DNA of 45,026 bases. Origin: Phycisphaerales bacterium (GTDB lineage Bacteria; Planctomycetota; Phycisphaerae; Phycisphaerales; SM1A02). The stretch is from positions 1-45,026 of the forward strand of contig JABDLI010000238.1 of assembly GCA_013003065.1 (NCBI GenBank), written 5' to 3'. This document shows positions 1-45,026 of the stretch, one piece after another; the first letter of the stretch is position 1, and every line of letters begins with the position of its first letter. The position numbers were made by a program, and so were the translations under genes. The notes under the pieces were generated by a model. The model saw only the letters and a program-made list of their open reading frames with translations. It ran no database searches and was not told the DNA's origin.

Positions 1-225
1 GTTCGGCCTCCGGCCGACACTCGCTCTGGTACGCCCGCGCCGGGTTTGACCCGGCGGGGCTGATCGGGCACGTGCCTGAGCGCTCCGTTCGGCCTCCGGC
101 CGAGCGCTCCGTTCGGCCGTCCGGCCGACACTCGCTCTGGTACGCCCGCGCCGGGTTTGACCCGGCGGGGCTGATCGGGCACGTGCCTGAGCGCTCCGTT
201 CGGCCGTCCGGCCGACACTCGCTCT
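1..225. repeat. Short GC-rich tandem repeat with embedded palindromes
   Basis: Two near-identical units of about 87 bp (1-86 and 111-197) are separated by a 24 bp short unit (87-110) and followed by a partial third copy (198-225). Each unit begins with a palindromic GTTCGGCC...GGCCGA segment and carries an internal hairpin, CGCCGGG-TTTGA-CCCGGCG. The array starts at the window edge and probably continues upstream. It lies directly behind the rsmJ stop codon, so its hairpins could also stop rsmJ transcription. The open frames that cross it are products of the repeat and are not taken as genes. Confidence 0.8.
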
Positions 226-232
226 CACACGC

Positions 233-1015
233 TCACGCGGGGGTCGGGTTTGGCGGAGCCGGCGGGTAGATGTCGAAACGCACCAGCTTGCTCTTGACCG
301 ACCCCGCGACGGGTTCCGCGAGCGGCGGCGCGTGGTGCGGGCGTTTGACGACGACTCTGGTGCGAGCCGCCCTGCGCGCGATCGCGAGCAGCTCCTCGGC
401 ATCCGGGTCGTCGCCGACGAGCCCACGTACCAGACGGACGCGCATTGGCGCCAACGCCGACGCCTTGCGTTTGGGCGGGTACATGGGATCGAGATAGACG
501 ACGTCGGGCGCGGGGACGCACGCCGGCAGCATCGCGCGGGCATCACCCTCACGAAGCTCGATCCGCGTCAGCACCGACGCCAACGCGGGGGTTTCCGCCA
601 ACGCGTGCGACCACCCCTCGATGAGGAGCTGCACCAGAACGGGCGACCGCTCGATCGCGTTGACGCGATGACCCATGGCCGCCAGCATGAAAGCGTCCCG
701 CCCGAGCCCCGCCGTCGCATCGATCACGGTCGCCCCGGTCCGCCCGATCGCGCGTCCGAGCGGCTGCCGACGCAGTCCATCTCCGCGACCGGGTCTGAGA
801 TCGAGCGTCGGTGGTGCACCACGAATGCCCGGCGAATGCGACGCCGACGCATCCCGGAGCGAGAGGCCGGTATCATCCAGGTGGAGCAGGCACCCGGGGG
901 CCGGCGGCGGCGGGTCGTGCCTGAGCACGCACCCCAGCCGCTCGACCAACGCGTGCCCGTGCCGGATGACGGCCGGGTCGCGGGTGTCGAGCCAGAGGGC
1001 AATCGCAGGGGGCAC
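233..1015 (-). CDS. rsmJ: 16S rRNA (guanine-N2) methyltransferase, RsmJ-like
   Basis: This is a 260-residue class I SAM-dependent methyltransferase of the RsmJ (DUF548) family, which N2-methylates G1516 of 16S rRNA. The SAM-binding motif I is DATAGLGRD (about 99-107), followed by the acidic strand end AIERS. The catalytic motif IV is DPMYPPKRK (about 176-184), close to the DPMYP-K-SA signature of the family. The N-terminal ~80 residues form the small RsmJ lid domain. I chose a GTG start at 1015 because an AGGAG sits about 7 nt upstream. The in-frame ATG at 1150 would overlap the divergent CBS gene and add 45 low-complexity residues. Stop is TGA at 233-235. The family call is firm; the target nucleotide is inferred from the family. 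Confidence 0.87.
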   Translation of the reverse strand: MPPAIALWLDTRDPAVIRHGHALVERLGCVLRHDPPPPAPGCLLHLDDTGLSLRDASASHSPGIRGAPPTLDLRPGRGDGLRRQPLGRAIGRTGATVIDATAGLGRDAFMLAAMGHRVNAIERSPVLVQLLIEGWSHALAETPALASVLTRIELREGDARAMLPACVPAPDVVYLDPMYPPKRKASALAPMRVRLVRGLVGDDPDAEELLAIARRAARTRVVVKRPHHAPPLAEPVAGSVKSKLVRFDIYPPAPPNPTPA

Positions 1016-1090
1016 GGGCGGCTCCTGAGGCTCGGCCGATCGGGGTCGTTTTCCGATGGCAACGCGACGGGAAAAGGCGAAGAACGAAGA

Positions 1091-1096
1091 TACGAT
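1091..1096 (+). promoter_or_regulatory. Candidate -10 box for the CBS-domain gene
   Basis: TACGAT lies 32 nt before the ATG at 1129, leaving a leader of about 25 nt that contains an AAGGAG. No convincing -35 is visible at 16-18 nt spacing. Low confidence. Confidence 0.35.
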
Positions 1097-1128
1097 GGGA
1101 TGACCGCAACGCTCAAGGAGATCGGGCG

Positions 1129-1566
1129 ATGACCACCACCACCCAGGCAACGATCGAGACCATCATGACGCGGAATCCCGTCGTGATTTCCATGGGCACC
1201 TCGCTCGCCGAGCTGGCCGAGGTGCTCGAGGGCAACCAGATCTCGGGCGTGCCCGTCGTCGACCCCCACGAACAGATCGTCGGTGTCGTCTCGAAGACGG
1301 ACCTGGTCTCGCGTCTGGTGGAGGGGGGGCGCGCGGGCTTCCTCCCGGACCTCGCCCGCGCGGCCAGCGATCTCGAAGAGCCGCTCGGCAGCGTCGACGA
1401 CATCATGACCGGTGATCCCGTCACGGCCGTACCGACCGACTCGATCGCATCGGTCGCCCGCCGCATGGCGTCGGAGTGCGTGCACCGCGTGATCGTGATC
1501 GACGCGGAGCGGCGCCCGGTGGGTGTCGTCACGACGCTGGACGTGCTGGGGGTCTTTCCCGGTTAG
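1129..1566 (+). CDS. CBS-domain pair protein
   Basis: A 145-residue cytosolic protein made only of two CBS domains (a Bateman module). The first is at about residues 8-66, opening with TIMTRNPVVI and containing SGVPVVDPHEQIVGVVSKTD. The second is at about 86-143, with DIMTGDPVTAVPTDS and a closing VIVIDAERRPVGVVTT. Stand-alone Bateman modules bind adenine nucleotides such as AMP, ATP or SAM and act as energy or ligand sensors for partner proteins. The partner cannot be told from the context. AAGGAG precedes the ATG at good spacing. The gene is divergent from rsmJ, with about 110 bp between the two starts. Confidence 0.9.
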   Translation: MTTTTQATIETIMTRNPVVISMGTSLAELAEVLEGNQISGVPVVDPHEQIVGVVSKTDLVSRLVEGGRAGFLPDLARAASDLEEPLGSVDDIMTGDPVTAVPTDSIASVARRMASECVHRVIVIDAERRPVGVVTTLDVLGVFPG

Positions 1567-1599
1567 GTCCTGTCTGCTGGCTCCCCGCTCGAGGACGGA

Positions 1600-2463
1600 T
1601 CAGATCTTGCTGGCGGCGAGGTAGGCGACCCATCCGGCGCACGCTTCGCCGACCGTCTCCACGGCCCAGTCGCCGTCGCCGTCGCCATCCTCGTCGGTGC
1701 CTTCCCAGTAGACCCACACGTTGCGGAACCCCGCCTCCTCGAGCATCTCGCGGATCTCGGGCAGCGTCCATAGACGCCAGTGGTACTCGAACGCACGCTC
1801 GAGTCGCGACCCGTCCGGAAAATCGAAGTGGATGTAATTCACCGCGTCGCCGGTGATCGGGCTGTAGTGGTGCTGATCCCACACGTACGTGAACCCGTCG
1901 AGCTCGCGCTCCTCCTCCATCTCCTCGAACGACTCGCTGCCGCCGTACGCATCGAGGAGAAAGATCCCGTCGTCGACCATCGCATCGCGGGCGATCTCGA
2001 AGTACCGCACGAGCTCCGCCCGCGTGCGGAACAGGTAGTAGCTGAAGTTCATCGCCAGCACGCTGTCCACCTGCGGGGTGTCGACCTCCAGGACGTTCTC
2101 CTGGAGAAGCGTCAGCCGCTCGCGTTGTTCCTTGGTCAGCCGCTGCGGGATACGTTTTCGCGCCCACTGCAGCACTTCCCCGTCGAGATCGACCCCGATC
2201 GCCGTGTGCGCGCGGCGTCGTTTGATCCACTCCATCGCAACGACGGCGGTGCCGCAGAAGTCCTCCCGAATGAGCCGGCAGGGACGATCCCGCTGCTCCT
2301 TCCAGATCTGCTCGATGAGATCGCACTCCGCCTCCGGCTCCTGGACCGACTGCTCGTAGAGCTCGTGACGGTCGGAGGTCTTGGCGGTGAGGATGCGATC
2401 CTCGTGGTCGCTGGTGCGTCGGGCGTTCTTGCCCCGGGACGGTCGGCTCTTGGTCTTCGGCAT
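1600..2463 (-). CDS. Class I SAM-dependent methyltransferase, substrate unknown
   Basis: A 287-residue soluble protein with a Rossmann-type methyltransferase fold. Residues 64-73 (LIREDFCGTA) replace the usual glycine-rich motif I. Then come the acidic GVDLD (about 90-94), DSVLAMNFSYYLF (motif IV region) and a methyltransferase-like C-terminal half with LPEIREMLEEAGFRNVWVYWEG. The first 30 residues are basic and probably disordered. An unusual DEDGDGDGDW insert sits near the C terminus. Proteins of this type are annotated only as class I methyltransferases, and I cannot name the substrate. The ATG at 2463 has no Shine-Dalgarno but has a -10-like hexamer 8 nt upstream, suggesting a leaderless transcript. 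Confidence 0.82.
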   Translation of the reverse strand: MPKTKSRPSRGKNARRTSDHEDRILTAKTSDRHELYEQSVQEPEAECDLIEQIWKEQRDRPCRLIREDFCGTAVVAMEWIKRRRAHTAIGVDLDGEVLQWARKRIPQRLTKEQRERLTLLQENVLEVDTPQVDSVLAMNFSYYLFRTRAELVRYFEIARDAMVDDGIFLLDAYGGSESFEEMEEERELDGFTYVWDQHHYSPITGDAVNYIHFDFPDGSRLERAFEYHWRLWTLPEIREMLEEAGFRNVWVYWEGTDEDGDGDGDWAVETVGEACAGWVAYLAASKI

Positions 2464-2471
2464 AGCCCCGT

Positions 2472-2477
2472 AGTGTA
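2472..2477 (-). promoter_or_regulatory. -10 box implying leaderless start of the methyltransferase gene
   Basis: TACACT ends 8 nt before the ATG at 2463 on the minus strand. A transcript starting 6-7 nt after this box would begin almost at the start codon. No Shine-Dalgarno is present in the gap. Confidence 0.5.
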
Positions 2478-2511
2478 CCGGAGCGCGCGGGCCCCGACCG
2501 CGTCCGGGCGG

Positions 2512-4287
2512 CTAACACTGCGTGATGGGAAGCGTCAGCCGAAACCGCGCGCCGGGCTCGCCGGGTGGCGTCGCGAGCGCGAGCTCACCGCCGAGCCGGC
2601 GGGCCAGCCCCCGCGCGAGGGCGAGACCGAGTCCGACGCCGCTGTTGCCGTCGCCACCGTTGCGGTGACCACGCTCGAAGGCGGCGAAGATCGCACGGCG
2701 GTCGGCCGCCGGGATGCCGGGGCCGTGATCGCTGACCTCGAGGGCCAGCGTGCCGTTGTCCGCGTGGCTGCTCAGCTCGATCGTGCGATCGGACGCCGCC
2801 GCCGCGTACTTGGCGGCGTTGTCCACGAGGTTGAACAGGATCTGGCCCACCGCTTCTTCATCGACGCTGATGTCCGCGGCCGGGGGGTCCGCGATGTCCA
2901 GACGCATGCCCGCGCGGGTGGCCAGTTGGGTGAGACCGGGGCGGTGACGATCCAGGAGCGCCGCGACCGTCGTTCGCTGCGGCGTCACGACGCCGTGCCC
3001 ACGCTCCAGGCGGGCGTACGCGAGGACGTTCTCCACCACCCGCGCGAGCCGATCCGACTCCCCGCGGAGCGTCTGCAGGTACGACGCCCGCTGTTGCTCG
3101 TCCTCGACCCAGCCTTCCGCGAGCATTTCCGAGTACATCCGGAACGTCGTCAGCGGCGTACGCAACTCGTGGGTCAACGCGGAGGCGAACCGGGCGCGAC
3201 GCTCCCCGAAGCGGATGCTGGCCCGCAGCGTCACCGCGACCGCCGCCAGCCCCAGCAGCACCGCGACCCAGGCGAGCGCGAGGTTGACCTGGGCCGCCCC
3301 GATTCCCGCGGAGACACTCGCCGCCGCGACCGGCGCGTCGAGGGCAACGGGAATCGACGCGAGCCGATTCCCGCCGTCTTCCGCCCGGCCGGCGAACGCC
3401 GTCGTCACGGGTCGGAGGGTGGCGTGGGGGAAGAGATCGGCGATCGACGCCAGCAAGGCGGCGCGAAGGCCATTCCAGTCACAGAGAAACCCCTGCAAGT
3501 ACGAGCCGTCGGGCAGCAGAACCCGCCGGACGAAGAGCAGCTCGGTCTCCGCCGGCGTTCGGTTCATCCAGACCGGCACGAGGGGCCCGACCGCGAACGT
3601 GACCCCCGGACGCGGCGTGGCGTCCGTGGCGTCCAACCCCGGCGCGGCGAGGTTCTGAACGTAGGTTTGCTGCCGCCGCGTCCACTCGTATTGGCTGCGT
3701 TCTTCGGGACTGGCGGTGGCGGTCGCCGGCGTGGCCGGCGGCGGCTCGATCGCGAGATTGGTCTCGAACGCACTGACGCACTCCAGCAACGCCGGCCCAG
3801 TCCCCACGAGCCGGCGGACACCCTCCAGCTCGAGCGCCCGCTCGGCCAGCGTCTCCGACGCGAGGTACACCCCTTCGGCGCGATCACGCAGGTTGCCCGC
3901 GGGGACCTGCGGCGAGGAGAGCTCCCCGTCCGGCGTCACCTGGAAGTGCAGCCGGACGTACTCCGATCGAAACGAGAGCAGCGGCGAGGGCGTGAGCACC
4001 TCCCCCGGCGCGATCTCCGACAGCAGCTTCGTGTACGCCTGCTCGACCTCGTAGAACGACTGGAAGTCACCGGGCGGCCGCGCCGCCTCGCGGGCGAGGT
4101 GGGGGGCGAGCCACGACTCCATTCGCCAGAGCGCGACCCGGATCGACGCCTCGTGATCCGCCTCGGCCCGCGCCCGTCGCTCCCCGGCTTCCAGGCGAAG
4201 CATCTGGCCGCTGACCCAGGCCAGCACGCCGATCAACCCCGCCGCGCAGACGGCGAAGATGATCCACCACGTGCGGTGACGCATCAT
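2512..4287 (-). CDS. Membrane sensor histidine kinase
   Basis: A 591-residue two-component sensor kinase. TM helix 1 is at about 7-30. A periplasmic sensing region of about 300 residues with no recognised fold follows, and TM helix 2 is at about 334-355. The HisKA domain has the phosphorylated histidine in LTHELRTPL (H373). The HATPase_c domain has the N box NLVDNAAKY (about 486-494), G1 box VSDHGPGIP and G2 box GVGLGLALARG. There is no HAMP domain: TM2 runs almost directly into HisKA. The ATG at 4287 overlaps the response regulator stop (ATGA), so the two genes are translationally coupled. This start is chosen over longer in-frame extensions for that reason and because TM1 begins right after it. 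The signal sensed is unknown. Confidence 0.92.
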   Translation of the reverse strand: MMRHRTWWIIFAVCAAGLIGVLAWVSGQMLRLEAGERRARAEADHEASIRVALWRMESWLAPHLAREAARPPGDFQSFYEVEQAYTKLLSEIAPGEVLTPSPLLSFRSEYVRLHFQVTPDGELSSPQVPAGNLRDRAEGVYLASETLAERALELEGVRRLVGTGPALLECVSAFETNLAIEPPPATPATATASPEERSQYEWTRRQQTYVQNLAAPGLDATDATPRPGVTFAVGPLVPVWMNRTPAETELLFVRRVLLPDGSYLQGFLCDWNGLRAALLASIADLFPHATLRPVTTAFAGRAEDGGNRLASIPVALDAPVAAASVSAGIGAAQVNLALAWVAVLLGLAAVAVTLRASIRFGERRARFASALTHELRTPLTTFRMYSEMLAEGWVEDEQQRASYLQTLRGESDRLARVVENVLAYARLERGHGVVTPQRTTVAALLDRHRPGLTQLATRAGMRLDIADPPAADISVDEEAVGQILFNLVDNAAKYAAAASDRTIELSSHADNGTLALEVSDHGPGIPAADRRAIFAAFERGHRNGGDGNSGVGLGLALARGLARRLGGELALATPPGEPGARFRLTLPITQC

Positions 4288-5006
4288 GAGCCGTTGGCCT
4301 CCGTCGTACGCACCGCGGCGGCGATCGTGTAGCCCTTGCCGCGGACGGTGAGGATCGTCGGCGCCGCGTCGGCATCGCGCGCGAGCTTCTCCCGCAATCG
4401 CGCGATCTGCATGTCGACGGTCCGCGTCTCGATCCCGTGCGGATTGAGGCCCCACACCCGGTGCAGGAGCTCGTCGCGATGGACCGCACGATCGCGGGAA
4501 ACCGCCAGGTAGCGGAGAATCTCCACCTCACGCTCCGAAAGCGTGACGCGGGCGTCGTCGGCAAAGATGACCTCACGCCGAGCGAGGTCGATGACACGGT
4601 CGTCGACGTGCAGCCGGGCGACGTCCGCCGGACGCTCCGGAGACCGTCGCAATACGGCCTTGACCCGCGCGAGCAGCTCGACCGCGCTGAACGGCTTCGT
4701 GACGTAGTCGTCCGCCCCGTTCTCCAGCCCGCGGACGCGGTCCGTCTCGGCGCCGCGCGCGGTCACCATGATGACCGGCAACGTCGGCCGCGCCACCCGC
4801 AGGTCCTGCAGAACTTCGAACCCGCCGCGTTGCGGCAGCATCACGTCGAGCAGCACGAGCGCGACGGGCAGCTCGAGCGCCATCTCGAGTCCGGTCGCGC
4901 CGTCACCGCACTCCCGCACTTCGAAGCCGCCGTACTGCAACGCGTCCACGAGCCCGCGGCGAATCGCAGCGTCATCTTCGACGACCAGGACCAACGGGTG
5001 TGACAC
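4284..5006 (-). CDS. OmpR/PhoB-family response regulator
   Basis: A 240-residue DNA-binding response regulator. The receiver domain (about 3-118) has the acidic pair VVEDDAA, the phosphoacceptor Asp54 in LLDVMLPQ, a switch Thr in MVTARG and the conserved Lys in VTKPF. The C-terminal winged-helix effector domain (about 140-232) includes LSEREVEILRYLA and a recognition-helix region ETRTVDMQIARLREKL, then VRGKGY. It is the partner of the kinase directly downstream, with which it overlaps by 4 bp. Start: GTG at 5006, about 7 nt after an AGG. The TTG two codons earlier sits too close to that site. Targets are not evident from the sequence. Confidence 0.92.
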   Translation of the reverse strand: MSHPLVLVVEDDAAIRRGLVDALQYGGFEVRECGDGATGLEMALELPVALVLLDVMLPQRGGFEVLQDLRVARPTLPVIMVTARGAETDRVRGLENGADDYVTKPFSAVELLARVKAVLRRSPERPADVARLHVDDRVIDLARREVIFADDARVTLSEREVEILRYLAVSRDRAVHRDELLHRVWGLNPHGIETRTVDMQIARLREKLARDADAAPTILTVRGKGYTIAAAVRTTEANGS

Positions 5007-5028
5007 GGTCAAACCTCGTTCACGAGCA

Positions 5029-5057
5029 CGAGCGGGTCCCCGCCGGGGACCCGCTCG
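5029..5057 (-). terminator. Perfect 13 bp hairpin between the VWA gene and the response regulator
   Basis: Stem 5029-5041 pairs perfectly with 5045-5057 around a 3 nt loop. It lies 31 bp past the VWA stop codon and just before the response regulator start, so it most likely ends the VWA transcript. It has no clear U tract, so an intrinsic terminator is plausible but not certain. Confidence 0.55.
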
Positions 5058-5087
5058 AATCGGTCGGGACGGGCGATGCCGCGGCCA

Positions 5088-6266
5088 TCAGCGGGCGGCG
5101 ATGGCCGGGAACGCGAACCCCTTGGCGACGGCCTGTGCACGAATCGCACGACGAAGAGCACCGTCGAAGGACTTCTCGTCGTCCAACGCCTGCTGCTTCA
5201 TGAATTCCTGGACGAAGCCCTCCCGCTGCTTCGTCACCTCGGCGATCCGGGCCTGAAGGTCCGCGCGTTCCTGACGCTTGGTCGCGATGCACTCCAGCCG
5301 CTCGTCGGGCGTCATGGTCTGCATCGCCTCGGGAAGCGCGTCTTCCTCGATGGCGTCGAGGTCGAAGTCCTCCTCGGCGGAGGCGTCGACGAGATCCCAC
5401 GCGGCGTTGCGATACAACGCACCACCCTTGGTCGAACAACGCGCCGCGGCCGCCGCCGCGCCGAGGGACGCCGCGTTGGCATCCTGCGCCGCCTGGTTCT
5501 CGCGGAACCACCCGCCGCGTTCGCCGAAGGGGAGGTACGTCTCGTTGATCTTCGCGCTCATCGACGCCAGCTCGGCGTCGAAGGGCGTCTCCACGATCAC
5601 CGTCCCCTGATCCTTGTCGATCGAGGCGAAGTGGCCGTCGGCCAGGAGCGCGACCTGCTTCCACCCCGGCGCGATCTCGTCGAGCGCGGGCCCGCAGTAG
5701 ATCGAGTTCACCATGATGCCCCGCGTGATCAGCGACTTGCACACGTCGGCGTACGGCATCTCCTGATCCTGGTCGGCCGACTCGTTGCCGGCGACGACGG
5801 CCAGCTTCAGCGCGTCCTCGGACGGGTGCCAATCGAGCTGACCGGCGTGGTGGAGCACCCGTCCCACCAACTCGGTGCCGCCGTTCGTCTGGAGCGCGAA
5901 GAGCTCGCGTGACACCAGGTCGAGGTCATCGGTGAACGCAGTGTTCACCTTCACCCAACCGTTCTCGGGCGTGTGCCCGTCGTTGCCGAACGTGAGCAGC
6001 GCGACGCGAAGATCCGGCGTCGGCGTGGCTTGCGCGAGGTCGTTGACGATCGACCAGAGCTTCTGCTTGGCGGCATCGATGAGACCGTCCATGCTGCCGC
6101 TCGTGTCGAGACACAACGCGAGCTCGATACGACGCGGGGCCTCGAGATCGAGGGAGGGTCCGCACGCCTCCGCCGGCGTGGCGGGAATAGCGACGGGGGC
6201 GGCCAGGGCGAACGCCAGGCCGGCGGCGGCGAGCGACGTTCCGAGGCGAATCGTGAAGATGAACAT
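5088..6266 (-). CDS. Exported von Willebrand factor A (VWA) protein
   Basis: A 392-residue secreted protein. A signal peptide (about 1-33, hydrophobic core SLAAAGLAFALAAPVAIPA) ends at TPAEA/C. A VWA domain follows, with the complete metal-ion adhesion motif DTSGS (54-58). It contains TNGGTEL and ends near GTVIVETPF. The C-terminal ~150 residues are helical and charged (QERADLQARIAEVTKQREGFVQEF), probably a coiled coil. The ATG at 6266 follows AAGGAG by 6 nt. The ATG eight codons upstream lacks such a site and would put acidic residues before the signal peptide. It lies 39 bp after the VIT-VWA gene and is probably cotranscribed with it. Ligand unknown. Confidence 0.88.
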   Translation of the reverse strand: MFIFTIRLGTSLAAAGLAFALAAPVAIPATPAEACGPSLDLEAPRRIELALCLDTSGSMDGLIDAAKQKLWSIVNDLAQATPTPDLRVALLTFGNDGHTPENGWVKVNTAFTDDLDLVSRELFALQTNGGTELVGRVLHHAGQLDWHPSEDALKLAVVAGNESADQDQEMPYADVCKSLITRGIMVNSIYCGPALDEIAPGWKQVALLADGHFASIDKDQGTVIVETPFDAELASMSAKINETYLPFGERGGWFRENQAAQDANAASLGAAAAAARCSTKGGALYRNAAWDLVDASAEEDFDLDAIEEDALPEAMQTMTPDERLECIATKRQERADLQARIAEVTKQREGFVQEFMKQQALDDEKSFDGALRRAIRAQAVAKGFAFPAIAAR

Positions 6267-6305
6267 AGAGGGCTCCTTGTCGAGCGTCATTGTGAATCGT
6301 ATCGG

Positions 6306-8603
6306 TCAGCAGCCGCCGCGGATCAGCAGGATCTCGCCATCGACGAGGAGGAGGATCTCCCCGTCGAGCGAGAGGATCCCCTGACGGCCTTCCAGCAGGA
6401 ATCGGTGGAGCAGATCCGCGTGCTCACGGCTGCTCATGTTGATCGTTCGGGTCGGTTCGAGCGTCTGGAGCCGGAGGAGCCGCGAGTCGACCCACCGGTT
6501 GCCCCGGCGGAAGAAGGCGCGGTCATTCACCTGCTGCACGGCGGTGATCTCGACCCGCTCCAGGCTCTCGTTCCAGTAGGCGTTCGCGCGGTTGAGCGCG
6601 CGTTGTTCGACCTGTGCGCCCCAGTTCCAGGCCTGGTTCACGGCGGCAGTGCCCGATCGCGTTCGCACCGCACGGGCATCGAGCGAGGCGCTGCACGCAC
6701 CACGCACCGCCGACCAGTCTTCGAAGTCGGTCCCCTCCACCGCGAGAAACGCGGTGTACTCGGTGAGAATGCCAAACTCGGTGGAGAGCCGCAGGATCTC
6801 CTCCACCAGCTCCTGGTGACGCGGATCGTCGAGCGTGGAGACGCCGACGACCTGCGGGGCGAGCCCGCTCGCGGCGCCGTCCTGCCGGATCTGGTCGATC
6901 AGCAACGCGATCCGCCGACTCGCCCACAGACGGGGCACGAACGCGTTGCGCACCGTCGCCCGCCGGAGATCGAACGTGAACTGGAACTGACGCGGCGTGT
7001 CGAAGTACTCGCCCTCGACGTGGAACGTGATCGGTTCCTCGCCCCGGTAGCGTCCGAGCAGGATGAGCTGGTCATCCTCGAAGAGATCGGGGAGAGCGGC
7101 GGGAATGAGGTCGTGCACCAGCCGCGTGCTGCCGTCGCCTCCCGAGTCCGTCGTGCGGATGACGGGGCTGGAGAAGATCGGCCCCGAGAGACGCTTGAAG
7201 ACCTTGGCGACGGCCAGCTCGACGTCGGCGCCCTCGACCACGTAGGTCGACGTGCCCCGCGTCACGGTGGCGATGCGATCGAGCAGCGGAACGTTGACAT
7301 CGCTGCCGACGCCGAACGTGAAGATCCGCCGCCCGTGCGGGTTTGCCGCCGCCACCATCTCGCGAATGGTGATCTCGTTCGTGCGGCCGATCGTGGGCAA
7401 CCCGTCCGTGAGGAACAGCGTGATGGGGAGCATGCCCGCCGTCGGTGGCTGCCGCAACGCGGCGAGGAGGGCGTCGTGAATGTTGGTGCCGCCGCCGGGC
7501 CGGATACCGGCGAGGTATGTCCGCGCCGTCTTGCCGTTCTCGGCCGTCTTGACGACCGGGGTGTCGGCGAAACGCTCCACGGTCGTGCCGTAGTCGATGA
7601 TGTTGAACGACTCGTCGTCCTCGAGGCCCTCGATGACCTGCAGAGCGGCCGCCCGCACCTGGTCCATCTTCGTCCCGGCCATGCTGCCCGAGCGATCCAG
7701 GACGAGCGTGACCTCGCGGGGCGTGCGGCGTCCCGGGGGCGGTTCCGTGGGCAGGCCCGCCATCATCAGGAAGTACCCGCCCCCCGCCGCCGGATCGGGA
7801 TACGCGAACAACGACGCGTTCAGCCCGTCGCGATCCAGCAAGTACGAGAGGTGGAACGGGCCGGGGTTGGACTGCGTCGACTCGGCGAGCTCCACCCGAA
7901 ACGAGCGCGGGCTCGTACGTGCGACGCTGATCGCGTGGCTCGGCGAGTAGACGGTCGAGATCGAGTGGTCGGAGGCGAGCTGCACGGTGATCGACCACGG
8001 GCGACGTTGCGCGAGCGATTCGCTGCGGGGCAGGATGTAGTCGATGCGACCCCCGTCGCCGTCCAACAGATGCTCGTAGATCAGCTCGACCCGCTGCGTC
8101 TTGTTCGGGCCGATGGGGAAGCTGCTCGACCGGATCAGGTTGTAGCCGGCGAACTCGAGCAGCGCCGGGTCGAGCAGTCGGGCAACGATGCTGTCGTAGA
8201 GCCGCCGCGCCTCGTCGTGGGGCAGGACGCGGGCCGTCGGCTCCGGCGCGACGCCGTCGTACGTGAAGCCGCTGACAACCGCGCCGTCGGGCACGGGCAG
8301 CAGCACGACCGCTTCCTGATCGCGGGACGTTGGGTTCTTGAGGGTCATCTCCAGCCGCGTCCGCGCGGTCTGCTCACGGATCTCAACGTGCGCTCGCACG
8401 GACTCGATCCCGATCTGGGTGAGCCCCGTGTCCAGCGGGAAGCTCCGCGATTGGGGGATGATGATCTGAGTGTCGTTGGAAATGCCGGGCACGGAGATGG
8501 CCCTCGCGGGAGCCGGCGTCGTCTGGCCCTGCACGGGACCGCCGCTCGCGGCCGTGAGCGTGGCAATCAGGAGTCCACCAAGGGTCATTTGCGGAGAGGG
8601 CAT
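6306..8603 (-). CDS. Exported VIT-VWA protein (inter-alpha-trypsin inhibitor heavy-chain type)
   Basis: A 765-residue exported protein. A signal peptide is at about 1-26. The VIT domain (about 50-180) has typical features such as LLPVPDGAVVSGF and AGYNLIRSSSFPI. The VWA domain starts near 297 with an intact MIDAS, DRSGS (303-307), and the later TNIHDAL and FLTDGLP. Proteins with VIT plus VWA resemble ITI heavy chains and marine proteobacterial sortase-associated proteins, and act in cell-surface adhesion or matrix binding. The C-terminal tail is odd: DGEILLLVDGEILLIRGGC is a short internal duplication ending in a cysteine. A GGAGG precedes the ATG at 8603. It heads a two-gene operon with the smaller VWA protein. 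Confidence 0.9.
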   Translation of the reverse strand: MPSPQMTLGGLLIATLTAASGGPVQGQTTPAPARAISVPGISNDTQIIIPQSRSFPLDTGLTQIGIESVRAHVEIREQTARTRLEMTLKNPTSRDQEAVVLLPVPDGAVVSGFTYDGVAPEPTARVLPHDEARRLYDSIVARLLDPALLEFAGYNLIRSSSFPIGPNKTQRVELIYEHLLDGDGGRIDYILPRSESLAQRRPWSITVQLASDHSISTVYSPSHAISVARTSPRSFRVELAESTQSNPGPFHLSYLLDRDGLNASLFAYPDPAAGGGYFLMMAGLPTEPPPGRRTPREVTLVLDRSGSMAGTKMDQVRAAALQVIEGLEDDESFNIIDYGTTVERFADTPVVKTAENGKTARTYLAGIRPGGGTNIHDALLAALRQPPTAGMLPITLFLTDGLPTIGRTNEITIREMVAAANPHGRRIFTFGVGSDVNVPLLDRIATVTRGTSTYVVEGADVELAVAKVFKRLSGPIFSSPVIRTTDSGGDGSTRLVHDLIPAALPDLFEDDQLILLGRYRGEEPITFHVEGEYFDTPRQFQFTFDLRRATVRNAFVPRLWASRRIALLIDQIRQDGAASGLAPQVVGVSTLDDPRHQELVEEILRLSTEFGILTEYTAFLAVEGTDFEDWSAVRGACSASLDARAVRTRSGTAAVNQAWNWGAQVEQRALNRANAYWNESLERVEITAVQQVNDRAFFRRGNRWVDSRLLRLQTLEPTRTINMSSREHADLLHRFLLEGRQGILSLDGEILLLVDGEILLIRGGC

Positions 8604-8710
8604 GGTCGAGCCTCCGGGTCAGCGTCGGGTTCAGGTCGGAACCACCGTTTTCGGCTTCTCATGTATACGGCCAGCCGGGGGGTCATCGGGTAACGCCCGC
8701 GCAACGAAAC

Positions 8711-8736
8711 GCGGACCCCGCCCGGGCGGGGTCCGC
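8711..8736 (-). terminator. Perfect 26 bp palindrome after the M16 peptidase operon
   Basis: GCGGACCCCGCCC followed directly by its reverse complement. It sits 47 bp past the stop of the second M16 gene and before the start region of the VIT-VWA gene, so it probably separates the two operons. There is no U tract. Confidence 0.55.
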
Positions 8737-8782
8737 ATCGAGGATTTCTCGGACGCAGCGGGACGGCCCGCCGGCGGAATCG

Positions 8783-10273
8783 TCAGTTCATCGGCTCCAG
8801 CGTGAGCGGGTCCCGCATGGGCAGATGCCGGACATTGCCGCCGAAGAAGTCGTTCATGCTCGCCCGGCCGTCCAGATCGCCGCCGTAAATCTCCCCCCAG
8901 TCGCCGACGACGAGGATCATCATCGCGGCGGGATCGAGGTGGGTCCGGGCCACCCGCTGCACGTCGCGTTTCGTCACCCGGCGGATGCGGTCGCGGAAGG
9001 TGTGCCAGTACTCGGGGTCGCGATCGGTCAGCTCGTCGTTCACGAACGTTCCCAGCACCGCCTCCTTGGACGAGAAGCGTTGCGGGAACCCTTCGATGAA
9101 CGAGTTCTTGGCGAGCGCGAGCTCTTCGTCGCTCACGGGTTCGCTGCGAATGCGATCGAACTCCTCGAAAATGATCTTCGTCGCGAGCGCGACCGTGCGG
9201 TTCTTCGACTGGAAGAACGCGCCGAAGATCCCCGGGAAGTGAACCTGCGGCGCGATGAACGAGGACGCGCCGTAGGCGAGCCCCTCATCGCTCCGCACGC
9301 GGCTCATGATGCGGCTCGTGAAGCCGCCGCCGCCGAGGATGTGGTTCATGACGTTCAAGGTGAGCATGTCCGGGTGATCACGCTCGACCGCCCGCTTCAC
9401 GATGATGGCGGTTCCCTGCGGAAGCTCCTCCTGCGCGACCGACGCGTGGTAGAGCCCCGGCTCCACCGTCTTTGCGGGCGCGGGCGGCGGGCCCGCGGGA
9501 ACGCCGGCCGGCCAGTCCGCCAGCGCGCGGTCGAGCGTCTCGAGCATGACCGCCCGATCGAAGTCGCCGGTGACCGCGACCGCGAGATTGCCGGGATGGA
9601 AGATCCGCGAGTGCAGTCGGCGGAGGGCATCCGGGGTGATGGCTTCGATGCTCGCCGCGGTGGGACGACGGCCGAGAAAGTGGTCGGCCCCGTAGAGCAG
9701 CTCACCCATGTGAAGCTGCGCAACCGACATCGGGCGATCGTTGCGTTGCTTCAGCTCTTCGAGCACCTCGTCCTGGTGCAGGCGAAGACGCTCGGCGTCG
9801 AAGCCCGGCTGTCGCAGAACGTCCATGAACAACCCGAACGCCTCCGGGAAGTTGCTCTTGAGGCAGTCGAGCGACGCGGTCGCGTACTCCTGGCCCACGG
9901 ACGTCGAGACGTTCGCCGCCAGAAAATCGAAACGCTCGTCCAGCTCTCGCGCGTCGACGGACACCGTCCCGCCGCGTCGCATGAGCGAGCCGAGGGCCGT
10001 GGCGAGCCCCGCGGCGTTCGATTCCTCGAGGTACGCCCCGCCGCGGAACGTGAACGTGACGTTGATGAGCGGGAACTCCCGGCTCGTGGCCAGGTACACC
10101 GGGACGCCGCCGGCCAGCTCGTGCCGGAACGACGTCGCCTCCGGGGGCGTGAATTCGAGGGGGGGGAACGTGATCGCGTCCGGACTCGCGGGAATGTCCG
10201 CGTGGGTGGCGACGCCGAACGCGGCGGCAAGCATGGCGGCGAGAACGGGAAGCGTGCGTCGAGTCGATCGCAT
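8783..10273 (-). CDS. M16-family peptidase homologue lacking the zinc motif
   Basis: A 496-residue exported M16 (pitrilysin/processing peptidase) protein. A signal peptide at about 1-25 ends near THA. It has two M16 halves, with the second containing GGGGFTSRIMSRVRSDEGLAYG, the typical C-terminal M16 signature. The position where the HxxEH zinc motif belongs reads GLATALGSLMRRGG (about 89-102), with neither histidine nor the glutamate. It should therefore be catalytically inactive. The gene directly upstream encodes an active M16 protein, so the two probably form the active/inactive pair known for heterodimeric M16 proteases. ATG at 10273 has GGAGG at 9 nt; the longer in-frame start lacks a site and would run into the previous gene. 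Confidence 0.9.
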   Translation of the reverse strand: MRSTRRTLPVLAAMLAAAFGVATHADIPASPDAITFPPLEFTPPEATSFRHELAGGVPVYLATSREFPLINVTFTFRGGAYLEESNAAGLATALGSLMRRGGTVSVDARELDERFDFLAANVSTSVGQEYATASLDCLKSNFPEAFGLFMDVLRQPGFDAERLRLHQDEVLEELKQRNDRPMSVAQLHMGELLYGADHFLGRRPTAASIEAITPDALRRLHSRIFHPGNLAVAVTGDFDRAVMLETLDRALADWPAGVPAGPPPAPAKTVEPGLYHASVAQEELPQGTAIIVKRAVERDHPDMLTLNVMNHILGGGGFTSRIMSRVRSDEGLAYGASSFIAPQVHFPGIFGAFFQSKNRTVALATKIIFEEFDRIRSEPVSDEELALAKNSFIEGFPQRFSSKEAVLGTFVNDELTDRDPEYWHTFRDRIRRVTKRDVQRVARTHLDPAAMMILVVGDWGEIYGGDLDGRASMNDFFGGNVRHLPMRDPLTLEPMN

Positions 10274-10329
10274 GGTCGGTTTCCTCCGGGAGGGAGCGGG
10301 AGCAGCAGAAGCGGCGGACGCGAGGCGGC

Positions 10330-12081
10330 TCACTGGTCACCTCCGTCGAGCTGGGCGATCCGCTCGTTGAGCTTCTTGACGACATAGGCCATCGTCGCCT
10401 GGTGTTCCGGGGGCACGGAGCCCGCCTGCGCCTCCATCATGCCGACGATCATGCGCAGCTCGTCGGGGTTGTCCTTCGTCATGAGCTGGCTCATCATCGC
10501 TTCGATCTGCTGACGCACCTCCGGGGGGAACTGCGCCAGCTCGTCGTCACCGCCGTCGTCCCCGGTCGGACGCGGGCGACGCGAGTAGAGGGCAACGCAC
10601 CGGTTCTTGGGCGTGAAGTAGGTGTTCGCCACCCGCATGATGTCCTCGGCGGTCACGGCCGCGAGGCGGACCGGGCTCTCGTTGATGTACTCCCACTCCC
10701 CCATCGCCTCGTACATGCCGAGCTGGATCATGAGCGCGTTGTTCGTCTCCAGTCGGCGGTAGGCATCGGCGGCGATCTGGTTCTTCACCTTCTGAAGCTC
10801 GTAGGGCGACACGGGCTCTTCCTTGAGCCGCGCGACCTCCGACTCCCAGGCGGCCTCCAGATCACTCGGCGTCGCCTCGCCCTTCACCTCGGCCTGGAAG
10901 AGGAACGAGCCGGCGTACTTCATGCTCTCCTGCCGCGTCATCGCGCCGGCGGCGATCTCCATGCCCTCGACCATCGACTTGTAGAGACGTCCGGTGCGTC
11001 CGTTGAGAACCGCCGACAGCACGTCGAGCGTGTCGCCGTCGGCGTGACCGAACGGGACGGTGTGGTACCGGACCTTGATCTGCGGCTGGCAATCGCAGGA
11101 TCCGATGAGCCGTTTCTCGGCGAGCTGCTCGACCTCGAGCGTCACGACCGGCGCCGGAGGGCGGACCCCGGGCTGGAGGCGGCCGAAGTACGTCTCGATC
11201 AGCGGCATCACCTCGGCGATCTCGAAGTCACCCACGATCACGCCGACGAGGTTGTTCGGTCGGTAGTAGATGTTGAAGTACTCGTCGAACTGCTCGCGGG
11301 TGTAGCTGTTGAGATCGCTCGGCCAGCCGATCACCGACCACGAGTACGGCGACGACTGCCAGAACATTGCGTCGAACTGCTCGTCGAGCTCGCCCGTGGG
11401 GCTCGACTCCAGACGCATCCGGCGTTCCTCGTGCACGACGTCACGCTCGGCGTAGAACTCGCGGAAGACCGAGTCGCTGAGCCGATCGGACTCCATCCAC
11501 GTCCACAGCTCCAGCTTGTTGCTGGGGAGCGTGATGATGTAGAACGTGATGTCGTTCGACGTGAACGCGTTGAGCCCGGTGGCGCCGGCGTTGGTGTAAA
11601 TCTCGGCGAACTCGTTCTTCTCGATGACGGAGCGGTGCTCGTCCATCAGACGGCGCAGCTCCGTGCGCAGGCGGCTGAGCTGCTGCGTGTCGTGGGCGGG
11701 ATCCCACGGGTCGTCGATCTCGCCGCGGCGATAGCGTTCGTACTGCTCGCCCCAGATGAGCTCGTTGATTTGCTTCTTGACCGCGCGTTGCCGCTCCATG
11801 AACTTCGCGTCGGCGGCGACGTCGCTGGTCCCGATCGACGTCGTTCCCTTGAACATCATGTGCTCGAAGAAGTGGCTGATGCCGGTGATGCCCGGTCGTT
11901 CGTTGACCGAGCCCACCTTGGCCACCCAGCCGCACGAGATCGTGTTGGGCTGCTCGTGACGCGGCATGAGGAGGAAGGTCATGCCGTTGTCGAGCACGAC
12001 TTCCTCGACCTCCACGGACTGGGCCGCGACACCGGCGGAAAGAAGCGTGACGGCAAGCAGCGTCGGCAGGAGGGTTCGCAT
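10330..12081 (-). CDS. M16-family zinc metallopeptidase (active subunit)
   Basis: A 583-residue exported M16 peptidase. The signal peptide is at about 1-20 (LLPTLLAVTLLSAGVAA). The inverted zinc motif HFFEH is at 70-74, within GITGISHFFEHMMFKG, with the further zinc-ligand glutamate expected in the helical segment downstream. A charged insertion of about 70 residues (AKFMERQRAVKKQ to SVIEKNEF) separates the motif from TGLNAFTSNDITFY. The second M16 domain starts at about 250. The C-terminal ~70 residues (MMSQLMTKDNPDE to LDGGDQ) extend beyond the family. It probably degrades peptides in the periplasm together with the inactive partner downstream (56 bp gap). Start chosen at the signal peptide methionine; the site in front is only a weak GGAAG. 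Confidence 0.9.
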   Translation of the reverse strand: MRTLLPTLLAVTLLSAGVAAQSVEVEEVVLDNGMTFLLMPRHEQPNTISCGWVAKVGSVNERPGITGISHFFEHMMFKGTTSIGTSDVAADAKFMERQRAVKKQINELIWGEQYERYRRGEIDDPWDPAHDTQQLSRLRTELRRLMDEHRSVIEKNEFAEIYTNAGATGLNAFTSNDITFYIITLPSNKLELWTWMESDRLSDSVFREFYAERDVVHEERRMRLESSPTGELDEQFDAMFWQSSPYSWSVIGWPSDLNSYTREQFDEYFNIYYRPNNLVGVIVGDFEIAEVMPLIETYFGRLQPGVRPPAPVVTLEVEQLAEKRLIGSCDCQPQIKVRYHTVPFGHADGDTLDVLSAVLNGRTGRLYKSMVEGMEIAAGAMTRQESMKYAGSFLFQAEVKGEATPSDLEAAWESEVARLKEEPVSPYELQKVKNQIAADAYRRLETNNALMIQLGMYEAMGEWEYINESPVRLAAVTAEDIMRVANTYFTPKNRCVALYSRRPRPTGDDGGDDELAQFPPEVRQQIEAMMSQLMTKDNPDELRMIVGMMEAQAGSVPPEHQATMAYVVKKLNERIAQLDGGDQ

Positions 12082-12138
12082 GGAAATCTTCCAAAGACGG
12101 GCGAGGAGGGGTTGCTCCCGAACCGGACGGGAGGAAGA

Positions 12139-12144
12139 TTTATA
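12139..12144 (-). promoter_or_regulatory. Candidate -10 box for the M16 operon
   Basis: TATAAA on the minus strand lies in an AT-rich patch of an otherwise very GC-rich 144 bp divergent intergenic region, about 57 nt before the ATG at 12081. No good -35 match at standard spacing. Confidence 0.35.
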
Positions 12145-12225
12145 TCGCCCCGCGGCGGGAAGGCTCGTTGCAGGCGAAGATTTCCCGAACATTCACGGCG
12201 ACCTCGCCCCCCGGAGATGAGCCCC

Positions 12226-13872
12226 ATGCGTCGCACGAATCGACCCATCCGCTGGACCGCAATGATCGGGGCCGCGCTGATCGCGACCACCGCGACCGCC
12301 GGTCCCGAGCCGCTCGTCGTCACGGGCACGTCGCCCGCGGCACGCGGCCTCACCGCTTCGGTCGCGACGCCGATCTCCGTCACGTTCGACCGCGCGGTGA
12401 CGCCCGCGTCGATCGACGCCACCCGCTTCCACGCCATGGGTCGTTGGAGCGGCCCCGTGACCGGCGCGATCACGGTCTCGGGTGATGGCCGCACCGTGAC
12501 GCTCACGCCCGACGCTTCCTTCTCGGCCGGTGAGATGATCTGGGTGATCCTCGCCGGGACCATCACGGCAACCGACGGCGGCACGCTCGACGGCGGCTAC
12601 GCCTTCCAGTTCTGGACCGCGAGCGCGCCGGCGTCGATGGACTTCGAGGAGATCCAGCGTCTGACGACCCGCACGACGCCCGGCGAAAGCTCGCGGGCGT
12701 ACGGGGGCATCGGAACCGATTTGAATGGCGACGGGTACCTCGACATCACGATCGTGAACGAGGACACGGCCGACCTGCGGGTGTTCATGAATCGCGCCGA
12801 CGGCAGCGGTCTCTTCGATCCGTTCCTCGAGCCGACGTTCCCGGTCGGCGACCGGGCGAGCCCGTCGGAGCCCGCCGATTTCAACCTCGACGGTCACGCC
12901 GACATTTGCGTCGCGAACATCGACGACGACACGGTGTCGATCCTCCTCGGAAACGGCGACGGCACGTTCGCCCCGCAGCAGAAGGTGGCGGTGGGCGTTG
13001 CCCCCCGCGGGATCGCCGTCCTCGACGTCGACGCCGACGGGGACGTCGACATCGTCAACACGAACGCGACCAGCGGGAACCTGTCGCTCCTGCTCAACGA
13101 CGGCACCGGCGTCTTCGGCGCACCCACCTTCTTCGACGGCGGCGGCAACGGCGAGTGGGCGCTCGCCTCGGCCGACATGAACGAGGACGGTCGCCTCGAT
13201 CTCGTGGTCGGCGCGCGATTCAGCCAGGAGGTCAACGTGCTCGCCGGCGACGCCGCCGGAGGCTTCTCCTTGGTCTCGGAACGCGGCGGCGTGGGCTCGA
13301 TCTGGATGCTCAACTGCGGAGACCTCGACGGCGACGGCCACGACGATGTCGCCACCGCGAACAGCTCGAGCAACAGCGGATCGATCCTGCTGGGCGACGG
13401 GGCCGGCGGCCTCGCCCCGCCGATCACCCAATCCACCGACTTCTTCCCGCTCGCCACCGACGTGGGTGACCTCGACGGTGACGGCGACCTCGACTGGGTG
13501 ACGAGCAGCTTCAGCGGTGATTGGTGGATCTTTCGGAACGACGGCACCGGCGTCTTCGAGTTCGACCAGGAGGTCCTGGCCCCGTCGGCCGCCTCGTGCG
13601 CGTTGCCGGCCGACGTCGACAACGACGGCGACCTCGATCTCGTGCTCATCGACGAGATCGCCGACGTGCTCATCGTCATGGAGAACGTGGGCGCTCCGTG
13701 CGTCGCCGACGTCGACGGCAGCGGCGACGTCGGTTTCGCGGACCTGCTGATCGTCATCGCGAGCTGGGGACCCTGCCCCGCCGGCTGTCCGGGCGATCTC
13801 GACGGCAGCAAGGAGGTCGACTTCATCGATCTGCTGACGGTGCTTGCCGCATGGGGTCCGTGTCCGCGCTGA
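12226..13872 (+). CDS. Secreted FG-GAP/VCBS repeat protein with paired dockerin-like C terminus
   Basis: A 548-residue exported surface protein. A signal peptide (about 1-24) ends near ATAGP. A bacterial Ig-like domain (about 30-135) includes ISVTFDRAVTPASIDATRF. About seven FG-GAP/VCBS-type calcium-binding blades follow, each with a D-x-D-x-DG motif such as DLNGDGYLD, DFNLDGHAD, DVDADGDVD, DLDGDGHDD and DLDGDGDLD. The C terminus has two EF-hand-like dockerin segments, DVDGSGDVGFADLL and DLDGSKEVDFIDLL, each followed by WGPCP. That ending is typical of many secreted proteins of Phycisphaerae. Start: ATG at 12226, 9 nt after GGAG; the ATG at 12217 touches the GGAG. It is probably a cell-surface or matrix protein; the ligand is unknown. 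Confidence 0.9.
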   Translation: MRRTNRPIRWTAMIGAALIATTATAGPEPLVVTGTSPAARGLTASVATPISVTFDRAVTPASIDATRFHAMGRWSGPVTGAITVSGDGRTVTLTPDASFSAGEMIWVILAGTITATDGGTLDGGYAFQFWTASAPASMDFEEIQRLTTRTTPGESSRAYGGIGTDLNGDGYLDITIVNEDTADLRVFMNRADGSGLFDPFLEPTFPVGDRASPSEPADFNLDGHADICVANIDDDTVSILLGNGDGTFAPQQKVAVGVAPRGIAVLDVDADGDVDIVNTNATSGNLSLLLNDGTGVFGAPTFFDGGGNGEWALASADMNEDGRLDLVVGARFSQEVNVLAGDAAGGFSLVSERGGVGSIWMLNCGDLDGDGHDDVATANSSSNSGSILLGDGAGGLAPPITQSTDFFPLATDVGDLDGDGDLDWVTSSFSGDWWIFRNDGTGVFEFDQEVLAPSAASCALPADVDNDGDLDLVLIDEIADVLIVMENVGAPCVADVDGSGDVGFADLLIVIASWGPCPAGCPGDLDGSKEVDFIDLLTVLAAWGPCPR

Positions 13873-13888
13873 TCGAGCCGGTCCTCTC

Positions 13889-13894
13889 TATACT
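13889..13894 (+). promoter_or_regulatory. -10 box implying leaderless polyprenyl synthase mRNA
   Basis: TATACT ends 8 nt before the ATG at 13903, only 17 nt past the previous stop codon. No Shine-Dalgarno lies between. This suggests independent, leaderless transcription. Confidence 0.6.
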
Positions 13895-13902
13895 TCCGGC
13901 CC

Positions 13903-14886
13903 ATGCTCGATCTCGCCCAACTCGATCGACCGATGGCCGCCCGGCTCGCCCGCGAGCTCGAGGAGGTCAAGATCATCTTCGAACGGCAGCTCGCCAGCGA
14001 GCTGTCGGCGGTGAACGGGCTGTGCGTGCACATCGAACAGTACCGCGGCAAGATGCTCCGCCCGACGCTGGTCCTCTTGTCGGGGCTCAGCGTGCTCGGC
14101 GACGAGCCGCTCACGCCGGCCCACCGCACGGTGGCCGCGGTCACCGAGATGATCCACATGGCCACGCTCGTTCACGACGACGTCCTGGACGAAGCGGAGG
14201 TGCGTCGGCGTGGCGCGACGGTGAATCACCTTTGGGGCAACGAGACGGCCGTGATGCTCGGGGACTACCTGATCTCCAACGCGTTCCACCTGTGCTCGAC
14301 GATCGGCGATCCCGCGATCAACCTCGCGCTCGGCGAGGTCACGAACACGCTCTGCGAGGGCGAGCTCGCCCAGCTCCACCACCGCGATGACTTCGGCCTC
14401 GACGAGGCGACGTACCTCGAGATCATCCGGCGGAAGACGGCGTCGCTGATCGGGGCGTGCTGCCAGCTCGGTGCGCAGCTCGCCGGCGCCCCGACGGCAA
14501 CCACCGCCGCCCTCGGGCGGGTCGGCATCGCGCTCGGCATCGCCTTCCAGATTCAGGATGACCTGCTCGATCTGCTGGGCAACGAGGCCGTCGTGGGCAA
14601 GACGCTCGGTCTCGACCTCTCCAAGGGCAAGCTGACGCTTCCGGTGATCGCCCACCTCTCGGAGGCGAGCCCGGCCCAGCGGGCGACGACGCTGCGGGCG
14701 CTCGAGACCGGGGATGCGACGACCGTGCGAACCGCGTTGCGTGACAGCGGCGCCGTCGCGTACGCCCAGACCGCCGCCCGGCGGTTCGTCGACGACGCCC
14801 GCGCGGAGCTGACGACGCTGCCGGCTTCGCCGGGGCGGGTGCTGTTCGACTCGCTGGCGATGTCGGTCGTGGCGCGCGATCGCTGA
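13903..14886 (+). CDS. Polyprenyl diphosphate synthase (IspB/HepT type)
   Basis: A 327-residue trans-isoprenyl diphosphate synthase. It adds isopentenyl diphosphate units to an allylic primer to make the long side chain of a respiratory quinone. The first aspartate-rich motif is DDVLD (92-96), the second QDDLLD (218-223). The arginine and lysine context (YRGKMLRP, RRRGATVNH) and GKTLGLDLSKGKLTLP are also conserved. Length fits long-chain quinone synthases better than farnesyl or geranylgeranyl types, but chain length cannot be fixed from sequence alone. It converges with the tRNA-Sec gene. Confidence 0.92.
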   Translation: MLDLAQLDRPMAARLARELEEVKIIFERQLASELSAVNGLCVHIEQYRGKMLRPTLVLLSGLSVLGDEPLTPAHRTVAAVTEMIHMATLVHDDVLDEAEVRRRGATVNHLWGNETAVMLGDYLISNAFHLCSTIGDPAINLALGEVTNTLCEGELAQLHHRDDFGLDEATYLEIIRRKTASLIGACCQLGAQLAGAPTATTAALGRVGIALGIAFQIQDDLLDLLGNEAVVGKTLGLDLSKGKLTLPVIAHLSEASPAQRATTLRALETGDATTVRTALRDSGAVAYAQTAARRFVDDARAELTTLPASPGRVLFDSLAMSVVARDR

Positions 14887-14941
14887 GGTTCGCGTGGCTT
14901 GCCCGGAGATCCGCGGAGCCGTGGAGCCGTGGAAACAGGAA

Positions 14942-15038
14942 CGGGAGTGGATGGGAATCGAACCCACCGAGAACCTGTGTTCCAGACCCTCCAACGGGTT
15001 TGAAGCCCGCGGCCGCCACCAGGCGTGCAGACACTCCC
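14942..15038 (-). tRNA. selC: tRNA-Sec (anticodon UCA)
   Basis: A 97 nt tRNA in the unusual shape of selenocysteine tRNA. The acceptor is GGGAGTG/CACTCCC (the eighth position is a T-C mismatch) with a G discriminator. The anticodon stem-loop GCGGG-CTTCAAA-CCCGT carries anticodon TCA, which reads UGA. A long variable arm (GAGGGTCTG pairing, with wobbles, to CAGGTTCTC) and the T-arm GTGGG-TTCGATT-CCCAT complete it. CCA is not encoded. The length, long variable arm and anticodon identify selC. It stands just downstream of selA and selB, on the same strand, with its own promoter. Confidence 0.96.
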
Positions 15039-15051
15039 TCGTGTCGCACTC

Positions 15052-15080
15052 ACCATAGCGCGGGGGGCGGCCGTTGCCAA
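15052..15080 (-). promoter_or_regulatory. Sigma-70-type promoter of tRNA-Sec
   Basis: On the minus strand, TTGGCA (15080-15075), a 17 nt spacer and TATGGT (15057-15052). The -10 ends 13 nt before the tRNA 5' end, as expected for a short tRNA leader. Confidence 0.7.
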
Positions 15081-15119
15081 GGCGGCACCTGACATGCCGC
15101 ACCGGCCGGGCGACCGGCG

Positions 15120-16520
15120 CTATCGCAACGCCACACGCAACGCCGCGACCATCGTCGCGTCGTGGCGCGCCGGCACGGTCCGCAAGTCGATCCAGACCTT
15201 CCCGTCGTGGGCTCGGGCGATGACGGCCGGGTCTCCGGAGCGGAGGCGGCGGGCGAGGGCTTCTTCGCCGCCAGTTGCTTCGAGGACCACGGCGCGACTC
15301 GGAATCGCCTGCGCCGGCAACGCCCCACCGCCCAGGTGCGCCACCGCCGGCTCCACCGACGCGGCCACGAGGCCGTCACATGCTTCAAGCGTCGCGACGA
15401 TCCGCCGTCCCCGCTCCTCCAGCGTGGTCAACGGGACGAGCGCCGCGGCGATGACGGGCAGCTCCCGCGCGGCCCGCGCCGGGTCGCGGTGGATCTGGAG
15501 CGTCACGCCGAGACCGGCCAGGGTGTGTTTGTCCACCCGCAGTGCGCGCATCAGCGGATGACGCTCCAGCCGGTCGACCGCATCGGTCCGGCCGACGGCG
15601 ATGCCGGCCTGTGGTCCCCCGAGCAGCTTGTCGCCGCTGAACAAGACGAGGTCGGCCCCCGCCGCGATCGACCGGGCGACGTCGGGCTCGTCCGCCTCGA
15701 GCCCGAGCTCGCGCAGCGGACGCAAGGCGCCCGACCCGACGTCGTGCACGACCATCACCCCCTTGGCGCGCCCAACGCTGACGAGCTCCTCGATCTCGAC
15801 CTCGTGCCGGAAGCCTTCGACGCGGTAATTGGAGGGGTGCACCTTCAGCAGGACCGCGGTGCAGTCCGTGATCGCCGCGTCGTAATCGCTCAGCCGGGTG
15901 CGGTTGGTCGTCCCGACCTCACGCAGCGTGGCCCCGCTCGTCACCATCACGTCGGGCAACCGGAAGCTGCCGCCGATCTCGATCAGCTCGCCGCGGGAGA
16001 CGATCACCTCCCGGTCCGCCGCCAAAGCCGCCAGGGTCAGCACGAGCGCGGCGGCGTTGTTGTTCACGACCGTCGCCGACTCGGCGCCGGTCAACTCGCA
16101 GAGCAGGTCTCGCACGAGCATCGTGCGTCGCCCCCGGGCGCCGGCGGCAACGTCCAGCTCGACCGGCGCGTACTCGGAGGACACGGCCGCCATGGCCTCC
16201 GCCGCGGCCGTCGCGAGCGGCGCCCGTCCGAGACCGGTGTGCACGATGATGCCGGTCGCGTTGATCGCCGGCATCAGCGGCGGCCGCGCCTCTCGCGCGA
16301 GCCGCTCGCGTGTGCGTTGCGTCAGAGCCTCGATCGTGATCGGTCCCTCGCGGCGTTGCTGCAAGGCGCCGCGGTGCGCCTGCAGCTCGGCCCGAGCGGC
16401 CGCGACGATGAGCGGCCGGGCCGTGGCGTCGAGCGTGGGGTCATCCTGCACCCGTTCGACCAGCTCATGGACGGACGGAATGTGACGCGCTGACATCGAA
16501 GCAGGCGTCTCGTCGGTCAT
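15120..16520 (-). CDS. selA: L-seryl-tRNA(Sec) selenium transferase
   Basis: A 466-residue PLP enzyme. It converts Ser-tRNA(Sec) to Sec-tRNA(Sec) using selenophosphate. The N-terminal tRNA-binding segment includes INATGIIVHTGLGRAPL (about 86-102). The core contains NNNAAALVLTL, SRGELIEIGGSFRLP and VHDVGSGAL. The PLP-binding lysine is K298 in FSGDKLLGGPQAG. Length is usual for bacterial SelA (about 460). Its ATG at 16520 overlaps the selB stop (ATGA), so the two are translationally coupled. The tRNA-Sec gene follows 81 bp downstream. Confidence 0.96.
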   Translation of the reverse strand: MTDETPASMSARHIPSVHELVERVQDDPTLDATARPLIVAAARAELQAHRGALQQRREGPITIEALTQRTRERLAREARPPLMPAINATGIIVHTGLGRAPLATAAAEAMAAVSSEYAPVELDVAAGARGRRTMLVRDLLCELTGAESATVVNNNAAALVLTLAALAADREVIVSRGELIEIGGSFRLPDVMVTSGATLREVGTTNRTRLSDYDAAITDCTAVLLKVHPSNYRVEGFRHEVEIEELVSVGRAKGVMVVHDVGSGALRPLRELGLEADEPDVARSIAAGADLVLFSGDKLLGGPQAGIAVGRTDAVDRLERHPLMRALRVDKHTLAGLGVTLQIHRDPARAARELPVIAAALVPLTTLEERGRRIVATLEACDGLVAASVEPAVAHLGGGALPAQAIPSRAVVLEATGGEEALARRLRSGDPAVIARAHDGKVWIDLRTVPARHDATMVAALRVALR

Positions 16521-18442
16521 CGGCTCGTCTCCACGTTGGCGTGCGCAAGGACGCGGCGGTCCCCCTCCCGGCGGGTAAAGCCTATGCGATCGAGGTATTC
16601 GCAGATCGGCACGGCGTACTTGCGGGTCGTTTCCAGAACGTCCTTCACCTCGCTCATGGACATGCCGGCCGCCCCGACCTGCTCCGCGAGACGTCGCTGC
16701 ATCTCCTCCACCCACCGGGTGTGCAGAAAGATCTCCGGTGAGAGCCGAACGAGCACACCCTGACCGGTCCCGAGGGCGACGAGCTCCCGCACCGCCGCTT
16801 CGTCGACGCCGAGGTCGCCGGCGAGCTGCTTGGGGCTCGGCGGCCGGAACGCCGCCGTTTCGTAGGCGGCGATGACCTCGGCGTGACGGCGTCGTTGGGC
16901 GGCGCTCAACGCCGGCGCGGCGTCGGGCAGGGCAATGCCCGCCGGTTCCGAACGCACCGCCCGTGACCGGATCAGGTGCGCCAGCCCCGATTCGACGAGC
17001 GGGCGGTCCACGTAGCGGAGGTGGCTGAGCAGCGTCTGCCGCGGGATCGCGAGATCGAGCGGCCGTTGCTCGTGGAGCGCGCGCAACCCGGCGATGATCT
17101 GCATCGAGAGGTTCTCGAGGTACATCCGGTGCACCGGCCGGTTCGCCGGCGGGCCGAGCGCGACGAGCGTGCCATCGGTCTCGAGCGCGGACCGCACGGC
17201 GGAGACGCGACCGAGATCCAGATCGGCGTCGCGGACCCAGGCCGCGTCGTCCGGTGGGGCGGGGCCGAAGAAGAACGCGGCCGCCCCGGCCCGCGTGGCA
17301 TCGTCGGCCGAGGCGAGCGCCGGCAATTGCTCGATCGACGCGGTGTCGCGACGGCGGAGCCGGCGGGGAGCCGGTTGCAGCACGACGCCGCCGCCGATCG
17401 TGCGCAGCGGGCTCTCGGCCCGCAGGACGAAGGGTTGGCGGTTGACGGACGCGACGGGCTCCGCGACGAAGAGCTGAGCATGCTGCCGGCCCCCCGGTTC
17501 CAGCTGCGCCCGCCCGAGGAGCGCCACCCGCGCCATGACCTCTTGCGCACCGATGTGCAGCCGCACCCGGGCGCGATGCCGCAGCGGCCACGGACACTCC
17601 TCGAGCAAGTCGAGCTGCACGGTGAGCAGACGCGATGGACGCAGGAAACCAGGCGCGGCCAGCACGTCGCCACGCGAGAGCGCCGTGTGGTGCACCCCTT
17701 GCAGGTTGATCGCCGCCCGCGCGCCGGCCGCGATCGTGTCGCACGTCACCCCGTGCGAATGGAGCCCGCGCACCCGCACCGTCGCACCGGCGGGCCACCG
17801 CTCGACCTCCTCGCCATCACGCAGGACGCCCGAGAACACGGTGCCCGTCACCACCGTTCCCCGCCCGGCCAACGTGAACGACCGATCGACGCAGAGCCGG
17901 AACGGCTGGTCGAGACGCCTGCGCCGGACGCGGGCCGCCGCCGCGACAATCGCCGCGCGGAGCGGTTCCAGCCCGAGCCCGGTCGTCGCGGACGTGCGGA
18001 CGATCGGCGCTTCCTCGAGAAACGAGCCGGCGACGAGCGTGCCGATCTCCTGCTCGACGAGATCGACCCACGCGGTCTCGGCGAGGTCCACCTTGGTGAT
18101 GACGATCACCCCCGCGCCGACGCCGAGCATCCGGAGGATCTCCAGATGCTCGCGTGTCTGCGGCATGACCGAGTCATCGGCGGCAACGACCAGCACGGCC
18201 AGGTCGATGCCGCACGATCCGGCGAGCATGTTTCGGATGAACCGCTCGTGTCCCGGCACGTCGACGACGCCAAACCGCTGGCCGCCGATCTCGAGGTGCG
18301 CGAATCCCAGCTCGATCGAGATGCCCCGCTGCTTCTCCTCGGCGAGCCGATCGGTGTCGATGCCGGTGAGCGCACGAACGAGCGCCGTCTTGCCGTGATC
18401 GATGTGACCGGCGGTGCCGAGGATGAGCGGACGGGTGGACAC
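16517..18442 (-). CDS. selB: Selenocysteine-specific translation elongation factor
   Basis: A 641-residue SelB. It delivers Sec-tRNA to the ribosome at UGA codons marked by a SECIS hairpin. The EF-Tu-like GTPase domain has GHIDHGKT (12-19), the switch I segment [20 protein letters not shown] (61-66) and TKVD (116-119). Beta-barrel domains follow, then C-terminal winged helices (about 450-641, with [19 protein letters not shown] and [25 protein letters not shown]) that bind the SECIS RNA. The start is GTG at 18442 with no Shine-Dalgarno; a TAGAAT hexamer ends 6 nt upstream, so the selB-selA mRNA is probably leaderless. SelD lies upstream on the same strand beyond a repeat island. Confidence 0.96.
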
Positions 18443-18448
18443 GGACGG

Positions 18449-18454
18449 ATTCTA
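18449..18454 (-). promoter_or_regulatory. -10 box implying leaderless selBA mRNA
   Basis: TAGAAT on the minus strand ends 6 nt before the GTG of selB (18442). No ribosome-binding site is present in the gap. Confidence 0.55.
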
Positions 18455-18459
18455 CGGGG

Positions 18460-18537
18460 GCGGACGCGGACGCGGACCCGGACCCAGACGCGGACCCGGA
18501 CACGGACGCGGACACGGACACGGACACGGACGCGGGG
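18460..18537. repeat. GGACNC hexanucleotide repeat upstream of selB
   Basis: About a dozen imperfect copies of the hexamer GGACGC, GGACAC or GGACCC run in tandem. The array starts just 5' of the selB promoter. A closely related array lies inside the coding region of the PEGA lipoprotein (44236-44370). Such arrays are prone to length variation. No gene is supported here. Confidence 0.85.
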
Positions 18538-18570
18538 CCGTCAGCGCGAACGCGCCGATCGCACAAACGC

Positions 18571-18867
18571 CCGACCCAACCTGCCCGAGGCGGCACGACG
18601 CCGCCGGTCCCCGCGCAGCCTGCACCCGCCGGAGGCGGTTCGAAAAATAGTCCGAACCCACGCCGAAACATCCAGACGCCAGGTGAGCAGGATGCGGGCG
18701 GTGTATTTGGGCGCTCCGCCGTCCTGTGCTTCGCCGCAGGATGCGGCGGAACACGCTGAGGTCGGTTGCGCGCCGGACGACGCAGCGTTCAGCGAACAAC
18801 CAACTGAGGCCGAGGGCGGCACGACGCCGCCCGTGGCTGCGCGGGTCGTCCGGCGGTCACCGGTGTG
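18571..18867. repeat. Interspersed repeat, copy 1 (about 297 bp)
   Basis: This element and a second copy at 18909-19204 share about 48 bp at one end and about 75 bp at the other, almost without change, while their middles have diverged. Each end carries the palindrome GGCGGC-N5-GCCGCC (here 18589-18605 and 18815-18831, loop ACGAC in both). A further perfect 7 bp inverted repeat, CGCCGCA-GGA-TGCGGCG, lies in the middle. The structure suggests a non-autonomous mobile or REP-like element. No transposase is nearby. Confidence 0.75.
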
Positions 18868-18908
18868 CGACACGGACGCAAACGCGCGATGAACGCCCAT
18901 CGCGCAAC

Positions 18909-19204
18909 CCGACCCAACCTGCTCGAGGCGGCAGGACGCCGCCGGTCCCCGCGCAGCTCCTGCCGCCGGGTGGCGGCACATAGACAGTCATACCCACGCT
19001 GAACCATCCAGACGCGAGCCCGCATGGATGCGGGCGGCAAGATTGGGCGCCCGGGCCGGCTTGTGCCTCGCCGCAGGATGCGGCGGATCGCGCGTGGGTC
19101 GGTTCTGCGCCGGACGACACCGCGTTCAACGTGCGGTCAACTGAGGCCGAGGGCGGCAGGACGCCGCCCGTGGCTGCGCGGGTCGTCCGGCGGTCACCGG
19201 TGTG
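18909..19204. repeat. Interspersed repeat, copy 2 (about 296 bp)
   Basis: Direct repeat of 18571-18867, 42 bp further on. Its terminal palindromes are at 18927-18943 and 19152-19168, and here both loops read AGGAC. The middle keeps the CGCCGCA/TGCGGCG inverted repeat. Between selD (stop at 19228) and selB (start at 18442), the 785 bp interval holds only the two copies and the hexamer array. I see no supported gene there. Confidence 0.75.
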
Positions 19205-19227
19205 TTTGCGCGGTCCGCGATCCCACC

Positions 19228-20277
19228 CTACCGCACCACCAACGCCACATCCCGCGCCGCCTCCACCGACCCGACCACGCACGCCTCGTCGAGCCCCGCC
19301 GACTTGCACGCCGCCAGCACCGGCTCCACGGTCGATGGAGGCATGGCCAGGAGCAGACCGCCGGACGTTTGCGGATCGAACAGGAGCGGGAGGTTGGAGG
19401 AGTCCGACGCGGCGTCGATCTGCAGGAACGGCTCGACGTGTGTCCGGTTGGTGGCGTTGGCGCGGGTGAGGTGTCCACCGTCGATGGCGTCGGCGACGCC
19501 GGGCAACGCGGGAAGGTGTTCCAGGTGGAGGACGAGCGTCACGCCGCTCGCGTGCGCCATCTCGCCGGCGTGGCCGGCGAGACCGAATCCCGTGATGTCG
19601 GTCGCACCCCGCACGCCGTGCGTTACCGCGGCTTCGGCCGCAACGCGGTTCAGCGTGATCATGCTCGCCGTGGCCGCGGCCAGGGCCCCGTCGGCGTCCT
19701 TGCCCGCGCGGGCGGCGGTCGCGATGAAACCGGTGCCCAGCGGCTTCGTCAGAACGAGCAGATCGCCGGCCCGCGCGCCGCGGTTCGTCATCATGCGGCT
19801 CGGATCGACCGTGCCGGTCACGGACAGCCCGTACTTCACCTCCGCGTCGCGGACCGAGTGCCCCCCCACGATGACCGCGTCCGCCGCCTGCACCCGTTCG
19901 GCCCCGCCCCGCAGGATCTCCCCCAACACAGACAGATCAAGGTCCTTGTCGGGAAAGCCGACCACGTTGAGCGCGGTCCGAGGTTGCGCCCCGGTCGCGT
20001 AGAGATCGCTGAGCGCGTTGGCGGCCGCGATCTGACCGAAGACGAACGGATCGTCCACGATCGGCGGGAAGAAGTCGACGGACTGCACGATGGCCAGGTC
20101 GTCGGCGAGGCGATAGACCCCGGCGTCGCTGAAGTGTTCGGCGCCGACGAGCAGATTCGGGTCCGTGAACGAGGGAAGGTCTTGCACCAACTGTGCAATC
20201 GCCTGAATCGGCAGCTTGCCGGCTCAACCCGCGCAGGATCCGTAGTCGAGAAGACGCTTCTTGCGTCCGAAGGCCAT
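19228..20277 (-). CDS. selD: Selenide water dikinase, itself a selenoprotein (Sec18)
   Basis: A 349-residue selenophosphate synthetase that makes selenophosphate from selenide and ATP for SelA. The frame is interrupted by TGA at 20224-20226 (codon 18), and reads DYGSCAG-U-AGKLPIQAIAQL. This Sec aligns with the catalytic cysteine of Cys-type SelD (C17 in E. coli), three residues before the essential lysine (K21 here). Downstream motifs include DFFPPIVDDPFVFGQIAAAN, GGHSVRDAE and ATDITGFGLAGH, all typical of SelD. Without readthrough the product would lack its active site or be a 17-residue peptide. Start: ATG at 20277 with GGAG 9 nt upstream; an ATG at 20298 is an alternative. Selenium may therefore control its own supply. 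Confidence 0.95.
20182..20198 (-). promoter_or_regulatory. Candidate SECIS hairpin of selD
   Basis: On the mRNA strand TTGCAC pairs perfectly with GTGCAA around the loop AGTTG. The loop starts 32 nt after the UGA, and a G is in the first two loop positions, as in the bacterial SECIS consensus. Folding was judged by eye. Confidence 0.6.
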
Positions 20278-20378
20278 GGTCGTAGACTCCAGCCGCATGC
20301 TATCGCGTCGCCCGCGTCTGGGGTGGGAGTGGAACGCCCCGCGGGGGAAGCGGTTGAAGGGATCGAGCGGAGAACACC

Positions 20379-21890
20379 ATGAAACAGCACGCACTCGGAC
20401 ATCACCATGCGGCGCCCGGCCGCGGGACGGCGTGGGGGCTCGTGGCCGGCGCTGGCCTCCTGCTCGCGGCAGCAGACATGGCCGCCGCCGACCCGCCGCG
20501 GCTTGCGGTCGGCGAGCCCTTCCCCGACCTCGTGCTGCCCCTGCTCGACGGCGAGCCGTGCTCGGTCGCCGACTACCGGGGCCAGAAGCTGATCCTGCAC
20601 GTCTTCGCATCGTGGTGAGCGGGTTGTCGTCGACACGTGCCCGGGTGGCACGAAGCAACCAAGACGCTCCAGGCCGACGGCGCCATCCAGATGATCGGCA
20701 TCGTGCAGGAGCAGCACCCTGATCGCGCGCGGCTGTTCATGCAGTGGAAGGAGATGGGCTGGCCGGTCCTCGTCGACGCCCTGAACCAGCTCGAGGTCGA
20801 GGTCGTGCCGATCACGATGTTCATCGACGAAGAGGGGATCATCCGCTCCATGCGTCCTCCCCGCCGCGGCATGGCCGAAGCCGCGGCGGCCTTCGCGGCG
20901 GAAACCGAACCCGCTGCCCCGGTGGCGTCCGACCCGCCCGCGGCGACGAGCCGCCCCGTCTCCGAGCTGCTGTCGCCCCCCGGTCGCGACGCCGATACCG
21001 AAGCGTGGCGTCGGTACGGCCTTGCCCTCGTCGACTTCGCCCCGCCGGAGCGTCTGGACGAAGCCGTGCGGGTGCTGGGGCGTGTGTTGCAGATGAACCA
21101 GGATGACGGCCTGACGCGATTCCAGCACGGCGTGGCCCTCCGCCGCCGCTACGAATCGCCCGCCGGACGCCCCGGCGACTTTCAGGCGGCGATCATCTCG
21201 TGGACGGCCGCGCTCGACGCGAACCCCAACCAGTACATCTGGCGTCGACGCATCCAACAATACGGCCCGCGATTGGAGAAGCCCTACCCGTTCTACGACT
21301 GGGTCGAGTCGGCGACCGCGGCCATCCGGGCCCGTGGGGAGGAGCCGGTGCGTCTCTCGGTGAGACCCGGTGACGCGGAGATCGCGCGGCCGGCGCGCGA
21401 CTTCGACGCCTCGAGACCGGCAACCGGAAGCGATCCGGAGGGTCGGGTCACGCACGATGAGCTGTTCGTCGCGGCCGAGGTGACGGTCGTTCCGCCCGAG
21501 GTCGATCCGGGCCAAACGGTGCGGGTGCACGTCACGATGCACCCCAACCGCGTCATCGACGCGCACTGGAACAACGAAGCGGAGCCGTTGATGCTCTGGA
21601 TGACACCGCCGGAGGGCTGGGCGATCGACGAGCCGCAAGTGACCTTCGCCAACGCGTCGACCGCGGTATCGAACGAGTCCAGGACGCTCGAATTCGAGCT
21701 GAAGGTGCCCGCCGATTCGCCGGGCGGGGTCACGCTCGTGCGTGGCTACGCGCTCTACAACGTCTGCGAGGGCGCCGATGCCACCTGCCTGTATCGCCGC
21801 AAGGAGGTGGTGGTGCCGGTGCGGGTATCCGGGGCCCCGGTCAACAAGCCGGGACCGTTCACCCCCCGGGGGACGCCGGGGGGCGGGTGA
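20379..21890 (+). CDS. Exported thioredoxin-like selenoprotein (UxxC, Sec80) with DsbD-N-like C terminus
   Basis: A 503-residue protein with a TGA at 20616-20618 read as Sec80. An N-terminal hydrophobic segment (about 18-37) after a His-rich start is a probable signal peptide or anchor. A redoxin domain (about 40-170) has the active site FASW-U-AGC, so the usual CxxC is UxxC, and a cis-Pro in EVVPITMFID. The frame continues unbroken after the UGA. A helical TPR-like region (about 205-300) follows, then a beta-rich region (about 365-490, with VDPGQTVRVHV and LEFELKVPADSPGG) resembling the N-terminal domain of DsbD. Likely role: periplasmic thiol redox exchange or peroxide reduction. GGAG lies 8 nt before the ATG. 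It is divergent from selD and overlaps the AhpD-like gene by 32 bp at its 3' end. Confidence 0.92.
20636..20652 (+). promoter_or_regulatory. Candidate SECIS hairpin of the thioredoxin-like selenoprotein
   Basis: CGTGCC pairs perfectly with GGCACG around the loop CGGGT. The loop begins 24 nt after the UGA (20616-20618) and has G as its second base, matching bacterial SECIS rules for distance and loop. Confidence 0.65.
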
Positions 21891-22467
21891 ATCGCCCTTT
21901 CTCGCGACGCCAGTCTTCCGGTGAGCGGGTCATCCACGGTTCGAGGTCGACGCCCAGGCCGTCGGCCACGCGGTTGATGTAGTTGAAGTACGACACGACC
22001 TGCGTGGCGACGGTGATCTGCTCGTCGGTCAAACCGTGTTGCCGGAGGCACTCCGTGTCCCCGGCGTTCATCGCGCCCGGAGTGAGCGTCAGCTTGACCG
22101 CGAAGTCGCACAACGCGCGATCATCCGCGGGCAAATCAGCGTCGCGGTAGTCGAGGATGAGCCGCTCCGCCAACGCCGTGTTTCCGGACTCCCGACCGAA
22201 GTCCCTGGCATGAGAGAGCGTTCAGTAGAAGCAGTCGTTCACGTTGCTGACGACGGTGGCAAGCATCTCCCGCCGGCTCGCCGACAACGCGTTCCTGGAC
22301 TTCATGATCGAGATGTAGAACTGCATCGACGCGTCCGTGGAGCGGGCGTCGAGGCTCATCACCTTGATGATGTTGGCCACCTCGCCCGCGCGGCGGCGGC
22401 CGGCTTCGTAGAGCGCGGCGATGGGGCCGGTCGCGTCCGCCTCTTCGATCTGACGCACGAAGGCCAT
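21859..22467 (-). CDS. AhpD-like peroxidase selenoprotein (CxxU, Sec82)
   Basis: A 202-residue carboxymuconolactone decarboxylase/AhpD-family protein with TGA at 22222-22224 read as Sec82. The site reads NDCFY-U-TLSHARDFG. The set E67, C79, U82 and H86 has exactly the spacing of the AhpD catalytic residues E118, C130, C133 and H137 (M. tuberculosis numbering), so Sec replaces the second, peroxide-reactive cysteine. The family motif VVSYFNYINRVADGLGVDLEPW after the UGA confirms the continued frame. Predicted role: cytosolic alkyl hydroperoxide reduction. ATG at 22467 follows GGAG by 6 nt. It converges on the thioredoxin-like gene, with a 32 bp overlap of the 3' ends. The tRNA-Glu gene and a terminator precede it. 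Confidence 0.94.
22186..22204 (-). promoter_or_regulatory. Candidate SECIS hairpin of the AhpD-like selenoprotein
   Basis: On the mRNA strand GGACT pairs with AGTCC around TCGGTCGGG. A closing T-G wobble would shorten the loop to CGGTCGG, with G at its second base. The loop begins 23-24 nt after the UGA. Confidence 0.6.
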
Positions 22468-22537
22468 CGTCTTCTCCCGCCCGGCGTCTGTTCGGGTCCC
22501 CGGTCGGACCCCCACGCGGGGCACCACGCAACGAAAG

Positions 22538-22562
22538 AGAGCCCGCCGGGCCGGCGGGCTCT
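22538..22562 (-). terminator. Hairpin terminator after tRNA-Glu
   Basis: A 12 bp perfect stem (AGAGCCCGCCGG and its complement around one central base) is followed on the minus strand by the T-rich CTTTCGTT. It lies between tRNA-Glu and the AhpD-like gene. Confidence 0.7.
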
Positions 22563-22576
22563 GGTGCTCGAAAAAG

Positions 22577-22649
22577 CACCCCGTAGGGGACTCGAACCCC
22601 TGTTACCGGGATGAGAACCCGGCGTCCTAGGCCACTAGACGAACGGGGC
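22577..22649 (-). tRNA. tRNA-Glu (anticodon CUC)
   Basis: A 73 nt tRNA. The acceptor is GCCCCGT/ACGGGGT (first pair G-U) and the discriminator is G. The anticodon stem-loop CCGGG-TTCTCAT-CCCGG gives anticodon CTC, and the T-arm contains GGTTCGAGTCC. CCA is not encoded. A run of five Ts follows two bases past the 3' end. Confidence 0.95.
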
Positions 22650-22660
22650 GTCGTGGTGCG

Positions 22661-22688
22661 ATCTTACCCCGGGAAGGGCCTCGGTCAA
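22661..22688 (-). promoter_or_regulatory. Promoter of tRNA-Glu
   Basis: On the minus strand, TTGACC (22688-22683), a 16 nt spacer and TAAGAT (22666-22661), ending 11 nt before the tRNA 5' end. Confidence 0.65.
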
Positions 22689-22795
22689 CCGCCGACACCG
22701 ACGCGGGCCGCCGGTCACGGGTGCGCCAGCCGCCATCTGGTAGCATGTCGCCGTTCGGCCCGGTCGCGTGAAAACGCGGCCGAAGGAGGTTTCGC

Positions 22796-23713
22796 ATGCT
22801 GCCAAAGATGCCCCCCCGACCGGGGTCGCTGGGGTTCTTGTACGTGCCCCCCTATCGGATCCAGGGGATCAGCGTCGCCGGCGAGCAGACGGTCATCCAG
22901 ATCCCGGAATTGGATGTCTGCTTCGACATCGGTCTGTGCCCGCGTATCGCCCTGGCCTCCCCCTACATCGCCCTGAGCCACGGTCACATGGACCACCTCG
23001 GGGGGCTCCCGTACTACTTCAGCCAGCGGATGTTCCAGCGGATGGGGGTCGGCACCTGCGTCTGCCACCCCGCCCTCGAGAAGCCGCTGCTGCGGATGAT
23101 GCAGGCCTGGGTGGACCTCGAGGAGCAGCGAACCCCACATCATGTGGTTGGTCTCGCGCCCGACGACCAGATGGAGATCAAGAACAACATCTTCCTCCGA
23201 GCGATCGCGGTGAGCCACACGGTCCCCGCCCTCGGCTTCGCGATCATCGAGCGTCGCAGCAAGCTCAAGGAGGAGTTTCACGATCTGCCGCAGGAGAAGC
23301 TGCGAGAGCTGAAGAGCAGCGGCGTTGAGATCACTCGCACGCTCGAGATCCCGCTCGTCGCGTACACTGGCGACACCGAGCTGGGCCCGTTCCTGTACCG
23401 CGACGAGTTTGCCCGCGCCAAGATCGTGATCTCCGAGTGCACGTTCTTCGAGCGTGACCACAAGAACCGCGCCAGCGTCGGCAAGCATCTTCACATCGGC
23501 GATCTTGCGTCGCTGCTCCCCGCGTGGGAAGCTGAAGCGGTCATCCTCACGCATCTGTCGCGTCGAACGAATCTGGTGCACGCGCGCGAACACATCGCGA
23601 AGCATGTTCCCGAAGAGGAACTGCCGCGCGTCCACGTCCTGATGGACCACCGAGCGAACCGTTTGCGTTACGAAGCGCAAACCGCGGCGGTCAATGAACA
23701 TTCGGCGTGTTGA
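22796..23713 (+). CDS. MBL-fold metallohydrolase, RNase Z-like
   Basis: A 305-residue metallo-beta-lactamase-fold protein. The metal-binding motif is SHGHMDHLGG (61-70), the extended form shared by RNase Z relatives. Further likely ligands are the histidine in AVSHTVPALGF, the aspartate in YTGDTELG and the histidine in ILTHLSRR. The order matches RNase Z-type phosphodiesterases that trim tRNA 3' ends, but the exosite arm is not obvious, so the substrate is left open. A textbook AAGGAGG lies 7 nt before the ATG, and a TAGCAT hexamer at 22740-22745 is a possible -10. The next gene is dnaA. Confidence 0.85.
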   Translation: MLPKMPPRPGSLGFLYVPPYRIQGISVAGEQTVIQIPELDVCFDIGLCPRIALASPYIALSHGHMDHLGGLPYYFSQRMFQRMGVGTCVCHPALEKPLLRMMQAWVDLEEQRTPHHVVGLAPDDQMEIKNNIFLRAIAVSHTVPALGFAIIERRSKLKEEFHDLPQEKLRELKSSGVEITRTLEIPLVAYTGDTELGPFLYRDEFARAKIVISECTFFERDHKNRASVGKHLHIGDLASLLPAWEAEAVILTHLSRRTNLVHAREHIAKHVPEEELPRVHVLMDHRANRLRYEAQTAAVNEHSAC

Positions 23714-23741
23714 CGTGTCTCGTGACTTGCTGCATTCGTAG

Positions 23742-23770
23742 TTGACGGTTGGTGGACGTCGCTCTACATT
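23742..23770 (+). promoter_or_regulatory. Sigma-70-type promoter upstream of dnaA
   Basis: TTGACG (23742-23747), a 17 nt spacer and TACATT (23765-23770). It lies about 190 nt before the dnaA start, which leaves a long 5' leader. No DnaA box was found in this 246 bp gap, so autoregulation at a classic box is not supported here. Confidence 0.6.
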
Positions 23771-23959
23771 GCCCGCGTTGCCAGTTTGAACACGCACGTT
23801 CATCATCTGCAATTTGCAATCGGCACGACGAGCAGGTGATTTCGTGCAAGGTGGTTGGTGGGACGATCGCCGGCTGACAACACCCAACATTTGATCGCGA
23901 ACGTCATCGAGAACGATCACGGCGGCCGAGATGTCAACCGATTGGTTCAGGGGGGCGAA

Positions 23960-25354
23960 ATGACCGTGATGGCGCGACCGGACCCGGAAGTCAAGGACGC
24001 ACTGCTCACACACCTGCGTCGCCATCACCCGGCGTTGTGCCGGCATTGGTTCGATGACATCGAGCCTCTTGACGTGTCGGGCGGCACGCTTCAACTGCTC
24101 GTGCGGGAGACGGTGCAGCTGAAGTACCTTCGTCGCTGCTGTCTCGATCAGTTCACCGAAGCGGCGCAGGCCGTCACCGGCCGCCTGCTCGCCGTCCGTT
24201 TCGTCGGTGAGGGCGAGTTTTCCGAGGAAACCGCGACCCCGGGCGCTCCGACCAGCGGTCTGGCGCCATCGCAGATCGAGCTGGCCGGGCTGGATGAGGA
24301 CATGCTTCTCAGCCCCGACTACTCCTTCGAGAACTTCGTCATGGGACCGGGCAACCGCCTCGCCCATGCCGCGGCGATCGCCGTCGCGCGGAAGCCCGGG
24401 AAGGCGTACAACCCGTTCTTCATCCACGCGAGCGTCGGCCTCGGCAAGACCCACCTGCTCCAGGCGATCTGCCAGACCGCCATGCGGGACAACCCACGGC
24501 TCACGCTGTACTACACCTCGTGCGAAGGATTCATGACGCAGTTCATGGAGGCGGTTCGTGCCGGCAAGATGTCGAGCTTCCGCCACCGTTTCCGGAATGT
24601 CGACATGCTCGTCATCGACGACATCCATGACCTCTCCAAACGCGATCGCACGCAGGATGAATTCTTCCACACGTTCAACAGCCTGTATCAGGCATCGCGT
24701 CAGATTGTGCTGTCGTCCGATGCTCCGCCCAACGAGATCCCGGATCTCGAAGAGCGTCTGACCAGCCGATTCAACTGCGGTCTCGTCGCCCACATCGACA
24801 AGCCCTGCTACGAGACGCGGGTCGAGATCGTCAAGAGCAAAGCCGCGCTCCGGAGTCTCCGGCTGCCGGAGGACGTTGCCAGCTACGTCGCCTCACGCAT
24901 CGACACGAACATCCGCGAGCTCGAAGGCGCGATCAACAAGCTCCAGAACCACGCGATGGTGGGGCAGGAGCCGCTCGACCTCAAGCTCGCGCAGAAAGTG
25001 ATCGGGGAGCAATCGGCGCCCACCCGCTCCCAGCATCCGACGATCCAGCAGATCATCGACGCGATCATCCAGTACTACGACGTCAAGCTCACCGACTTGC
25101 TGTCCAAACGGCGACACAAGTCGATCGCGTTGCCCCGTCAGGTGGGTATGTGGCTCGCGCGCAAGCACACCCGCTACAGCCTCGAAGAGATCGGCGGCTA
25201 CTTCGGCGGTCGCGATCACACGACCGTGATGCACGCGATCAAGGCGGTCAACACGAAACGCCAGGGCGATGCCGCGCTCGACCACGACGTGAGCCGGCTC
25301 GAGCAACAGATCACCGCCGGCCACGCAACGCCGGGTGTGGCGTCGGGGAACTGA
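23960..25354 (+). CDS. dnaA: Chromosomal replication initiator DnaA
   Basis: A 464-residue DnaA. Domain I is at about 1-90, a short domain II at about 90-110, and the AAA+ domain III starts at about 118 with DYSFENFVMGPGNRLAHAAA. The P-loop reads A-S-VGLGKT (157-164): the first glycine of the usual GGVGLGKT is alanine. Walker B is MLVIDDIHDL (about 216-225). The box VII arginine lies in EERLTSRFNCGL. Domain IV ends with the DnaA-box-binding signature GGRDHTTVMHA. Start: ATG at 23960 behind a G-rich GGGGGCG, with a second ATG at 23969 possible. The downstream intergenic region has DnaA boxes, so it is probably near the origin. Confidence 0.95.
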   Translation: MTVMARPDPEVKDALLTHLRRHHPALCRHWFDDIEPLDVSGGTLQLLVRETVQLKYLRRCCLDQFTEAAQAVTGRLLAVRFVGEGEFSEETATPGAPTSGLAPSQIELAGLDEDMLLSPDYSFENFVMGPGNRLAHAAAIAVARKPGKAYNPFFIHASVGLGKTHLLQAICQTAMRDNPRLTLYYTSCEGFMTQFMEAVRAGKMSSFRHRFRNVDMLVIDDIHDLSKRDRTQDEFFHTFNSLYQASRQIVLSSDAPPNEIPDLEERLTSRFNCGLVAHIDKPCYETRVEIVKSKAALRSLRLPEDVASYVASRIDTNIRELEGAINKLQNHAMVGQEPLDLKLAQKVIGEQSAPTRSQHPTIQQIIDAIIQYYDVKLTDLLSKRRHKSIALPRQVGMWLARKHTRYSLEEIGGYFGGRDHTTVMHAIKAVNTKRQGDAALDHDVSRLEQQITAGHATPGVASGN

Positions 25355-25731
25355 GCCCGCCGCCGGCCCCCCTCACGCCCCGCCCTCACGCCCGCCCGCT
25401 CCGGCGCTCGCCCCTCGCACCCCAGCAGACGACGAACGAACCCTCGCCCGACGGGTTCGGGAAGGACGCCGCTTGTCGCGTCGCGTCGGCGTTACGCCTC
25501 CCGCGCAACCGACAGCTGGTGTGGGAAACCTGACGCCCTTGCCCACTCCGCGTACGCCGAACCTGGGGTCAGGAGGCCCGAAACCGCAAGCGCAACCCGC
25601 CCCGCGGCAAGTCGGGAGACAGGCACGTCGCAGGCGGCGACGCTCAGGCTCAGGTAGATGGAAGGTTGCTCGCGTCGGGAAACCGTCGTATCCCGCGGCG
25701 AAGCCTACCGTTACGGTGTGATCGCCCGAAG

Positions 25732-25863
25732 TGTGCACAAAGCGCCAGGCCTTACTACGACGATGATGATGAAAGATCTCTCCCTTCATATCTCTTATGC
25801 GGTGGTCCATCCCACCCCGGAGCCAGACCAGCGGCCCCGACCACCTGTACGCCCTGTGGATAA
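25732..25863. other. Candidate replication origin (oriC) region
   Basis: The 655 bp between dnaA (stop 25354) and the moxR-like gene (26010) holds no gene I can support. It contains a perfect DnaA box, TGTGGATAA (25855-25863, reverse of TTATCCACA), and a near box, TGTGCACAA (25732-25740, one mismatch). Between them lies an unusually AT-rich stretch (about 25757-25800, with repeated GATGATGATGA and CATATCTCTTATG). That could be an unwinding element. Placement next to dnaA supports the idea, but two boxes is few for a bacterial origin. Confidence 0.5.
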
Positions 25864-25926
25864 CCCCTTGACAGGCGAGGCGACCACGAGGTCCGTTCGG
25901 TGGTCAGACCAACAACCATCGCGGCC

Positions 25927-25932
25927 TATACT
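25927..25932 (+). promoter_or_regulatory. Candidate -10 box for the MoxR operon
   Basis: TATACT lies 77 nt before the moxR-like ATG at 26010. A TTGACA at 25868-25873 is too far away (53 nt) to be its -35 and may belong to a second start. Confidence 0.4.
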
Positions 25933-26009
25933 CGCTCCGTTCCAGGGCACCCGTCCTTCGAACCGACGGTAGTGATTGAGATCCGACCCCCTGCCACGGA
26001 GGAGCAGCG

Positions 26010-27083
<1,074 letters not shown>

Positions 27084-27098
27084 AGAGGCGTGCCACGC

Positions 27099-28073
27099 AT
27101 GGCCGACGGCTCAGCAGTCAGAGCAGAGAACTATTTGGCGCCCGAGACGCTTGCGCAGCTCGCACCATTCGAGCTGCGCGCGAAGATGATCGTCGAGGGC
27201 GTGATGAGCGGCATGCATCGCTCGCCCTACCAGGGCATGGCGGTCGAGTTTGCCCAGCACCGGCAGTACGTTGCCGGTGACGACCCGAAGCATCTGGACT
27301 GGAAGGTCTTCGGCCGCTCCGACAAGCTCTACATCAAGCAGTACCAGCAGGAGACCAACCTCGACGTGGTGCTGCTCGTCGACGCCTCCTCGTCGATGCG
27401 GTACGGCACGCTCGAGGTCAAGAAGGACTGGGGCGGAACGACCGCGAGCGATCGCGTCGGCCGGTGGACGAAGTTCGATCACGCCACGGCGCTCGCCACC
27501 GCGATGTCGTACCTCTGTCTTCATCAGCAGGACCGCGTCGGCGTGGTCGTGTTCGCCGATGATGTGCGCACACTGATCAAACGCTCCAGCTCGCAGGGGC
27601 AGTGGCGGCGTATCGTGGGCGCCCTGCGTTCGGAGCCGGTGGACGCGCCCACGAATCTCGCCAAGGTCGCCGACCAGGTGCTCGGGAAGATCAACAACCG
27701 CGCGTTGTTCATCATCATCTCCGATCTCTTCGAGACGCCGGAAGCGATCCGCCAGGCCCTCGCCCGGTTCCGCCACCGCCGCCACGACGTCGTGCTGCTC
27801 AACACGCTCGACCGGCAGGAGATGCAGTTCGACTTCACGCAGCCGGCGCCCTTCGAGGGGCTGGAGAACGAGGGACGGATTCGCGTCGATCCCCGTGCGT
27901 TGCGTGAGGCGTACCTCGAGTCGCTCAGCGCGCATCTGAGCGCCGTCGCCCGCACCGCGCTCGGCTTCGGCTTCGACTACCACCGCGTGGACACCCACGA
28001 GTCGGTCGGCCCGCCGCTCGCGTACCTGCTCGCCCGCCGCAGCGCGTTCCTCAAACGGAGCAAGGCGGGATGA
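27099..28073 (+). CDS. DUF58/VWA-fold protein
   Basis: A 324-residue DUF58 protein. The family signature G-MAVEFAQHRQYVAGDDPKHLDW (about 46-67) is followed by a VWA-like fold with an intact MIDAS motif, DASSS (95-99). The later VVVFADDV and IISDLFE complete the fold. No membrane helix is apparent, so it is probably cytosolic. DUF58 proteins are almost always encoded beside a MoxR ATPase, as here (16 bp gap). I chose ATG 27099, 10 nt after AGAGG; the GTG at 27090 is too close to that site. Confidence 0.92.
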   Translation: MADGSAVRAENYLAPETLAQLAPFELRAKMIVEGVMSGMHRSPYQGMAVEFAQHRQYVAGDDPKHLDWKVFGRSDKLYIKQYQQETNLDVVLLVDASSSMRYGTLEVKKDWGGTTASDRVGRWTKFDHATALATAMSYLCLHQQDRVGVVVFADDVRTLIKRSSSQGQWRRIVGALRSEPVDAPTNLAKVADQVLGKINNRALFIIISDLFETPEAIRQALARFRHRRHDVVLLNTLDRQEMQFDFTQPAPFEGLENEGRIRVDPRALREAYLESLSAHLSAVARTALGFGFDYHRVDTHESVGPPLAYLLARRSAFLKRSKAG

Positions 28074-28122
28074 ACCGATGCCCCTTCCGCTGCGAGAGAA
28101 CGCTCAGACGGGACGTGCGCCC

Positions 28123-30351
28123 ATGAGCTTCCTCACGCCTGCGCTCGCAATCGCCGGGGTCATCGCCACGGCGGTCCCGATCCTCATCTTCCTTCTCTGG
28201 CGGCAACGCCGGACCCCCGTCCAGTGGGGCGCGATGCGGTTCCTGATGGAGGCGTACCGGAAGCACCGCCGCCGTCTCCGGATCGAGCAGATCCTGCTCC
28301 TCGCGGTGCGTTGCCTGATTCTCGTGGTGCTCGGCGCCGCCCTCGCCCGTCCGCTGCTGGAGGGCACCGGGGTCCTCGATCCGGGCGGCGGCCGCGTCGT
28401 GTACTTCGTCGTCGACGACGGCATGGCCGGGCGTCTGGAAGACGCCGACGGTGCGCCCGTGCTCCAGCGTCACGTCGCCACGGCCCGGGAGATCATCACC
28501 GCACTCGACCCCGGCGACCGCGTGGGGCTGATCACGACCGCACGACCGGCCCGCCTCGTCTTGAGCCCGCCGTCGACCGATCATCGCGCCGTGCTGCAAC
28601 TGCTCGACGGGTTGCAGGCGCAGGCCGCGCCGACCGACCTCGGCGGCGCCGTCGACCGGCTCGCTGGCGCCCTCGGTGACATCGAAGACGACCTCGATCA
28701 GGTCTTCGTCTATCTGCTGAGCGAGTTCCGACTCGGCTCGGCCTCGCTCGACGACGCACTTCCCGCCTCGCTCAAGCCGTTCTCGGAACGCGTGACGTTC
28801 CTGTACACGACCCCCGCCACCGATCCGGCGGCCAACGTGCAGGTGACGGCCGTCGATCCGGCCCGCGCGCTCATCCTCCCCGACGCGCTCGACGGGTCCG
28901 GGCAGATCACGGTTCGCCTCGCCCGCCAGGGCGGCGCGCTCGCCCGCGACGTGACGCGGGTGCGTCTGGAGGGCGACGCGCTCGGCGCCGTGGAACCCCG
29001 CGTCGTGAACTGGGCGCCCGGTCAGAGCGAAGCGAGCTGCCAGTTCATCCTCGACCTCGGGGCGATCGGCGATGCCGAAGCCGGCGTGACCGCCCGCATC
29101 GACGACGATGCGCTCGACGCGGACAATACGCGTCACACCGTGCTCGCCCTGCGGCAGCAGGTCCGGCTCGTGCTCATCGACCGCCGCAGCTTCGGCTTCG
29201 AGCCGTCGCTGGAACGGATGACGTCGGGTCAGTGGATGCAACGCACGCTCGCTCCCACCGACCTGGCCCCGCTGGAAGCGATCACGGTGGAGCCCGCTGC
29301 GCTCGATCTCGCCGACCTGCGCACCGCCGACGTGGTGCTGCTGCCGCGTCCCGATCAGCTCGCCGACGACGGTTGGCCGCTCCTTCGGCGGTTCGTCGAA
29401 ACGGGTGGTCTGCTCATCGTGACGCCGCCGGAAGAGCTGAACGTCCATCAGTGGACGGACGCCTTTCGCACCAAGCTCGGAGTCGACTGGCCCATCGCCC
29501 GCGAGGTGCGGGAGCTGACGCCGCCGGTCGGCCTCGCCCTGGAGCAGCCCGCGTCAAGCCTCCTGCGCATGATCTCCAGCGAGCTTGGCGAGCTGGCCCG
29601 GCCCGTCCTCTTCGAACGCGTGCTGCCGGTCGCGACCACGCCGTCGCAGGGTGAGGTGATCCTCGAGCTCGCCGACGGCACGCCCGTGATGATCGCGGGC
29701 ATCCCGGCGCCCCGCGACGCCGCCGGTGCGGCCCGGGCCGGAGGTCTCGTCGTCTATCTCGCGGCCGCCCCGCAGCTGGACTGGACGAACCTGCCGAGCA
29801 AGCCGTTCATGGTGCCGCTGTTCCAGGAGCTGGTGCGGCAGGGGCTGAGCCTCATCCGGGCGGCGCATCCGATCGAGGTCGGTGGCCGTCGCTCGCTGCT
29901 CGTCGGTCCCGCGGCCTCGACCCTCATCGATCCGGTCGACGAACGCATCGGGCTCGATGATCAGAACCGCCCGGCCCGACCCCTGTCCGAAGCGGGGCTC
30001 TACGCCGTCGTCGATGGCGCCGGGCAGCCGATCGGCACGCTCGCCGTCAACGTCGACCCGGGCGCCGGACGCACGGATCCGCAGTCGCCCGCCGCGGTCG
30101 GCGAGTGGCTCGCCGGCGCCGCGTCGTGGCGTCCCATCGATCCGGCCCAGGCGACCGTCGACCTCGAACGCGCCGAAGGCGTCTCGCCCCTGGCGGGCTG
30201 GCTGCTCGCGGCGTTGTTGACACTCCTGGTCATCGAGCTGCTGCTCGCACGGTGGTTCAGCCACGCGACCCGTGTCGGGACCGGCGGGGTGAGCCGTGGT
30301 CTGCAAGGCTCGATGCACGATCGCGACGTCGCGGTGGGAGGTGCGACGTGA
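28123..30351 (+). CDS. BatA-like membrane protein with degenerate VWA
   Basis: A 742-residue membrane protein. The N terminus is the aerotolerance (BatA) type, MSFLTPALAIAGVIATAVPI, with a second hydrophobic segment at about 55-76. The VWA region opens with YFVVDDGMAG (about 94-103), where DxSxS should be, so the metal site is lost. The middle (about 390-480) looks like a class I glutamine amidotransferase-like fold without catalytic residues, as in many planctomycete Bat proteins. A C-terminal TM helix is at about 692-713. Start at ATG 28123 follows homologous N termini; an in-frame ATG at 28078 would add 15 polar residues. It is followed by an overlapping gene (GTGA). Confidence 0.85.
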   Translation: MSFLTPALAIAGVIATAVPILIFLLWRQRRTPVQWGAMRFLMEAYRKHRRRLRIEQILLLAVRCLILVVLGAALARPLLEGTGVLDPGGGRVVYFVVDDGMAGRLEDADGAPVLQRHVATAREIITALDPGDRVGLITTARPARLVLSPPSTDHRAVLQLLDGLQAQAAPTDLGGAVDRLAGALGDIEDDLDQVFVYLLSEFRLGSASLDDALPASLKPFSERVTFLYTTPATDPAANVQVTAVDPARALILPDALDGSGQITVRLARQGGALARDVTRVRLEGDALGAVEPRVVNWAPGQSEASCQFILDLGAIGDAEAGVTARIDDDALDADNTRHTVLALRQQVRLVLIDRRSFGFEPSLERMTSGQWMQRTLAPTDLAPLEAITVEPAALDLADLRTADVVLLPRPDQLADDGWPLLRRFVETGGLLIVTPPEELNVHQWTDAFRTKLGVDWPIAREVRELTPPVGLALEQPASSLLRMISSELGELARPVLFERVLPVATTPSQGEVILELADGTPVMIAGIPAPRDAAGAARAGGLVVYLAAAPQLDWTNLPSKPFMVPLFQELVRQGLSLIRAAHPIEVGGRRSLLVGPAASTLIDPVDERIGLDDQNRPARPLSEAGLYAVVDGAGQPIGTLAVNVDPGAGRTDPQSPAAVGEWLAGAASWRPIDPAQATVDLERAEGVSPLAGWLLAALLTLLVIELLLARWFSHATRVGTGGVSRGLQGSMHDRDVAVGGAT

Positions 30352-32675
30352 ACAGCCCGTTCGTCCGCTGGCTGCTCGACCTGGAACGGATCCCCGCGAA
30401 CGCCGATGATCTGCGTCTGGTCTGGGAACACCCCCTGCCGGCGTGGCTGGTGGTCTTTCTCGTCATGATGCTCGCCGCGCTCGCGGCCTGGAGCTACTCG
30501 CGTCTTGCCGGCGGCCGGCTGACGCGGGGTCTGCTCGCCGGCGCCCGGTTCGTCGTGCTGCTTCTTGCGTTGACGTTGCTCCTGGGCCCCGTGCTCGAGC
30601 TTCCGCGGGAGACGGTCGAACCGGATTGGGTGATGATCCTCGCCGACCGCAGCGCGTCGATGACCATCGCCGACGCCCCGGGTCGGGTGACCCGCAACGA
30701 GCAGCTCGAAGAGCTCGTGCGGGTCAATACGCCCACTTTCGATCGCCTCGCCGCGGATCGCCAGGTGCGGTGGCTCGGCTTTCACGCCGGCGCCTTCAAC
30801 CTCGACGCGGCGACCGCGCCGCCGGATTCGTCGCGTGTCGACGTCACCACGCCGCTCGACTTCGGGCCGCCCGACGGGCAACGCACGAACCTCGCCGCCG
30901 CGCTCGGTCAGGCATTGCAGCGGGCCGCCGCGCGACCGGTGAGCGGTCTGGTCGTGCTTTCCGATGGACGCACCGCCGATCCGCCCGATCGCGCCGTGCT
31001 GCGCCGGCTGCAGGCGGAGGCGATCCCGGTGTTCGTCGTTCCGCTCGGCTCACCCGAGGCCGTGGGCGATCTCGCGTTGCGTCGAGTCGACGTGCCCCGC
31101 CGCGCGTTCGTCCGTGACAAGGTTCCGGTCGTCGTCGAGGTCGATCATTTCGGCGGCGAAACCGCGCTCGGAGGTGCCGTGGTGCTGGTCGACGACGCGA
31201 CCGGTGCCGAGCTCGACCGCGTCGAGCTGCCCGAGGGGGGCGAGACCGACCGGGTGACGCTCACCGCCGAGCCGGCGCTCGCCGGCGAGACGCAGTGGCG
31301 GGTCGTCATCGAGACCGGCGCGCCCGACCTCATCCCCGAAAACAACATCAAGCCGATCCTCATCGAGCTCGTCGACCGGCCGCTCCGCGTGCTGTACGTC
31401 GAGGGCTACCCGCGGTGGGAGTATCGCTACCTCAAGAACCTCCTGGTCCGCGAGAAGTCGATCGAGTCGTCGGTGATGCTGCTCTCCGCCGACCGCGATT
31501 TCGCGCAGGAGGGCAACCAGCCCATCACGCGGCTTCCCCGGTCGCCGGAGGAGCTCGCGCGGTACGACGTCGTGATTCTGGGCGACGTGCCGGCCGGATT
31601 CTTCAACGCCGACCAGCTCGACATGATGCGGAATCACGTCGCGGACCGCGGCGCGGGACTGCTCTGGATCGGCGGCGAGCGTTCGACGCCATCCAGCTAC
31701 GCCGGCTCGACGCTGGCCGACCTGCTGCCCATGGGCGGCTCGCTGAAACTTCCGGCGATCGGTCACGGCGTCACCATCAAGCCGACCGAGCTCGCCGAGC
31801 GGCTCGGCGTGCTGCGTCTCGTGACCGCAGACGGCGCGGGGTGGCCGGCGTCGCTGCTGGATCCTTCGTACGGCTGGTCGTCTCTCTACTACACGCAGCG
31901 GATCAACCCCGCTCGTCTGAAAGCCACGGCCGAGGTTCTCGCCGAGACGGTGCAGCCCGTGGACGGCGCGCCGAGTCCGGTCGTCGCGCACATCCGGTAC
32001 GGAGCGGGGCAGTCGATCTACGTGGCCACCGACGAGATCTGGCGTTGGCGGTACGGCCAGGGCGAGCTGCTGCCGGACCAGTTCTGGATCCAGATGATCC
32101 GGATGCTCGGTCGCGAGAGCCTCACGACCGCCGGCGCGCGGGCGGTGCTGGACGTGCGGCCCCGGCGGCTGGAGATCAACCAGCCGATGCGTGTCGATCT
32201 CCAGCTCCTGGACGCGCAGCTCACCGAGGATCGCCGCGCGTCGGTCGCCGCCGTCCTCGAGACCGAAGACGGTCAGACGCTCGCGGATCTGGAGCTGCGT
32301 CGCGTGCCCGGCTCGGGTCACCGGTTCGCCGCGACCTACCTGCCCGAGGTCTCCGGCTCGCTGCAGGTGCGTCTGAGCGACCCGACCCTCGGCTCGCTCG
32401 CGTTGCGGGCACCGGTGGAGGTCTACGCCCCCGACGACGAGCTGCGGCGGCCCCAGACCGACCACGGCACGCTGGCCCATCTGGCCGCGGCGACCGGCGG
32501 CCGGGTCCTCGCCCCGGACGAGCTGGCGGCATTGCCCGAACTTCTCCCGAACCGATCCGTCCGGACCATCAACCCGCTCCGCGAGCGGATCTGGAACACC
32601 CCCCTGGCGTTCATGCTCGTGCTTCTCGCCCTGACCGCGGAGTGGGTCGGGCGGAAGGTCGTGCGTTTGATGTAA
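30348..32675 (+). CDS. Membrane VWA protein with glutamine-amidotransferase-like domain
   Basis: A 775-residue membrane protein. Two TM helices are at about 31-50 and 61-82. A VWA domain has the MIDAS variant DRSAS (100-104) and a middle SDGRT. A beta-rich domain follows, then a glutamine-amidotransferase-like region (about 370-600, from RVLYVEGYPRWEYRYL through YDVVILGDVPAGFF to LLWIGGE). A C-terminal TM helix (about 750-770) ends with VGRKVVRLM. The start is GTG 30348, overlapping the upstream stop, with GGGAGG 7 nt upstream. It probably forms a membrane complex with the preceding gene product, controlled by the MoxR ATPase. Confidence 0.88.
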   Translation: MNSPFVRWLLDLERIPANADDLRLVWEHPLPAWLVVFLVMMLAALAAWSYSRLAGGRLTRGLLAGARFVVLLLALTLLLGPVLELPRETVEPDWVMILADRSASMTIADAPGRVTRNEQLEELVRVNTPTFDRLAADRQVRWLGFHAGAFNLDAATAPPDSSRVDVTTPLDFGPPDGQRTNLAAALGQALQRAAARPVSGLVVLSDGRTADPPDRAVLRRLQAEAIPVFVVPLGSPEAVGDLALRRVDVPRRAFVRDKVPVVVEVDHFGGETALGGAVVLVDDATGAELDRVELPEGGETDRVTLTAEPALAGETQWRVVIETGAPDLIPENNIKPILIELVDRPLRVLYVEGYPRWEYRYLKNLLVREKSIESSVMLLSADRDFAQEGNQPITRLPRSPEELARYDVVILGDVPAGFFNADQLDMMRNHVADRGAGLLWIGGERSTPSSYAGSTLADLLPMGGSLKLPAIGHGVTIKPTELAERLGVLRLVTADGAGWPASLLDPSYGWSSLYYTQRINPARLKATAEVLAETVQPVDGAPSPVVAHIRYGAGQSIYVATDEIWRWRYGQGELLPDQFWIQMIRMLGRESLTTAGARAVLDVRPRRLEINQPMRVDLQLLDAQLTEDRRASVAAVLETEDGQTLADLELRRVPGSGHRFAATYLPEVSGSLQVRLSDPTLGSLALRAPVEVYAPDDELRRPQTDHGTLAHLAAATGGRVLAPDELAALPELLPNRSVRTINPLRERIWNTPLAFMLVLLALTAEWVGRKVVRLM

Positions 32676-32801
32676 GACGGACCTGCCGCGGTCGTTCCTC
32701 ATGTGGATCGCGGACCGGGTCGGAGCCCGGGCGGCTCGTCGTGCGCCCGGAAAGCCTTTTCCAGGCAACCAGGCCGGACCGATAGGAGTAGAGAAAAGCG
32801 C

Positions 32802-35800
32802 ATGAAGGCCATCCTCAGCGAACTCGAGCGGCTTCGGCGACGCAGCCGGATCCTCCTGTGGTCCCAACGGATCTCGGTGGTCCTCGCCGGTGTGATCGCG
32901 GTCGTCGCGGGGCTCGTGCTGGTTGATTACACCCTCCGTCTGCCGAGCGCCGTCAGGCTGCTGCTGCTGCTCGGCGGTCTCGCCGGGCTCGGGTTCGCCG
33001 TCCATCGCTACCTGCTCGTCGCGTTCCGCTTCAAGCCGACGCTGACGCAGCTTGCGTTGCGGGTGGAGTCGGCGTTGCCCGCCCTCCGCGGCCGGCTCGC
33101 CTCGAGCGTCGAGTTCGCGATGGCGGGCGTCGACCAGACGAACCCGCTCGCGTCCCGCAGCGTGCGGGAAGCGCAGCGTCGGCTGGCCGGCGATTCCGTG
33201 GGCCAGATCGTGAGCCCGGGCCGCACGACGCGTGACCTCGGGTTGCTCCTCGTCGTCGTCGCCGGGGCGGCGCTCCTCGCCTTCGCGAACCCCGCGCTCG
33301 CCCGCACCGGTCTCTCGCGGTTGCTTCTTCCCTACGGCACCGCGCAGTGGCCCGCCCGCACCGCCGTGGCGTCGCTCATGCACGAGGTGCTCGAACGCGA
33401 CGGCGTGCATCCGCGGGGTCAGGTGCTGCCGCTTCGCGCCCGCAATCTGACCGACGACACACCCGAGGGTCGGGTCGACGTGCGGTACCGGCTCACCCGC
33501 GACGGCCAGGCGGAAGCGTGGCAACGCGTCGTGCTCACCCACCAGGGTGACGGGGTCCACGAGCGGCTCGTCGACACCAACGCCGAACGCATCGAGCTTT
33601 CCTTTGCGACGGAAGATGCGGTCACGCCGGCCGAGACGATCAACCTCGTACCGCCCCCGGCGGTCGATCGCGCCACGCTCCGCGTGACCCCACCCGCCTA
33701 CGCCGGCGCCCGCGTCGCGCCGCTGACCGCCGATCTGGGCCCCGGTCTCGACGAGCGGGCGGTGACCGAGCGTCCCAGCCTCATCGGATCGAACGCGCAG
33801 CTCGAGTTGACGATGAACAAGCGGCTGCCGGTGCCGGCGGTCGAGTCCTGGCTGCGCACGCTCTTCGCGCTCGACACGGCTCCGGCGGCCGGGTTGCCGC
33901 GGTTCGAGGATCTCACCGGACCCGCGGACGACGTGAGCCGCTGGGGGATCTCGTGGACGCTGACCGCCACCCGCACGCTCGCGGTCACGCTCACGGACGA
34001 CGTCGGACTCCACAACGCCGAGCCGATCACGTACCGCATCGAGGTGGCGGAGGATCTGCCGCCGAGCGTCACGATCACCGAACCCGAGAATGACGAGGCG
34101 GTGCTCCCGCAGGCGCTCGTGACGCTCGCCGGGGAAGCCAAGGACGACGTCGGCATCGCTCGCATCGGTCTGGAGGCGGAGACCCGCCACGCCGGATCGG
34201 AAGCGACGGAGCCGATGGCGTTCGCCCCCGAACGCGTCGGCCAGTCCACGACCGCGACGATCGAGGCCGCCCTCGACCTTGCCGACTACGAGCTTTCGGA
34301 AGGCGACGTCGTCTTCGTTACCGCCGTTGCCCGCGATGTCTTCGACCTCGACGGCCGGACGCACGAGCCCGTGCGATCACCGGTGCGGCGGCTGGTCATC
34401 ATGAGCGAGCTCGACTTCGTCGCGCAGCTCCGCCGCCAGCTCTCCGCCGTCCGGCAGAACGCGATTCGCATCGAAGCGTTGCAGTCGGAGCTGCAGGACG
34501 ATCTCGCCGAGCACGGCCGGCAGCCCGGCCAGCGTCGCGCGCAGGCGGAGCTCGGCAACCGCGTCGCCCAGCAACGCGACACGGTCGACGATCTGGAGCG
34601 GCAGATCGATCAGAACCGGCTCGAGGATCAGCAGCTCGAAACGCTGCTCGACCAGTCGCGTGACCTCCTCGACCACGCCGGACGCGCCGCGAACCGCGCC
34701 GTCGAGGCGCTCGATCGCGCCGCGGCGTCCCCGCCGGATGACGCCGACGATCCCGATGGCGACACGCCGGAGGGTCCCGACGGCGAGACGCCCGGGGATG
34801 CCGAGCAGGCCGAGGCCCAACGGGAAGCCGAGGAAGCGCAGCAGGAAGTGCGGGACGAGCTGATGGATCTCATCGAGCTCCTCGACCGCGACGAAGACAC
34901 GTGGATCGTTCAGCGGCAGCTCGAGCTGCTCCGCGAGCAGCAGCAATCGCTCCAGGAAGACACCCAGTCGCTCGCCGAGGAGACGATCGGGCAGGCGTTG
35001 AGCGATCTCGGCGACGAGCAGCTGAGCGAACTCGATCGCATCGCCCAGCGGCAACGCGAGCTGCGGGACGAAGCGCGTCGGCTCATCGAGGAGATGCGGC
35101 GTCGCGCCCAGGCGATGGACGAGCTTGATCCGCAGGCGGCCTCCGGCATGCGCGCCGCGGCCGAGACGGGCGAGGAGCGCGAGGTCGACCGCGACATGGA
35201 AACGGCCGCCCAACGCGCGCAGCAGAACCAGCTTCAGAGCGCGGGCGCCGCGCAGCAGGCAGCGCAGCAGTCGCTCGACCGGATGCTCAATGACCTGGAA
35301 GAGACGCGGCAGGCCCGAGCCGAAGAGCTGCTTCGCCAGCTCGCGAGCCTGATCGAGTCGATCGATCGACTCATCGTCGTCCAGGAGAACGAGCTCATCG
35401 CGCTCGCGGGCGCCATCGCGACGGGCGACTTCGGCGGACGCGACCGCGCGATGATGCGTTTGAACCAGAACACGCAGTCGGTGGCAAGCGAAGCGCGGAC
35501 CGCGGGCGCCGCGGCCCGACGCATTGCCCGCACCCTCGACCGTGCCGCCGACGCGCAAGGAGCCGCCATCACCGCGATCCGGCACGATCCGATCGAGCCG
35601 GAGGCGGCGACCGAAGCCGAAGAGCGTTCGCTGACGCTGCTCAAGGAAGCCAAGACGCTCGCCGAGGCGCTCGAGGAGCAGACCGAGCAGGATCAGGTCC
35701 AGGAGCAACGCGAGAAGCTCATCGAGGCCTACCGCGCGCTCGCCGAGAAGCAGACCGCCCTCCGCGAGCAGACGCTCACGCTCGCTCCGGCCGAAACCCT

Positions 35801-36419
35801 CAACCGTCGCCAACTGGTCGAGGCGCGTCGTCTCGGCAACGGCCAGCAGGAAGTCCGGACCGCGTTGTCGGACCTGGAATCGAACACGAGCGAGATTCTC
35901 GATTCGGAGATCTTCAGCTACGTGCACCGGCTCATGGACGGATGGTGCGAAACCGTCAGCGACGCGCTGTGGGAAGGCACCGTCGACACGCTCGTCACCG
36001 ATCGCCAGCAGATGATCGCCGAGTCGATCGCACGGCAGATCGAGGCGCTCGAAGAGAGCGTCAGCCCGCCGGACGAGTTTGCCGCCGAAGATCAGCAGGA
36101 CGGCGGCGGCGGCGGCGGATCCTCCGCGCCGCCGGTGTTGATTCCGCCCGTGGCGGAGGTCAAGCGTCTGCACGGCCTGCAAGAGCAGGTCTATCATGAG
36201 ACACAGTCGATCGACCGACGCACCGATCTTTCGCCGGCCCAGCGTCGTCAACGGGTGCGTGAGCTCGGCTCGATGGAACGCGACCTGATGTCGCTCGGCG
36301 AGGCGATGCTCGAGGCTTTGCAGTCGGCGGGTGACGGCGCCCCGCCGCCGAATCCGCCACCTTCGCCCCCGGCGCCCCCCCCGACCCGAGACGAGACACC
36401 CGAGGGGACCGAGCCATGA
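32802..36419 (+). CDS. Giant membrane-anchored coiled-coil protein (DUF4175-like)
   Basis: A 1205-residue protein. Three hydrophobic segments lie at about 20-45, 48-70 and 145-165. A beta-rich region follows (about 180-500, including an Ig-like stretch PPSVTITEPENDEAVLPQ). From about 530 on is a very long charged coiled coil rich in Gln, Glu and Arg. A poly-Gly stretch occurs near 1105 and a Pro-rich tail (PPPNPPPSPPAPPP) at the end. This arrangement resembles DUF4175-type proteins found beside MoxR/Bat clusters. No enzymatic motif is evident; a structural or scaffold role is an inference. The ATG at 32802 follows a distant GGAG (13 nt). The 3' end overlaps the next gene by 4 bp. Confidence 0.85.
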   Translation: MKAILSELERLRRRSRILLWSQRISVVLAGVIAVVAGLVLVDYTLRLPSAVRLLLLLGGLAGLGFAVHRYLLVAFRFKPTLTQLALRVESALPALRGRLASSVEFAMAGVDQTNPLASRSVREAQRRLAGDSVGQIVSPGRTTRDLGLLLVVVAGAALLAFANPALARTGLSRLLLPYGTAQWPARTAVASLMHEVLERDGVHPRGQVLPLRARNLTDDTPEGRVDVRYRLTRDGQAEAWQRVVLTHQGDGVHERLVDTNAERIELSFATEDAVTPAETINLVPPPAVDRATLRVTPPAYAGARVAPLTADLGPGLDERAVTERPSLIGSNAQLELTMNKRLPVPAVESWLRTLFALDTAPAAGLPRFEDLTGPADDVSRWGISWTLTATRTLAVTLTDDVGLHNAEPITYRIEVAEDLPPSVTITEPENDEAVLPQALVTLAGEAKDDVGIARIGLEAETRHAGSEATEPMAFAPERVGQSTTATIEAALDLADYELSEGDVVFVTAVARDVFDLDGRTHEPVRSPVRRLVIMSELDFVAQLRRQLSAVRQNAIRIEALQSELQDDLAEHGRQPGQRRAQAELGNRVAQQRDTVDDLERQIDQNRLEDQQLETLLDQSRDLLDHAGRAANRAVEALDRAAASPPDDADDPDGDTPEGPDGETPGDAEQAEAQREAEEAQQEVRDELMDLIELLDRDEDTWIVQRQLELLREQQQSLQEDTQSLAEETIGQALSDLGDEQLSELDRIAQRQRELRDEARRLIEEMRRRAQAMDELDPQAASGMRAAAETGEEREVDRDMETAAQRAQQNQLQSAGAAQQAAQQSLDRMLNDLEETRQARAEELLRQLASLIESIDRLIVVQENELIALAGAIATGDFGGRDRAMMRLNQNTQSVASEARTAGAAARRIARTLDRAADAQGAAITAIRHDPIEPEAATEAEERSLTLLKEAKTLAEALEEQTEQDQVQEQREKLIEAYRALAEKQTALREQTLTLAPAETLNRRQLVEARRLGNGQQEVRTALSDLESNTSEILDSEIFSYVHRLMDGWCETVSDALWEGTVDTLVTDRQQMIAESIARQIEALEESVSPPDEFAAEDQQDGGGGGGSSAPPVLIPPVAEVKRLHGLQEQVYHETQSIDRRTDLSPAQRRQRVRELGSMERDLMSLGEAMLEALQSAGDGAPPPNPPPSPPAPPPTRDETPEGTEP

Positions 36420-37144
36420 GCATGACGCGTTCGACACTCGTGCCCGCCGTTGTCGCCACGTTCATCGTTGTTTCCCTCGGCGTCCTGCCGTGCGTTCACG
36501 CCGACGATCCTCCGGCGAAGCCGGTGCCGGCCACGCCGGATGATCCGCCGAAGGATTCACCGCCCAGCCTCGACGACCTCCTCGGTCTCGACGAGGCCGA
36601 GACCGGCGACGACACGGAGGACGTCGCGGATCGCGCCGCCCAGGAAGAGCTCGAGCGTCGCCTGGCCGAAGAGCAGATCGGCGACGCCTTCACCGTCGCA
36701 ATCGAGAAGATGGGCGCGATCGCCGAGCAGCTCGACGAGCAGTTCGACACGGGGCTCGGCACGCAGCGTTTGCAGGAAGAGGTGCTCGAAAAGCTCCAGT
36801 TCCTGCTCGAGCAGGCAAAGCAGCAGAAGTCGATGAACCAGTCGAGCTCGTCCAGCTCCTCCTCCCAGTCGTCGCAGCGTCAGCAGCAGCCCGGCAAGCA
36901 GCCCCAGTCGTCGCCCACCCCGCAGCAGGGCGAAGCGTCGACCGGCGACGGACAGGGTGGCTCGCCCTCCCGACGCGATGGAGACCTGAACCGCGTCCTC
37001 GAGGAATCGCGCACGGAGTGGGGCGCGCTGCCCGCCCGCGTGCGTGACATGCTTCTGCAGGGCCGCAAGGAGAAGTTCTCGAGCCTCTACGAAGAGATGA
37101 CTCGCGAGTACTACCGGCGTCTGGCCGAGGAAGGCTCCTCATGA
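36416..37144 (+). CDS. Exported Gln/Ser-rich coiled-coil protein
   Basis: A 242-residue exported protein of unknown function. A signal peptide (about 1-29) ends near VHADD. An acidic linker precedes a helical coiled-coil segment (about 72-135), then a Ser/Gln low-complexity region (about 136-175). The C-terminal domain EWGALPARVRDMLLQGRKEKFSSLYEEMTREYYRRLAE resembles the tails of small planctomycete proteins coded next to Bat genes. Overlaps of ATGA at both ends tie it translationally to the coiled-coil gene before and the repeat protein after. It is probably a partner of the same complex. Confidence 0.85.
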   Translation: MSMTRSTLVPAVVATFIVVSLGVLPCVHADDPPAKPVPATPDDPPKDSPPSLDDLLGLDEAETGDDTEDVADRAAQEELERRLAEEQIGDAFTVAIEKMGAIAEQLDEQFDTGLGTQRLQEEVLEKLQFLLEQAKQQKSMNQSSSSSSSSQSSQRQQQPGKQPQSSPTPQQGEASTGDGQGGSPSRRDGDLNRVLEESRTEWGALPARVRDMLLQGRKEKFSSLYEEMTREYYRRLAEEGSS

Positions 37145-38196
37145 CCCGCCTCCGACTGTCGTCCCTCGTCCTGATCGCGACCCTCTTCGGCGGGGTCACC
37201 GCGTGCGTCGCCGACGAACCCGCGGCCGCCGACCGCAGCGCCGAGAACAACCCGCTCGAGAACGAGATGCCCGAGGAGCTGGGCGTCGCCATCGACCGTG
37301 GTTTCACCTACCTCGTGAGCCAGCAGAACGCCGACGGCTCCTTTGGCCGCGGCCGCTACGGCAAGCACGTGGGCATCACCGCGTTGTGCGCGCTCGCATT
37401 CATGGCCGACGGCAACCTGCCGGGGCGGGGGCCGTACGGCGACCAGGTCGAGTCGGCGCTTCAGTTCGTCCTCGACCACGCCACGCACTCCGGTCTGCTC
37501 GCCGCCGAGACCTCGCACGGGCCGATGTACGGGCACGGCTTCGCTGCGCTGTTCCTCGGCGAGATCTATGGGATGAACCCGGACGACAAGCGGGTGCGGG
37601 ACGCGCTCGTCAAGGCCGTCGACATCATCATCGGCACCCAGAACAAGGATGGAGGCTGGCGGTACAACCCGGTCCCCTACGACGCGGACATCTCGGTGAC
37701 GATCTGCCAGATCATGGCGTTGCGATCGGCGCGAAACGCGGGCATCAAGGTGCCCAAGCAGACGATCGATCGCGCGGTCCAGTACGTGCGTGACTGTCAG
37801 AATGCCGACGGCGGCTTTCGCTACATGAAGCAGACGGGTGGTTCCGCCTGGCCGCGGACGGCGGCGGGGGTGGCGAGTTTGTTCTACGCCGGCATCTACG
37901 AGGACGACTCGATCGATCGCGGGCTCGAGTACCTCATGCGGAACGCCTTCCCGGGACGATCGTCGAGCGGGCAGGCCCACTTCTACTACGGTCACTACTA
38001 CGCGGTGCAGGCGATGTACCTCGCCGGGGGCGAGAGCTGGCAGAAATGGTGGCCCGCGGTGTGGGAAGAGCTTCTCAAGAGACAGGCCAGCAACGGCGGG
38101 TGGCTCGACCACTACGCCGGTGGCGCGTATTCGTCCGCAATGAGCCTGATCGTCCTGCAAATGCCGAAGCGGTATCTGCCGATCTTCCAGAAGTAG
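37141..38196 (+). CDS. Lipoprotein with prenyltransferase/squalene-oxidase-type repeats
   Basis: A 351-residue protein of the terpenoid-cyclase alpha/alpha-toroid fold. Repeats such as QQNADGSFGRGRYG, TQNKDGGWRYNP, CQNADGGFRYMKQTGGS and RQASNGGWLDHYAG appear at intervals of 50-70 residues. The DxDD motif of squalene-hopene cyclases is absent, so it is unlikely to cyclise terpenes; the fold may bind proteins or glycans. The leader (LLVLIATLFGG-like core) ends in VTAC, a lipobox, so the mature protein is probably lipid-anchored at Cys22. It overlaps the preceding gene by 4 bp. Confidence 0.87.
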   Translation: MTRLRLSSLVLIATLFGGVTACVADEPAAADRSAENNPLENEMPEELGVAIDRGFTYLVSQQNADGSFGRGRYGKHVGITALCALAFMADGNLPGRGPYGDQVESALQFVLDHATHSGLLAAETSHGPMYGHGFAALFLGEIYGMNPDDKRVRDALVKAVDIIIGTQNKDGGWRYNPVPYDADISVTICQIMALRSARNAGIKVPKQTIDRAVQYVRDCQNADGGFRYMKQTGGSAWPRTAAGVASLFYAGIYEDDSIDRGLEYLMRNAFPGRSSSGQAHFYYGHYYAVQAMYLAGGESWQKWWPAVWEELLKRQASNGGWLDHYAGGAYSSAMSLIVLQMPKRYLPIFQK

Positions 38197-38199
38197 GCA

Positions 38200-39399
38200 A
38201 TGCTCGAACCGAACCGTCATCTCGCCCGGACTGCCGCCATTGCCCTGACGGGCCTCGCGATCGTCGCCGGCCCCGTGACGGCGGCGCCCGAGCCGTTCCT
38301 GCTCGTCGATCAGGATCTCTCCGTGCGGCCTATCGAGCTGCTCAGCGCGGGCGCCTACGGGCTCGAGATTCGCGACGCGGGGGGCGGACCGACCACGCAG
38401 GTGACGCTCGACGAGTGTCTCGCGCTGATCCGCCCCGACGGCTACCTGGCCCAGGATCCCGAATCCGATCCCCTCTCCGGCGACATGTTCGGCACGCTCG
38501 TCTTCGCCGACGGCGAACGGATGCCGGGCGTCATCTCCGGCGACGCGCCGCCCGATGCCGATGCGGTGGCGTGGGTGCACCCTCGGTTCGGGCCGATGCT
38601 CGTTCCGTTGGAGCGGGTGGCGGCGGCGAGCCTGCGACCCGGCGCGCCGATTCCCGAATCGGGGCAGCTCGACGTCGTCGCGCTCGCCAACGGCGATCAG
38701 CTCCAGGGGTTCATCGCCAGCGTCGGTGACCCGGTCGTGATCGAGGTCGGCGACGGCGTCGACGCGCATCCGGTCGAGATCCCGCTTGCACGAACGCGAG
38801 GGTTCGCGCTCGTCGCGCCGCGGATGCCCCCGACGGGCCGGCGGGTGTGGTTCAGCGACGGCACCGTGCTCGACACCCGCAAGCTTCAGGTGGGCAACGA
38901 CGGCTACCTGCGGTTCGGTCTCGCCTGGCGGCCCGACGAAGGCGGCTTTGCGGCCCGCTTGAGCACGGTCTCGGCCGTCCTGTTCGACTCGGCCGGTCTG
39001 GTGCCGCTGGCGACGCTCGCGCCGGCGCGGGTCGAGCGCACCACGCCGCGGTACATCGTCCCCGGTCCGAAGGTCGACGATCCGGCTGCGCCGCTCGGTC
39101 TCGGCGCCGTATCGATTCGCGGACCGGTGCGGGTGCGGTACGCGTTGCCCGACAATTGCATTCGTTTCGCCGGCGAGGCGCAGCTTCCCTTTGGCGCGCG
39201 GCGGTGGGGCGACTATCAGCTCATCCTGCGTGACGACGACGCCGAGGTCTTCCGCGCCCGCCTGAACCGAGCGAACCCGAGCGTGCCGATCAACGTCACG
39301 CTGCGTGGTTCGGAGCTGACGATCGAGCTGGAGCAGGGCGCGTCGGGGCCGATCCAGGATCACGTCGTCCTGCGACGCGCGATGCTCCTCGTCGAATAG
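38200..39399 (+). CDS. Exported protein of unknown function ending the MoxR operon
   Basis: A 399-residue exported protein. A signal peptide is at about 1-29 (AAIALTGLAIVAGPVTA/A). The rest is predicted to be mainly beta, with repeated patterns of the kind VxxxDGxxxxG (TLVFADGERMPGVI, VALANGDQLQGFI, VWFSDGTVLDTRKLQV) suggesting small barrel-like SH3 or Sm-type modules. Similar unnamed proteins occur in planctomycete clusters with the squalene-repeat gene. No catalytic motif was seen. It lies 3 bp after the preceding stop; no convincing ribosome-binding site, so coupled translation is likely. It converges with the SPFH gene, only 11 bp away. Confidence 0.8.
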   Translation: MLEPNRHLARTAAIALTGLAIVAGPVTAAPEPFLLVDQDLSVRPIELLSAGAYGLEIRDAGGGPTTQVTLDECLALIRPDGYLAQDPESDPLSGDMFGTLVFADGERMPGVISGDAPPDADAVAWVHPRFGPMLVPLERVAAASLRPGAPIPESGQLDVVALANGDQLQGFIASVGDPVVIEVGDGVDAHPVEIPLARTRGFALVAPRMPPTGRRVWFSDGTVLDTRKLQVGNDGYLRFGLAWRPDEGGFAARLSTVSAVLFDSAGLVPLATLAPARVERTTPRYIVPGPKVDDPAAPLGLGAVSIRGPVRVRYALPDNCIRFAGEAQLPFGARRWGDYQLILRDDDAEVFRARLNRANPSVPINVTLRGSELTIELEQGASGPIQDHVVLRRAMLLVE

Positions 39400-39410
39400 C
39401 CGGCATCGAC

Positions 39411-40331
39411 TCAGGGCGCCACGGGCTCACCCATGTGCATGAGCGGCAGCGGCATCGGGCTGTCGCTGCTGAGGAAGTACATCTTCGCGGCGGGGTCCTG
39501 CGAGATCGCACGCAACGCTTCGATTGCCTGGAGCTGGATGTAGGCCGGGCTCTGGGCGATCGCGGCCGTGAGCATCTCGATCTTGTAGGCCTCCGCGTCG
39601 GCCAACACCCGCAACGTCATCGCTTCCTCTTCCGCCGCGCGGCGATCGGCTTCGGCCTTCTTGACGACCTGCTCGAACTCGGTCGCCTTCTTCTCGAGCT
39701 TCGCCTTCTCCTGCTCGGCTTCCTGCTCGGCCTGCTTCTTCTGCTCGATCTGCTGGACGAGACGAGCCGGGAGCGTGATCTCGCGGATGAGCACGTCCGA
39801 CACCTCGATGCCGTTGGGACGCAGGTACTCACCCAGCCCATCCTTGAGCGATACCTGCAACTGTTGTTGCGTCTCCTCCAGGAAGAAGTCCTCCGCGCGT
39901 TTGATGCTCTTGCCCTGTTCGCGCAGCACGCTGCGGACCTTGGGGATCAAGTGGACCTCGACCGCCTGCTCGGTGGTGCCGGTCTCCGCGAGGATCGCGC
40001 TCGCCATGGCACCGATCAGCCGGTACTGCACCGAGACATCCACGGTGGTCGTGAGCTGATCCTGGCTGGGGACGCCGGCGGTTTCCTTGTGCGTCTTCTG
40101 GCGGGCGTCGTATTCGTGCCACTTGTAGAGCGGGTTGACGGGGAAGTGCAGCCCCGGTTCGTAGGCCTGTTCCTGGATCTTGCCGAACAGCGTCGCCACG
40201 GCAACGTGGCCGGCGGGCACGCTGCGGAAGGTGCGCACCACCAGCGGGGCGAGCACCACGATGAGGATGACGGCGACCGCGGCAAAGGGGATGGCCTTCC
40301 GCGGGAAATTGGGTCGTTCGTATCGAGTCAT
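39411..40331 (-). CDS. SPFH/prohibitin-family membrane protein
   Basis: A 306-residue protein of the stomatin/prohibitin/flotillin/HflK-C group. An N-terminal TM anchor (about 12-35) is followed by an SPFH domain (about 36-190; GLHFPVNPLYKW, VQYRL, SDVLIREITLP). A charged helix (about 195-260, rich in Glu, Lys and Ala) forms the coiled coil that makes SPFH ring assemblies. A short C-terminal tail follows. These proteins form large membrane cages that organise lipid domains or regulate FtsH-type proteases; no protease is encoded alongside. ATG at 40331 follows AGGAG by 8 nt. The much longer open frame upstream has no support. Confidence 0.92.
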   Translation of the reverse strand: MTRYERPNFPRKAIPFAAVAVILIVVLAPLVVRTFRSVPAGHVAVATLFGKIQEQAYEPGLHFPVNPLYKWHEYDARQKTHKETAGVPSQDQLTTTVDVSVQYRLIGAMASAILAETGTTEQAVEVHLIPKVRSVLREQGKSIKRAEDFFLEETQQQLQVSLKDGLGEYLRPNGIEVSDVLIREITLPARLVQQIEQKKQAEQEAEQEKAKLEKKATEFEQVVKKAEADRRAAEEEAMTLRVLADAEAYKIEMLTAAIAQSPAYIQLQAIEALRAISQDPAAKMYFLSSDSPMPLPLMHMGEPVAP

Positions 40332-40380
40332 GGGTCGGCTCCTGGGGTGATTCGCGCTCGGGTCTCTCTCTCTTGGTTCG

Positions 40381-40405
40381 GGATCGAGCGTGCGATCGCT
40401 CGTCC
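40381..40405 (-). terminator. Possible hairpin after trpD
   Basis: GGATCGAGCG can pair with CGCTCGTCC around a 6 nt loop, with one bulged base. It lies 114 bp past the trpD stop and upstream of the SPFH gene. No U tract, so this is a weak call. Confidence 0.35.
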
Positions 40406-40518
40406 CATTCCCGTCTCTCCGGGACAGCCCAGACGATACCGAGCCGGCGGAAGAACGCAGGCGATGAGTCCGTGCGAGGCATTTCGTCCCGGCGCCGCCT
40501 CGGGGCAGCACGAAGAGC

Positions 40519-41619
40519 CTAGGCGGCGGAAATCGCGACCAGCCGCTTCAGCCGGGTTGCGGCCTGCCCCTCGTCGATGGAGGCGACGGCCTGGGTCATC
40601 CCCTCGGCGTAGGATCGCGCGATGCCCGCCGCCAGCAGCGTTGCGGCGGCATTCAGCAGCGTCATCGCCCGCGGCGCCCCGCGTTCGGAGCCGTCGATCA
40701 CCCCGCGGATCATCGCGGCGGCGTGGTCGAGGTCACGAGCGACGACGCTCTCCCGGGGCGCGGTGGCCAGCCCGAAGGCGTCGGGGTGGATGACCTCTTC
40801 GGTGACCCGCCCGCCCTCGACGTGCGCGACCCGTGTCTCGGCCGAGATCGACACCTCATCGAGACCGTCGGCGCTATGCACGACCAGCCCGCGGATGGTC
40901 CCGAGCGCGGCAAGCGCTTCGGCGATCGGCGTGACGAAGCGACCGTGATACACGCCCATGAGCTGTCGCCGTGCGCCGGCGGGGTTCGTGAGCGGGCCGA
41001 GGAGGTTGAAGATCGTCGGGAATCCCAGGGCGAGCCGCACCGGCATGACGTGCCGCGTCGCCGGGTGGTGGTGGATCGCGAAGCAGAAACAGACGCCCGC
41101 TTCTTCCAGACAGCGGCGTTGCACGTCACGCCCCGCATCGACGTCGACCCCGATCGCGCGAAGAACTTCGGCCGAGCCGCGACCAGTGCGGGACCGGTTG
41201 CCGTGCTTGGCGACCACCGCCCCGGCGCCCGCGGCGACGATCGCCGCCGCGGTCGACACGTTGAACGTCTTCGGCGCGCCACCCGTACCGGCCGTATCGA
41301 CGAGCTGCGCCGGATCGACGCTCGAGGGAACGGGATCGACGTGCCGCCGCATGACCTGCGCCGCGCCGAGGATCTCCGCCGGCGTCGGCGTGCGGGTCGC
41401 GAGCAACGCCAGCAGGGCGCCGATCTCCCCGTGATGCACCCGCCCGGTCATCATGGCCTCGAACGCGTCGCCGGTTTGCTCCGACGTCAGCGTGTGACCG
41501 GCGAGCAGGTGCTTGAGGAGGGGCGTGAGATCGACCGTCGTGTCACCACGCTCGAACTCCGCCGGGGCGGCCTGCTCGGCGTGCGGGTTCGGCAGCGATG
41601 ATCTCCCGGACGGTGTCAT
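40519..41619 (-). CDS. trpD: Anthranilate phosphoribosyltransferase
   Basis: A 366-residue TrpD, the second step of tryptophan synthesis (anthranilate plus PRPP). The glycine-rich motif DTAGTGG (108-114) binds PRPP. KHGNRS (138-143) and the metal-binding context DEVSI are conserved, as is the family motif LGPLTNPAGARRQLMGVY. The N-terminal ~28 residues exceed the usual length (about 340) and are probably disordered. ATG at 41619 has GGAGG about 8 nt upstream. No other trp gene is adjacent; it is divergent from lgt with only 35 bp between their starts. Confidence 0.95.
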   Translation of the reverse strand: MTPSGRSSLPNPHAEQAAPAEFERGDTTVDLTPLLKHLLAGHTLTSEQTGDAFEAMMTGRVHHGEIGALLALLATRTPTPAEILGAAQVMRRHVDPVPSSVDPAQLVDTAGTGGAPKTFNVSTAAAIVAAGAGAVVAKHGNRSRTGRGSAEVLRAIGVDVDAGRDVQRRCLEEAGVCFCFAIHHHPATRHVMPVRLALGFPTIFNLLGPLTNPAGARRQLMGVYHGRFVTPIAEALAALGTIRGLVVHSADGLDEVSISAETRVAHVEGGRVTEEVIHPDAFGLATAPRESVVARDLDHAAAMIRGVIDGSERGAPRAMTLLNAAATLLAAGIARSYAEGMTQAVASIDEGQAATRLKRLVAISAA

Positions 41620-41641
41620 GGCTGGCTCCTCCCTCGGTCGC

Positions 41642-41647
41642 TAGGCT
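41642..41647 (+). promoter_or_regulatory. -10-like hexamer 7 nt before lgt
   Basis: TAGGCT ends 7 nt before the lgt ATG at 41655. It fits TANNNT and there is no clear Shine-Dalgarno, so lgt may be leaderless. The match is weak. Confidence 0.35.
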
Positions 41648-41654
41648 AGCGGCG

Positions 41655-42674
41655 ATGCCGAGCCTGCTGGCCGAGTCCTACCTTCATCGACTGGATCCTG
41701 TCGCGATCCCCATCACCGACTCCTTCGGCCTTCGGTGGTACGGCCTTTCGTACGCGTTCGGGTTTCTCGCCGCCTGGCTGGTCATCCGGTGGATGGCACG
41801 CTCGCGTCGCAGCCCCCTGACGGTCGAGGCCGCGGGCGATTTCATCTTCTACATCATCGCCGGTGTGCTCGTGGGGGGAAGGGTCGGCTACGCGATCTTC
41901 TACGATCCGGCGCTCTTCGTGTCATTCGACACGAAGCTCCCGTTCTGGGGGCTGCTCGCGATCAACGAGGGCGGGATGGCCAGCCACGGCGGCATCCTCG
42001 GTGTCATCGCCGCGTGCGTGATCTTCGCCCGTCGCCGCGGTCTCGATTCCTTTCACCTCCTGGACCTCGTTGCCTTCACGTGCCCGATCGGGCTCGGGGC
42101 GGGTCGCGTTGCCAACTTCGTCAACGGCGAGCTGTGGGGCGAGCCGTTACCCGCAACGCAGCAGGCCGATCCGCCGGGGTGGAGCGTGAAGTACCCGGAG
42201 CAGGTCGTCCTGGATCCCGACCTCGCCGTTCCGCCCGCCGTCGAGACCGAGCTGCAGACGATCGTCGGCGGGCTCGATACGTTCCGTCCCAACGTCGTCG
42301 CTGCGTTACGGGACGGTGACGAGCGGGTCACCGCGCTCGTGCAACCGCTGCTCACCGCGCACTATCCCTCGCAACTCATCCAGGCGATTGCGGAAGGGCC
42401 GCTGCTGCTGGGGATCCTGTGTCTCCTGTGGCTGCGGCCCCGCCGACCGGGCATGGTCGGCGTGGCCTTCCTCGGAGCGTACGGCGTGCTGCGGATCGTG
42501 ACGGAGCTGTTCCGGCAACCGGACGTCGGAGTCGATCGCTTCGTCGGCCTCTCGCGGGGACAGGTCTTGAGCCTGCTCATGGTCGCCGCCGCGATCGTCT
42601 GCTTCGTGTGGATGTGGAAACGCAACCGGCCCCGCATCGGCGGGCTGCTCCCGACTCCGTCCTCCCCCAGCTAG
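41655..42674 (+). CDS. lgt: Phosphatidylglycerol--prolipoprotein diacylglyceryl transferase
   Basis: A 339-residue inner-membrane enzyme that attaches a diacylglyceryl group to the lipobox cysteine of prolipoproteins. Several TM helices are evident (about 30-48, 60-82, 95-125, 230-320). The Lgt signature GRVANFVNGELWGEP is at 150-164, HGG at 111-113 and YPSQLIQAIAEG at about 236-247. A ~70-residue insertion between the signature and the YPSQ motif makes it longer than E. coli Lgt. Two lipobox-bearing proteins in this window (the squalene-repeat protein and the PEGA protein) are likely substrates. Start at ATG 41655; a longer frame start has no support. Its stop shares CTAG with the holB stop. 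Confidence 0.95.
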   Translation: MPSLLAESYLHRLDPVAIPITDSFGLRWYGLSYAFGFLAAWLVIRWMARSRRSPLTVEAAGDFIFYIIAGVLVGGRVGYAIFYDPALFVSFDTKLPFWGLLAINEGGMASHGGILGVIAACVIFARRRGLDSFHLLDLVAFTCPIGLGAGRVANFVNGELWGEPLPATQQADPPGWSVKYPEQVVLDPDLAVPPAVETELQTIVGGLDTFRPNVVAALRDGDERVTALVQPLLTAHYPSQLIQAIAEGPLLLGILCLLWLRPRRPGMVGVAFLGAYGVLRIVTELFRQPDVGVDRFVGLSRGQVLSLLMVAAAIVCFVWMWKRNRPRIGGLLPTPSSPS

Positions 42675-43732
42675 CCGAGCGTCGACACCGGTCGCGCCCA
42701 CTGCGCCGGGAGGTTCTCGAACACCTGCTTGAGGTTCACGTTCGTCCGCAGTTGCCGCTCCGCCTCGCGGACGTGCGTGATCGCCGCGAGCTGGCGTTCG
42801 ATGGCGGGGCGGTCGCGGGTCGCGGTGACCGCGGCCAGACGCTCGCGCAGCTCCATCGCCAGGAGCCCGATGAGCGCGGCCGCGCCGTCTTTGTTCGCGG
42901 CGTCCTTCGACGCGTTCTTGTGGGCGCGGACCCACTCGGTCGCGTACGTCTCGACGAGCCCGGCCATCGTCTCCCCCATCGTGGCGGGAAACGTGCCGCG
43001 GTCGAGCTGGTCGATCATGGGCGTGAGGATTCGACGCCACTCCGGCAGACCGGCCTCCACCGCCCGCACCACGACGCCGGGCGCGCCGTTCGCGAAGCGT
43101 TCGATCCACGGACGGTCGGCCGGGTCGACCTCGACCGGGCTGCGTTCCCACCACGCCGCCATGGCCGCCGCGTCGAGCGGCGTGAACCCGGCGTGCTGGC
43201 AGCGGCTGCGAATGGTCGGCAGGAGTCGCTCCGGCCGGTCGGTGATCAGAAAGATGTACGTCCCCGGCGGCGGCTCCTCCAGCGTCTTGAGGAGCGCGTT
43301 CTGCCCGTTCGTGTCGATCAGCTCCGCCTCGTCGATGATGAACACCTTGTTGTGACCGAGGACGGCGGTGCGGTACGCCGGCGCGTCGTGCCGTTTGTCG
43401 TCGCCGGTCTTGCCGCCGATCATGTGCTCGCGCAGAACGTCGAGCGGGATGTTGGACAGCTTGCGGGTACGGAGCTGCGCATTGTCGGAGTAGAGCGCAA
43501 GCTCCTTGCGGATGACGTGCAGATCGGGGTGGGCGTCGGCGGCGATGAGCGTCGCGGTGCGGCCCTCGGGGTCATCCTCGGGCGTCAGCAGCTCGCGGGC
43601 GAGGGCGAGGGCGGTCGTGAACTTCCCGACGCCGGTGGGGCCGGCAAAGACCCAGGCGTGGTGAACCCGCCCCGTCGCACGGGCCCGGCGGAGCAGATCG
43701 AGCGCGTCGTCCTGGCCGAGAATCTCTGCCAC
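42671..43732 (-). CDS. holB: DNA polymerase III delta-prime subunit
   Basis: A 353-residue clamp-loader subunit. Walker A is GPTGVGKFT (31-39), Walker B-like FIIDEAEL (about 131-138) and the SRC motif is at 176-178. The sequence HAWVFAGPTGVGK near the N terminus and the phrase NALLKTLEEPPPGTYIFLITD are typical of delta-prime and DnaX. The cysteine cluster that binds zinc in E. coli delta-prime is missing. It loads the sliding clamp during replication. GTG 43732 is chosen because a TATCAT hexamer ends 6 nt upstream and no Shine-Dalgarno is present, the pattern seen at other genes here; a TTG at 43750 is the alternative. It converges on lgt. Confidence 0.9.
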   Translation of the reverse strand: MAEILGQDDALDLLRRARATGRVHHAWVFAGPTGVGKFTTALALARELLTPEDDPEGRTATLIAADAHPDLHVIRKELALYSDNAQLRTRKLSNIPLDVLREHMIGGKTGDDKRHDAPAYRTAVLGHNKVFIIDEAELIDTNGQNALLKTLEEPPPGTYIFLITDRPERLLPTIRSRCQHAGFTPLDAAAMAAWWERSPVEVDPADRPWIERFANGAPGVVVRAVEAGLPEWRRILTPMIDQLDRGTFPATMGETMAGLVETYATEWVRAHKNASKDAANKDGAAALIGLLAMELRERLAAVTATRDRPAIERQLAAITHVREAERQLRTNVNLKQVFENLPAQWARPVSTLG

Positions 43733-43738
43733 GACCGG

Positions 43739-43744
43739 ATGATA
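43739..43744 (-). promoter_or_regulatory. -10 box implying leaderless holB mRNA
   Basis: TATCAT on the minus strand ends 6 nt before the GTG at 43732. No ribosome-binding site in the gap. Confidence 0.5.
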
Positions 43745-43810
43745 GTCCAAGTCGCTCGCCCGCTCCGACGCTCCTCGTCCGCCCGGGACGAACGGACGCC
43801 GGCGAACCCG

Positions 43811-43816
43811 TACAAT
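43811..43816 (+). promoter_or_regulatory. -10 box implying leaderless PEGA-lipoprotein mRNA
   Basis: TACAAT ends 6 nt before the GTG at 43823. It faces away from the holB -10 box, 66 nt apart. Confidence 0.5.
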
Positions 43817-43822
43817 GGCCGC

Positions 43823-44416
43823 GTGCTCCCCCTCCGTGTCGCGTTCGCCGGGATCGTGTTGCTCGCCGCTGCCACCACCGGCTGTGTGAAGCGGACGATC
43901 CGCATCAGCTCCGACCCGTCGGGCGCGCTCGTGTGGGTGAACGACCGGGAGGTGGGCCGCACACCGCTCGACGTCGACTTCCTGCACTACGGCACCTACG
44001 ACGTGCGTCTGGAACGCGCCGGCTACGAGTCCCTGTCGGCCCCCGGCGAGGCTCGCCCGCCGTGGTGGGATCTGCCGGGACCGGATCTCGTGGCGGAGGT
44101 GCTGCCGATCGATGCCGAGTCGGTCGTGGAGTGGCACTTCACGCTGCAGCCGCGTCCGGATGACCCCGCCCTGGAGCGGGCGGCGCTCATCGATCGGGCG
44201 TGGGCGATCCGCGATCGCCTGCCGCCGGCGCCGCCAGCGGACACTGACACGGACGCGGACACGGACACGGACGCGGACGCGGGCACGGGCACGGACGCGG
44301 CCACGGCCACGGCCACGGACGCGGCCACGGACGCGGCCACGGACACGCACGCGGGCACGGACACGACCGCGGCCCCGGCCGCCCTCACCGCGACGCCAGC
44401 CCCGCGAACCCCCTGA
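43823..44416 (+). CDS. PEGA-domain lipoprotein with Asp/Thr repeat tail
   Basis: A 197-residue exported lipoprotein. The signal peptide FAGIVLLAAATTGC ends in a lipobox, giving a lipidated Cys22. A PEGA domain (about 25-75; ISSDPSGALVWVNDREVGRTPLDVDFLHYGTYDVRLERAGYES) follows, a surface-type domain often in bacterial envelope proteins. The C-terminal ~55 residues are low-complexity DTDTDAD-, DAAT- and AGTDT-type repeats encoded by the hexamer GGACNC (44236-44370). The array may change length by slippage. Lgt, encoded about 1.1 kb away, would process it. Start is GTG 43823, leaderless by the same criterion as holB. Confidence 0.85.
   Translation: MLPLRVAFAGIVLLAAATTGCVKRTIRISSDPSGALVWVNDREVGRTPLDVDFLHYGTYDVRLERAGYESLSAPGEARPPWWDLPGPDLVAEVLPIDAESVVEWHFTLQPRPDDPALERAALIDRAWAIRDRLPPAPPADTDTDADTDTDADAGTGTDAATATATDAATDAATDTHAGTDTTAAPAALTATPAPRTP
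44236..44370 (+). repeat. Coding hexanucleotide repeat in the PEGA lipoprotein
   Basis: Tandem GGACAC, GGACGC and GGCCAC hexamers encode Asp-Thr, Asp-Ala and Ala-Thr pairs. The same kind of hexamer array lies in the noncoding DNA upstream of selB. Hexamer gain or loss keeps the frame. Confidence 0.85.
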
Positions 44417-44484
44417 AACAGCCTCTTTTCGACGGTCCTCCCCCGTCCGCTCATCTAGAGTCAGATGAGCGAAGGAGCCATCCG

Positions 44485-45026
44485 ATGAGACGAGAACGAT
44501 CCTGGCCCGCGTGGGCGTTTGCGCTCAGCGCGCTGATCACGCTGACGACGATCTCGGTCCCGGCGTACGCGGCCCCCCCATCAGGGGGTGCGGGTGCGGC
44601 GACGACCGCCTCGGTCTCGCGTCTCCTCGAAGAGATGGGCGCGCTCATGGACGAGGTGACCATTCTCCGCGAGCAGCTCGCAACCGCTCGTCTCGTCGCA
44701 GCCGACGCCACCCGCGAGCTGGAGGAGCTGCGGCAGTTCATCCAGGATCACGAGCAGCTCGGCAACGACTTCGCGCAGTACCGGCTCGTCAAGGCCGCGG
44801 CCGAGGAAGAAGCGAAGATCCGCGTCGCCGAAGCCCGGCGGCAGCAACGCGAAGCCGCCCGCCAGGAGCGGCTCGCCCGCTACCGCGCGGCGCGGGCCGA
44901 TCGCGATCGCGCAAACGCCGAGAGCGACCGCCTCGATCGGTACCGCCGTGCCGGCTTCGGCTCGATCGGCATGGACGTCTTCACCGGACGCATGGCCTAC
45001 GCGTACCAGACGGTCGAGCGTGATCC
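44485..45026 (+). CDS. Exported coiled-coil protein, cut off by the window end
   Basis: A partial gene. The first 180 residues are seen; no stop before the window edge. A signal peptide (about 1-30) has the core WAFALSALITLTTISVPAYA. A coiled-coil region follows (about 45-150, from VSRLLEEMGALMDEVTILREQL through long Glu/Arg/Ala-rich helices to RDRANAESDRLDRYRR). The last visible part (FGSIGMDVFTGRMAYAYQTVERD) may begin another domain. Start: ATG 44485 with AAGGAG 8 nt upstream. Not recognised beyond this; an envelope or structural role is only a guess. Confidence 0.85.
   Translation, partial: MRRERSWPAWAFALSALITLTTISVPAYAAPPSGGAGAATTASVSRLLEEMGALMDEVTILREQLATARLVAADATRELEELRQFIQDHEQLGNDFAQYRLVKAAAEEEAKIRVAEARRQQREAARQERLARYRAARADRDRANAESDRLDRYRRAGFGSIGMDVFTGRMAYAYQTVERD

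Follow-up and report, generated by a model that had tools for sequence, protein, structure and literature searches.

A stretch of 45,026 nucleotides of planctomycete DNA (the window, at its full length) carries, at 20379 to 21890 on the forward strand, a gene that almost certainly encodes a genuine selenoprotein, with selenocysteine at residue 80 (U80) of its active site. We say so because the UGA at codon 80 is kept in every homologue seen, because the hairpin after it agrees with the bacterial SECIS model and is under selection as RNA, and because the complete decoding machinery adjoins the gene. The reading frame starts with an ATG at 20379, preceded by an SD-like GGAG 7–10 nt upstream, ends with a TGA at 21888–21890, and spells 503 residues, U80 included. 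The codon at issue (20616–20618, forward strand) lies between FASW and AGC and is the sole in-frame internal TGA; with C83 (20625–20627), it makes up UAGC, a UxxC motif. Under the standard code, the gene breaks into a 79-residue product and a second open reading frame at 20637–21890 (GTG start, 417 amino acids), which is the misannotation that a sequence-only reading of this DNA had predicted. Thioredoxin-fold UxxC selenoproteins are already well known; what we describe is a widespread family of them that apparently uses selenocysteine only.

How faithfully is that codon kept? Exact peptide patterns that excluded the TGA site, run against 84,980 species genomes, returned 124 relatives, the best 80 of which were fetched; 79 of these and one locus from a search of relatives make 80 distinct loci, all covering the site. 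The aligned codon is TGA in all 80, which come from Planctomycetota, Acidobacteriota, Gemmatimonadota, and Verrucomicrobiota, and TGC or TGT occurs at the U80 codon in none of these 80 (the best-scoring of the 124 relatives plus the one). Loci fetched in surveys of Planctomycetota and of the relatives, a set that includes the window locus and overlaps partly with the 80, have TGA exactly at U80 in 33 of 33 cases. Within Planctomycetota, the gene is present in 43 of 392 genomes (E ≤ 1e-30), about one in nine, and a TGA lies inside every match from these carriers that covers the N terminus. That the TGA is a nonsense mutation or sequencing error in a TGC or TGT codon, as the predominance of metagenome-assembled genomes (MAGs) and a lone TGA in one genome would permit, is refuted by the same codon recurring in both sets of loci across several phyla and by a downstream frame conserved among homologues at 37–56% identity.

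Neither the 80 distinct loci nor the 392 Planctomycetota genomes nor the 33 survey loci yielded a full-length protein with Cys in place of Sec, and since none turned up, the full-length family appears to be Sec-only; outside Planctomycetota, that statement is drawn from the 80 best-scoring loci, and exact peptide patterns could miss divergent Cys forms. Farther out, the picture changes. In distant one-domain redoxins, including paralogues in the same genome, every match that extends over the site has Cys opposite U80, and Sec/Cys pairs were seen only with these distant proteins, at ∼25–35% identity over one domain. Because the distant redoxins have Cys and all family loci have TGA, we read the site as the redox cysteine position of the superfamily, written always as UGA in the full-length family. 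The sequence-only reading, which had placed Sec at this TGA within a UxxC active site, is thus upheld; its appeal to Cys-containing homologues is answered by the distant redoxins and by no member of the full-length family. A family that never reverts to Cys makes directly testable what Sec offers beyond Cys.

The RNA tells the same story. The hairpin CGTGCC-CGGGT-GGCACG (20636–20652, forward strand) has its loop beginning 23 nt after the UGA. The published bSECIS model calls for a stem of 4–16 bp and a loop of 3–9 nt that has a G in its first two positions and lies 16–37 nt after the UGA (PMC13188914); the window hairpin falls within it, its stem being 6 bp long and its 5-nt loop, CGGGU, having a G at position 2. 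Under the same model, a stem of at least 6 bp follows the UGA in 73 of 81 sequences, as against 313 of 1580 other in-frame positions in the same genes, and stems of 5 bp or more follow it in 80 of 81. Some sequences carry compensatory changes, with G-C replaced by A-T or T-A (e.g., ATTCC...GGAAT and GTACC...GGTAC), and nowhere in the gene is synonymous variation lower than at the hairpin codons (mean normalised entropy 0.35 vs. 0.84, p = 5e-4), with V87 nearly fixed as GTG (62 of 63) and H91 as CAC (57 of 60). The suggestion that a 6-bp hairpin stood at SECIS distance, made at first from the letters of one genome, therefore holds up.

In one group of sequences, most of them with the motif U-R-GC, the original hairpin is broken, and a replacement (e.g., CCAGGCC-GTGCC-GGCCTGG) lies ∼5 nt earlier, nearer to the UGA, while the protein is conserved (L048, L051, L057, L062, L064, L065, L069, L074, L078, and L079). 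Those of them present in our tree form one clade with support of 100/100, and the element seems to have relocated once; the shift is a natural example of a recoding signal moving within a conserved protein-coding sequence.

A complete Sec cluster lies immediately upstream of the gene, on the reverse strand, at 14943–20277. It comprises tRNA-Sec (selC; 14943–15038; RF01852, 67.3 bits, cut-off 47), selA for L-seryl-tRNA(Sec) selenium transferase (15120–16508; TIGR00474, 512 bits, cut-off 268; the open frame runs further upstream than 16508, and the start is not fixed), selB for the selenocysteine-specific elongation factor (16517–18442; TIGR00475, 361 bits, cut-off 242, with PF09107), and selD (19228–20277; AIRS and AIRS_C domains). 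selD has an in-frame Sec TGA of its own at 20224–20226, in the context SCAG-U-AGK, and that TGA is conserved in three further loci (L009, L061, and L073); a standard gene caller would place the start of selD after it. The divergent selD and selenoprotein genes start ∼100 bp apart, and the space between them is perhaps a shared promoter region. With this cluster next door, a conserved SECIS hairpin downstream, Cys at the site in distant homologues, and Trp never there in the sequences seen, we reject a reading of the UGA under an alternative code or by general readthrough, whether as Trp or as some other residue; in its favor is a frame that is open once the TGA is read through, and against it is also that TGA terminates this gene and many of its homologues.

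Carriage of the gene goes with carriage of the machinery. Among 61 genomes (that of the window and its relatives), tRNA-Sec was found in 7 of 7 carriers and 11 of 54 noncarriers (p = 7e-5), and across the 392 Planctomycetota genomes, it was found in 38 of 43 carriers and 193 of 349 noncarriers (p = 1e-5). The five carriers without a counted tRNA-Sec are all fragmented bins; two of them have tRNA-Sec-like matches barely over the gathering score, which were not counted, and four have selB above cut-off, leaving one incomplete bin (G242) with neither tRNA-Sec nor selB above cut-off. At homologous loci, the commonest neighbor families are SelB and SelD, at six loci each, and among 1360 neighboring open reading frames, no conserved non-sel neighbor was commoner than these two. 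Linkage to sel genes is a feature of only part of the family, because at most of the homologous loci no such gene lies within 6 kb.

The tree holds 35 rows from Planctomycetota, 20 from Acidobacteriota, 8 from Gemmatimonadota, and 5 from Verrucomicrobiota, along with single bins of Chloroflexota, Armatimonadota, and Actinomycetota, a spread that broadens the known use of selenium among environmental bacteria. It follows the phyla in part (12 label changes vs. a shuffled mean of 32). The window protein groups with the Planctomycetota bins B4T1B5 and Bpl_8 (98/95), and B4T1B5 and the genome of the window appear to belong to one family, the genes at L009 and L097 being equal in length and identical around the site. 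No full-length homologue covering 80% of the query was found on plasmids. Two irregularities were seen in passing: a Gemmataceae MAG (L067, ∼6169–6190) has an in-frame TAG five codons past the Sec UGA, by error or decay, and at L102 and in genome G051, the gene apparently lies in two frames, an N-terminal part with the TGA and a C-terminal part apart from it, by frameshift or sequencing error.

What sort of protein is made once the UGA is read? An AlphaFold2 model built with 75 sequences (pLDDT 89) begins with a signal-like hydrophobic helix, followed by a Redoxin/AhpC-TSA domain (residues 44–157, 20508–20849, forward strand; PF00578 E = 6e-14, PF08534 E = 9e-10) and a TPR-type helical region (residues ∼207–293, 20997–21257, forward strand), the helices of which are seen in the model and which has TPR_1/TPR_11 matches in 63 of 75 members (best E = 2.1e-12). 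This is the order from signal peptide through redoxin and TPR-like region to a C-terminal domain that had been proposed from the sequence. The redoxin domain has a ResA/TlpA/DsbE-like fold, its best fold matches being ResA and DsbE proteins (Foldseek to ResA, 1.3e-8), and it has both marks of a TlpA/ResA-like protein, a helix that begins with the active-site pair and a Pro that is conserved. The invariant residues include U80, G82, C83, P144, and C463, and P144 is likely the cis-Pro.

The C-terminal domain (residues 348–486, 21420–21836, forward strand) is harder to name. Modeled alone, its 139 residues form an Ig-type beta sandwich with a pLDDT of 96. It carries two cysteines in the context YxxC-x6-CL, C463 (21765–21767), which is invariant, and C470 (21786–21788), which is kept in 73 of 75 members; the stretch around them, YNVCEGADATCLYRR, is similar to YQGCADAGFCYPP, the redox stretch of nDsbD from E. 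coli, and to YQACDDMFCLAP, that of a DsbD-type protein encoded in the same genome. PF11412 (DsbD_N) does not match the window protein, its gathering score was not reached, and 6 of 68 relatives match it, with a best E of 0.008. Alignment by hhalign against four nDsbD domains, that of E. coli among them, gave a probability of 4.5% and E = 0.009 in a single comparison, and nDsbD is absent from the top 50 Foldseek matches to the domain, where other Ig-like proteins come first. Since the profile match is weak, Pfam is marginal, and Foldseek prefers other Ig-like proteins, we call the domain Ig-like with a conserved Cys pair and possibly nDsbD-like. The earlier label “DsbD-N-like” is supported in part: the Ig-like fold, the Cys pair, and the similar motif speak for it, and no significant profile or fold match was found. 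The same genome encodes two DsbD_TM proteins, and on its contig C281 (L160, 56518–56847), a long protein without Sec has a DsbD_N domain (TYQVCTDTACLAP) at its C-terminal end, and no membrane part follows.

From these parts one can imagine how the protein might work. By established biology, SelB-GTP-Sec-tRNA would bind the hairpin and insert Sec at UGA80 to give the 503-residue protein. The fold and its residues then suggest export by the N-terminal hydrophobic segment, attack by the U80 selenol in the ResA/TlpA-like domain with resolution by C83 into an Se–S bond, and a TPR region that would serve as spacer or docking surface. C463 and C470 might pass electrons from DsbD-type transporters, of which the genome has two, to the Se–S bond, or they might take them from substrate. 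CcmG of E. coli, a thioredoxin of the TlpA type, receives electrons from nDsbD, and by analogy, it would make sense to fuse the two partners. We lean, by a little, toward an extracytoplasmic thiol-disulfide reductase as the predicted activity. The internal dithiol relay through C463 and C470 is a more tentative proposal, somewhat short of probable, and the idea that such a relay is obligatory is weakened by the 2 of 75 members without C470.

Two other accounts of the protein have to be weighed. The C-terminal domain could be redox-inactive, an Ig-like binding or structural module in which the two cysteines form a static disulfide, and we hold this to be a serious possibility, if not quite a probable one. 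It would fit the generic Ig-like fold matches, with nDsbD outside the top 50, and the weak NPCBM_assoc matches seen in 21 members (Pfam on 68 members); it fits less well with a pair so nearly unchanging, or with the resemblance of its motif to the active-site stretches of E. coli nDsbD and of DsbD-type proteins in the same genome. The other account, which we consider less likely than a reductase, is that the selenoprotein acts mainly as a peroxidase of the AhpC/Redoxin or glutathione-peroxidase type rather than in disulfide reduction. Peroxidases favor Sec, the best Pfam matches are AhpC-TSA and Redoxin, and weak GSHPx matches occur in 11 of 75 members, but PF00578 and PF08534 cover TlpA-type proteins as well, the fold points first to ResA and DsbE, and oxidoreductases have this very arrangement, a UxxC whose resolving Cys lies close by together with an invariant Pro. 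To return to the reductase, our boldest proposal, offered as a conjecture that may well prove wrong, is that the family is an extracytoplasmic enzyme that depends on Sec and relays electrons by itself, with selenothioredoxin, TPR, and nDsbD-like reductase in one chain, that it spans at least four phyla, has no Cys form, is partly sel-linked, and has a SECIS element that shifted within the coding sequence as the family evolved, and that it may be one reason why these bacteria keep Sec.

Is the family new? A catalogue of prokaryotic selenoproteins lists 119 families and subfamilies (PMC13188914), and two earlier descriptions come close. In ocean metagenomes (GOS), a Prx-like U/CxxC protein was found fused with DsbC/DsbD_N (PF11412) (PMC9402790, Fig. 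2D); like ours, it joins an AhpC/Redoxin-type UxxC domain to a PF11412-type domain with an extra conserved Cys, but Cys forms are reported there and a TPR is unmentioned, whereas our family yielded no Cys form and matches PF11412 marginally. The Prx-like 3 or “Redoxin family protein” selenoproteins (PF08534, UxxC; PMC2398784, listed in PMC13188914) share the Redoxin domain and the UxxC motif, and one GOS form is fused to a Cys-containing domain, Unknown_3 (PMC2398784); they differ in having thousands of Cys homologues, and Unknown_3 has three Cys, including a CxxC, where our family has C-x6-C. It is possible that our family is identical to the PMC9402790 fusion or to the Prx-like 3 fusion of PMC2398784, from which it is set apart by descriptions only.

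Among curated models, NF041054 (WAxxUGC_long, ResA-like selenoproteins) is the best NCBIfam match to the redoxin domain, in 75 of 75 members (E = 1e-16 for the window protein, 1e-26 at best), but its name gives a UGC motif where ours is UxGC, and the match is limited to residues 48–175; at 61.3 bits against a curated cut-off of 300, membership of the window protein is rejected. Neither NCBIfam (June 2026) nor Pfam has a model spanning the family's length, the window protein stays below every NCBIfam cut-off, and a literature search found no named family matching it. Of the well-known proteins, ResA, TlpA, and CcmG (DsbE) share the fold, the position of the active-site pair, and the conserved Pro but have Cys where the family has Sec, and they come without the TPR or Ig-like domain. 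The N-terminal domain of DsbD shares the Ig-like fold, a Cys pair near the domain end, and a similar local motif but gives no significant profile or fold match, and the spacing of the pair, C-x6-C in the family, is C-x5-C in E. coli DsbD and C-x4-C in the DsbD-type proteins of the same genome.

Elsewhere in the window, two adjacent open reading frames on the reverse strand (8783–12192) have weak, sub-cut-off matches of the YfmF/YfmH type (M16 peptidase), and a short one downstream of the selenoprotein gene (∼21859–22173, reverse strand) looks by eye to be of the AhpD/carboxymuconolactone type.
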